A model generated the notes under the pieces. That model was not told where the DNA came from and did no database searches. It worked only from the letters and a program-made list of their open reading frames with translations. A program made the translations under genes and the position numbers. From Candidatus Hydrogenedentota bacterium (GTDB lineage: Bacteria > Hydrogenedentota > Hydrogenedentia > Hydrogenedentales > SLHB01), in contig JAIBAQ010000030.1 in assembly GCA_019695095.1 (NCBI GenBank), forward strand, positions 1 to 42,630: a stretch of DNA of 42,630 nucleotides, given 5' to 3'. Shown in pieces: positions 1 to 42,630 of this stretch. Numbering within the stretch: position 1 is the stretch's first letter; each line of letters begins with the position of its first letter.

Positions 1-448
1 CGATTTTCAGATCCTCCACGATTCGTTTCGCTACCGCTTCATGCAACTGTGCAGTAGGATGCCGGTCGTAGGGCGTCAACGCGCCAGGAGCGTGGCCTTC
101 CGGGATTTGGGTGTAGTCCAAGTAGCGAATGCCCGATCGTTCGAGAAACGGGATCAGTCTCCGTGAGTCAATGCCGCCCGAGGGATGCTCTGGCCAGAGG
201 ACGACGTAAAAGTCTCGCGAATTGAAGCGCTGAGCAGATGTGTGTTGCGATTCCAGGATTAGACGGACGGTCAAGTCGATCTGGGAGTCCGTAACACGAA
301 ATGGAAAATCTATCCTGTAATACTTCATGAATTGCTCGTGTGCGAGCAGCTTGTACAGAGACACGTGAAACGCGTCCGAGGAATGAAATGAGCCGTCGCG
401 CTCGGGTATGCCGTCGTCGTTTATGCCATGAGAATCTCCCGTGAACAC
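1..448 (-). CDS. SGNH/GDSL-like hydrolase, C-terminal part (partial, runs off window)
   Basis: This minus-strand frame is open from an in-frame TAA (455-457) to the window edge and was read directly from the sequence. The only start visible is GTG at 448, giving 149 codons in the window. It begins MFTGDSHGINDDG and ends with YDRHPTAQLHEAVAKRI. The D-x-H-P stretch near residues 128-131 resembles block V (catalytic Asp/His) of SGNH hydrolases. The early GDS and G-I-N-D strings resemble block I or block III. If GIND is block III, the Ser and Gly blocks are missing and the gene is 5'-truncated; no signal peptide or membrane segment precedes it. No good Shine-Dalgarno is seen. The family call is tentative because the C-terminal end lies outside the window. 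Confidence 0.5.
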   Translation of the reverse strand, partial: MFTGDSHGINDDGIPERDGSFHSSDAFHVSLYKLLAHEQFMKYYRIDFPFRVTDSQIDLTVRLILESQHTSAQRFNSRDFYVVLWPEHPSGGIDSRRLIPFLERSGIRYLDYTQIPEGHAPGALTPYDRHPTAQLHEAVAKRIVEDLKI

Positions 449-565
449 ACGCTGTTATTGGAGATCAGCCTCTGCGTTTGCTGCAAGTCTGGCAAGCACA
501 CCGGTTACAGGATCGTGCCGTGAGTGAGCGTGAGAAGTCCGGAATAGAAGTAGTTAAGCAGGCTT

Positions 566-2431
566 TCACGGAGTGAGCGTCAACGTCGCACTGGCTTCGC
601 CGGATGCCGGCACGGTCGTGGTTTGAATTGACAAGCGCACGCTGTTCAGGGCGTCGTCGCCGGTGTTGGCGTGTTCCGAAAAGACCAGCGCAACCAGTGT
701 GTACGGACCGGGTTCCAGGCCGCCGATTACAAACTGTCCGTTTGCGTCAATATCCGATTCGCCGGTCTTGAGACTCTCCAATCCAATGATCGCTTCGAAC
801 GACGAGGTGTCGACACTCACGTGGCCCGGCAGTGCGAGGACTTGTCCTGTCTCCCCCTTGGCCAGATTGGTGATGGAGCCTGTCACGCCGGATGCCGTGT
901 CGAACGCGACGTCTTTTCGTGCCGTTTCTCCTTCACGAAGGTCTACATCGAACGTCCGGCGCAACTCCGCTTGGCCCGCGCGCGCCGTCACCGCGACCAA
1001 CGCTGCGCCGGGTGCAATGTTCTCGACGCGATAATACCCGTCTTCGCGCGCCGTGGAACCAAAGTACGAAAGTCCCTCGTCTGTCGTCACGGTGCCTTGA
1101 ATCTCCGCGAAGGTGACGGGTTCTCCGTTGGCGGAAATAGTCCCTTCGAGAGCGGCGAACCCGGCTGGGAAATGGAAGTCGACGTTCGTGGTTTTTCCGG
1201 CCACGACTTCGGCTTGACGCTGCAGGCGCAGCGGATCGGCCTTCGAGTCAACCGCTTTCCATTTCGCGAGCACATCCACCAGACCCAGGCCGATTCCGGG
1301 GATACGGTAGTGGCCATTTTCATCGGTGGTGGACTGTTTTCGGACGCGCGGCGGCGTGAGCCTCAGGGCAACTACAGTCTGTCCTTGCGCGGGCACGTCC
1401 CCTTGATAGACCGTCCCTTCAAGCTCACCGCCTTGACCCAAGACAATCTCAATCGGAGTGACGGCTCCGCGCTCAGGCACCGCTTTCGCGGTAGCTGCGA
1501 GATACTCGTCATGAATTGCGGTGAGTTCAATTGGCGAGTCGCCGAGTCCACCGATTTCGAAAGTCCCGTTTGCGTCGCTTTCCGCGAGCACCGGTCCTTC
1601 CGTATCAGAGCCGAAATGAATCGTCGCCGCTGGTACGGGCGCGCGGTCGGGCGATAGCACAATGCCCGAGATGCGCGCTTCCGTTTGCAGCACGATCTCC
1701 ACGGGGACAGCGGGTGTGCCGGGTTCGGCTGCAGACGCGGTGACGTAACCTGCTTCGTATCCTTCAGCGCGCGCACCGAGTGTAAAGGGAGCGCCGCTCG
1801 CTATATCCGATATTTCAAATCGCCCTTCCTTGTCTTCAAATGATTTCCATACGGTCTGCTTACCGCGGACAATTTCCTTCCAGAGGGGCTCGTTGTCAAT
1901 CACCTGCCTTACGTAGACCACGTCGAAATTTGAAATGGGTTGTCCTTGATGATCGATTACCCGTCCGGATGCGGTGCTTGTGTCGGTGAGAATGAGCGTT
2001 ATGTCCGCACTGCCCGAGGGTACGTTCTCTTCAACAGCTTCGTTGAAATGCTCCTTGAACGCGCTTACGCGGTACTCCGCATTATCCAGATCGCCAACGG
2101 CAAATGCTCCCGCCGCGTCAGAGAACGTGTTACGAGGTCCCTTGGCCACGTCATAGATTGTGACGGCCGCGTCGACGATAGGCTGATTGCGGCTGTCCAA
2201 CACCCAGCCGCGAATCGCGGGCTCATTCACAGTCAGCGGCGGAGGAGTCTCAGACGATGAAGCGATGTTGAAGGAAGGCTCCGGTTTCGAAAGGTCGAGC
2301 GGTGACGATTGTGGCGCGAGTACACGTGGCCTCGGGGATGCCTCCTGGCGCGGCCGGGTATAGAACGCCAGAGCGATTGCGGCGCAAATGGCCGCAACCA
2401 GCACCATGGCGATCTTCGTCGGCGTGTTCAT
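566..2431 (-). CDS. Membrane-anchored or exported protein with repeated carboxypeptidase-regulatory-like (CnaB-type) domains
   Basis: 621 aa. Residues 6-24 form a hydrophobic segment after MNTPTK, so the protein is a signal-anchor or exported protein. A Pro/Ser-rich linker (about 30-70) leads into roughly six successive beta-sandwich repeats of about 80-95 residues. Each has the carboxypeptidase-regulatory-like signature: a G.V.d..g.pv..a.V start, then G.f.i.gl..g.y.l.a.. near its end. Examples start near residues 74, 155, 253, 335, 430 and 515. No enzyme motif is visible, so it is probably a structural or binding protein of the cell surface. It lies 19 bp downstream of the DUF1573 gene on the same strand and is probably co-transcribed with it. 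The repeat family is clear; the specific role is unknown. Confidence 0.8.
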   Translation of the reverse strand: MNTPTKIAMVLVAAICAAIALAFYTRPRQEASPRPRVLAPQSSPLDLSKPEPSFNIASSSETPPPLTVNEPAIRGWVLDSRNQPIVDAAVTIYDVAKGPRNTFSDAAGAFAVGDLDNAEYRVSAFKEHFNEAVEENVPSGSADITLILTDTSTASGRVIDHQGQPISNFDVVYVRQVIDNEPLWKEIVRGKQTVWKSFEDKEGRFEISDIASGAPFTLGARAEGYEAGYVTASAAEPGTPAVPVEIVLQTEARISGIVLSPDRAPVPAATIHFGSDTEGPVLAESDANGTFEIGGLGDSPIELTAIHDEYLAATAKAVPERGAVTPIEIVLGQGGELEGTVYQGDVPAQGQTVVALRLTPPRVRKQSTTDENGHYRIPGIGLGLVDVLAKWKAVDSKADPLRLQRQAEVVAGKTTNVDFHFPAGFAALEGTISANGEPVTFAEIQGTVTTDEGLSYFGSTAREDGYYRVENIAPGAALVAVTARAGQAELRRTFDVDLREGETARKDVAFDTASGVTGSITNLAKGETGQVLALPGHVSVDTSSFEAIIGLESLKTGESDIDANGQFVIGGLEPGPYTLVALVFSEHANTGDDALNSVRLSIQTTTVPASGEASATLTLTP

Positions 2432-2450
2432 AGTTGTCTGCGCCTTGCGA

Positions 2451-3821
2451 CTATTGCGTTTGCGGATCTCGAATGAGCACTGGAATCAGAATACGCTCGG
2501 CGCCGGGCTGGTCCGTGGCCACGGATACGATGGTCGCTTTCCGCTCTGCAGGCGGGACTTGGGAGGCCGTGAGCACAATCGCCGCGGGATGATCTGCGTC
2601 TACGGATTTCTCGGACTCGACCTTGACCGCGAGCAGGTCTTCCTCAAACTTCACTTCACGGATCGTCAGCGCGGCCCCCGTCGCATCGCGCATCACAACC
2701 CGCTGCGTGGCGGGCGCGTTCGCAGACGGTTCAAGCAGTACTTGCGCCGGTTCAGCCGCGACCCGCGATGCCATGCGAAAGAACACGGGGATACTGACAA
2801 TGGGCTGATCCTTGCTCGTGGTCATCACGTGTACCGTGCCGGACTGCGCGCCGGGCGGCGCATTCTGGGCTGTTCGCACCTCGATGATGTGGCGGTCGAT
2901 TTGTTGTCCCCACTCGGGTTTGACGTTCTTGTGAATGATGCATGAAATCGGTCCAACAGCTACCACGCCCAAAACGTCGGGTAACGGTTGATTGGGCCGG
3001 CTGGCGCGCACAATGATTCCTTCTTTCGAGAGCGGCTGGTTCTGAATGTAGGCGAGCTTTGGCGCGCAGAGGATGGACTGCGGCATTACCAGGACGTCGC
3101 CGACGGCCTCACCCTGCACGGGGATCTTCAGAGTGGCCTCTTCGTTGCCGACCCGAAGCCGTGCCGTAACGGAATTGGAGATGGAGCCCAACGGGACATC
3201 GGGGGAGATCCGGAAGCGCGCTTTGATGCGGGAGCCGTCCTTTGTTTCTTCTCGAGTCGCAGTGACGCTTAACGTGGGCGCGGCCATGTGAATGTCCAGC
3301 AACTCAATGTCCTTGATTGAAGTGCCGGAGACAAACGTCAGGTCTTTTCCAATATCGTCGCCACGTGGCGCCATTCCCCATGACAGCGCTTTGTCGGGCA
3401 TGGTAAGCACAAGGGCCTCGACCTTGACGGCAATATCGATGGCGGTCATGGGTTCCTGAGGATCGTTGGTGGTTACGACGATTGTGGCGACGCGATCCCC
3501 GACAACGTCCTTAGAATCGTATTTCAACGTAAGCTCATGTTGGGCGCCTGGCGCAACGGTAGGCTTGGCATCTTTGGGAGAGAAGTCAGTTGTCGCGCAT
3601 GGGCAGGAGGACTGCACATTTTGGATTTCGAGAGGCTGATCGCCGGTGTTGTTGATTTTGACGACGGCCTCGCCGATCTTGCCTTGTCGGAGGGTTCCGT
3701 AGTCGAGCTTGACCTTGTCGAAGACCGCTTTGGGTGCCGCATGGCAGAAGTCGGTGAGTACGGCGGCGGCAAAAAGTAGAACAAGTAATGAGTGCTGACG
3801 ACGAATCGATAGTGAGCGCAT
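2451..3821 (-). CDS. Secreted DUF1573-domain protein
   Basis: 456 aa from the ATG at 3821, which has an AAGGA about 12 nt upstream and opens a signal peptide (MRSLSIRRQHSLLVLLFAAA, cleavage probably after CHA near residue 28). The reading frame stays open further upstream, but that part overlaps the SGNH gene and looks unlike protein. Residues about 32-135 match DUF1573: an FDKVKLDYGTLRQG start, N-x-G-x-x-P-L-x-I, then SSCPC and TTNDP, an Ig-like fold common in Bacteroidetes and PVC bacteria. The remaining 320 residues look like further Ig-like beta domains. The function of DUF1573 is not established. It sits between a secreted SGNH hydrolase and a repeat protein, which suggests a cell-surface role. 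Confidence 0.82.
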   Translation of the reverse strand: MRSLSIRRQHSLLVLLFAAAVLTDFCHAAPKAVFDKVKLDYGTLRQGKIGEAVVKINNTGDQPLEIQNVQSSCPCATTDFSPKDAKPTVAPGAQHELTLKYDSKDVVGDRVATIVVTTNDPQEPMTAIDIAVKVEALVLTMPDKALSWGMAPRGDDIGKDLTFVSGTSIKDIELLDIHMAAPTLSVTATREETKDGSRIKARFRISPDVPLGSISNSVTARLRVGNEEATLKIPVQGEAVGDVLVMPQSILCAPKLAYIQNQPLSKEGIIVRASRPNQPLPDVLGVVAVGPISCIIHKNVKPEWGQQIDRHIIEVRTAQNAPPGAQSGTVHVMTTSKDQPIVSIPVFFRMASRVAAEPAQVLLEPSANAPATQRVVMRDATGAALTIREVKFEEDLLAVKVESEKSVDADHPAAIVLTASQVPPAERKATIVSVATDQPGAERILIPVLIRDPQTQ

Positions 3822-3866
3822 AGACGACTGAGCTTCCTTATTGCCGAAGTTACATTTTGGGGGGAA

Positions 3867-3898
3867 CGGGCCCGTGGAACCGTAGTCCCACAGGCCCG
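3867..3898 (-). terminator. Hairpin downstream of the SGNH hydrolase gene
   Basis: The 11-base arms 3867-3877 and 3888-3898 pair with a single C/A mismatch on the plus strand, which becomes a G-U wobble in minus-strand RNA. The loop is 10 nt. It lies between the SGNH stop and the DUF1573 start. The run that follows on the minus strand is TTCCCCCC, not a T-tract, so it is a weak terminator or an mRNA-processing hairpin that may lower read-through into the DUF1573 gene. Confidence 0.4.
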
Positions 3899-3925
3899 CG
3901 CCAAGAACAAGCAAAGATGGATGAG

Positions 3926-4714
3926 CTAGAACCGGCCCGCGTCGTACGTGGCGTTGGCCATGTCGTTGTTCAAGCTGATATCCGGATGGAAGCAGTCGAC
4001 CGAACTCAACTGGCCGCGCGAGAACGCAATGCCGTATGAATCGGCGTCGTACCACACGCCTTGGGCAGTCGTTATCGAGGAGAGCGAGTTGTTGTACGCG
4101 ATGTTCATGTTAGTCGCTTCGGTCCGCTGCGTAGAACCGTTGACCAGCATGTTCTTGCACCACGTGAAGACATTCCATTTCAGGAGGCAACCCAGGTTGC
4201 TCTTGCCTACATCATAGACACGCCGTACGTTCACCGTGGCGGTCACGAGGATGTCTGCTCCAGGAAGGCCCGCTTGAAGCACGTCGATGGCTTCATTCCA
4301 CCGATATTCCCACGTAGCAATCGGGGTCATCTCGGCGGTGCTGTCACCGCACACATCGTTGCCGCCCATTTGAATCGTGACATACTGGACGCCCTGGCTC
4401 ACCGAGCTGTTGGCTTGCGCAAGCAAATCGTCGGATTGAGCGCCATTCCATGCGTTGTTGTAAGCGACCGTGCTGGGATTTGCCGCGCGAATACGTTCCA
4501 GGTGGCTGTAGCATGCGTCGCTGGACGAATCGCCGGTGCTCCATACGTGTTCCGGTTGGTCATCGTCAATCGTGTCGTCGGCAAGCGCGCCGCGCGAGAT
4601 ACTATCGCCGATTGTCGCCATAGAAGCGGGATATGTCTGCGCGGATGCGCTCAGAGGCAGAGCGATAGACAACGAAAGTACGGCCAGAAGAATCAAGAGA
4701 GTCTTGGTCTGCAT
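3926..4714 (-). CDS. Secreted SGNH/GDSL hydrolase
   Basis: 262 aa with a clear signal peptide (MQTKTLLILLAVLSLSIALP, cleavage near ASA-Q at residue 26). The SGNH blocks are all present in order: GDSIS with Ser38, NGAQSDDL with Gly91, GGND with Asn119, and D-x-x-H-P with Asp240 and His243. It is therefore probably an active exported esterase or lipase, or a deacylase of carbohydrate esters; the substrate cannot be told from sequence. Six Cys residues fit disulphides in an exported protein. The start has TAGAGGAG 6 nt upstream. It is the first gene of the minus-strand run 4714-566 and is divergent from the MFS gene. Confidence 0.88.
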   Translation of the reverse strand: MQTKTLLILLAVLSLSIALPLSASAQTYPASMATIGDSISRGALADDTIDDDQPEHVWSTGDSSSDACYSHLERIRAANPSTVAYNNAWNGAQSDDLLAQANSSVSQGVQYVTIQMGGNDVCGDSTAEMTPIATWEYRWNEAIDVLQAGLPGADILVTATVNVRRVYDVGKSNLGCLLKWNVFTWCKNMLVNGSTQRTEATNMNIAYNNSLSSITTAQGVWYDADSYGIAFSRGQLSSVDCFHPDISLNNDMANATYDAGRF

Positions 4715-4777
4715 GGTCTACTCCTCTAGGGGCATGACCCCTATCTCGACGTGATATAGCCATTTCCACCAATAGGT

Positions 4778-4822
4778 TTCTGTCCGGAAAGACGAAGAGG
4801 CACAATCATGCACCGGACAGAA
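4778..4822. repeat. Perfect 10-bp inverted repeat in divergent promoter region
   Basis: TTCTGTCCGG at 4778-4787 is matched by its exact reverse complement at 4813-4822, with a 25-bp interval. Arm centres are 35 bp apart, about 3.3 helical turns. It lies 64-108 bp upstream of the SGNH start and upstream of the MFS promoter candidate. It could be an operator for a dimeric regulator or an RNA hairpin in an SGNH leader. Confidence 0.5.
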
Positions 4823-5071
4823 GGAGGATACGAAACGAGAGGGCGAGTCTGAATGGAGCCCGATTACCCGCCCGACACACACCGAGCTTGTTCCCCGATA
4901 TCACCTCCCTCAACCGTGCGGGTCTACCCAATCACGTGGCAGTGAATGACTCAACTGCCATGCCCCTAGCCCAAGACGCAGTTGCACCATACGGCAGGAC
5001 TATTGATTTTGTCAATGGGTTTTCGCTAGTAAACCGATCCAAGCGTATTGTCGCTCTGTTGCCGTGCGTTT

Positions 5072-5100
5072 TTGATGAACCGCATAATGTGCGCTACAGT
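5072..5100 (+). promoter_or_regulatory. Candidate sigma70-type promoter of the MFS gene
   Basis: TTGATG (5072-5077), a 17-bp spacer and TACAGT (5095-5100), about 58 bp upstream of the chosen MFS start. Both hexamers match consensus in four of six positions. Seen in sequence only. Confidence 0.35.
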
Positions 5101-5157
5101 TACTCACGGCGGGACTGTACGTGTATTCCGCTTTCAAATCTCACCTTGATCGAGGGG

Positions 5158-6411
5158 ATGTCAAGAAAGAACATGCAATCTTCACGGAGTATGAATTTTG
5201 GCCGGTACGACTATGCCGCATTTCTGACATTTTTCACGTATGCAGCGGGTTCTGTCGTGATTCCCGTCGTGCTTGTTCAGTTGGCACGCGACCTGGGTTT
5301 CTCTTTGGAGACGGGCGGGATGAGCGCGGGCGGAGCCCTTCATCTGGGCCGTACGATTCCGATGGTGGCATCGATGCTGGTGTGCGGTTTTGCGGCAGGC
5401 CGCTGGGGGGTGAAGCGCTCCCTGGGATGGTCGGTGCTGCTGATGGCGTGTGGAATGGGCCTGTGTGCGCTGTCCCCCATGTATGGAATGCTCTTTGCCG
5501 CGCTCATGGTGGCAGGCATCGGTGAAGGAGTCATCGAAGGTTTGGCGACGCCGCTGGTGCAGGAACAGCATCCTGAGGAACCTGGCCGGTACATAAACTT
5601 CTCGCACGGATTCTGGTCCGTTGGCGTCCTGACCACCGTTCTCGTCTCGGGGGTGTTGTTATCCCTGGGCGTGTCGTGGAGAGTGCATACGGGTTGTGTG
5701 GCGCTTCTTGGTTTGTTCCCTGCGCTTCTGCTACTGCTTCCTGAATCGCGAGCGGCGGAGAATAAAGAGTCAATCGAGCCTCTTCACTGGAGGACGACGT
5801 GGAATCACGCCTACGCTATTTGCCGCACGCCGCGGTTCTGGTTGTTCTTTGCCGCGATGTTTGTAGCGGGAGGTGGAGAATTCTGCCTTACATTCTGGTG
5901 CGCCAGCTACATTCAACTGAATTTCACCACAGCCGCGTGGGCGGGCGGCGTCGGCACCGCGTTCTTCGCCGGAGGAATGGTGATAGGCAGAACGGGGTGG
6001 GGCTACCTCATCCAACAACGCCATCTGAAGCAGTTGGTGTTGTACTCGGCCATTGCCGGCGCCGGGATAACGCTGTTTATGCCTGCGGTCACTAATTTGT
6101 GGTTGTTCTTTGGGATGGTCTTTCTTGCGGGGCTTGCGTCAGCCCCTTTCTGGCCCAGCCTGCAAAGCCATTGTGCGGATCGTTTGCACGAAAGCGACAC
6201 GACGATGCTATTCATCCTCCTCTCATGCGCAGGCGTCCCTGGGTGCGGGTTCTTCACGTGGCTGATGGGAGTCGTCGGCAATCACAGTGGACTTGGCACA
6301 GCCTTCTATCTCGTGCCCGCGTGTTATGTGGTCTTGGCACTGCTGACGGCGTTCGATGGGAGCCGTGCTGCGGTGTATCTCAACCTTGCCAACGAAACAG
6401 CAAATGAATGA
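5158..6411 (+). CDS. Major facilitator superfamily transporter
   Basis: 417 aa from ATG 5158; ATG 5173, with a purine-rich stretch before it, is equally possible. The frame is open further upstream but that part is not membrane-like. About 12 hydrophobic segments are visible, beginning with YDYAAFLTFFTYAAGSVVIP. The loop after TM2 carries GRWGVKRSLGW, the usual MFS motif A position with basic residues, and a related loop follows TM8 (GRTGWGYLIQQRHLKQ). The overall look resembles sugar-type MFS proteins such as the FucP group, but no substrate can be assigned. It stands alone on the plus strand, convergent with the metal transporter genes. Confidence 0.82.
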   Translation: MSRKNMQSSRSMNFGRYDYAAFLTFFTYAAGSVVIPVVLVQLARDLGFSLETGGMSAGGALHLGRTIPMVASMLVCGFAAGRWGVKRSLGWSVLLMACGMGLCALSPMYGMLFAALMVAGIGEGVIEGLATPLVQEQHPEEPGRYINFSHGFWSVGVLTTVLVSGVLLSLGVSWRVHTGCVALLGLFPALLLLLPESRAAENKESIEPLHWRTTWNHAYAICRTPRFWLFFAAMFVAGGGEFCLTFWCASYIQLNFTTAAWAGGVGTAFFAGGMVIGRTGWGYLIQQRHLKQLVLYSAIAGAGITLFMPAVTNLWLFFGMVFLAGLASAPFWPSLQSHCADRLHESDTTMLFILLSCAGVPGCGFFTWLMGVVGNHSGLGTAFYLVPACYVVLALLTAFDGSRAAVYLNLANETANE

Positions 6412-6443
6412 AGGTGCGCTGACCCACAATATGCGCTGGCGAA

Positions 6444-7355
6444 CTAAGCGCCGGCGGCCGGGAGTTCCGGCGCTATACCTCGAATTGCGCGGCGCCGCGC
6501 AAAGTACTTCGGAATAGCTCCGTGCGCGGGTGAGAAAAGTGCCGCGAGGACGAAGAGCAACCCGCTGACCACCGAGATGGCACCTGCCGTCGAACCGTCG
6601 AGCCATGCCGCGAGAAAGTATCCGCCGACGGAACTGGCCATGCCGACCAGAACCGAAAGAACGAGCATGCGCGAAAGACGGTCGGTCAACAGATAGGCCG
6701 TGTTGGGTGGAACGACAAGGAGTGCGACGACGAGGATGGCGCCAACGCTCTCGAAGGCTCCCACCGTCGTCAAAGAGACGAAACCCATGAGCAGGTAATG
6801 CCATAGGGAAACGTTGATGCCAATGGCTGCCGCGAGCGCCGGGTCGAATGCGCAGAGCTTGAGTTGGCGGTACCCCAGCGTGATGAATGCCACGTTGGCA
6901 ATGGCAATCGCTCCCAGTATCCATGCCGCGCGCGGTCCGATCGGAGTGTCACCCATGAAAACCACGTTAAGCGGCGCGTTTTCGATTTCGCCGTAGAGCA
7001 CGCATTCGGCATCCAAGTCGACTTGCCCCGCGAATGCGGATACGAGAATGACTCCGATGGCAAAGAGCCACGTGAACGTCACGCCCATCGACGCGTCCGA
7101 CTGCAATTTGCCATGGCGCTCTAGAGCGTTCGTCAGGAAGGCCGTAATCAGCCCGAGGGCTCCGGCGCCCACGAGCATGGGCAGCGTATTCCGGCTGCCC
7201 GTAAGGAGAAACGCGATTACAATGCCGGGCAAGACGCTGTGACTGATGGCGTCGCCCATCATCGCTTGCCGCTGCAAAACGAGAAAGCAGCCCACCAGCG
7301 CGCAGGATGCGGAGGCTAGGCACCCAATGAGGACAATCCACATGCCGATCGTCAT
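6444..7355 (-). CDS. Metal ABC transporter permease, ABC-3 family (second permease)
   Basis: 303 aa, about eight hydrophobic segments. It has the ABC-3 family hallmarks: QRQAMMGDAISHSVLPG near residues 29-45 (coupling to the ATPase and start of the pore helix) and AFESVGAILVVALLVVPPNTAYLL near 210-235. The start ATG overlaps the stop of the preceding permease as ATGA, so the two are translationally coupled. It is the last gene of the four-gene importer and lacks the extra C-terminal domain of its sister. TroC/TroD-like pairs form a heterodimeric channel for Mn, Zn or Fe in the inner membrane; that the two pair here is inferred from family knowledge. Confidence 0.88.
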   Translation of the reverse strand: MTIGMWIVLIGCLASASCALVGCFLVLQRQAMMGDAISHSVLPGIVIAFLLTGSRNTLPMLVGAGALGLITAFLTNALERHGKLQSDASMGVTFTWLFAIGVILVSAFAGQVDLDAECVLYGEIENAPLNVVFMGDTPIGPRAAWILGAIAIANVAFITLGYRQLKLCAFDPALAAAIGINVSLWHYLLMGFVSLTTVGAFESVGAILVVALLVVPPNTAYLLTDRLSRMLVLSVLVGMASSVGGYFLAAWLDGSTAGAISVVSGLLFVLAALFSPAHGAIPKYFARRRAIRGIAPELPAAGA

Positions 7356-8689
7356 AGCGATACCTGCTTGGCGATGTCCTCGCTTGCACGCGCCGGGATA
7401 TGGCTCGCGTGTGGGTCGGCATCGGGGTTGTCGAGCGCGGCGATAAGGCGCGCTTCCAGTTCCGGAGTGATGATGTGTTCGATCTCGTCGGCGTCGTCGT
7501 GCACATGGTCTGGCGCGAGGTCGAGCTTACGCGTCAGATACAGTTCCCATAGCCTGTGGATACGCGTGAGATGCGCGGCGCGTTCAATACCGGCCTCTGT
7601 CAGCGAATATCGTCCCTGGAGCGATTCCTCCACGAGGCCCTGGTCGATGAGCAATGCCAAGGTGCGGTCCATGGCGTGCAACGTCATCGGGCGATGTTTG
7701 AGCAAGTCCGCGAGCGTGCGCGCCGCATTCACGCGCTGTTCCTTTTCGCCCAGCACGTATAGCGTCCGAACGACATTCTCCATAGCCGTTCGCTTGCGCG
7801 TATTCCGCAGTTGCAGTATGCGCGCGAATACGCCGCGGCGCGGCGCGAAGAGCAGCGAAAGGAGAAACAGGCTCGTAATGCTGACCACCATCCACGGACC
7901 GGTCGGCATGCGCGGTCCCAGGTAAGATACATAGGCCCCGATAGCGCCGCTGGCGGCGCCGAAGGCCCCGGCCAGCACCAGCATCGTGCTGAGCCGATGT
8001 GTCCAGTACCGCGCGGCGGCGGCGGGGGTCACGAGCATGGCGGCCATGAGCACGACGCCTACGGCTTGAAGGCCAATCGCAACCGCCAACACGATCAGCG
8101 TGGCCAGGAGGGTTTCGATGAAGCGCGAGGGAACACCCGCCGTACGTGCGTATTGCGGGTCGAAGGAGACGACCTTGAATTCCTTATACGCAAGCGCCAC
8201 GGTCCCGAGGAGCAACACCGACAGGATGCCAAACGTCCATACGTCGCGATGGAGCATTGCCGCGGCTTGCCCAAAGAGAAAGCGGTTCAGTCCCGATTGT
8301 GCGGCGTTGCCGCTGCGCTGAATATACGTGAGAAGCAGAATCCCGACCCCGAAGTAGACGGACAGGACCATTCCGAGGGCGCTGTCTTCCTTGCAACGGG
8401 TGTGGCGGACGATCAGGTCGATGGATAGGGCCGCCAGCCAGCAGGCCAGCGTGGCGCCCACGAGAATCACGATGGGTTCCTTCGTGCCGGTGAGAAGGAA
8501 CGCGGCACACACGCCGGGAAGGGCCGCATGCGCAAGCGCATCGCCCATGAGCGACCGTTTGCGGAGAAACGCAAAACACCCGATGACGCCGGCCGTCAGT
8601 CCGAGCAGCACGCATCCGATGAACACCAGCCGCGCGTTCGCGCTGGAAAACGTGAAGAACTCCAGCCAGGGGGGAAGCGGCGCATTCAT
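7352..8689 (-). CDS. Metal ABC permease fused to a DtxR/MntR-like metal-sensor domain
   Basis: 445 aa from ATG 8689, which overlaps the ATPase stop as ATGA; an in-frame ATG at 8704 is less likely. Residues about 15-285 are an ABC-3 permease with FLRKRSLMGDALAHAALPG and VGVVLMAAMLVTPAAAARY. A basic linker (about 285-300) leads to a winged-helix segment (about 302-370, ending GLVEESLQGRYSLTEAGIERA). A DtxR-like dimerisation/metal domain follows (about 371-432): A..L.RIHRLWE.YL, DDADEIEH, ending NPDADPHASHIP. His378, Asp401, Glu404 and His405 occupy the places of MntR metal ligands. The tail is predicted to be cytoplasmic and may sense the imported metal. Similar fusions occur in some other bacteria by my recollection. 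Confidence 0.87.
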   Translation of the reverse strand: MNAPLPPWLEFFTFSSANARLVFIGCVLLGLTAGVIGCFAFLRKRSLMGDALAHAALPGVCAAFLLTGTKEPIVILVGATLACWLAALSIDLIVRHTRCKEDSALGMVLSVYFGVGILLLTYIQRSGNAAQSGLNRFLFGQAAAMLHRDVWTFGILSVLLLGTVALAYKEFKVVSFDPQYARTAGVPSRFIETLLATLIVLAVAIGLQAVGVVLMAAMLVTPAAAARYWTHRLSTMLVLAGAFGAASGAIGAYVSYLGPRMPTGPWMVVSITSLFLLSLLFAPRRGVFARILQLRNTRKRTAMENVVRTLYVLGEKEQRVNAARTLADLLKHRPMTLHAMDRTLALLIDQGLVEESLQGRYSLTEAGIERAAHLTRIHRLWELYLTRKLDLAPDHVHDDADEIEHIITPELEARLIAALDNPDADPHASHIPARASEDIAKQVSL

Positions 8690-9474
8690 TGGCGCGCTTT
8701 CCATTCCTGACGGCGGAGCTTTTCGCCGACCTCCGTGAGGAGGTTGAGACGTCCGCCGTAGGTTTTGTTCAGATTCTCAGGCGTGAATACGGTCTGTACG
8801 TCTCCGAAGGCGATCATCCGCAGATTGATAAGCAGCACCGAATCGAAGTATTCGGGGACTGTCTGTAGATCGTGATGGACCACGACGACCGTGCTTCCCT
8901 GCGCGCGCAATTCACGCAGTAGCTCTACGATAGCTTTCTCGGTGGCGGCATCGACGCCCGCAAACGGTTCGTCCATGAGATAGACCTGAGTCTGTTGGGC
9001 CAGGGCGCGCGCAAGGAAGACCCGTTGTTGCTGCCCGCCCGACAGCTGGCTGATCTGACGGTTCGCCAAGTCGGCCATGCCCACTTTCTCCAGGCAGTTC
9101 TTGGCAATTTCGTAATCGCGCTTGCGGGGCCGGCCAAACAGAGGAAGATGCCCGTAACGTCCCATGAGTACTACGTCGAGGGCGGTCGTGGGGAAGTCCC
9201 AATCCACGGATTCGCGCTGCGGGACATACGCGACGAGACGCCTGCCCTGATGAATGGGCATGCCGAAAATCTGCACGCGGCCCGACGCCAATGGAACGAG
9301 GCCCAGCACGGCCTTGATCAACGTGCTTTTGCCCGCACCGTTTGGCCCGACCACGGCGATGAGCTTCCCTTCCGGGAAGGCCACGTCGATATCCCATAGC
9401 ACGGGGCGGTGTTGATACGCGACGGTTAAGTCGTGAACGTCGATTGGAGGTGCGGTTATAACCGGGGTAGTCAT
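8686..9474 (-). CDS. Metal ABC transporter ATP-binding protein (ZnuC/MntA/TroB type)
   Basis: 262 aa. Walker A GPNGAGKST at 43-51, Q-loop in AYVPQRESVDWDFP near 82-95, signature LSGGQQQR at 144-151, Walker B VYLMDEP at 164-170 and the switch His in VVVVHHDL. The QRESVDWDFPTT stretch is characteristic of Mn/Zn/Fe importers. The start ATG lies 2 nt past the stop of the binding-protein gene, and the stop overlaps the next permease start, so order and spacing fit one operon. It powers uptake through the two permeases on the inner face of the membrane. Confidence 0.93.
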   Translation of the reverse strand: MTTPVITAPPIDVHDLTVAYQHRPVLWDIDVAFPEGKLIAVVGPNGAGKSTLIKAVLGLVPLASGRVQIFGMPIHQGRRLVAYVPQRESVDWDFPTTALDVVLMGRYGHLPLFGRPRKRDYEIAKNCLEKVGMADLANRQISQLSGGQQQRVFLARALAQQTQVYLMDEPFAGVDAATEKAIVELLRELRAQGSTVVVVHHDLQTVPEYFDSVLLINLRMIAFGDVQTVFTPENLNKTYGGRLNLLTEVGEKLRRQEWKARQ

Positions 9475-9476
9475 GA

Positions 9477-10460
9477 CTAACGCAAAGCCTTTACGATAGT
9501 GTCGATGTTGTAACGGACCATGCCGATATACGTGCCTTCTGGTGAGCCAGCCTCCCCCATGGCGTCACTGAATAGCTGGCCGCCAATCGTCACGGAACCG
9601 TCGTGGGATTTTACTTCGTTAACGAGAACTTCTATGGATCGTTGCGGCACCGACGATTCCACGAAGACGGCCTTGATGCCGCGCGATGCGATAAGCTCCG
9701 CCAGCCGGGCCACATCCTGCGTGCCGAATTCGGCGGTCGTGCTGATTCCCTGGAGTCCCTTGACTTCGATGTCGTACGCGCGCCCGAAGTAGCCGAATGC
9801 GTCGTGCGCGGTAACCAGCACGCGCTGTTCTTTGGGTATTGTGGCTATCTGTTCGCGCGCATACGCGTCGAGTTGACGCAACTGCTCGATGTACGCGGCC
9901 GCATTCTTTTCGAACTCGGGCTTATGCGCGGGATCGACCGCCACCATTGCGTCGCGAATTCGTTCCGCCACGTGAATCCACAAGCCAACATCGAACCACA
10001 CATGAGGGTCGTGCTGGCCTTGAAACTCCGGAGGATTCCGCAGACTGTCCTGCGGGATGCTGTCCGTCACCGCTACCGTGGATACGGTTCGCGCAAGCTT
10101 CTCAAGGACTTCGATCATCTTGCCTTCGAGGTGCAGGCCATTGTAGAGGATCAAGTCCGCCTCGGTGAGTTTCTGGATGTCTCCCTGGGAGGCTTTGTAG
10201 AGGTGGGGGTCGACACCCGGCCCCATAAGACCCGTCACTTCAACCCATTCACCGCCAATATTCTTGGCCGTGTCGGCAATCATACCGGTCGTGGTTGTGA
10301 CTTTCATGGTGCCACCATGCGACTTCTGACGCAGGGAACCTGACGGAGCCTCGTGGGCAGCAGGGGAGCCGCCGCATCCGGCCGCGAAGGCGACAAGTAC
10401 GGAGAGCAGGGCAATCGAACCCATGGCCCTGCGGAGATTTGTGGACATTGTGTCGCTCAT
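9477..10460 (-). CDS. Metal ABC transporter substrate-binding lipoprotein (TroA/ZnuA-like)
   Basis: 327 aa. A lipoprotein signal ends in AFAAGC with Cys29, so it is membrane-tethered. The cluster A-I metal-binding protein pattern is visible: VDPHLYKAS (His86), HDPHVWFDV (His153), TAHDAFGYF (His219) and LFSDAMG (Asp299). The spacing and the H-H-H-D set match TroA-type Mn/Zn proteins rather than the H-H-E-D set of PsaA/MntC. There is no His-rich loop as in many ZnuA proteins. AAGGA lies 9 nt before the ATG; an ATG four codons further on could also be used. Metal identity (Mn, Zn or Fe) is not settled by sequence. Confidence 0.92.
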   Translation of the reverse strand: MSDTMSTNLRRAMGSIALLSVLVAFAAGCGGSPAAHEAPSGSLRQKSHGGTMKVTTTTGMIADTAKNIGGEWVEVTGLMGPGVDPHLYKASQGDIQKLTEADLILYNGLHLEGKMIEVLEKLARTVSTVAVTDSIPQDSLRNPPEFQGQHDPHVWFDVGLWIHVAERIRDAMVAVDPAHKPEFEKNAAAYIEQLRQLDAYAREQIATIPKEQRVLVTAHDAFGYFGRAYDIEVKGLQGISTTAEFGTQDVARLAELIASRGIKAVFVESSVPQRSIEVLVNEVKSHDGSVTIGGQLFSDAMGEAGSPEGTYIGMVRYNIDTIVKALR

Positions 10461-10462
10461 CA

Positions 10463-10526
10463 GATGCAGTCCTTACTATAATTTATAACATTGATTAACA
10501 AAATTAACTTACGGTAATAATACCGT
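10463..10526 (-). promoter_or_regulatory. Promoter/operator region of the metal importer with a 16-bp palindrome
   Basis: An AT-rich island in GC-rich surroundings. It holds a perfect inverted repeat ACGGTA-ATAA-TACCGT at 10511-10526. Three spaced near-copies of ATTAAC/TATAAC start at 10485, 10495 and 10503. A possible minus-strand -10 (TATAGT) lies about 20 bp before the start codon region. The layout fits metal-responsive repression by a DtxR/MntR, Fur or Zur type protein, but no such free-standing regulator gene is in the window and the palindrome does not clearly match a classical box. Confidence 0.5.
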
Positions 10527-10850
10527 CTTTGGGACGGAAAAGCAAGGTCGCAACTTGGTTTCTCGAAGTTCTCCTGCCGCCGTATCCCGTCATTCGGGGA
10601 CTGGGCGAAGGAAGCGATTCCCGATGCTCCCGTAGTCTGTTTCGGGCGCGGCGGCTCACTCAAACGCAGACATCGGACCGGTCAACGCGCCGTTTCTGCA
10701 AATGGATGTCTGGCTGCGAGAACCCTACTCGTCAGCCCATCAAAGAATCGAAGGAAGGTGATTGACTATACCCGCGTGCGATCCCGCGCCCGCCTTAATC
10801 TGGTGTAGTAGACGATTTACAGTGGAAGGACTTCCCGCTCGTAGTCAACC

Positions 10851-10872
10851 ATGCCGAACGCCCTCTCGGCAT
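10851..10872 (-). terminator. Possible hairpin after the HemW-like gene
   Basis: ATGCCGA (10851-10857) pairs perfectly with TCGGCAT (10866-10872) around an 8-nt loop, 56 bp downstream of the radical SAM stop on the minus strand. No T-run follows on either strand, so it is only a weak candidate. Confidence 0.25.
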
Positions 10873-10927
10873 CTTGACTTGTACCTATCATGGATGTCCC
10901 CTAAGGTTCTCAACGATTTTCGCCAAT

Positions 10928-12220
10928 CTACAGCACAACCTTTTCCGGCCACAGGTTGCGTTTCGACGCGCCCCACAGTTTATTGATGTATTCGATGGAT
11001 AAGACGTCTTCCCATGCGTGGAGCCAAAAGGAACCCCTGTCCGACAGGACAATCTGGTCGCCGTACTCGCGAAGGAATCCGAGGACTCTGAAAAGTCGCA
11101 GATACGACCCAAATGCAGTCTCAATATCCTCGCCAAAACGGTCAAAATAGGCGCTTCGGGTGAAGCGGGTTTCATAGATCCGCCAGTACAGCCATCCGGC
11201 CTGCTGCATCCGTTCGGACAGTTCCAAAGACAGCGCGATGGCTGTCTCGCGCTCATCCATGGCTTTAATGTACTCGGCGACGCCGAAGGTGTTCAGATAA
11301 AACAGGTCGGTAAGATAGGTACCTCCGCTCGCACCCAAACCGATATACAAGGGCACAGTCACCGAGCAGTACCGGGGTACGCCGCGTTTCGTAAACGCCC
11401 AGACGGAACTACGCTCATATCCGGCTTGGTAGAAAATCTTCTCCAAGATGGCCAGCATGCGCCGTCGCTTCAAGCTTAAAAACATGCCATGATTCTTGAG
11501 GCTGCCGTTTTGTCCTAAAGGAGTGTAAGAGAATCGGAACAGCGGATAGGCAGCCACCTGATCGACACCCAAATCCACGACCCGGTACCCCAACTCTTCG
11601 ATTTCCCGGTACGTCTGTTCCGGTAACGCAAACATCACGTCCACATTGACGCAGTCGAATCCTTGCGATACCGCACGGCGCACGGCCGCTTTGACTTCTT
11701 CCACGGTGTAGGGTCGCTGCAAGAGCTTGAGGTGCCTGTCTACAAGCGATTCCACGCCAATGCTGAGGTGCCTCACCCCCATGGCCTTGAGCTCGTCCAG
11801 ATTGTCGGAACTCAGGTGGTTGGGATGACTCTCCATGTGAATGCCGCACTGAAGATTGATGCCGTTGCGCAGGTGTCCGATTAGGTCAACAAGACCGGTG
11901 CGAAGCATTGTTGTGGGAGTACCGCCGCCGATATACAGCGACGTGACCGGCTTGCCATCTAGGAGTTCGCCATAGGAGTCAATCTCCTTCTTTACGGCGC
12001 GAACGTACTCTTTCGCAAGACCGTCCCGGTATATTTCCTTATTGTACGGGCAATACGGACATATCCGCTCGCAAAACGGGACATGCACGTAGATGCCAAG
12101 TGAATGGATCTTGTCGAATTTCTCATGGAGTTCGTCACGCGACGGGGCCCGTTTCCTGAGTAGAATTTGCCGTTCGCCGGTCAAACACTTGAGAAGCGTT
12201 TGTCGAAGGAGACGTTCCAT
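10928..12220 (-). CDS. HemW/HemN-like radical SAM protein
   Basis: 430 aa from ATG 12220, which has GGGAGA 6 nt upstream; the GTG ten codons earlier lacks a ribosome site. Radical SAM motif Cys50-x3-Cys54-x2-Cys57 in VPFCERICPYCPY, followed by YIGGGTPTT (about 97-104) that binds SAM, SIGVES (beta4) and NVDVMFALPEQT, all as in the coproporphyrinogen dehydrogenase/HemW family. The C-terminal 100 residues look like a HemN_C-type helical/winged part. Real HemN adds an N-terminal motif not seen here, so a haem chaperone or an unrelated SAM reaction is more likely. It lies 33 bp downstream of another radical SAM gene, and the two probably work together. Confidence 0.82.
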   Translation of the reverse strand: MERLLRQTLLKCLTGERQILLRKRAPSRDELHEKFDKIHSLGIYVHVPFCERICPYCPYNKEIYRDGLAKEYVRAVKKEIDSYGELLDGKPVTSLYIGGGTPTTMLRTGLVDLIGHLRNGINLQCGIHMESHPNHLSSDNLDELKAMGVRHLSIGVESLVDRHLKLLQRPYTVEEVKAAVRRAVSQGFDCVNVDVMFALPEQTYREIEELGYRVVDLGVDQVAAYPLFRFSYTPLGQNGSLKNHGMFLSLKRRRMLAILEKIFYQAGYERSSVWAFTKRGVPRYCSVTVPLYIGLGASGGTYLTDLFYLNTFGVAEYIKAMDERETAIALSLELSERMQQAGWLYWRIYETRFTRSAYFDRFGEDIETAFGSYLRLFRVLGFLREYGDQIVLSDRGSFWLHAWEDVLSIEYINKLWGASKRNLWPEKVVL

Positions 12221-12253
12221 GACTTTCTCCCTTACCGGCCAAGCGGCCACCCG

Positions 12254-13132
12254 TCAGAAGTATTTGAGCGCGTTAAGAATCGCCGACGGCTTCATTTTCA
12301 GAGTCTGATCGATTTCGGCGTAACTGAGATATCCGCAATCTCGACACAACTCGGCATTGCCCGAAAAACGACAGCATTGGTAAATGGTGCCTTTCTCATA
12401 GACGGAACAGATATTCAGCGGACGCCGCCAGTCGTCTCTGAGCGCCGAAAGCAATCCAGCGCGAGAGTTCAATATCCGGTATCGTTTGCGAAGTCTAAGA
12501 AGTTCTTGCAGGATTTGGCCCTTTTCAGCGCGGTCAATAACGAGGTCGTCGTACCCGTAGTAGGGTGTATGAAAGTAAAAGAACACCCCGCGTATGGCGT
12601 TGATGCCTCGCACGTATTCGCAAAACGCAATTATCTCATTCTTGTTGCGGCTGTTGATTGTGTAGTTGATGAACAGGGACGGATGCTGCGATTCCTGAAT
12701 GTTTCTGAAAATGCGGTCGAAAGATCTGCCGCGCAGGGCATCATGTATCTCTCGAAGGCCGTCGACGCTCACGAAAACGGTGTCGGCAGCGGTCCGGATA
12801 GGCAGTGTGCCGTTCGTGTAAATGACAACCGTCAGAAACCCGACTTGATGCGCGTAATCCACGACCTCGTTGATGCCGTGCTCCCCGTCATGCCAAAGAA
12901 ATGGCTCGCCGCCTTCCAGATACAGACAACGGCCACCTTCACGATGGAAGTCGTCGATCGCTGCAACAACGTCCGTGAAGTCCAAATCTCGGTGGCCACG
13001 TTCGTGTACTCGGCAATGTGCGCATCGCAAGTTGCAGCGGTTCGTCAGAACCAGTCCGCGTATCAACGGTGGGCTCCGCTGGGAAAGGACACGTCCGGCA
13101 ACAAATCGCAGTCCGTACCACGCGGCGTTCAT
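12254..13132 (-). CDS. Radical SAM protein with C-terminal Cys cluster (SPASM-like)
   Basis: 292 aa from ATG 13132 (GGGG 5 nt upstream). Motif Cys33-x3-Cys37-x2-Cys40 in TNRCNLRCAHC, then LEGGEPFLW (SAM-binding GGE) and VSVDG. The C-terminus has several Cys (ICSVYEKGTIYQCCRF, ELCRDCGYL) that may bind a second FeS cluster. The frame continues up to a TTG at 13246. A strong AAGGAG near 13192 stands before an ATG at 13184 that is in another frame, so the true N-terminus, or a frameshift, is unresolved. First gene of the radical SAM pair. The reaction is unknown; related proteins modify peptides or act in cofactor synthesis. Confidence 0.8.
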   Translation of the reverse strand: MNAAWYGLRFVAGRVLSQRSPPLIRGLVLTNRCNLRCAHCRVHERGHRDLDFTDVVAAIDDFHREGGRCLYLEGGEPFLWHDGEHGINEVVDYAHQVGFLTVVIYTNGTLPIRTAADTVFVSVDGLREIHDALRGRSFDRIFRNIQESQHPSLFINYTINSRNKNEIIAFCEYVRGINAIRGVFFYFHTPYYGYDDLVIDRAEKGQILQELLRLRKRYRILNSRAGLLSALRDDWRRPLNICSVYEKGTIYQCCRFSGNAELCRDCGYLSYAEIDQTLKMKPSAILNALKYF

Positions 13133-13279
13133 AAATGCCCCTACATTGGAAACGTATCGTTCCCGAGAATTCCTCCCCGTCCATAATAGCACTCCTTGTG
13201 GTGCAATCTTATTTAAATCTAGTGTTCGACGTGCTGCCTGTGTCAAAGAGTAGGGCTTTTCGACCTCTATTCCTGAGCG

Positions 13280-13325
13280 GAAATAAAGAGGAAATAGAAA
13301 TAAATAGAAATAAAGGAGGGAAATA
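13280..13325. repeat. Purine-rich tract with five GAAATA copies
   Basis: GAAATA occurs at 13280, 13291, 13297, 13307 and 13320 in an otherwise A/G-rich plus strand. It lies upstream of the radical SAM pair and directly beside the stop of the transposase-like remnant. It could be a slipped-strand low-complexity tract or part of a promoter for the minus-strand genes. Confidence 0.5.
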
Positions 13326-13330
13326 ACAGA

Positions 13331-13606
13331 CTACGAATTGTCGCCTTTTTTTCCGCTGTCGGGCGGTTTTCGCTTCCTGCCGCGCTGGCCCGGCTTGAGG
13401 TTGTGGCTAAGGATGGCTTCGATCCGCGTGAGGAACTGCGGGCGCGCCGCACGGTCTGCCCGTGTAGGTCCGTCGCCGGATACGGGTGACGTCATCCTCG
13501 TCGTCCTTCGTGGCTTGGGGATCGGGACAGACCCGTCTTCAATACGTTTCGCATGGGTCAGTCCCTCAGACCCGGCTCCACTGCGATTCGCTTGTGTCAG
13601 TCCCGC
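13331..13606 (-). pseudogene. Remnant of a REP-associated tyrosine transposase (RAYT/IS200-like), C-terminal end
   Basis: A minus-strand frame from a TAG (13607-13609) to a TAG (13331-13333) encodes QFLTRIEAILSHNLKPGQRG followed by RKRK near its end. The adjoining frame encodes TRIRRRTYTGRPCG just before it. Joined across a frame change, these resemble the TGRPlG...fi..lE..l.r.l.p.k.GRk.k ending of RAYT proteins. No start codon, catalytic His pair or Tyr region is left. Inverted REP-like motifs lie inside the same stretch, the usual company of RAYT genes. I infer a decayed, frameshifted element; the call rests on about 60 residues and remembered family patterns. Confidence 0.42.
13524..13604. 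repeat. REP-like hairpin and direct repeat in the RAYT remnant
   Basis: GGGACAGACCC (13524-13534) and GGGTCAGTCCC (13555-13565) form an 11-bp stem with one mismatch and a 20-nt loop. The 21-bp right half, 13545-13565, is repeated at 13584-13604 with 18 of 21 bases identical. Such closely spaced palindromic units accompany RAYT genes. Confidence 0.55.
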
Positions 13607-13739
13607 CTACGCTAGAACCCAGTCGTCAATAACCCCTTTTGCATACCACTCATTCGATAGTACTGAATCGGTACGCAATCCGCAATGGGCCGTAGCATCA
13701 GGGCAATCGAACCAAAAGTTGAGCAAAAACACCCACACC

Positions 13740-13825
13740 GTCATTCCCGCGCAAGCGGGAATCCATCTTCGTATTGAAAAGGCGCCCAATCCGTGAAGAT
13801 GGACCCCCGCTTTCGCGGGGGAGAC
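13740..13825. repeat. Inverted pair of a dispersed palindromic repeat
   Basis: A 31-bp unit (13740-13770) recurs in inverted orientation at 13795-13825 with 25 of 31 bases matching. Each unit is itself a small palindrome around CCCGCG-NAAGCGGG. Units of this CATTCCCGCG(A/C)AAGCGGG kind are widely dispersed in bacterial genomes and are REP-like; a BIME-style doublet is the likely reading. Confidence 0.65.
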
Positions 13826-13928
13826 GAAAGAGCAGATTATCCAAGTAGTCGAAATCCAAAGCGATTTTAGTGCGATTGCCCTTACCGCAAGATCGTTCAG
13901 CAGACCAGCCGTTCTCAGAGAGTCATTC

Positions 13929-14030
13929 GACAGGATTGACACGATTCACAAGATGGAGATCCAGTGGTAGCCGACCAGACTTCGGTCTGTCAACTCCGAT
14001 CTTCATCGTGTTAATCCTGCAAATCCTGTC
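13929..14030. repeat. 102-bp inverted-repeat element with inner UUCG hairpin
   Basis: The left end begins GACAGGATTgacaCGATTCAC and the right end is the reverse complement of GACAGGATTTGCAGGATTAA followed by CACGATGAAGAT, so both ends share GACAGGATT, ACGAT and GAGAT/GAAGAT blocks in inverted order. At the centre, 13976-13989 forms CAGAC-TTCG-GTCTG, a UUCG tetraloop hairpin. Similar GACAGGATT-ended repeats are scattered in many environmental genomes, by my recollection. Confidence 0.55.
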
Positions 14031-14344
14031 CATACGAATTGCGGTTAGAACCCAGTCCCCAATCTCGGCGTGATCCGGTCGCTCCTCGCCTCACCGCGTT
14101 CCCAGTGCAACGAACTTGCTCCTATATATGAGGGGTATCAAACGAAAGGTAGAACCATGTCCGCCGGCATTTGCGCCGGTTGCGTCGCCCGGACGGCTTG
14201 CGCGAGTGACCATTCTTCCGGGGCGACCCCCTTGCCCCGTCAAATTGCGCGGAGGGGGGTGTCCCCCGGCGGAGTCACGGGAAGTGCCCGAGACTTCTCA
14301 CTGGGTTCTCAGAGTAACAAGAGAAGTGGAGACCTTACGGTCGC

Positions 14345-14438
14345 CTGCCGACAAGTATGTCGGCGGAGTGGTCCGCCGCGGCAGATCAGGAGACTCCGCC
14401 ACAACAAGGCCCGGCTGCCGACAAGTATGTCTGCGGAG
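14345..14438. repeat. Direct repeat of a small hairpin unit
   Basis: A 24-bp unit at 14345-14368 recurs at 14415-14438 with one base changed, 70 bp apart. The first copy contains GCCGACA-AGTA-TGTCGGC, a perfect 7-bp stem; the second has one mismatch. Two copies only, so it is not a CRISPR array. Confidence 0.55.
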
Positions 14439-14479
14439 ACCGGGCGCTACGAAATGCATCCCGAGGGTTTTCGTCTTCC

Positions 14480-14558
14480 GTGTGGCAGGCATCTTGCCTG
14501 CCTCTTAATTGGGGACAGGAAGTCCCCGCCGGGGAGGCAGGCAGGATGCCTGCCACAC
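14480..14558. repeat. 25-bp inverted repeat (GGCAGGCAT type) flanking a GGGGAC hairpin
   Basis: Arms 14480-14504 and 14534-14558 are reverse complements with 24 of 25 bases matching. The 29-bp interval contains GGGGAC-AGGAA-GTCCCC. The element ends 26 bp from the stop of the minus-strand LamG gene and could act as its transcription terminator. The arm resembles a dispersed repeat (GTGGCAGGCATCYTGCCTGCC) seen in several phyla. Confidence 0.65.
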
Positions 14559-14584
14559 CTTTTGGTGCAACCCGAGTGCGACGG

Positions 14585-17500
14585 TCAGTCCAGCGTAATC
14601 TCGCCGGGTCCGTCCAAGGTTATCTCTCTGGGCGCGGTGCCAGCAGTAACGATACGGACTACACCCTTTCCGTTGAGGCGCAGGCGCAGGTGTCCGTTAA
14701 CGTCACGGTCCGCGATGACATTGACGGGGGTCTCCGATTCGATCTGCACCGGGATGCGTTCGAGTACCGCACATTCGCGGTCGTTGAGATCGATTTGGGT
14801 ACGGACAGGTCCGGCGTCGACTGTGGTCGTGTAGTTCGCGGGAACAAGATGTCCGCGACCGTCGTAACGGTAGGCGAGGTGCAAGTCGCGCGATTCCGAC
14901 CACCCGTAGACGGCGCTGTGCATGGTGACGAGGCGTTCGTTGCCTTTCACGTAGCCGGAGTGCACCTCTTGCACGGTTATTGGAAACATTTGCTTGGGCA
15001 CGGATTCGTAGGCCAGCTTTACAGGCTCGTTGTAGTACCAGTACAAGTTGCCGTAGCGGAGCTTGCTGAGTACGTCGTCGTAGGCGCCCTCGTCGGTGGA
15101 GCACACCGCCGGGTTGCCCAACGTAACCGGCGCGGGAAGCAGCGCGACATCGGGCCCTTCGGTGACCTCTTTATCGGTGATTACAGGCATCGCGCACAAC
15201 GTGCGCGTGGGTACGACGCCGTTGGCAATTACGACGCCGCCTTTGCCGCGAATCTTGTTGCACCACGCGGTCATGGCGTCTTGCGTAATCAGAATGACGG
15301 AGGTCTTCTTGCGCGCGATGGTGTGGGTTGCGGGATCGATGTCGGCGCTGTGACCGTCCCAACGGTCGTAGGTGTATTCGCCGCCGTAGCCGAAGAGAAA
15401 GCCGTCGGCGAACACGCCACGCGCGCCCATCTCGTCCATCATCACGTCGACGCTGTCGAGCATGGCCTTGCCGAAGGAGTTCTCGAGCGTCGGATAGTAG
15501 ATCCACCAGCGCCAATTGTCCGCGACGCGTTCGGCGGAGAAATACGAGCTGCCCACGTATTCGTGGCCGTATACGGCCTGTTTGCCGTCGGGGCCGATAA
15601 CCTTCGAGTCGCGAAAATGCTCGTCGGGCCGGTTGGTTGCAAAGAGTTGGTGCGCGACGTGAAACATGCCCTTGACTTCGGGGGCGACAGCTCGCAGTCC
15701 ATCCATCATGGCGCGGACCTGCCTGCGTTCCTGCGGGTGTTCGATAAACTCGATGCCTTCGACAGAGATCGCGGGGTCGTCGGTACACCACGAGAGACAG
15801 AAAAGCGTGGCATACTTGGGATTGCGCATGGCGAAGTATTCGGGGCCGGGCACGAGCGAAGCGTCGCGGCGTTGTTGCGTGCCTTGTACAAATGCGAGAG
15901 CGCCTTCGATGGTGACATCGTTGCGGTGTTCGTCGCGGCGGATCGCGTTGACGAAATCGTAGTAGTCGCCGGTGGCGTTGGCGTAGATGGCCCATTCGAG
16001 CGTATACGATGCGCCGGCATCCAACGCGAATTCGCGCGAGGACAGATCCACCCAGGTCTGTCCGTCCGATGCGCCACGGCTCTGGACGATATAGACATCG
16101 TCAAGGGCGACGAGTCCCACGCCCAATCCCGGCTTGACGAGAAATGCCGTCGGACAGAACTTTAGTGGTCGGTCCTCTACGGGCCTGTACGTTTCTTTCG
16201 CAGCGATGAGCGCCTTCTGAAAGGGTTCGCCGCTCGTAGCGAGGCGATTGTGAAAGATGAGACCCAGCGGTTCGTTGGTCCGATTCGTGATGGTATCCGT
16301 CACCACGATGCGGCCCGGCTCGGTGCGGAACACGCGCTTTACTTCGTAGTGCTTGCCGGAAGCGGCGATGCCGCCTGGGACGGACGTTAGTACATGCCAT
16401 TCGGGTTCGCCCGCTGCGTTGGTTCCGTCGTCACAGGTCAAGCGGTTATCGCCGCCATTCGGGATTGAGAACGACGATTCGAGTGTGAACGGCGTCTCCC
16501 CCACTTTCAATATGAGACCACCGCCGGGCGTTGGCTCCACGCGACATTCGGGAGCTGCCGGTTGAGAAGGTAATTGCGCGACCGTCATTTCTCCCGGTGA
16601 CGGAACGACGGGCGGTGGCGCTGGGAAGTGGAACGGCGCGGCAACGCGCGCGGATCGAGACGAACCGGTCAGTTCCGCGCGCAGTTCGTAGTCACCGTCG
16701 TTGAGCGCATCGAGCGAGAATACGTATTGTCCCTTTCCCTCAACGGGGATCTTCGATACGGTTTGCGAAGTAAGCACGTCGCCGTCGCGCCGCGCAAGCG
16801 CTATGCGCACCTCTTCCCCATCGCGCAGCGGCATGATGCCGAGGAACGATACGCTGGCGCGCGCCTCTTTGTCGTCGTCATAGATATAGGATTGGAGCGA
16901 GAGATCGCCCTGTTTTGCGCCTGACTTGCGATACTTCTCCGCGCCGCTCCAGTACCACGCCGCAATCTCGTCGGCGCTGACCGCGCGATTAAATAAGGCT
17001 ACTTCATAGATAGTCCCTCGGAACGGTTGACCCGGGGCGCTGATTCGCAATGGGGCCTCGCCATATGCGGCGGGCTGTAAGGAAAGCGTACCGTCGGGCA
17101 GGCCGTTCACATAGATGGTCGCGGTGTTGCCGCGCCGAACAACCGCAATGAAATGAACGGCGCGATTCTCCAACACCTGCGAGCCGAACGCGTATCGATC
17201 GGCCTCATGCTGACTTTCGCGGTACATAACGCGCCCGCTGCCGCCATCCACACGCAAAACAAAGCCTTCTTCGCGGTAGCGCTCGCAATCGACGATGGTC
17301 CAGTTGGTAGCATCGTCAAAGTACGGTGAAGCGTCGAGTCTCACCCACGCAAACAGGGTGGAGTCGCCGGCGATCTTGAGGGCCGGATTGTCGCCGAGGT
17401 CCACGTAGCTCTTGTCGGAACCGCCGAAGCGCAAACCGCCGCCTTCGGACGGCGGCACCCACTGCGCATCGGAGATGGCGCCATCGTGGCCGTGACCGGA

Positions 17501-17620
17501 CCGGTCATGCAACGTCTGCCCGGAAGCATCGTCGAAGAGGTAGTGGGCCACCAGATTTTCCGAATCGGCTGCATTCGCGAGAGACGCGCAAATCGCCGAA
17601 AGAACCAGTAACACGCGCAT
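14585..17620 (-). CDS. Secreted LamG-domain protein with a glycoside-hydrolase-like barrel
   Basis: 1011 aa from ATG 17620 (GGGGAG 9 nt upstream) with a signal peptide, MRVLLVLSAICASLANA. Residues about 25-210 are a LamG/concanavalin-like domain: VAHYLFDDASGQTLHDRSGHGHDG, then GTIYEVALFNRAVSADEI. A short beta domain (about 235-330) is followed by a beta-sandwich (about 355-530). A region with a TIM-barrel look (about 550-870) includes VDVMMDEMGARGVFADGFLFG near residue 730, whose acidic residues could be catalytic. A last beta domain ends the protein. The pattern suggests an exported polysaccharide-degrading enzyme, but I cannot place it in a named family. It stands alone on the minus strand between the repeat island and the tRNA. 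Confidence 0.78.
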   Translation of the reverse strand: MRVLLVLSAICASLANAADSENLVAHYLFDDASGQTLHDRSGHGHDGAISDAQWVPPSEGGGLRFGGSDKSYVDLGDNPALKIAGDSTLFAWVRLDASPYFDDATNWTIVDCERYREEGFVLRVDGGSGRVMYRESQHEADRYAFGSQVLENRAVHFIAVVRRGNTATIYVNGLPDGTLSLQPAAYGEAPLRISAPGQPFRGTIYEVALFNRAVSADEIAAWYWSGAEKYRKSGAKQGDLSLQSYIYDDDKEARASVSFLGIMPLRDGEEVRIALARRDGDVLTSQTVSKIPVEGKGQYVFSLDALNDGDYELRAELTGSSRSARVAAPFHFPAPPPVVPSPGEMTVAQLPSQPAAPECRVEPTPGGGLILKVGETPFTLESSFSIPNGGDNRLTCDDGTNAAGEPEWHVLTSVPGGIAASGKHYEVKRVFRTEPGRIVVTDTITNRTNEPLGLIFHNRLATSGEPFQKALIAAKETYRPVEDRPLKFCPTAFLVKPGLGVGLVALDDVYIVQSRGASDGQTWVDLSSREFALDAGASYTLEWAIYANATGDYYDFVNAIRRDEHRNDVTIEGALAFVQGTQQRRDASLVPGPEYFAMRNPKYATLFCLSWCTDDPAISVEGIEFIEHPQERRQVRAMMDGLRAVAPEVKGMFHVAHQLFATNRPDEHFRDSKVIGPDGKQAVYGHEYVGSSYFSAERVADNWRWWIYYPTLENSFGKAMLDSVDVMMDEMGARGVFADGFLFGYGGEYTYDRWDGHSADIDPATHTIARKKTSVILITQDAMTAWCNKIRGKGGVVIANGVVPTRTLCAMPVITDKEVTEGPDVALLPAPVTLGNPAVCSTDEGAYDDVLSKLRYGNLYWYYNEPVKLAYESVPKQMFPITVQEVHSGYVKGNERLVTMHSAVYGWSESRDLHLAYRYDGRGHLVPANYTTTVDAGPVRTQIDLNDRECAVLERIPVQIESETPVNVIADRDVNGHLRLRLNGKGVVRIVTAGTAPREITLDGPGEITLD

Positions 17621-17774
17621 GGCTTCGTTCTCCCCTGCTTGACCCCGCGGACATCGGGGCCATTCTATCAACATCGGAGGGGACAATACGCGGAATCGAC
17701 ATCGCTTCGGCCAGTTTGCGAATAGATGGATGGAGTCGCGAGCGGATCGGGCAAGGGAAATGACAAAAGAAAAA

Positions 17775-17811
17775 GCGCCGCACCGGCCCCTATTTCAAGC
17801 CATTGCGGCGC
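17775..17811 (-). terminator. Rho-independent terminator of tRNA-Ala
   Basis: On the minus strand, just after the tRNA, GCGCCGC and GCGGCGC (plus-strand arms 17805-17811 and 17775-17781) form a perfect 7-bp stem with a 23-nt loop, followed by TTTTTCTTTT. Position and T-run fit termination of the tRNA transcript. Confidence 0.65.
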
Positions 17812-17822
17812 AAACGATCAAA

Positions 17823-17898
17823 TGGTGGAGATGAACGGAATCGAACCGTCGACCTCTTGTCTGCCAGACAAGCGCTCTCCCAACTGAGCTACATCCCC
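17823..17898 (-). tRNA. tRNA-Ala (anticodon GGC)
   Basis: 76 nt on the minus strand including an encoded CCA end. Acceptor arms GGGGATG and CATCTCC pair with a G3-U70 wobble, the identity element of alanine tRNA. D-arm GCTC-AGTTGGGA-GAGC, anticodon stem CTTGT/ACAAG with loop CTGGCAG (anticodon GGC), T-arm GACGG-TTCGATT-CCGTT and discriminator A. It reads GCC and GCU alanine codons. All arms pair well, so it is probably functional. Confidence 0.97.
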
Positions 17899-17921
17899 AT
17901 TGGGTCTTACTGCGAAGAACG

Positions 17922-17951
17922 ATTATAGCCGAGGAACAGCCGGAAACTCAA
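17922..17951 (-). promoter_or_regulatory. Promoter of tRNA-Ala
   Basis: On the minus strand TTGAGT (17946-17951), an 18-bp spacer and a perfect TATAAT (17922-17927), 23 bp before the tRNA 5' end. A strong sigma70-type match in the expected place. Confidence 0.7.
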
Positions 17952-18039
17952 CTTGAGCTCGGCGCGTCAAAATAGGGAGGCTCTTTGAAAGGTCAGCGAG
18001 GGTAGCATCCAGTGAGGCCGGTGGAATACACTTGAAAAA

Positions 18040-18062
18040 CCCCGAAGCATCGGATGCCGGGG
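18040..18062 (-). terminator. Orphan rho-independent terminator on the minus strand
   Basis: Minus-strand CCCCG/CGGGG and GCAT/ATGC pair around a CCG loop with a 2-nt bulge, followed by TTTTTC. No minus-strand gene lies upstream of it for 2.5 kb, the next being flagellin. It could end an antisense or small RNA started within the STAS gene region. Confidence 0.5.
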
Positions 18063-18127
18063 ATCTTGGATTCTGTGTAGTAGACTGTCGGAGACAGAAA
18101 TCAATCTAGCGTGGACTGGACTCCAGC

Positions 18128-18472
18128 ATGGAAATAGCGCATCGCATCGAAGATGGAATCACGGTTGTCTCGTTGCGCGGCCGGTTTGACGCGCCGTCGG
18201 CCCCGGACGCGGAGACCGTATTCAGGCAGTTGACTCAGGAAGGCGCGCAGCGGGTCGTGGTGGATTTCTCAGGTGTTGAGTACATCAGCAGCGGCGGACT
18301 GCGCGTGATTATCATGCTGTCCAAGGCGCTTGAAAAAAACAACGGGCAGATGGCCCTGAGCGGAATGAATCCGTTCGTATCCGAGGTGTTTGAAATCACT
18401 AATCTGGCGACACGCTATCGCATACTCCCGAGTTGCGAGGATGCCATTAGGGCGTTGCGGGCGGAGTCGTAA
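18128..18472 (+). CDS. STAS-domain anti-sigma-factor antagonist-like protein
   Basis: 114 aa, a single STAS domain: GRFDAPSAPDAE, VVVDFSGVEYISSGGLRVI (residues 43-61) and the ending helix. Ser55 is at the place of the regulatory phospho-Ser in SpoIIAA/RsbV. In the family, an unphosphorylated antagonist binds an anti-sigma kinase and frees a sigma factor; here no RsbW-type kinase or sigma gene is adjacent. The next gene is a Hanks-type Ser/Thr kinase 87 bp downstream, which may act on it; that link is inferred. No clear Shine-Dalgarno precedes the ATG. Confidence 0.88.
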   Translation: MEIAHRIEDGITVVSLRGRFDAPSAPDAETVFRQLTQEGAQRVVVDFSGVEYISSGGLRVIIMLSKALEKNNGQMALSGMNPFVSEVFEITNLATRYRILPSCEDAIRALRAES

Positions 18473-18559
18473 GCAATACGTGTGACGATCTTGCGCACCG
18501 GCTTGCACGGAGCGCCGTTGCATCTCCCAAATACCGCAAATGAATAGACCAATTGAGTC

Positions 18560-20506
18560 ATGGCTGAACAATTCGTAGAAGACGACCCGCAATACGCCGC
18601 GACGTTGCCGTTGACGACGCAACCGCCGACGTACGCGCAGTCGACGGTCCTGACTCCGCGCGAACCGCCGAGCGACGTGTGCCTCAAAGTGGGCAACCTT
18701 CTGGACGAGCGTTACAAAGTGCTCGATGTTCGGGGCGGTCCCGGTGTGAGCGGCATGGGCGTTGTCTACGTCGTCGAGTCGGATGGAAACCGATTCGCGG
18801 CAAAGACGTTCCAGCACCAATTTTCGCAGAACCTGTCGCTTATCGAACGTTTCCTCAGAGAAGCGCGGACCTGGATACTGACGGGGTTTCACCCGAATAT
18901 CGTGCACGCGTATTTCATCGATATTGTGGAGGCGTGCCCCTACTTGTTCATGGAGTACGTCGAATCGAATGCGCGCGGGACCGTGTCGCTGGCGGACAAT
19001 CTTCGGGACGGTTCGCTCTCAATGCGCGATGCGCTGGACCTGGCCATTCAATGCTGTGACGGCATGATTCACGCGACGAAGCTGGTGCCGGGGCTGGTGC
19101 ATCGCGACCTCAAACCCGAGAACCTGTTGATCGCCGCGGACGGCACTCTCAAAATCACGGACTTCGGACTGGTTCGGTGTCACATTGCCGAGGAAATCAA
19201 GCTCGATCACGTGGTCGAGGGCAACGGTAAAGATGACCTGACACAAGTTGGGGCAGCGTTTGGAACGCCTGCCTATATGGCGCCGGAACAGTTTGTGGAG
19301 GCGGGCAGCGTCAGCCAGGTTGCGGACATCTATGCCTTTGGGTGTTGCTTCTACGAGGCGATCAGCGGGCAGCGCTTGTTCACGATTCGTACCGATACCC
19401 CCATCGAGCACCTGCTCGCGATGCGACGGTTTCATCAGAGCGAACCGCCGGTGCCGTTGCATGACCGCGTGAAGGAATGCCCGCAAGAACTGGATCGCGT
19501 CATCATGCGTTGCTTGGAGAAGGATCCCGGCGACCGGTGGCAGACGTTTGAGGAAGTGCGCGAGCGGTTGCTGTTTGTGTACGAACGCACCCTGGGCAGT
19601 TCGTATGTGTCGCGCACCATGCCCGAGCCGACTCGCGCACAAATCGACATCCAAGAAAAATCGCTGACCTTGCTGGACGGTTATCACCGTGCCGTGCGCT
19701 TGCGCAATCTTCGCGAGAATCAGGACGCCAGCCCCTATGCGTTCCATTTGGCATTGGCGTCGTTCTTCCATTGCGCGGAAGAGTATGCGGAAGAAGGACG
19801 TCAGCTTGAAAAGGCCCTGCGCGTGTTAGGCCCCAATCAGGGCTATGAAGTTGTCCGGCGATTGGGTGAATTGCAGGTGCAATCCGGCGAACTGGACAAA
19901 GCCGAACGGCTATTAAACGACTTCTTGTTGGCGCATCCTCACGATTTGGATCGCTGTCTGGAACCGTATGTCTATCTGCGCGTAGCGCAGGGTGATTTTG
20001 CGGGAGCGGAAAAACTCCTGGAGGCGTTCACGCCCAATTGGCGAATCAGTATGTTGCGCGCCCGCGTGTTGCGAAAAGCCGGAAAGATCCAAGAACTTTC
20101 ATCGCTTCTTGAAGGTCAAGTCGACCAGGCAATCTCCGAGATTAAGTCCGACCTTGATAGTATCGAATCCGACTCGCCGGTGGGTTGGGAGTACGACGGC
20201 GACGTACACGTGTTGAAGAAAGTCATGGCGGCGCTAGCCCCGGAGTACGACCTATCCGCACTCGATAGCGCAACTCATGCCGTATGGCCCGATCTGGATG
20301 CCTACCCCGACCTGTCGGCGGAGATGGCGTGGCTCAGTGACGCATTGGGGGGGCTCTCCGAGTTGGGCACGGTGAGTCCGTGCAAGGGAATCACCTACGG
20401 AGACTTGGCGCGACTGCTGGGGTATCCGAACCGGTTGCCGCGTCATTTGTCGCGCGACGAAACGTGGTTCTGGATGAGCAAGGGTAACGAACTGGAGTCG
20501 AAGTAA
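18560..20506 (+). CDS. Hanks-type Ser/Thr protein kinase with C-terminal TPR region
   Basis: 648 aa. Kinase domain about residues 50-335: a glycine-rich loop GGPGVSGMGVVY (59-70), Lys82 in FAAKTF, catalytic HRDLKPEN (181-188, Asp183), DFG (201-203) and GTPAYMAPEQ (236-244). All catalytic residues are present, so it should be active. Residues about 365-560 are helical and tetratricopeptide-like (ALASFFHCAEEYAEEGRQLE, GELDKAERLLNDFLLAHP). There is no membrane segment, so it is a cytosolic kinase and not a PASTA-type sensor. The TPRs probably bind partners. It follows the STAS gene on the same strand and is convergent with flagellin. Confidence 0.92.
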   Translation: MAEQFVEDDPQYAATLPLTTQPPTYAQSTVLTPREPPSDVCLKVGNLLDERYKVLDVRGGPGVSGMGVVYVVESDGNRFAAKTFQHQFSQNLSLIERFLREARTWILTGFHPNIVHAYFIDIVEACPYLFMEYVESNARGTVSLADNLRDGSLSMRDALDLAIQCCDGMIHATKLVPGLVHRDLKPENLLIAADGTLKITDFGLVRCHIAEEIKLDHVVEGNGKDDLTQVGAAFGTPAYMAPEQFVEAGSVSQVADIYAFGCCFYEAISGQRLFTIRTDTPIEHLLAMRRFHQSEPPVPLHDRVKECPQELDRVIMRCLEKDPGDRWQTFEEVRERLLFVYERTLGSSYVSRTMPEPTRAQIDIQEKSLTLLDGYHRAVRLRNLRENQDASPYAFHLALASFFHCAEEYAEEGRQLEKALRVLGPNQGYEVVRRLGELQVQSGELDKAERLLNDFLLAHPHDLDRCLEPYVYLRVAQGDFAGAEKLLEAFTPNWRISMLRARVLRKAGKIQELSSLLEGQVDQAISEIKSDLDSIESDSPVGWEYDGDVHVLKKVMAALAPEYDLSALDSATHAVWPDLDAYPDLSAEMAWLSDALGGLSELGTVSPCKGITYGDLARLLGYPNRLPRHLSRDETWFWMSKGNELESK

Positions 20507-20554
20507 GCGAAGACAACTGAGTGTCCTTCGTTCTGCCCCGCCAAAAACGAAGAC

Positions 20555-20579
20555 CCCCTCACCCTTGCGCGGTGAGGGG
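20555..20579. terminator. Perfect hairpin between kinase and flagellin genes
   Basis: CCCCTCACC (20555-20563) pairs perfectly with GGTGAGGGG (20571-20579) around a 7-nt loop, in the gap between two converging genes. No T-run follows. CCCTCACC-type palindromes are also a frequent dispersed repeat, so it may be a repeat that serves as a barrier. Confidence 0.45.
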
Positions 20580-20593
20580 ACCTCGCCACCATT

Positions 20594-20638
20594 CAGCCTT
20601 CTGACAAGCGCGCTAAGAGCACACTTGTAATAAGGCTG
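20594..20638 (-). terminator. Nested hairpin directly after the flagellin stop
   Basis: On the minus strand an outer stem CAGCCTT/AAGGCTG (7 bp) encloses an inner 9-bp stem CAAGTGTGC/GCGCGCTTG with two G-U pairs. It starts at the base after the flagellin TAG. There is no T-run, so it may protect or terminate the flagellin mRNA 3' end. Confidence 0.45.
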
Positions 20639-21445
20639 CTAACCGCCCAGCAACCGGGCGGCAGTTTGGGCTGTAATTTGCGATCGAGTCACTGCGCTCA
20701 GACCGCCTTGCAGCAAAATCTGATTGCGCGATTGCTCGATCGTTTGACGCGCGACATCCAGGTCGCGAATGCGCGACTCGGACTCCGTGCTATTCACGAT
20801 ACCAGTCTCGCGGACCTCGATTGCACGCTCGAACCGGTTCTGCTGTGCACCGAGACTCGATCTGTTCTGGTCGATACGGCTAATCGCCGTGTCAATGGTG
20901 CCTAAGGCGTTTTGAGCCCCGGTTTGCGTACTCAGATCCAGTCCGTTAAGCCCAAGGGCAGTCGTTGTAGAAGAACTGAGATTGACTTGATTACCGCCGG
21001 CACCCAACGATACGGACGATTGCGAGCCATTCAAGAGTTGAGTCCCGTTGAACTCCGTATTCTGGGCTGTCTCGTCGATCTGCGAAAGAAGCTGCTGCGC
21101 TTCCTGGTTGATGGCCGAACGCTGCTCATCGGTCAGGGTGCCGTTGGTTGCCTGGAGCGCCAACTCGCGCAACCGTTGCGTGGCATCGGCCTGGGTGCTC
21201 AATGCACCGTCGGCCGTCTGCACAGCGCTCACGCCGCTTTGCAGATTATTCACTTCTTGGGAGTATTGGAGCACTTCCGCCCGGAAACGCTCGGCAATCG
21301 CCAAGCCCGAGGCGTCGTCGGCGGCTCGATTGATACGCAACCCCGTTGCCAACTGCTCCAACCCACGGTTGAGCACGGTGTTGGTCTTCTGAAGTTGGCG
21401 TAAAGCGTTGAGTCCGCTCAGATTAGTATTGATTTGCAGTCCCAT
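20639..21445 (-). CDS. Flagellin, short form
   Basis: 268 aa. The N-terminus MGLQINTNLSGLNALRQLQK and RINRAADDASGLAIAERFRA is the conserved D0/D1 flagellin region. The C-terminus (ESRIRDLDVARQTIEQSRNQ through the AARLLGG end) is the matching one. Only about 50 residues (about 130-185), Ser/Gly/Asn-rich, lie between, so the surface D2/D3 domains are missing and this is a minimal filament subunit. GGAGG lies 11 nt before the ATG. No other flagellar gene is in the window and no FliS or FliW is adjacent. It may be the major flagellin or one of several paralogues; export would need a type III apparatus encoded elsewhere. Confidence 0.93.
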   Translation of the reverse strand: MGLQINTNLSGLNALRQLQKTNTVLNRGLEQLATGLRINRAADDASGLAIAERFRAEVLQYSQEVNNLQSGVSAVQTADGALSTQADATQRLRELALQATNGTLTDEQRSAINQEAQQLLSQIDETAQNTEFNGTQLLNGSQSSVSLGAGGNQVNLSSSTTTALGLNGLDLSTQTGAQNALGTIDTAISRIDQNRSSLGAQQNRFERAIEVRETGIVNSTESESRIRDLDVARQTIEQSRNQILLQGGLSAVTRSQITAQTAARLLGG

Positions 21446-21490
21446 GCGCGGCGCACCTCCGCGTTTGCTGCCATCGCAGCGTACGCCGTA

Positions 21491-21519
21491 AGTCTACCAC
21501 AGAATGCGCAGTTCGGCAA
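21491..21519 (-). promoter_or_regulatory. Candidate promoter of flagellin
   Basis: On the minus strand TTGCCG (21514-21519), a 17-bp spacer and TAGACT (21491-21496), 46 bp before the flagellin start. It looks sigma70-like; no sigma28 consensus (TAAA-N15-GCCGATAA) is seen. Confidence 0.4.
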
Positions 21520-21592
21520 TGCACGAGAGGGCTCCTCCGGATGCACACGCCCATTCCAACTTCCCTCCTGATTTGGCTACAATGCGCGCGGT

Positions 21593-22945
21593 ATGTCCGT
21601 GGAAAAACCAGAGATTCTGAGCGTCAGTCAGTTGACCCGGCTTGTCAAGGGATTGCTGGAGACGCAAATCAGCTACGTGTGGGTCGGCGGGGAGATTTCG
21701 AATTGGCGGGTCTCTCCGGCGGGACACGCGTATTTCACGCTGAAGGACAAGGACAGCCAGATTGATGCGGTGATGTTTCGTGGCAAGCTGATGAAGCTGC
21801 CGTTCGGACCGGAAGGCGGACTTGAAGTCGTGGCTTTTGGACTGGTCACGGTCTACGAGAAGCGCGGCAATTACCAGCTCGTCTGCGAGGAAATGCACCC
21901 GAAGGGCGTTGGTGCACTGCAACTCGCATTCGAGAAACTGAAAAAGAAGCTGGAAGAAGAGGGGCTGTTTGCGCCGGAGTTGAAGAAGCCGTTGCCGCTT
22001 CTCCCCCGCCGCATCGGTATCGTTACGTCACCTACGGGCGCGGCGATTCGCGACATCCTGCACGTCATCAAACGGCGGTTCGCAAATGTACATATTCTGC
22101 TGTATCCCGCGCGTGTGCAGGGTGAAGAGGCCGCCGAGGAGATCGTCGAAGGCATCCGCGTCCTGGACGAGATGGGCATTGACGTGATGATTGTCGGACG
22201 CGGCGGCGGGTCGCTGGAAGATCTGTGGCCGTTCAACGAAGAGATCGTGGTGCGCGCGATTCACGCGGCGCAGACGCCCATCATTTCGGCGGTCGGCCAC
22301 GAGATCGATTTCACGCTGGCGGATTTTGTTGCGGACTTGCGCGCGCCGACGCCGTCGGCAGCGGCAGAAGTGGTGGTCAAAGAACAGGAGGCGCTTGCGG
22401 AGCAGGTGCGCGTGCTGGGCCATCGCATGGGCAAGGCCACGGGGCGGCTAATCGAGCAGGCGCGCACGCGTCACACGCTGGCAATGTCGAGCTTCGTGTT
22501 CCGCCGGCCGGAAGAGTTGTTCCGCCAGCGGAGACAGCAGGTGGACGATCTTCGGATGCGCATCGAGGATGCTGTCACGGACGGAGTGCGCACTTCGCGA
22601 CGCCGTTTAGACCATGCCGCGCGGTCGTTGGTGCTGCTATCGCCGGCGAACCAGGTTGGCCGCGCCAAGCAGCATTTGCTCATGAAGCGGCAGCGCCTTG
22701 AGCAGGGGGCGATGAAGTGCGTTGTGCGTGCGCGATCGCGTTTTGGTCCGTTGTTGGCACAACTCGACGCGCTGAGTCCGTTGGCGGTGTTGGCGCGCGG
22801 TTATGCGCTGGCCTGGAAGGTTGAGGATAATGCGCTGGTGCGCGAGGCACGTCAGCTTGCTCCGAACGATCGGATCCGGTTACGGTTTGGGAAGGGCGGC
22901 GCGACTGCCTTGGTGGAACATACAGAGGATGTAGCGGATGGCTGA
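21593..22945 (+). CDS. xseA: Exodeoxyribonuclease VII large subunit
   Basis: 450 aa, the usual family length. An N-terminal OB-fold ([15 protein letters not shown]...VWVGGEISN.....HAYFTLKD) is followed by the catalytic region with [48 protein letters not shown] and APTPSAAAE, then a long coiled-coil and LARGYAL. With XseB it degrades single-stranded DNA in both directions. No Shine-Dalgarno precedes the ATG; TACAAT at 21578-21583 would start transcription only a few bases before it, so the mRNA may be leaderless. The stop overlaps xseB by 8 bp. Confidence 0.97.
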
Positions 22946-23255
22946 GCCCAAGTTTGAGAAAGATTTAGAGCGGCTTGAGGAAATCGTGTCGGCGCTGGAA
23001 GAAGGCGAATTGCCGCTCGATGAGGCTTTGAAGCGATTCGAAGAAGGCATCAAGCTGGCCAAGCGCTGCGAGAAGGCGTTGTCGGAAGCCGAGAAGAAGA
23101 TCGAAATCCTCACGAAGAACGCCGATGGCAAGCTGGAGGCGCAGCCATTTGGCGAAGACGAGGAAGACAACGCCGAAGAATCGTCCAAGGGCAAGGCCGC
23201 CTCTTCCAAGAAGAACGCCGATAGCGATTCAGAAGAAGGCGAATTGCTGTTTTAG
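22938..23255 (+). CDS. xseB: Exodeoxyribonuclease VII small subunit with acidic tail
   Basis: 105 aa. The first 70 residues are the conserved helical XseB hairpin ([52 protein letters not shown]) that packs on the XseA coiled-coil. The usual protein ends there at 75-85 aa; here about 35 more residues form a Glu/Asp/Ser/Lys-rich low-complexity tail (about 72-105) ending EEGELLF. The start lies 8 bp inside xseA, so the subunits are translationally coupled. Confidence 0.95.
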
Positions 23256-23396
23256 CTTCATCGTGCTTCGAGCAGCAGGTTCCTGCCTTCTGCCTGCAAG
23301 TCATTTCAAGTCAGTCGGCATTCCATTCGAAGTGAATCGGGTGTGCTTGACGCTTTTCCCGGGTTCGCTCTAAACCACCATTTTGGAGGCAGCAGC

Positions 23397-26300
23397 ATGT
23401 CGGCAATTGTCGCAGTTTCGTTGATCATTCAGGCAGCCTCTTCAGGGCCTTCCATTGGCGTCATTGCTGACGGATTGGTGGAGTACTCGCAGTGGGCGAA
23501 GCCATACGCGGCGGTGTGGTCGGGTATGGAGATCGTGCGGATTCTGGAATCCAGCGGAGCCAACCCGACTCTTCTGACTAAAGACGATCTGACCGTGGAG
23601 TCGTTCCGCCGGTTCGATGCACTGCTTGTCGCGACTGACAACATGTATCCCGAGCGCGGTCCGTGGGGAGGACCCGTCGCGGAGGCGCTTAAGCAGTACG
23701 TGGATGAAGGCGGAGTCTACTGCATGTCGCTGGGGATGTCGCATTGGGCCAGTCTCGACGTGGAAACGGGGAAAGTCGATCAGGGGCATGCAGACGACTT
23801 CTTCGGCCTGCACGGAAATAGCGTTGTGGGCAGAGGTCCGTTCGGTTTGACGAAGCAGGGCGCGACTATTGGATTGGCCAAACCCGTTGGAGTCAATGCG
23901 AAGGCAGCGCGATCCCTTAACTTCCCCTTGAGTGCCGTGCTTGTGTGGGACCGAGCGTACGTTCCGATTCTGTCGGCGGCGCCGTACGGCAAGGGTTGGC
24001 TTGTGCATTGGGGAGCAGGACCCGAAGGGGGCATGGATAAGAGCGTACGCGACTACGTGATTCCATCGTTTGTTTCGGTTATCCGTGCGGCAAAGACTGG
24101 GGCGTTGCACACGACGACCTTGATGGACTTGATGGTAGAGGAGGGTTTGGCAGGTAAGTCATTGGACGATGTCGACCGCGAGGTGTTTAAACCTGGCGTT
24201 GCGCCGTTGGATACGCCAGAGACTCGGATGAAACTGATGCCAATCCAGGCAGGCGCGCCCTATGTTCCGCGTGCGCGTTCGCTGGATGGCACATGGCAGA
24301 TGCTGGGACTGCCTATTGGACAAGGCGACGCGCGTGTCCTGACCAACGGCAAGGAGTGGGAAGACGCTGTCGATGCCGAGATCCCATGCAGTGTGCAGAC
24401 CGCGCTGTTCAAAGCAGGTGTCATTCCCGATCCGGTTGTGGGATTCAACGATCAAATTGCGCGAAAGGAAGTAGCGGAGAAGGAGTGGTGGTTTCGCAAA
24501 GAGTTCGATTGGACTCCGGGCGAGCGGGCGCGTCTGGTTTTCGATGGCGTCGACTACAGCGCGACGTTCTGGCTCAACGGCGTAAGGCTTGGTGAGCACG
24601 AAGGCCCGTCGGGCGGGCCGGAATTCGACGTGTCCGCCCTCGTGCATGAACAGAACACGCTTGTCGTGCGCGTCGATCCGCTGCCGCCCGACTGGAAGCT
24701 GGTGTTCAAGTTCAACTGTGTCTACGGTTGGCACTATGTGAACTGCCCGCCCATAGGAATCTGGCAATCGGTCCATATCAAGCGCGTACCCGACGTTGAA
24801 ATTACGGAGTTGTTCGTGGCCGCGAAAGACGTCGCGAAGGGAACGCTCGATGCACATCTCGTACTACGTGGTCCGCAAGAAGGCGTCGAAGGAGTCCTCT
24901 GCGGAGTCATTCGTCCGGTGAATTTCGAGGGAGAGGCGTATCAGTTTGTGGCGCCGATGAAATCGGAAATAGCGGAGACTCCGATTCACCTTCAGTTCGA
25001 GGTTCCCAATCCAAGACTGTGGTGGCCGGTCGACCTTGGCGAACCGAATCTGTACGAATTCCACATCGCGTTCCAAAAAGACGGTGTGCCAGTAGATGCT
25101 CGAGCCGCACGCTTTGGATTTCGAACCGTCGAAATGCAGCCCACGCCTGGCGGCGCCCGACCCGACCGGTACAATTGGACCTTCGTAGTGAATGGCCGCC
25201 CCACGTTCTTGAAGGGCTGCAATTGGGCGACAACGGATGCCTACTTGCGACTGGATGAATCGCGCTATCGGCGGTTCCTCACGATGGCCAAGGACGAGCA
25301 CATTCAGATCATGCGGAGCTGGGGCGGCGGCTTGCTTGAAACGGATCTGTTCTATGATATTTGCGACGAGCTTGGGATCATGGTGTGGCAGGAGTTTCCA
25401 CTTACGTGGCAGAACTTCGACGTGATCCCGCTGACGGTGGCCGACGAGATCGCCGTGCGCAACGTCCAACGTCTTCGGAACCATCCATCGCTCGTGATGT
25501 GGTGTGGCGGCAATGAGCATTCGGGTGAGGGCGCATTGATCGAACTGTTGGGAAGGCGGTGTCTCGAACTCGATGGCACGCGGCCCTACCATCGCTCCGA
25601 CCCATTCGGCGGAAGCGTGCACAACTACGATGTGTATTGGGGGAAAGGCCCCTATGAGAAGAACATCGAGTTGACTCCGCTAAACGAAGGCGCACCGGTC
25701 ATTGGCGAGACGGGCCTCGCATCCGCGTGCGCTGTCGAGAGTACACTGAAGTTTCTTCCTGAAGAGGAGAAAGGCACGTGGCCCCCGAAGGACAGCAGTG
25801 CCTTCATTCACCATACGCCGACGTTCACGCCGGTAAACATGGATCACCTCAACCGTCACGCGAAAGAACTCGATTCCTGCAACGACCTCATAGGGTTCAC
25901 CCGCGGCACCCAGTTGGCGCAAGCAACAGGTTTGCGCCTTGTGCTCGAACGAATGCGGGCTGGCTGGCCGAACAAGACGGCGATGGTCTTCTACAAACTG
26001 ACGGATGTCTTTCCGGGGTGTTCATGGTCGACGGTCGATTACTTCGGCGTGCCAAAGATCGCCCACTACGTCGTGCAGGATTGCTACGCGCCGTTGCGCG
26101 TATGCGTGCTGTACGATTCTCTGGACATTGAGCTTGGGAAAGCGTTCGCGCCCGTGATACGAATTGTGGACGATATCGAAAAGTTGGAAGGATCCGTGCA
26201 GGTTAAGTTGCGCCTGCTCGATGGAAACCTACGGGTCGTCTCGGAACAGGAACTCACACGATCAGTGAGTCACAATCGGGTGCATGATCTGGGCACGGCG

Positions 26301-26693
26301 TCACTGGAAGTGCCATCAACATCTCAGGGGCCATTCCTGCTCACAGCGGACCTGGTTGCGGGTGACCTCAACGACCGCGCATTCCATTGGTTCAACTTCC
26401 GAGCACAGCCGGGGTGCCTATTTTCCTTGCCCCAGACGACACTCGAAGCAAAGCGAGACGGCGATGCGATTGTCGTTACGAATACGGGCGCGCTTCCTGC
26501 GGTGGCCGTCCACTTCGAGTGTCCCGAAGCATCCGATTCGCTACGATATGAGGATGCCTATTTCTGGCTCGACGCGGGGGAAAGCAAGCGGGTGGGAGTC
26601 GCGCGCGAGGAGAACATTTTGGGTTTGATACCGGAGGCCACTAGAATAGTCATTCAGGCGTGGAACAGCGCCGACGAAAGCATCACGATGTAG
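23397..26693 (+). CDS. Exported GH2-type glycosidase with an N-terminal amidotransferase-like domain
   Basis: 1098 aa from ATG 23397 (GGAGG 8 nt upstream) with a short signal-like N-terminus. Residues about 18-240 resemble a class I glutamine-amidotransferase/beta-galactosidase-trimerisation fold (IGVIADGLVEY, FDALLVATDNMYPERGPWGG, ALKQYVDEGGVYCMSLGMS). From about 285 the protein follows the GH2 order: sugar-binding domain (GTWQM, IPCSVQTALFKAGVIPDPVVG, WWFRKEFDW), Ig-like domain, then a TIM barrel with WCGGNEH (acid/base Glu707) and IGETG (likely nucleophile Glu771), and YKLTDVFPGCSWSTVDYFG as in beta-mannosidase/exo-glucosaminidase relatives. It probably cleaves beta-mannosides or related glycans. 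A weak promoter TTGACG-18-TAAACC (23347-23376) lies upstream. Confidence 0.85.
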   Translation: MSAIVAVSLIIQAASSGPSIGVIADGLVEYSQWAKPYAAVWSGMEIVRILESSGANPTLLTKDDLTVESFRRFDALLVATDNMYPERGPWGGPVAEALKQYVDEGGVYCMSLGMSHWASLDVETGKVDQGHADDFFGLHGNSVVGRGPFGLTKQGATIGLAKPVGVNAKAARSLNFPLSAVLVWDRAYVPILSAAPYGKGWLVHWGAGPEGGMDKSVRDYVIPSFVSVIRAAKTGALHTTTLMDLMVEEGLAGKSLDDVDREVFKPGVAPLDTPETRMKLMPIQAGAPYVPRARSLDGTWQMLGLPIGQGDARVLTNGKEWEDAVDAEIPCSVQTALFKAGVIPDPVVGFNDQIARKEVAEKEWWFRKEFDWTPGERARLVFDGVDYSATFWLNGVRLGEHEGPSGGPEFDVSALVHEQNTLVVRVDPLPPDWKLVFKFNCVYGWHYVNCPPIGIWQSVHIKRVPDVEITELFVAAKDVAKGTLDAHLVLRGPQEGVEGVLCGVIRPVNFEGEAYQFVAPMKSEIAETPIHLQFEVPNPRLWWPVDLGEPNLYEFHIAFQKDGVPVDARAARFGFRTVEMQPTPGGARPDRYNWTFVVNGRPTFLKGCNWATTDAYLRLDESRYRRFLTMAKDEHIQIMRSWGGGLLETDLFYDICDELGIMVWQEFPLTWQNFDVIPLTVADEIAVRNVQRLRNHPSLVMWCGGNEHSGEGALIELLGRRCLELDGTRPYHRSDPFGGSVHNYDVYWGKGPYEKNIELTPLNEGAPVIGETGLASACAVESTLKFLPEEEKGTWPPKDSSAFIHHTPTFTPVNMDHLNRHAKELDSCNDLIGFTRGTQLAQATGLRLVLERMRAGWPNKTAMVFYKLTDVFPGCSWSTVDYFGVPKIAHYVVQDCYAPLRVCVLYDSLDIELGKAFAPVIRIVDDIEKLEGSVQVKLRLLDGNLRVVSEQELTRSVSHNRVHDLGTASLEVPSTSQGPFLLTADLVAGDLNDRAFHWFNFRAQPGCLFSLPQTTLEAKRDGDAIVVTNTGALPAVAVHFECPEASDSLRYEDAYFWLDAGESKRVGVAREENILGLIPEATRIVIQAWNSADESITM

Positions 26694-26721
26694 CAGATTC
26701 GGGTTCAGTAGTATCGGGCAT

Positions 26722-27297
26722 ATGAATCCACATCCAAAATACACAGAGATACTTCAAGGAATTCTAAGAATACTCAAGCATGGCGTGACCCCGTGGAGTG
26801 GAGTCGTCTACCGCTACGCATCAAGCAAGTATTCATCTGACGTAAAGATTCTGAGCGGTATTGGGGCGTATCGGGCAGGTGGCCGCTGGAATCCCCCTAA
26901 TACTTTTCACGCTGTCTACTGCGCATCGAGTCCCGGGCTCGCACACGCGGAGTATCTCTCGACGTATAGGATTGCAGGAATTCCCCTCAGCAGGTCCCAC
27001 CCAGTCACGGGAAAAGCATTGGAGGTCAACGGGGCTACGGCCCTCGACCTCCGAGACACCGGAATTCTGTCTCAACTCTCACTTTCCCTGCGACAATTGA
27101 AGGAAGATCGGTGGAAAGTAGCCATAGATGAAGGACGTGAGTCACTTTGCCAAGCTGTTGGCCGGGCAGCATTTACGTCAGGGGTAGAGATTCTGCTGAC
27201 CCCCTCGATTCTGAAGCCACACAGCGAAGACTTTAACGTCGTGCTGATCATCGAAAATGCCCAGACTCCAAGCGAAAAATGCAGGGTGCTATCCTGA
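26722..27297 (+). CDS. RES-domain toxin
   Basis: 191 aa. RES family hallmarks: WSGVVYRYA (Arg31), LSGIGAYRAGGRWNPPNTFHAVYCA (residues 44-68) with the R-S-G-G-R-W-N-P core, GLAHAEYL (Glu77) and a late FNVVLIIEN. In known RES-Xre systems the RES protein hydrolyses NAD+ and is held in check by its partner. Here it is placed before the antitoxin, the opposite of the usual Xre-first order. Its start is 28 bp after the GH2 gene stop and no own promoter was recognised, so it may depend on read-through. The key residues look intact. Confidence 0.85.
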   Translation: MNPHPKYTEILQGILRILKHGVTPWSGVVYRYASSKYSSDVKILSGIGAYRAGGRWNPPNTFHAVYCASSPGLAHAEYLSTYRIAGIPLSRSHPVTGKALEVNGATALDLRDTGILSQLSLSLRQLKEDRWKVAIDEGRESLCQAVGRAAFTSGVEILLTPSILKPHSEDFNVVLIIENAQTPSEKCRVLS

Positions 27298-27324
27298 GAT
27301 TGTCGACAGCCTATCCATCTACAC

Positions 27325-27375
27325 GCAAATTTGCAGGTTAATTTGCTTGCAAACGAAGGAGCATTCGGTTATACT
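27325..27375 (+). promoter_or_regulatory. Promoter and operator of the Xre-type antitoxin
   Basis: TTGCAA (27347-27352), 17-bp spacer, TATACT (27370-27375): a good sigma70 match in the toxin-antitoxin gap. The -35 hexamer lies inside TTTGCTTGCAAA (27342-27353), and a perfect palindrome GCAAATTTGC stands at 27325-27334, so the same TTTGC half-site occurs repeatedly. This arrangement fits autorepression by the HTH antitoxin and gives the antitoxin its own transcript. Confidence 0.6.
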
Positions 27376-27402
27376 AAGACTGTCTACCCGGAGAGACAAA
27401 TT

Positions 27403-27873
27403 ATGACAAAGCGACCAGCAGCCGACGACTACAAGAATCAGTCCATCGTGGCAGAGGCCCGCGCACACTACGGCCCGCCATCGAGAAACTACGAAGAGAT
27501 CGCCCTCACTCACCGCGGGCTGCCCAACCGCACGCGGAACGCTCTCCAAAACGACTTCCGCAAAACTAGGGAGCTACTCGGTCTGACTCAGCAGGATATG
27601 AGTTCTCTGACGGGTATTTCGATTCGGAAGATTTCCGGAATAGAACGAGGAGAACACAAACCTGACCGCGACGATTTGCGCAGGATAAACGAGATTCAAC
27701 GATTGCAGACTGAATTGACACACATCCTTGAAGCCGACGCCATCGGCGAATGGCTTCAGGAACCCAACGAATATTTCCTGGGACTAACCCCTATCCAAGT
27801 CATCCAACGCGGCGAGTCGGATCGGGTCTGGCGGTTGATTTGGCGACTTCAAGACGGCGTTCCGCTCGAATAA
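27403..27873 (+). CDS. Xre-family antitoxin with MbcA/ParS-type toxin-binding tail
   Basis: 156 aa from ATG 27403 with GGAGAG 7 nt upstream; an open frame begins 24 codons earlier inside the promoter and is not used. Residues about 52-96 are an XRE helix-turn-helix (LLGLTQQDMSSLTGISIRKI, ERGEHKPD). Residues about 100-156 resemble the Xre/MbcA/ParS C-terminal toxin-binding domain (WLQEPNEYFLGLTPIQVIQR, VWRLIWRLQDGVPLE). The family partner of RES toxins normally has a divergent HTH; here it is a standard HTH_3-like one. It should bind the RES protein and repress its own promoter. Confidence 0.83.
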   Translation: MTKRPAADDYKNQSIVAEARAHYGPPSRNYEEIALTHRGLPNRTRNALQNDFRKTRELLGLTQQDMSSLTGISIRKISGIERGEHKPDRDDLRRINEIQRLQTELTHILEADAIGEWLQEPNEYFLGLTPIQVIQRGESDRVWRLIWRLQDGVPLE

Positions 27874-27969
27874 TTGTGCAACTGAAACACGCCACGACAA
27901 AGCGAAGGAGCTCTGCATCCATTTCCAGGGGACACGCTGTTCAAGACATTCGCATAAACCTGTACCTGT

Positions 27970-27998
27970 TTTTGTTCCCTATGGGACGCCGGTATAAT
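27970..27998 (+). promoter_or_regulatory. Promoter of the HtrA-like operon
   Basis: A perfect TATAAT at 27993-27998 with TTTTGT (27970-27975) 17 bp upstream, 42 bp before the TTG start of the protease gene. It probably drives the plus-strand run from 28041 to 34702. Confidence 0.6.
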
Positions 27999-28040
27999 GT
28001 TGCCTTGGTCTGAACCTGCGCAACGCTAAGGAGAATCCGA

Positions 28041-29414
28041 TTGAAATACGTGTCGGTTTTGGCGGTCGTGTGCGGCATCGTCTGCTCCGGCTGCGTAACG
28101 ATGGGCGGCGAGCACGCCGTACTGCGGGCAAAGAACAAAGTTGCGCCCGCCTTGGTCCACGTCCGTCCTGTGAAGGAGATCTTTACAGGGGGTAAACGCG
28201 AGGAGATGTCGGTCGTAGGCAGCGGCTTCATCATTTCCCCGGATGGGTATGTGGTTACAAACGAGCACGTAGCCGGCGAAGCCACGCTGGTGCGATGCGT
28301 GCTCTTTAACAAAGAAGAGGTGGAGGCCAAGGTCGTCGGCACGGACAAACTGACCGATTTGGCCGTGCTTAAGTTAGAAACAGACCACAAGTCACTGCCC
28401 TATGTGAAGCTGGGCAGCTCAAGCCGGCTCCAAACCGGCGAGACAGTGCTTGCGCTCGGCAGTCCACATGGATTGGCCCGATCGGTATCGAAGGGTATCG
28501 TGAGCGTGACGGATCGCTACCTGGGCGACCACGACGATATGGTTTCGCCCTACAACACGTGGATTCAGACCGATGCCGCCATCAACCCCGGCAACAGCGG
28601 CGGGCCACTGGTAAATCTGAAGGGTGTCGTCGTCGGCGTCAACGCGCGCCGGTTGGGTGGCGCGGACAATGTGGGATTTGCCATCCCCATCGATGCGGCA
28701 AAGGAAGTCATCGAGGCCATTATCAAGAATGGTCGAGTGCAACGAAGCTGGATCGGCGTAACGCTTCAGGAAGTGACCAGCAAGACAGACGACCCGAAGC
28801 AACTCGGCGTCGTCATTGCTGACGTGGACCCCCTCTCCCCCGCCGCCGAAGCGGGTCTGCGTCCCGGCGACGTATTGCTGTCGATTAACGGAAAAGCAAC
28901 GGACGCGCGGTATGTAGAAGCGCTACCTGCGGTGAGAAAGATGATCGCGGATCTTCCGATAGACGAGAAGGTCTCAGCCAAGGTTCAACGCGGCACGGAA
29001 TCGATTGACATTCCCATCACACCAATCGAAAAGAGCGACGTGCGGGGAGAAGAAGTCGAGTTCGCGGAGTGGGGCTTCACTGCATCGGATGTGACGCCAT
29101 CAATAGCTCGCGCCGCGCAATTGCCGTCGACGCAAGGCATGTTCATATCGGGTTGCCAGGTTGGCGGTGTAGTTGCCAACGCGGGCCTGCGCCAAGGAGA
29201 TATCGTGCTAAAGGTCGATGGCAAAGACCTGGCGAGCATGACTGCGTTCAAGGAACTGTACAAAGAGCGCATCGAAAGCAAGCAGGCACTTGTGTTGTTC
29301 GAAGTGAAAAGCGGTGCATTAACCCGGTTTGTACTGGTAAAGCAGATGGAAGGCGGCGGCACGCCCAATCCAGAAGACAACGAAGATGACGGAGGCAGCT
29401 CCGATGAAGGTTAA
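28041..29414 (+). CDS. HtrA/DegP-like serine protease, lipoprotein, with two PDZ domains
   Basis: 457 aa with a TTG start, supported by AAGGAG 8 nt upstream and by the lipoprotein signal that follows (VVCGIVCSGC, Cys18). The trypsin-like domain (about 30-215) has the full triad: His76 in VVTNEHVAG, Asp106 in LTDLAVLKL and Ser186 in NPGNSGGPL. PDZ domain 1 spans about 235-325 (SWIGVTLQEV, LSPAAEAGLRPGDVLLSING) and PDZ 2 about 345-440 (VANAGLRQGDIVLKVDGKDL). The C-terminus is acidic. Family role: periplasmic quality control. It overlaps the next gene by 11 bp. Confidence 0.93.
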   Translation: MKYVSVLAVVCGIVCSGCVTMGGEHAVLRAKNKVAPALVHVRPVKEIFTGGKREEMSVVGSGFIISPDGYVVTNEHVAGEATLVRCVLFNKEEVEAKVVGTDKLTDLAVLKLETDHKSLPYVKLGSSSRLQTGETVLALGSPHGLARSVSKGIVSVTDRYLGDHDDMVSPYNTWIQTDAAINPGNSGGPLVNLKGVVVGVNARRLGGADNVGFAIPIDAAKEVIEAIIKNGRVQRSWIGVTLQEVTSKTDDPKQLGVVIADVDPLSPAAEAGLRPGDVLLSINGKATDARYVEALPAVRKMIADLPIDEKVSAKVQRGTESIDIPITPIEKSDVRGEEVEFAEWGFTASDVTPSIARAAQLPSTQGMFISGCQVGGVVANAGLRQGDIVLKVDGKDLASMTAFKELYKERIESKQALVLFEVKSGALTRFVLVKQMEGGGTPNPEDNEDDGGSSDEG

Positions 29415-30804
29415 ACGAATTCTCACGTTCTGTTTCGCAGTGGTGACCTTAGCAGGTACGGCGCAGTCGCAAGCGTTGCCGGCTTCGCTGGTAGAGGATG
29501 CCTACTCGCGAATTTCGCCTGCAGTTTGTATTGTGAGTTACTCGTCCGATATCACGAATCCCTCCACCGGACAGAGTTCAAAGCGGAACACCCGCGCCCT
29601 CGGGTTGCTCGTGTCACCCGACGGGATGGTGATGGCGCACGGACACATGGAGTTGGAGGACTCGGAACCATTCAACATCAAAGTGACGGTGGGTTCCGGA
29701 GAATTGGAAAAGGAATATGACGCCAAGTTGCTGAAGAAACCGGAGGACGTCAACATCTGCTTCTTGAAGATTCAGACTGATACGCCTACCCAGTTTCCAT
29801 TCGCAAGCTTCGCTACCGAGAAGCTCAACTTGGGCGAGGAAGTGGCGATTATAGGACTGCTTGGAGAGACGCTCGACTTCAGCAAATCCGTCATTGTGCG
29901 CCATGTCGGGGCGATTCTGGAAAAGCCGCGCACCACCTATTGCATAGACGAACGTCTGCTCTTTGGGTACGTGGGCGGGCCGGTCATTAATGCGAGCGGC
30001 AAAGTAATAGGCGTTATCGGTTTTGACTTAACGCCCAACGAAGGCGGTGAATTGTATGTGCGCAGTGGACATCCGCTGATTTATCAAACGGATCTCTTCG
30101 AGCGCTACATCAAGAATCCGCCCGTTGAAGGGGAAGAGCAAGGCTCAAAGGAAGATGCCTTCCTGGGGGTGTTCACCCAGCCACTAACGGACGATTTGGC
30201 GGAGTACTGGAACCTGCCTCAAAAGGGAGGTGTGGTTGTGGGCACTGTTATCGCGGCATCGCCGGCTGAGGCCGCGGGATTGAAGCTTGGCGATGTGATT
30301 GTGAGTTTCAACAACGTTCCCGTGACGGCCAAGCTCGATCGCGACATTGTCGGATTCACGAAGCTTGTGCGCGACACAGGAGTTGGCAAGCCTGTGCCCG
30401 TGAAATTGATTCGCGACGGCCAACCGCTTGAGATATCGCTAACCCTGACGCCGCGGCCGAAGTCGGCGAAAGATGCCGGTGAGTTCGAAGACAAGACTTT
30501 CGGGCTGACCGTGCGAGAGATCACGACCGACGTACGTATCCTGCTCAATTTGTCCGAAGATGTGCAGGGTGTCATAGTGCGTCGCGTGAAATCGGGTAGC
30601 TGGGCAGAGCTCGCGGGAATCATCCCCGGTACTATCATTCTCAACTTCGGGGACTATCCCGTGACGAACCTGAAAGAATTCCAGGACGCAGTCGCCAAGG
30701 TATCGGAAGCCAAGCCGAACGAGTTTTCAGCCTTCTGCAGGGTTGGCGCGCGTACGGGCTTCTACCGCATACGCCCCCGCTGGAACAATGGTACGACCAA
30801 TTAG
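29404..30804 (+). CDS. HtrA-like pseudoprotease with two PDZ domains
   Basis: 466 aa from ATG 29404 (GGAGG 8 nt upstream) with a signal peptide ending near AQSQA. It aligns with the gene before it along the whole protease fold: SPDGMVMAHGHME, VNICFLKI and FGYVGGPVIN replace SPDGYVVTNEHVA, TDLAVLKL and PGNSGGPLVN. His81 is kept, but the catalytic Asp becomes Asn117 and the catalytic Ser becomes Val190, so peptide hydrolysis is not expected. Two PDZ domains follow (about 250-350: ASPAEAAGLKLGDVIVSFNN; about 365-460: SWAELAGIIPGTIILNFGDY). It probably binds substrates or partners in the periplasm, perhaps regulating the active neighbour. Confidence 0.88.
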   Translation: MKVKRILTFCFAVVTLAGTAQSQALPASLVEDAYSRISPAVCIVSYSSDITNPSTGQSSKRNTRALGLLVSPDGMVMAHGHMELEDSEPFNIKVTVGSGELEKEYDAKLLKKPEDVNICFLKIQTDTPTQFPFASFATEKLNLGEEVAIIGLLGETLDFSKSVIVRHVGAILEKPRTTYCIDERLLFGYVGGPVINASGKVIGVIGFDLTPNEGGELYVRSGHPLIYQTDLFERYIKNPPVEGEEQGSKEDAFLGVFTQPLTDDLAEYWNLPQKGGVVVGTVIAASPAEAAGLKLGDVIVSFNNVPVTAKLDRDIVGFTKLVRDTGVGKPVPVKLIRDGQPLEISLTLTPRPKSAKDAGEFEDKTFGLTVREITTDVRILLNLSEDVQGVIVRRVKSGSWAELAGIIPGTIILNFGDYPVTNLKEFQDAVAKVSEAKPNEFSAFCRVGARTGFYRIRPRWNNGTTN

Positions 30805-31426
30805 TCTGATGCTGATTTTCGCAGTCCTCTCCGGTTGCCCCAAGGAACCGGAGAGGAACTTGTTCGCCGAAGCGGAAGTGTTGTACCTGGATATGCGTTA
30901 CGATGAGGCAATCACATTGTTGAAGCAGCATCTTATCCGCAATCCAAAGGATGCGGGCGCGCATTTTTATCTTGGGACGTGCTACCTGAATTCGCCGAAA
31001 AACGGATGGCTGGGCATCGCACAGGGGGAATTGCAGACCGCGTTGGCGCTCTTCAAGGAGCAGGGCAAGGTCAATCCCATCCCCCGATTCAACAACGCGA
31101 CGTACTTTGAGATGATTTGCCACATTAATCTCGCGAAGGTCTACTTACGGTTGATCGTTAACGTGTTGGACCTTCCCCAGAACCAGTTGGGGGTTGATCG
31201 GGGATCTGCGATAGAGAAATTGGTGGAGGGGCTGGAAGAGCAATATGCTGCAGCCCGAGAGATCGCTCCAAACGATCCGGACGTGAAAGCACTCTATGAA
31301 CGCATAAGCGAAGTAAAGGGTCTACTGCGTTACCGGCCCCGGTCGAATCCGTCGCGCCCAGACAACAACGTGAGTCGAACGACTTTTGTGAGACCGTCCC
31401 TAGCCACGCACCGTAAGGCAGCATAA
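30788..31426 (+). CDS. TPR-type lipoprotein
   Basis: 212 aa from ATG 30788, 17 bp inside the preceding gene; an upstream ATG at 30743 would bury the signal and is less likely. The N-terminus SLMLIFAVLSGC is a lipoprotein signal with lipidated Cys16. Residues about 24-75 form tetratricopeptide-like helices (AEAEVLYLDMRYDEAITLLK, NPKDAGAHFYLGTCYLN), with further helical repeats to about 190. Third gene of the HtrA cluster, so it may bring partners to the proteases in the periplasm. Specific role unknown. Confidence 0.8.
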   Translation: MVRPISLMLIFAVLSGCPKEPERNLFAEAEVLYLDMRYDEAITLLKQHLIRNPKDAGAHFYLGTCYLNSPKNGWLGIAQGELQTALALFKEQGKVNPIPRFNNATYFEMICHINLAKVYLRLIVNVLDLPQNQLGVDRGSAIEKLVEGLEEQYAAAREIAPNDPDVKALYERISEVKGLLRYRPRSNPSRPDNNVSRTTFVRPSLATHRKAA

Positions 31427-31439
31427 AGGAGGAATCGCC

Positions 31440-31676
31440 ATGCCGGACCCCGTCATCGCCGATCGGAAACCTGCGGTTCTCGAACTGGAGCCGGGCACAT
31501 ACTGGTGGTGCCGATGTGGGCGTTCGAAAGATCAGCCATGGTGCGACGGATCGCACAAGGGCTCCGAATTTTCCCCGTTGGAAGTGACTATCGCGGAGAA
31601 GCGCAGTTACGCTATGTGCCAGTGTAAGCATAGCGACAAGTCCCCGTTCTGCGACGGCACACATAAGCGCATATAG
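31440..31676 (+). CDS. CDGSH iron-sulphur protein with two motifs
   Basis: 78 aa. Two CDGSH motifs in one chain: Cys24-x-Cys26-x8-Cys35-Asp-Gly-Ser-His39 and Cys60-x-Cys62-x8-Cys71-Asp-Gly-Thr-His75. Each should hold a 2Fe-2S cluster by three Cys and one His, as in mitoNEET-type proteins; double-motif forms are the third class of the family. GGAGG stands 6 nt upstream. It is 13 bp after the TPR gene and 6 bp before the epimerase gene. It probably serves in redox or FeS transfer; the partner is unknown. Confidence 0.93.
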   Translation: MPDPVIADRKPAVLELEPGTYWWCRCGRSKDQPWCDGSHKGSEFSPLEVTIAEKRSYAMCQCKHSDKSPFCDGTHKRI

Positions 31677-31682
31677 CAATCG

Positions 31683-32519
31683 ATGCGCATACTCATCACG
31701 GGAGCTTCTGGAAACCTTGGATCCGGACTCGTTGAAGAACTCGAAGGACACCACGAGCTTGTACTGTCCGACGTGTGCGACATGCGCACCGCCCATACCT
31801 TCCGTCAAGCCGACTTGAGAAAGCTAGAGGAAGTTCTTCCCATTGCGGAGGGATGCGAGCTAATCGTGCACACGCCCGCTTGGCATGGGATGCACGGAGG
31901 ACAGAAGAATGAGGCCGAATACTGGCAATTGAACGTCGACGGATCGTTTCATGTGTTTCAATCGGCTTTGGCACACAGCGTACATCAGATGGTATGGGTC
32001 TCCAGTGTCGCGATCGCCGGCTGGGAACGGGACAAGTATGGCTTCAGCAAGTTCATAGGCGAACACCTGTGCGGGTATTATCATCGAGTTCATGGGTTGC
32101 GAATCGGGATCCTTCGTCCGTGGGATTTCACGCCTTTTGGCGATGACTTCGTGCGATACGGAGAACGACTCCTTACTGGGGGTGTCGACCGAAGAGACGT
32201 AATCGGGGCAACGCTTCGCCTGATAGAGCTTGTGAGTCAAGGGACTCTGGATTTCGACTGCTTCGAAATTGGGAAAGATCATCCATTCTCACTGGAAGAC
32301 TGTGAACGGTTCGCCAACGATCCGAAGGGAATCATTGAATCGTATTGGCCTGGATATGGCGACTTAATTGACAAGTACGCGCTGCGTTTTCCTGAGCATC
32401 CAATCTTGAGCGATATCTCGAGGACAAAGGAAGTACTGGGATACGCTCCCAAGTACAACTTCGGGACGTTCTTGGAAGAGCTTCGGGATCGCGATGAGAG
32501 AGGTATTCCGGTTCGGTAG
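31683..32519 (+). CDS. NAD(P)-dependent epimerase/dehydratase (extended SDR)
   Basis: 278 aa. Rossmann motif GASGNLG at residues 7-13, then the acidic end of beta2 near residue 30, VSSVAIAG with the catalytic Ser position and YGFSK (Tyr-x3-Lys) near 119-123, followed by RPWDFTPFG. It is an extended short-chain dehydrogenase acting on a nucleotide sugar or related substrate; the exact reaction cannot be read. It is embedded in a plus-strand run before a GT-C-like membrane protein, so a role in sugar metabolism of envelope glycans is plausible. Confidence 0.85.
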   Translation: MRILITGASGNLGSGLVEELEGHHELVLSDVCDMRTAHTFRQADLRKLEEVLPIAEGCELIVHTPAWHGMHGGQKNEAEYWQLNVDGSFHVFQSALAHSVHQMVWVSSVAIAGWERDKYGFSKFIGEHLCGYYHRVHGLRIGILRPWDFTPFGDDFVRYGERLLTGGVDRRDVIGATLRLIELVSQGTLDFDCFEIGKDHPFSLEDCERFANDPKGIIESYWPGYGDLIDKYALRFPEHPILSDISRTKEVLGYAPKYNFGTFLEELRDRDERGIPVR

Positions 32520-32533
32520 TGTGAGGGGGAGTT

Positions 32534-34702
32534 GTGTCGACTTCAGACAAAAAGCAACGTGAAGAAAACGAGGCAGGTGCAACGCCGATTCCATTTCAGC
32601 GCGGCGTAATCGCCATGCAACTCTTATTGATCGTTTTTTTCTCTCTACTGTTCTTTCTGTCTGTGCTGGCAGCGCCGCTATACAAGAGTGCTCTCGGTGG
32701 TTTCATCGGCGCGAATGCGCTACCGATTCACACGGGAATGCTCATCGTACTTGCCGCTCAGTTCGTTTGGATATCGAGCCGCGGCAAAGGACGTTCGAGC
32801 GCTGATTGCTGGTCCTATTTCGCCATCTTCGCCCTCTTTCTCATCGGAGTCTGCGCGTTCATTTCGGTAGCGCGCGGTCTTAATCATTGGGGCATTCTGA
32901 TTGGCCACGATGAGCCTCAATACTTCTCATACCTACATTCCTGGGTCTTCGATCACGATCTCAGCTTCGAGAATGAATATCGTGAGATTCCGAATACGTG
33001 GAAATCCATGCAGGAAGACCATCCCGAGCGACCGGACTACAACGTCGCGCCGATTGGAAGCGCTGTTATCTGGTTACCCTTCTATTTGACCGCATTGGTC
33101 TTTCTGCACCTCGTGAATGCGCTTGGGGTAGCTGTACCACTGAATGGAATGTCGAGTCCATACGCGATGGCGGCTGCATTCGGCAGCCATGTCGCCGCCG
33201 CAATTGGAATGGCCCTGATTTACGCAACGCTTCGCAAGTGGTTTTCGGTGCGGGCGTCGCTGATAACGATTCTGTTTCTGTGGACGTCGACTCCGTTGAT
33301 TTGGTACCTCACCGACCAACCTTGGATGTCGCACGCACCTGACTTTTTTGCAGTCGCGCTCGTGCTTTGGTTCTGGTTACGATTTCGGGAGCGATGGACA
33401 CTTTGGACTTGGATAGGTTTTGGCGCGACGATCGGACTGGCCTCACTCGTTCGCCCAAATCACATCACGCTAATAATCATTCCCATCTCGGAAGTCATTG
33501 TTGCCTCTAGCGGGGCTCGCGCCAAGACGGCAATAGGCGTATTGCTCTGCGCAGGCGCCATGCTTCTCACGTTCTTGCCTCAGATCATCACGCACGCCGT
33601 CCGTGAGGATTGGGCGCACAAAGGTATTCACTTTCCACCGGGAAGTCCTATGGAATGGGCGCATCCGGCAATCACAGAAGTGCTGTTTTCGGCTCATCAC
33701 GGCCTGTTCGCGTGGCACCCGGTGCTTCTGTTTGGATTCATTGGGGTACTCACATTATGGCCTCGGTCGCGCTACATAGCTGTCGTCTGCGCGGTCATTC
33801 TTGCCCTCAGCGTATACATGAATGCCGCAATCCAGGCATGGTGGGCGGGTGGATCATTTGGCATGCGTCGGTTTGCGGGAGACATGCCCTTCATGGCGCC
33901 GGGCTTCGCCGCATTCGGCGTTTGGTTCGTTGGATTCTGCCGCAAGAGGCCCTTCATTCCCGCGGCGTTTGTTGTTGTCTTGACATTTCTCTACAACGTT
34001 ACGTTGCAGAAGCAAATGCGCGAAGGGTACACGGATTCGTTGTTGCCCGTGACATTTCAGCGGATATGGTCGCACTCCGCAACCTTGCTCCATGACATGA
34101 TCGGCAATCCCTTCTCGTTTCCCGCAAACGCGTGGTTCGCATTCAAGCACGATACACCTTTGTCGCAATACGACTACGTGGCAGGAGTCCCTCCGCGCCC
34201 CGACATGTATGTGGAAGGCCTCGATCAGAAGCCATTCCTGGGCAAAGGATGGTTGATGAGCATGCAGATCGCCGCCCAGAACGACGGTGGATTCGTCGCG
34301 ACGGAGAAGGTGTGTACGCTGCTGTTTCAATTAAAATGGGGGCACTCGTACCGAATCAAGCTCGCCATGGTGCCTCCGTCGAGACTCGAGAAAGACCAAG
34401 GAGTCGCCTTTGCAGTAAATGGGGTTTCGCTGGGCGCGGCTGTCTTGAAGCAGCACACCCGTTCGGAATTGACGCTCACGGTTCCCGAGAGCGCCGTGCG
34501 TCAAGGATTAAATACACTATCACTCACATTCGATAACGTATTGGAAACACCGCGAGCCGGCGTGCGTGGCGGCCCGCAAGGGGGTCGGGGTTTCCCGATG
34601 GAGACCAGTCAACCCCTGAGGAATGCCGGGTCACTGCTGACATTCGGCATCGAAACCGCGGACGCGCCACCCTCTCCGGCGCAATCACCTCAACCCCAAT
34701 AG
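32534..34702 (+). CDS. Polytopic membrane protein, GT-C glycosyltransferase-like
   Basis: 722 aa with a GTG start preceded by GAGGGGGAG. About 12 hydrophobic segments cover residues about 30-500. After an early membrane segment comes GHDEPQYFSYLHSWVFDHDL (about 130), an acidic loop of the kind that carries the catalytic Asp/Glu in GT-C enzymes (PMT/ArnT-like). WLPFYLTALVFLHL and LASLVRPNHI further fit that group. The C-terminal 200 residues are non-membrane beta-rich and end in a Pro/Gln tail. It may transfer a lipid-linked sugar outside the membrane; this is inferred. The last 18 bp overlap the convergent DUF72 gene. Confidence 0.72.
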   Translation: MSTSDKKQREENEAGATPIPFQRGVIAMQLLLIVFFSLLFFLSVLAAPLYKSALGGFIGANALPIHTGMLIVLAAQFVWISSRGKGRSSADCWSYFAIFALFLIGVCAFISVARGLNHWGILIGHDEPQYFSYLHSWVFDHDLSFENEYREIPNTWKSMQEDHPERPDYNVAPIGSAVIWLPFYLTALVFLHLVNALGVAVPLNGMSSPYAMAAAFGSHVAAAIGMALIYATLRKWFSVRASLITILFLWTSTPLIWYLTDQPWMSHAPDFFAVALVLWFWLRFRERWTLWTWIGFGATIGLASLVRPNHITLIIIPISEVIVASSGARAKTAIGVLLCAGAMLLTFLPQIITHAVREDWAHKGIHFPPGSPMEWAHPAITEVLFSAHHGLFAWHPVLLFGFIGVLTLWPRSRYIAVVCAVILALSVYMNAAIQAWWAGGSFGMRRFAGDMPFMAPGFAAFGVWFVGFCRKRPFIPAAFVVVLTFLYNVTLQKQMREGYTDSLLPVTFQRIWSHSATLLHDMIGNPFSFPANAWFAFKHDTPLSQYDYVAGVPPRPDMYVEGLDQKPFLGKGWLMSMQIAAQNDGGFVATEKVCTLLFQLKWGHSYRIKLAMVPPSRLEKDQGVAFAVNGVSLGAAVLKQHTRSELTLTVPESAVRQGLNTLSLTFDNVLETPRAGVRGGPQGGRGFPMETSQPLRNAGSLLTFGIETADAPPSPAQSPQPQ

Positions 34703-35506
34703 CTCCGACAAGATCTCGACATCGCCGGGAGCGTATCCGGAGTAGTGGCTATTGAAGTATCCAAAGACGGGGATTTCCTTGTCGAGAATCTGTTTGATAG
34801 CAGGAACCCATCGCGCAATATCGTTACGTCGATCAATAACATGTTCTCCCCAAGTCTTCGTGAGTTTCTCGATCCCGTATCGGTCACCCAACCAACGAAA
34901 ATAGGCAAAATCTCCGGTCAGGAGTTCCTCATGACGGCTGAACCACTCCGGGCTATGCATCCACGGATGGTCGATGAACGCCAACGTCACGTGGTGTTCA
35001 CGAAGCAAGGCCAATAGCCGCTTGGTGATCCATGCTTTGTTCCTAACTTCAACGACGAATCGGTGCGAATCGCGAGGCAGAAGCGGAAGAAATGCATCAA
35101 GCCGGGTCAGGAAAGTCTTCTCGTCAACACCGGTCTTCTTGGAGTAGTAGGGAAATTGAAACACGAGCGGACCGAGCCGGTCGCCCAAGAGTGTCATCGC
35201 ATTCAGGAATTCCTGAAGCTCTCGTTGGCAGTCCAGCAACATCTTGTCGTGCGTGATGACTTGCGGGGCTTTCGCGGAGAAGATGAACTCGGGGGGAGTG
35301 CGATCACGCCACCCTTCGATAGTCCCAATTCGCGGTGTTCCGTAGAACGACGAATCGACCTCGACGGTCTTGAATCGTTGCGCATACTGCGCGATGTAGT
35401 CGACGGGTTTTGTGCCGGGCAGATAGACTTTTCCCACCCAATCCGAAGTGCTCCACGAGCAGGTTCCGAGGCGTACCTGCGATGTACTGCCAGTGGATGG
35501 AGGCAT
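34685..35506 (-). CDS. DUF72 family protein (YecE-like)
   Basis: 273 aa from ATG 35506; TTG two codons earlier is possible. DUF72 landmarks: VRLGTCSWSTSDWVGKVYLP, YAQRFKTVEVDSSFYGTPR, FIFSAKAPQVITHDK, LGPLVFQFPYY, RFVVEVRNKAW and FAYFRWLGDR. The fold is a TIM barrel; the biochemical function of the family is not established. Last gene of the pgsA-alr-yacP-DUF72 run, starting just after the NYN stop. The end overlaps the convergent membrane-protein gene by 18 bp. Confidence 0.92.
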   Translation of the reverse strand: MPPSTGSTSQVRLGTCSWSTSDWVGKVYLPGTKPVDYIAQYAQRFKTVEVDSSFYGTPRIGTIEGWRDRTPPEFIFSAKAPQVITHDKMLLDCQRELQEFLNAMTLLGDRLGPLVFQFPYYSKKTGVDEKTFLTRLDAFLPLLPRDSHRFVVEVRNKAWITKRLLALLREHHVTLAFIDHPWMHSPEWFSRHEELLTGDFAYFRWLGDRYGIEKLTKTWGEHVIDRRNDIARWVPAIKQILDKEIPVFGYFNSHYSGYAPGDVEILSELLGLR

Positions 35507-35512
35507 GCGCAA

Positions 35513-36049
35513 TCAGTCCTTGGGGCGTTTGTGCAAGCGATCGCGATGTTTCTGCAGCCGCCTGACGGATTTGTCGGACAACCGTTCTTCCACAGGGTTA
35601 CTGCTGTACTTTGTTGCCTCACGTTGCAGCGATGCTCGTGATTGCGTCAACGCCGTGTCCATCGACGATAAGAATGACTCAGGAGTCAAGACTAGCGCAC
35701 CCAACCCGCGACACAGATCGCGGATTCCACGGTCGCCGGAAATGACCACAATCTCGCGGCGATTGGCGGAGGCATGCACAAACCGTTCGATCACCGTATC
35801 CGCGGTTAGGTGACCGGGTGAGAAGAGCACTTCCAGTCCCTGTCCGCCGTGAAGAGGAAGCTCGGATTCGCCACGACGGTTTCTTCCATCGAAGACAATC
35901 TTGGCGCGGTCTCCGGTAATTGTGCAGTACCGGGAAACCCGTTCGATGAGGCTGTCGCGCGCCGCCTCAAAGTTTGACATGGTGAGCGGCTTCAGTTTTC
36001 GACAAAAGTGGATGACGTTGTAGCCGTCAATACAATAGAGCGTGCTCAT
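35513..36049 (-). CDS. YacP-like NYN-domain ribonuclease
   Basis: 178 aa from ATG 36049, overlapping the alr stop as ATGA; the longer open frame upstream is the alr gene in another phase. The N-terminus LYCIDGYNVIHF (Asp8, Asn11) and later KIVFDGRNRRGE, TADTVIERFVH and VVISGDRGIRDLCRG give the acidic residues of the NYN/PIN-like nuclease site. YacP (Rae1) of Bacillus cleaves mRNA on ribosomes; whether this one does is not known. The C-terminus is basic. It is translationally coupled to alanine racemase. Confidence 0.87.
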   Translation of the reverse strand: MSTLYCIDGYNVIHFCRKLKPLTMSNFEAARDSLIERVSRYCTITGDRAKIVFDGRNRRGESELPLHGGQGLEVLFSPGHLTADTVIERFVHASANRREIVVISGDRGIRDLCRGLGALVLTPESFLSSMDTALTQSRASLQREATKYSSNPVEERLSDKSVRRLQKHRDRLHKRPKD

Positions 36050-37179
36050 GCATGCGGCGTGTCGACATACACGCGCTGAACACGCCGGCCAATTCCCGTG
36101 AGAATCTCGTAGGGAATGGTCTCGGCTTGCTTTGCAACGTCTTCGACGGTGATCGTCAGCGATCCGTCGCGTCCAATGATCGTTACGGGATCGCCCAGAG
36201 TCACACCGGCCACTTGCGTGACATCCACCACAATCTGATCCATCGACACGCTTCCGCGTACCGGGCAACGCTTACCTCGGATGAGCACGTGGCCGCGATT
36301 CGAAAGACTGTATCTGAATCCGTCGGCATAGCCCACCGGGACAAGCGCAATACGCATCTTTTCATCAGCGGTATACGTTCGTCCGTAGCCGATTGTGACG
36401 CCCTTTTCAAGATCCTTAACAAGGACTACTTCGGATTCCCAACGAAGAACCTGCGAAAGGGGCGACGTGGCCGGAGGCGTGTCGGTCGGCCAGACGCCGT
36501 ACGTCATCAGACCGGGCCGTACCATATCGAACACGCTGGCGGGATGATTGACGATAGCCGCGCTGTTTGCCGCATGCACCATCTCGTAGGGTATGCCCTC
36601 TTTCTCCAGCTGGCGAAGCACGTGGCGAAAGGTGCGAAGCTGGTTCGCGGTAAACGGATCGCGGGCAGAGTCGGCGATGGGGAAATGCGTTGCCACTCCC
36701 TCGAGATCCACGTGCGACACGCGCGTGAGATACAGCATTTGCGAAACGGCCGTGTCCGCGTTCAAACCTTGCCGGCCCATGCCCGTATCGATCTTGCAAT
36801 GAATCGGCACAACGCGGTTGGCCCGGCGCGCGAGCTCGCCCACGCGTTCGGCACAGGAAGTTTCGGAAATCATCAGCCGCAATTCGTATTCGACGGCGGC
36901 CGGAAGCGCATCATCGGAGGGCTGAACCATGACGAGAATACGGTGCATGATCCCCGCCTCCCGCAACTCGACCGCTTCGCTGACCGATGCAACGCCCAGC
37001 ATCGCCGCGCCGCACTCGATGGCTTTTTTGGCGATAGGTACCGCGCCAAGACCGTATGCATCGGCCTTCACAATCGGCATCAAGGCACACTCCTTGGGAA
37101 TAAGCGTGCGGACATAGGCGAGATTGCGCGCATATGCGCCGAGATCGACGATTGCCCTTGAGGGCGAAGGTATGGACAC
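36046..37179 (-). CDS. alr: Alanine racemase
   Basis: 377 aa from GTG 37179, with GGGGAGG 5 nt upstream; the start shares one base with the pgsA stop. PLP-binding Lys38 in IVKADAYGLG, CKIDTGMGRQG, HAANSAAIV, VRPGLMTYG, GYADGFRYSLSNRG (catalytic Tyr region) and SMDQIVVDV are all in family order. It converts L-alanine to D-alanine for peptidoglycan in the cytosol. The gene lies between pgsA and the NYN gene and overlaps both, so all are probably made from one mRNA. Length is normal for the family. Confidence 0.95.
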   Translation of the reverse strand: MSIPSPSRAIVDLGAYARNLAYVRTLIPKECALMPIVKADAYGLGAVPIAKKAIECGAAMLGVASVSEAVELREAGIMHRILVMVQPSDDALPAAVEYELRLMISETSCAERVGELARRANRVVPIHCKIDTGMGRQGLNADTAVSQMLYLTRVSHVDLEGVATHFPIADSARDPFTANQLRTFRHVLRQLEKEGIPYEMVHAANSAAIVNHPASVFDMVRPGLMTYGVWPTDTPPATSPLSQVLRWESEVVLVKDLEKGVTIGYGRTYTADEKMRIALVPVGYADGFRYSLSNRGHVLIRGKRCPVRGSVSMDQIVVDVTQVAGVTLGDPVTIIGRDGSLTITVEDVAKQAETIPYEILTGIGRRVQRVYVDTPHA

Positions 37180-37796
37180 TAAAGCCTCCCCAAATGAAGT
37201 TCGCGCCAGTTGATACGCATGAACTGGAAACCGCTGTAGACCGTGTACACGGCCACCGCGACTATTGCGACGTAGGACGACCAGAACAATCCGGTACGGT
37301 ATAGATCTGCCTGTCCGGGCAACCACCACACAACAAACTGCTCTGCGATAGCCAGGAACAGGAATACGAACACATAGATCATTTGGATGGCCGCTTTAGC
37401 TTTGCCGAATTTGTTTGCGGCGATAACGACGCCTTCGCTGGCCGCGAGCGAACGCACGCCGGTTACGAGAAACTCGCGGGCGAGGATCGCCACGACGGTC
37501 CAACCTGGGATGTGCAGACTCATAACCGATCGATCCTGCGGCGTCGGCAAGACCATAAGCATAAGGAATCCCGCCGTCAGCAGGACCTTATCGGCCACAG
37601 GGTCGAGTAATTTGCCAAAGTTGGTTACGAGATTTCGCGAACGCGCTATCTTGCCGTCCCAATAGTCCGTAATGGCGGCGGCCGCGAAGACAACGTAGCC
37701 AAGCGAGTAACAAGACCAATGATGGATCGACAGCAACAGGACAAACAGCGGCACCATGACTACCCGCGCCAGCGTGAGCTGATTGGGCAGATTCAT
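37179..37796 (-). CDS. pgsA: CDP-diacylglycerol-glycerol-3-phosphate 3-phosphatidyltransferase
   Basis: 205 aa from ATG 37796 (purine-rich AGGGACGGG just upstream); a GTG at 37814 is less likely. N-terminal MNLPNQLTLARVVMVP and the CDP-alcohol phosphotransferase motif: Asp44, Asp47-Gly48, Ala51-Arg52, Gly61, Asp65 and Asp69. About five or six hydrophobic segments. The call to pgsA rests on the NLPN-LT-AR start and FGKLLDPVADK, typical of phosphatidylglycerophosphate synthase. It makes the first step of phosphatidylglycerol in the membrane. The first gene of the pgsA-alr-yacP-DUF72 run; TAGAAT at 37908-37913 could be its -10. Confidence 0.92.
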   Translation of the reverse strand: MNLPNQLTLARVVMVPLFVLLLSIHHWSCYSLGYVVFAAAAITDYWDGKIARSRNLVTNFGKLLDPVADKVLLTAGFLMLMVLPTPQDRSVMSLHIPGWTVVAILAREFLVTGVRSLAASEGVVIAANKFGKAKAAIQMIYVFVFLFLAIAEQFVVWWLPGQADLYRTGLFWSSYVAIVAVAVYTVYSGFQFMRINWRELHLGRL

Positions 37797-37950
37797 GCCC
37801 GTCCCTGTTGACACAGTCCGGTTGGCGTCGTGCTTGGGTACTTCGGATGCGATGGCTACATACTCCCCGTCGCCGATGGTACGGCGTCTCGACCTTGATA
37901 CACTCGGATTCTACCAAAGGGATTGGCCGTTTCGCATTCGTCCGGTGCAG

Positions 37951-38859
37951 TTATCCGGCCGAGACGGATTTTCGTGTCCACTCATCCACATGCGTGTGTT
38001 TGTAGACACCGAAGCTATCGGGGTACACGACAATCTCCGAAAAGCTACCATTGGCGGGGCCGTGATGGTGCTTTCCGAAGAAGGTTCCTGTGCTCAAATG
38101 CGAGAGGTTCGAGTAGATTTCATCGCGGACGTACGAGAAGCGATGAACATGGCCGCAGACGTACAGTACTCGCTTTTGGCACTCGCCCAGCACCACCCGC
38201 AGTGCCTGTGCGTTTCGCAGCAGACGTTCCTTGGAAAGTGTGTAGCCAGGCGTGTGAAGGAGCAGCGGATAGTGTCCCGCGACGATTGCCGGATCGGAAG
38301 CATCGGCAAGCATCTCTTTCAGACGTCGCACAACATGGTCTTCGACGCGCCCTCTCGACGAGATCAGATTGGGGCACACGGTCGGCGCCAGCAGCAGGGA
38401 AGTCCCGCCAGGCAACACGTGCATGGAAGGATATCCGTTTCGAGGCAGGTATTCGCCAAAGTGACGTTCAAAACGATGCGCGCGCACCGATTCAAACGTA
38501 TAGACGTCGTGGTTTCCGGGAAGTATGTAGGGTTTGAACCCGCGCTTGACGAGCGTTTCGACAAAGCAGCGTGCCTGTTCGAATTCCTCGTCGAGCGAGG
38601 TGGAGGCGAAATCACCCGTCAACAACAACTGTCCGCACGAGCAGTTCACCAAAGCTTCGATGTGCGCGTAGGCACGCTCCGCATCGAACTCGTGGCGGCG
38701 CCGCAAGGCCACGTTGAGTATACCCAAGGCACGCTTGTTCAGCAGACGCAATGGATTTGCCGTCAGGCTCCAGAAATGGAGGTCCGCGACCTGCAGCAGA
38801 GTATCCCGCGCTTTGTCCGTTGCACTTACATCGCTTGCTTGGAGTACCGGCGTGTCCAT
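37951..38859 (-). CDS. Metallophosphoesterase (calcineurin-like)
   Basis: 302 aa. The five metal-binding blocks are in order: ADLHFW (Asp26, His28), TGDFAS (Asp83), PGNHD (Asn116, His117, Asp118), AGHYPL (near 193) and CGHVHRF (near 237). Such enzymes cleave phosphodiesters or phosphomonoesters with a dinuclear metal centre; the substrate is unknown. No signal peptide is seen, so it is probably cytosolic. It starts 5 bp after the stop of the esterase gene and is probably made with it. Confidence 0.9.
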   Translation of the reverse strand: MDTPVLQASDVSATDKARDTLLQVADLHFWSLTANPLRLLNKRALGILNVALRRRHEFDAERAYAHIEALVNCSCGQLLLTGDFASTSLDEEFEQARCFVETLVKRGFKPYILPGNHDVYTFESVRAHRFERHFGEYLPRNGYPSMHVLPGGTSLLLAPTVCPNLISSRGRVEDHVVRRLKEMLADASDPAIVAGHYPLLLHTPGYTLSKERLLRNAQALRVVLGECQKRVLYVCGHVHRFSYVRDEIYSNLSHLSTGTFFGKHHHGPANGSFSEIVVYPDSFGVYKHTHVDEWTRKSVSAG

Positions 38860-38864
38860 TGAGC

Positions 38865-41240
38865 CTACTGCAACGCAGCCACTACGGCATCGACAGCGGG
38901 GCTGCCCGCGTTAAGAAGCGACGCGGCCTCTTTGCCAGTCGCGGCGGAATAGCTTGCCAACGCCTTGCTCCACGAATCCGTGGCCGCCGCATTCCAGAGC
39001 GTAAGCTGGGCGGGAACCGCAAGCGTCGCGGCCGTCGTTACATCACCCACGGCACGAATACAGGGCATATACGGACCCTTCACCCATGCGGTGTCGTCTT
39101 CGGGATTAAACCCATTAACGTCGGCGACCAGTGCGCGCACGCTTCCCTCGTCGCGGCTCTGCGCGAGCGCTGTCGCAAACAGGCACCACACGCCGGCATC
39201 GCCCAAACCGATAACGCTTACGTTGGCAGCGCATTCGGGAAGCGACCGCAGATAGGCAATTCCCACGGTGGCGTCTTGGATACGATAGGCCGTGTCAGTC
39301 GGCAGAAACGTATCCGGAAAACTCTTTTCGACGCGAACGGTACGTTGAGTCGGGGAATTGTGCTCACCGGTGAGGAACACATCAAGTGTCAGCACGGCAC
39401 GACCCTTTGCCAACAGTCCCTTGATCAGGTCTCCCGGTCCACCTTGTCCGGTATTTGCGAAGGCGGCTTTGCCGTCGCTGTGCACGGCCAGCACGCCACC
39501 CGTCAGCTTATCTACCTTGGGCCGGTATAGAAGCGCAGGCAACACAGAGCCCATGAGATCATTGCGAACGATTAGGCGTTCAAGCGTGTATGTGTCGCCT
39601 TCTACAACTCCGAGTTTCTCAACGTTCAGCTTGTTGATGCCGCCGCGATTGTCCGTCATCACTTGACCGCCGACGATATCGTCGAGCGCGGGCGCCGCCA
39701 ATGAGCGGAAACCCTCAAACTGATTCGCGTTCTTGGGAAGCGTTGCTTCCCACTTGGCTCTATCCGCGGCGATGATGGTCTTCACGACGGTCTGAGCGTC
39801 GGGATAGCCGGCGGGAGCATCCTTTCCGGGGAAATTCTGGAGCGCTTCGATGGGCTCCATCTCGTAGGCAGGCTCTGTGAATGAAGCGTATTTTTCGGTC
39901 TCGTTCAATAGCCACTTACCAAAGAAACGATACACCGCTTCTCGGCTGGACTTGTTGTAGTTGTGGCCGAAATCGAACGGCGCATTCTCGACGCGGTCCG
40001 CCGCGTCGTAAAACTCGTAGACGCCACGTATGGCGGGGAACTCGACCGTTTGCGTGGTCTTCGTCCAATCACCAGACGCCGACACCATCAGCATCGGACG
40101 CGGCGCCGCAAGGGCTCCCACTTCCATGTTGGAAGCGTCAAAGCGAATGATGGGCGCGTTCTCGCACATGCAGCCGCCCTGCATAGTGTGCGAAATCATG
40201 TTGACAGGCGCGGACACTTTTACACGGGGGTCGATAGCCGAGAGCGCAAAGGTCTGGGTGCCGCCGCCAGAAGCGCCCGTGCAGGCCAAGCGCATGGGAT
40301 CAACGTAGGGCAAGGCTTCAAGATAGTCGAGCACGCGCACACTCGACCACAGTTGGAGCGCAAACGGGTGAATGCCCCAGAGGGCCTCTTGCCGGCGTTG
40401 CTCGATAGGCACGCTGGGAGGTTTGTGGCCCCAATCCTTGGAAAACTGGCGGCTGTCGTTGTAGCCAACCATGTCATAGCTGAACGCGACCATGCCCATG
40501 CGCGCGAACGTGATACAGCGCGCCGCCACGCTGCACTTCTCGTCGTTTTCGAACCGGCCTTTATCCCAGTGGCCGTGCGGGCACGCGATAGCCGGATAGG
40601 GGCCATCACCCACAGGGCGATACACATTGCCCGTTACAAGGAATCCGGGCCACGCCTCCAAGGCAACCTTCTCCACGATGTAGTCATCGTGACGGGCAAC
40701 CTCGGAGACCTTTGCGTTGAGTGGCGTACGTTCGGGAAATGGCCACAACCCCGAGGAAACCTTGAAGCGCCGCCGCAGACCTTTGGCATACCCTTCCCAC
40801 TGCTGCTTTCCTTCGAAGGGGGTCATCGTAAAAACGGTATTTGTAAAACGCTCGATAGCCGCGCGCGAGTCACCCACAGTCTCGGGAGTATCTTTAACGC
40901 GTAGATACGGCAAAATGGCCTTGGGGTCGTAAGCGGCGTCAGTCGTGGCGACGATGACAGCCACATTATCGGGAAACTCTGCCTTCACCGTTCCTTGGGG
41001 TAACGGAGCAAGGCCAAGATTCTGCCAGACGTAATCCGAACTGGAGGTCTTTGCAAGTTTAAGCTGCGAGTCCCCGAGCTTCACGACACCCTCGGCATCG
41101 CCCTTGACCCAAACCCAGATGTGGTAATCGCCAGAGGATGCCACAGCAATTCCGGTATCTCTTGCCTCGAAGGCGTCCGACCAGACTGTTCCGGGGCCCT
41201 GTATGACTGTTCCCAAAGCCAACAGTATCAGCACGTGCAT
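38865..41240 (-). CDS. Exported acetyl-xylan-esterase-like protein with two alpha/beta-hydrolase halves
   Basis: 791 aa from ATG 41240 (AAGGAAGG 6 nt upstream) with a short signal (MHVLILLALGTVIQG). An N-terminal beta domain (about 20-115) is followed by an alpha/beta-hydrolase domain (about 150-470): GNVYRPVGDGPYPAIACPHG, FSYDMVGYNDSR, RVLDYLEALPYVDPMRLACT and nucleophile Ser324 in GASGGGTQT. A second half (about 560-790) repeats the fold (YRPKVDKLTGGVLAVHSDGK, GIAYLRSLPE) but has GLGDAG at the nucleophile elbow, so its Ser is replaced by Asp and it looks inactive. It probably removes acetyl or other ester groups from polysaccharides; cofactor and substrate are unknown. Confidence 0.83.
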   Translation of the reverse strand: MHVLILLALGTVIQGPGTVWSDAFEARDTGIAVASSGDYHIWVWVKGDAEGVVKLGDSQLKLAKTSSSDYVWQNLGLAPLPQGTVKAEFPDNVAVIVATTDAAYDPKAILPYLRVKDTPETVGDSRAAIERFTNTVFTMTPFEGKQQWEGYAKGLRRRFKVSSGLWPFPERTPLNAKVSEVARHDDYIVEKVALEAWPGFLVTGNVYRPVGDGPYPAIACPHGHWDKGRFENDEKCSVAARCITFARMGMVAFSYDMVGYNDSRQFSKDWGHKPPSVPIEQRRQEALWGIHPFALQLWSSVRVLDYLEALPYVDPMRLACTGASGGGTQTFALSAIDPRVKVSAPVNMISHTMQGGCMCENAPIIRFDASNMEVGALAAPRPMLMVSASGDWTKTTQTVEFPAIRGVYEFYDAADRVENAPFDFGHNYNKSSREAVYRFFGKWLLNETEKYASFTEPAYEMEPIEALQNFPGKDAPAGYPDAQTVVKTIIAADRAKWEATLPKNANQFEGFRSLAAPALDDIVGGQVMTDNRGGINKLNVEKLGVVEGDTYTLERLIVRNDLMGSVLPALLYRPKVDKLTGGVLAVHSDGKAAFANTGQGGPGDLIKGLLAKGRAVLTLDVFLTGEHNSPTQRTVRVEKSFPDTFLPTDTAYRIQDATVGIAYLRSLPECAANVSVIGLGDAGVWCLFATALAQSRDEGSVRALVADVNGFNPEDDTAWVKGPYMPCIRAVGDVTTAATLAVPAQLTLWNAAATDSWSKALASYSAATGKEAASLLNAGSPAVDAVVAALQ

Positions 41241-41353
41241 AGAAGCCTTCCTTTCAAGCGCATCTGAGTGGCGCAACGACTGGCCGGTGAAGAATACCCC
41301 GAGTCACACGCACAAGGAAAGCTCACGCAAATCGTTGGATGGATGGGATTGGG

Positions 41354-42280
41354 TCAGAATGCCGCGGCAATGCGGCTGAGAATGCCGCGCAACCCGCGGC
41401 GATGAAGATTGGGACACGCGCTTTCGCCGCACCCAACGCATATGTCAGGTAGCATTTCGGCCTTGCCCTCTCCCAGGCCGTCGCGAACCTTCTCGACGAA
41501 CTGGCCGTGCCACACGTCGCGAATGCTCTGCTTTTCCACGTTGCCGAGTATGGCGGTCCGATGCCAATCGACGCAGCACAGGGGCACGTCGCCGTTGAAG
41601 AGGATCATCATGTCGCGCGACGGACGAATGCAGTTCCCCATGGACCGCATTTCACCCACGTTAAGCTGGTCAGCATCTTTGATGTTTCCGCCCCGATTCT
41701 CCAACGCCGAAGTGACCAGACGCACGCCGTGCTTCTTCCAGAATCGGCGCGCCTTCTCAATCTCGTGCATGTTCTTGTTGGTGACTACCATCGAAACGCG
41801 GAAATCGATGTCAGACCGTTTACGCTTGATCGTGTTCTGGAACTCGATACAGTTCTCGATCACCTTCGTGCTGTCGTAGCCCATGATCTCGCGGTTGGTT
41901 TCCGGATCGAGAGACTGAAGACTGCACTTCAGTTGCTTCAAACCCGCGTCAATGAGGGCTTCGCCTTTCTCTTTCGACAGGTAGGTGCCGTTGGTGATTA
42001 CTTGCGACTTCGTGCTCGGTATCTTCTCGGTCACGGTACGCACAAGATCCGGCATGCGCTTGTCGAGCAGCGGTTCGTTCTGCATGTACATGCCCACTCG
42101 CCGCGGGGGATGCTGCGCCAACTCGTCAATAATCTTATTGAACAGATCGAGAGGCATGCGGCCATGCTCCAAATCCGACTTGAGTACTTCCTCATTCGGG
42201 CAGAAGATGCAGCGGCCGTTACACCCGGCTTGCGTCTGAATCTGGACACGCGGGGGCATTTCGGGTAATGGGTGCCTCAC
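41354..42280 (-). CDS. Radical SAM protein with SPASM-like C-terminus
   Basis: 308 aa with a GTG start and AGGAG 9 nt upstream. Radical SAM motif Cys20-x3-Cys24-x2-Cys27 in QAGCNGRCIFCPN, then QNEPLLDKR and ITNGTYLS. The C-terminal part has C-IRPSRDMMILFNGDVPLCC, ILGNVEKQSIRDVWH and PDICVGCGESAC, as in SPASM proteins that carry extra FeS clusters. Such proteins often modify peptides or act in cofactor maturation, but no peptide substrate is evident next to it. Downstream gene is the esterase, on the same strand, 113 bp away. Confidence 0.86.
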   Translation of the reverse strand: MRHPLPEMPPRVQIQTQAGCNGRCIFCPNEEVLKSDLEHGRMPLDLFNKIIDELAQHPPRRVGMYMQNEPLLDKRMPDLVRTVTEKIPSTKSQVITNGTYLSKEKGEALIDAGLKQLKCSLQSLDPETNREIMGYDSTKVIENCIEFQNTIKRKRSDIDFRVSMVVTNKNMHEIEKARRFWKKHGVRLVTSALENRGGNIKDADQLNVGEMRSMGNCIRPSRDMMILFNGDVPLCCVDWHRTAILGNVEKQSIRDVWHGQFVEKVRDGLGEGKAEMLPDICVGCGESACPNLHRRGLRGILSRIAAAF

Positions 42281-42364
42281 CGAAGCGATCTCCTATAAAA
42301 AGCGTGGGGTTTTCGAGCGAAATGGTATCACAGACACCGCCGGGATTCCAAAAGAACGCCGCTT

Positions 42365-42628
42365 TCAACGGCCTTGGAGAATGCCTTTGAGTGCTTCTGT
42401 AGCGCCCTTCACCAATTCGTCTTTTACGGCGTTCTTCCCGCTTTCCGTTGCCTTCAGGACCTCCTGAGCAATCCCCGTCACGTTGCCCTTGAAGTCATAG
42501 GTGGGGGTCGGGTTGTCGATGGGGCCCTTGAGGCGTATTCGAAGTCCGCCTTGACGCAGAAAGTCGGCAACTTCTTTTCCGCCCGGCACGAGATCGGCCG
42601 CACCTAACACCGTTTCGAGGATGTTCAC
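42365..42628 (-). CDS. C-terminal end of a possible AsmA/DUF-type membrane-assembly protein (partial)
   Basis: 87 codons from a GTG two bases inside the window edge; the frame may well continue outside. The run GLRIRLKGPIDNPTPTYDFK resembles the 'v.i.G.l..P....' blocks at the C-terminus of AsmA-like/TamB-type proteins, and the last 35 residues are a helical, charged tail ending ALKGILQGR. The 5' part is not visible, so the family call is weak. Confidence 0.45.
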   Translation of the reverse strand: MNILETVLGAADLVPGGKEVADFLRQGGLRIRLKGPIDNPTPTYDFKGNVTGIAQEVLKATESGKNAVKDELVKGATEALKGILQGR

Positions 42629-42630
42629 TC

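Follow-up and report, generated by a model that had tools for sequence, protein, structure and literature searches.

A conserved pair of radical SAM genes from Candidatus Hydrogenedentota that probably makes an undescribed modified molecule

The gene pair and its start sites

The window, that is, the whole stretch of 42,630 nucleotides analyzed here, contained two adjacent genes encoding radical SAM enzymes, designated r1 and r2 (Table 1). The two frames and the 33 bp that separate them were present as described in the first-pass annotation, which had also taken an AAGGAG preceding the ATG at 13184, in another frame than r1, as a hint of a frameshift, a small leader peptide, or an overlapping peptide substrate. 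The motif was indeed found 7 nt ahead of this ATG. The pattern AAGGAG-N4-10-ATG occurred five times in the window versus 1.57 expected in shuffled sequences, with five reached in 3 of 100 shuffles, and two of the five sites were located inside r2, one on each strand. The site at 13184 is no strong signal.

Table 1. Positions of the radical SAM genes and of the frames around them in the window
Feature	Position	Strand	Description
r1	12254..13132	-	radical SAM enzyme, 292 aa; ATG 13132, TGA 12256-12254
r2	10928..12220	-	HemN-like radical SAM enzyme, 430 aa; ATG 12220, stop codon end 10928
r1-r2 spacer	12221..12253	-	33 nt, GGGAG stretch ahead of r2 start
81-codon frame from ATG 13184	12939..13184	-	judged non-gene
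upstream in-frame extension of r1 to TTG 13246	13133..13246	-	judged outside protein

Orthologue starts were listed for 30 of the 45 loci obtained by a genome scan, and 28 of these were compared, with the omission of two loci (L018 and L026) whose start was not anchored at Met39. An ATG was present at the position of 13132 in 25 of the 28 r1 orthologues. The alternative frame from 13184 was interrupted by stops in all 28, and none of them had a start codon at that position. In the genome-scan loci, r1 matches mostly started near residue 39 of the longest frame (330 aa), which corresponds to Met 13132, and in most loci the match began at residue 32 or later. Additionally, the 81-aa frame had no family match in Pfam or NCBIfam. 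Among 1246 short ORFs within 1.2 kb on each side of 29 pairs, no conserved precursor gene of a ribosomally synthesized, modified peptide (RiPP) was identified; the short ORFs that recurred coincided with larger genes in a different frame or on the other strand (positions read by eye) and look like shadows of these genes. The frame broken in 28 of 28 orthologues and the ATG at 13132 in 25 speak against a frameshift or a leader peptide at 13184, and an overlapping peptide substrate is likewise not supported, with no short ORF conserved around the 29 pairs. Orthologues start at the equivalent of 13132, with no conservation of the upstream ORF, and the odd gene start that drew attention to the pair is ordinary.

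Upstream of r1, positions 13133-14584 of the window comprised 1.4 kb with no evident gene and three long inverted repeats (13739-13826, 13929-14030, and 14480-14558). Among the fetched loci, the patterns of two of these repeats were found only in two loci holding the same stretch.

Sequence and predicted structure of the two proteins

The r1 protein matched the Pfam family PF04055 (Radical_SAM) with 60.1 bits against a cut-off of 29.5 (E 3.8e-16, for the 330-aa longest frame). It carries the CxxxCxxC motif at residues 33, 37, and 40, and a further set of cysteines toward the C-terminus (C242-x10-C253, C254-x8-C263-x2-C266-GY). In an alignment of the window protein with those of 34 of the 45 loci, C33, C37, C40, C242, C253, C263, and C266 were invariant in 35 of 35 rows and C254 was kept in 34. 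The C-terminal spacing in the window, C-x5-G-x4-C followed by CxxC, was compared with what we take to be the Twitch consensus (SPASM/Twitch auxiliary cluster), and from these cysteines we infer a putative auxiliary iron-sulfur cluster on four C-terminal residues. The predicted model of r1 (pLDDT 88) gave anSMEcpe, SkfB, BlsE, and SuiB as its best Foldseek matches, and also resembled MoaA and viperin.

The r2 protein also matched PF04055, with 78.4 bits against the same cut-off of 29.5 (E 9.2e-22, first residue omitted), and the cysteines of the radical SAM cluster were invariant in 33 of 33 aligned rows, which represent the window and 32 of the 45 loci (22 core and 11 divergent rows). Among the NCBIfam matches listed, the best was PRK08629 (176 bits, below the cut-off of 355), a model that we take to contain MenK-like proteins. 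The protein scored as HemN-like, and the HemW model TIGR00539 ranked third (134.4 bits, below the cut-off of 205.4). The sub-threshold TIGR00539 score weakens a role as HemW. None of the NCBIfam models among the matches listed named r1 or r2 above its cut-off. Many of the models matched by r2 are named coproporphyrinogen oxidase, a label that HemN-like proteins with no exact model tend to receive. For r2 the label would mislead, because HemB was not detected in 36 of 46 genomes carrying the pair or r1 and because its gene is linked to that of another radical SAM enzyme.

The nearest PDB sequences to r2 were HemN (1olt) and the class C methylase NocN (9p2u). NocN residues that bind two SAM molecules, including a tyrosine stacking on the second SAM, are given in a preprint (PMC12871812), and we mapped them by hand onto the HMMER alignment of r2. 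The equivalents of NocN Y34 (HemN Y56), Y96, R171, and D196 were invariant in 33 of 33 rows, and those of R153 and the catalytic Y276 were found in 0 of 33 each. Class C enzymes use two SAM molecules to move one carbon to sp2 carbons, according to PMC12871812 and PMC9692996. The conserved residues suggest that r2 is likely to bind two SAM molecules. Methylation by r2 can only be a guess, because the equivalents of R153 and Y276 are absent.

Linkage, distribution, and neighboring genes

The first-pass annotation had noted that paired SAM enzymes of this kind often make unknown cofactors or modified peptides, and had named unlinked genes in other genomes as part of what would refute it. In the genome scan, r2 adjoined r1 in 42 of 45 loci from more than ten phyla, in either order; in three of these (L011, L016, and L029) the pair is incomplete or interrupted close to a contig end. 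Two of the other three loci (L034 and L054) were cut by contig ends with no r2 beside r1, and r2 fragments were found on other contigs of the same genomes. The third (L042) had r1 with no r2, and the sole r2-type match of its genome (G132) was a HemW of 308 bits; this genome is 1.2 Mb long and may be incomplete. Among 29 complete core pairs, the order was r1-r2 in 26 and r2-r1 in three, the two genes being 7 to 720 nt apart. Thus, r1 and r2 form a conserved unit that is linked in nearly all loci, and with this linkage and no NCBIfam name above cut-off among the matches listed, the idea of an unknown product stands: the pair probably makes an undescribed modified molecule. In a full-text literature search by family names and general terms, in which the pair is nameless and few subscription papers are covered, no description of it was found.

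As a separate observation on L042, which belongs to a Caldisericum bin, the stretch 5316-7639 holds r1 and, next to it, a flavoprotein whose nearest match is the geranylgeranyl reductase family (127 bits, cut-off 159).

Within the phylum, r1 was matched in 6 of 68 genomes. In a set of 386 genomes it was matched in 14, of which, judging by the loci inspected, six had the pair (G000, the genome of the window, and G007, G014, G025, G065, and G421), one (G021) was cut short, and seven carried a more distant sister type, for which the fetched stretches, some of them stopping close to r1, showed no adjacent r2. G000 belongs to the same family as G007. The counts for the 68 and 386 genomes overlap with those for the 46 carrier genomes (the 45 loci plus G000), since G100, G102, and G130 appear, from matching contig numbers and positions, to be identical to G007, G025, and G065. 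All 46 carrier genomes matched the r2 alignment profile at 1e-10, which says little because HemW-type proteins match it too.

Pairwise distances of r1 and r2 were correlated (r 0.83 for 22 core pairs and 0.93 for all 33; 0 of 5000 permutations as high), a result that fits partnership, common descent, and block transfer equally well. Quick trees of the two proteins were similar, with the four Hydrogenedentes rows together and the Neomarinimicrobiota row L036 among Bacteroidota; the trees are consistent with, and no proof of, transfer of the whole unit.

A START-fold gene of approximately 190 aa was part of the unit in 15 loci, placed between r1 and r2 in 14 of them (including L029, where r2 is cut off, and L050, where the order is reversed) and following r1 at the end of a contig in one (L034). 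In a profile search, START matches were found in 16 of the 46 carrier genomes, namely the 15 whose unit includes a copy and G110, whose unit (L020) retains a decayed remnant, and in none of the remaining 30, G000 included. Extra copies were located elsewhere in G104 and G140. The predicted model of the L014 START protein (pLDDT 88) had the START/Bet v 1 helix-grip fold, with TTHA0849 as the top PDB match (E 3.2e-8) among 338 matches at E ≤ 0.001; the best 50 of these 338 include TTHA0849, aromatase/cyclases, PYR/PYL, and START proteins. None of four members scanned matched a Pfam family above cut-off. The START proteins begin with a hydrophobic stretch that seems to be a putative signal peptide or N-terminal leader. 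The remnant in L020 fills the gap between r1 and r2 (7945-8105; L108) and has an internal stop.

Additionally, a gene for a short-chain dehydrogenase/reductase (SDR) was found upstream of r1 in 9 of the 45 loci (L016, L020, L024, L027, and L033-L037); further SDRs from this cluster, in L031 and L032, are outside this count. The SDR of L033, the single upstream one compared with NCBIfam, was closest to mycolate reductase (195 bits, cut-off 380), an enzyme that reduces a beta-keto lipid. Neither a START nor an SDR gene was present near the pair in the window, and both may be extras of certain lineages.

A connection of the pair with the downstream genes of a metal ABC transporter (6444-10460) was not supported: by inspection, the ORF lists of the three Hydrogenedentes relatives L010, L012, and L040 showed other neighbors in the stretches examined. 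In L042, L048, and L051, ATPase genes at a distance of 2 to 4 kb from the pair did cluster with the ABC ATPase of the window; we tentatively take them for other transporter types. Several further features of these surroundings were recorded. A single frame in the window (7352-8704, reverse strand) combined a metal ABC permease (PF00950) with a C-terminal iron-dependent-repressor dimerization domain (PF02742), both above cut-off. A serine/threonine kinase gene was located 5.4 kb from the pair in the window, and genes that cluster with it (identified by clustering and by eye) were found near the pair in L012, L018, L025, and L048, one of them overlapping the r1 start in L018. In L051 (5514-10858) and L052 (1-5224), the pair was flanked by fragments of one cluster, Rhs-like by eye, that have a repeated N-terminal stretch in common.

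Candidate substrates and comparison with known systems

The carrier genomes are mostly drafts, so that absences of marker genes are soft. Ten of the 46 genomes had a HemB, and none was detected in G000, G108, or G115. The menaquinone markers PF02621 (10 of 46) and MenB above cut-off (7 of 46, G000 included) did not overlap and together covered 17 of 46 genomes; the remaining 29 lacked both, including G108 and G115, whose pair-bearing records are chromosomes of 4.35 and 4.13 Mb. These results argue against heme or menaquinone as a general substrate, because HemB is found in only 10 and a menaquinone marker in only 17 of the 46 genomes. MenB-type matches below cut-off in 18 more carrier genomes were taken for crotonase relatives. 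Hopene-cyclase matches of any score were found in 10 of 46 genomes, and those above 400 bits in just five, G000 included, which speaks against a hopanoid as the general substrate. One HemN-family protein of G000 (G000:C50, L062) reads by eye as a true HemN, in a genome with no detected HemB.

UbiA was present in 41 of 46 carrier genomes and equally in 14 of 14 control genomes, and is therefore uninformative as a substrate clue. Twenty stretches were fetched for UbiA typing (19 UbiA and one r2-like), and ten were classified (nine UbiA and one r2-like). Two of the nine typed UbiA proteins (L135 and L141) were MenA-like above the TIGR00751 cut-off, and four (L129, L130, L133, and L140) were closest to archaeal-type ether-lipid prenyltransferases, below cut-off. 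The genomes of the two MenA-like proteins (G131 for L135 and G115 for L141) had neither PF02621 nor MenB above cut-off. An archaeal-type ether-lipid pathway has been reported to be encoded by FCB-group bacteria (PMC7852524). A prenyl or quinone substrate is possible, given the MenB and hopene cyclase of G000, the typed UbiA set, and the FCB report. In G000 itself, a quinone or a hopanoid is possible; the lipid clues stem from other genomes.

Our tentative reading, which we hold to be somewhat short of probable, is that r1 and r2 form a two-enzyme cassette for C1 transfer that acts on a lipid-like molecule, with both reaction and substrate putative. Together, the two proteins would carry out a single biosynthetic step or a short pathway dependent on low oxygen, in which r1, with a putative auxiliary iron-sulfur cluster on four cysteines, would act on the molecule in a second radical reaction. 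This substrate would most likely be hydrophobic and lipid-like, and neither heme nor, in general, menaquinone. Where present, the START protein would bind or carry it, and the upstream SDR, at nine loci, would supply a reduction.

Alternatively, r2 might be a quinone methyltransferase of the MenK/MqnK kind with r1 as its helper, so that the pair would make an unusual methylated quinone. The ranking of PRK08629 first among the matches listed for r2, MenB above cut-off in G000, and the two MenA-like UbiA proteins agree with this idea. Six menaquinone methyltransferase motifs of Wilkens et al. are tabulated in PMC10320005. All 22 core r2 rows and 8 of the 11 divergent ones had the strict motif NxFxxxxY; QxTxYPL was seen in 10 of the 11 divergent rows (0 of 22 core), and loosened forms of three others in nearly all rows. 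However, four of the six strict motifs were absent from all 33 rows, the loosened first, third, and fourth motifs were also present in the HemW-like control L061, and 29 of 46 carriers lack both menaquinone markers; we consider such a quinone unlikely.

Modification of a macromolecule of all cells, such as a tRNA, an rRNA, or a protein residue, would explain why no tested small-molecule marker was common to the carriers, as a universal substrate predicts; the patchy distribution (6 of 68 phylum genomes) and the START neighbor fit poorly with it and make it decidedly unlikely. Modification or handling of a tetrapyrrole, as by HemN, HemW, ChuW, or NirJ/AhbC, seems very improbable: both proteins distantly match heme-related families, yet all of these scores among the matches listed are below cut-off, HemB has the limited distribution given above, and G000 has two other HemN-family proteins (L061 and L062). 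Maturation of a ribosomal peptide encoded nearby is barely credible, in spite of the resemblance of the r1 model to the peptide maturases SkfB and SuiB and the sulfatase maturase anSMEcpe, and of a thiopeptide enzyme among the class C methylases, since no conserved short ORF was found within 1.2 kb of 29 pairs and the frame at 13184 is not conserved.

The lipid-directed cassette can be extended to a wider picture, which we regard as doubtful as a whole, in which a mobile cassette of two radical SAM enzymes, joined in some lineages by an exported START carrier and an SDR resembling beta-keto-lipid reductases, would build a prenyl compound or membrane lipid never described so far, its hosts being bacteria, for the most part uncultured, from over ten phyla. 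We rate as the new element the HemN-like, putatively two-SAM chemistry that relies on another radical SAM enzyme as its dedicated partner. If such two-enzyme chemistry holds, it would represent a new partner type for class C radical methylases and provide a genetic handle on an undescribed molecule common to many uncultured bacteria.

Several known systems resemble the pair in part. The PTO1314 family (TIGR03961) was the best NCBIfam match of r1, although the score of 70 bits is below the cut-off of 306, as is the 147 bits of L120, an unpaired sister of r1. The STM4012 family (NF006067) matched r2 with 154 bits, below the cut-off of 380; STM4012 presumably adjoins another radical SAM gene, STM4011, and no STM4011 family was among the best 25 of 50 NCBIfam matches of r1. 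HemW shares the HemN-family match of r2, at 134 bits against a cut-off of 205, and differs in that G000 encodes a separate protein (L061) with a HemW-like NxxYW sequence, a motif taken from PMC10320005. The likeness of r2 to MenK, MenK2, and MqnK comprises one of six strict motifs across the core rows and a second in most divergent rows, whereas the other four motifs, and the menaquinone markers in most carriers, are missing. Finally, r2 keeps the SAM I residues of the class C methylases NosN/NocN, TbtI, and C10P together with the tyrosine stacking on SAM II, and differs from NocN in the loss of the Y276 and R153 equivalents. C10P works with a second enzyme, C10Q, as described in PMC6050322, much as r2 would with its partner, but C10Q is a methyltransferase, whereas r1 is a second radical SAM enzyme.
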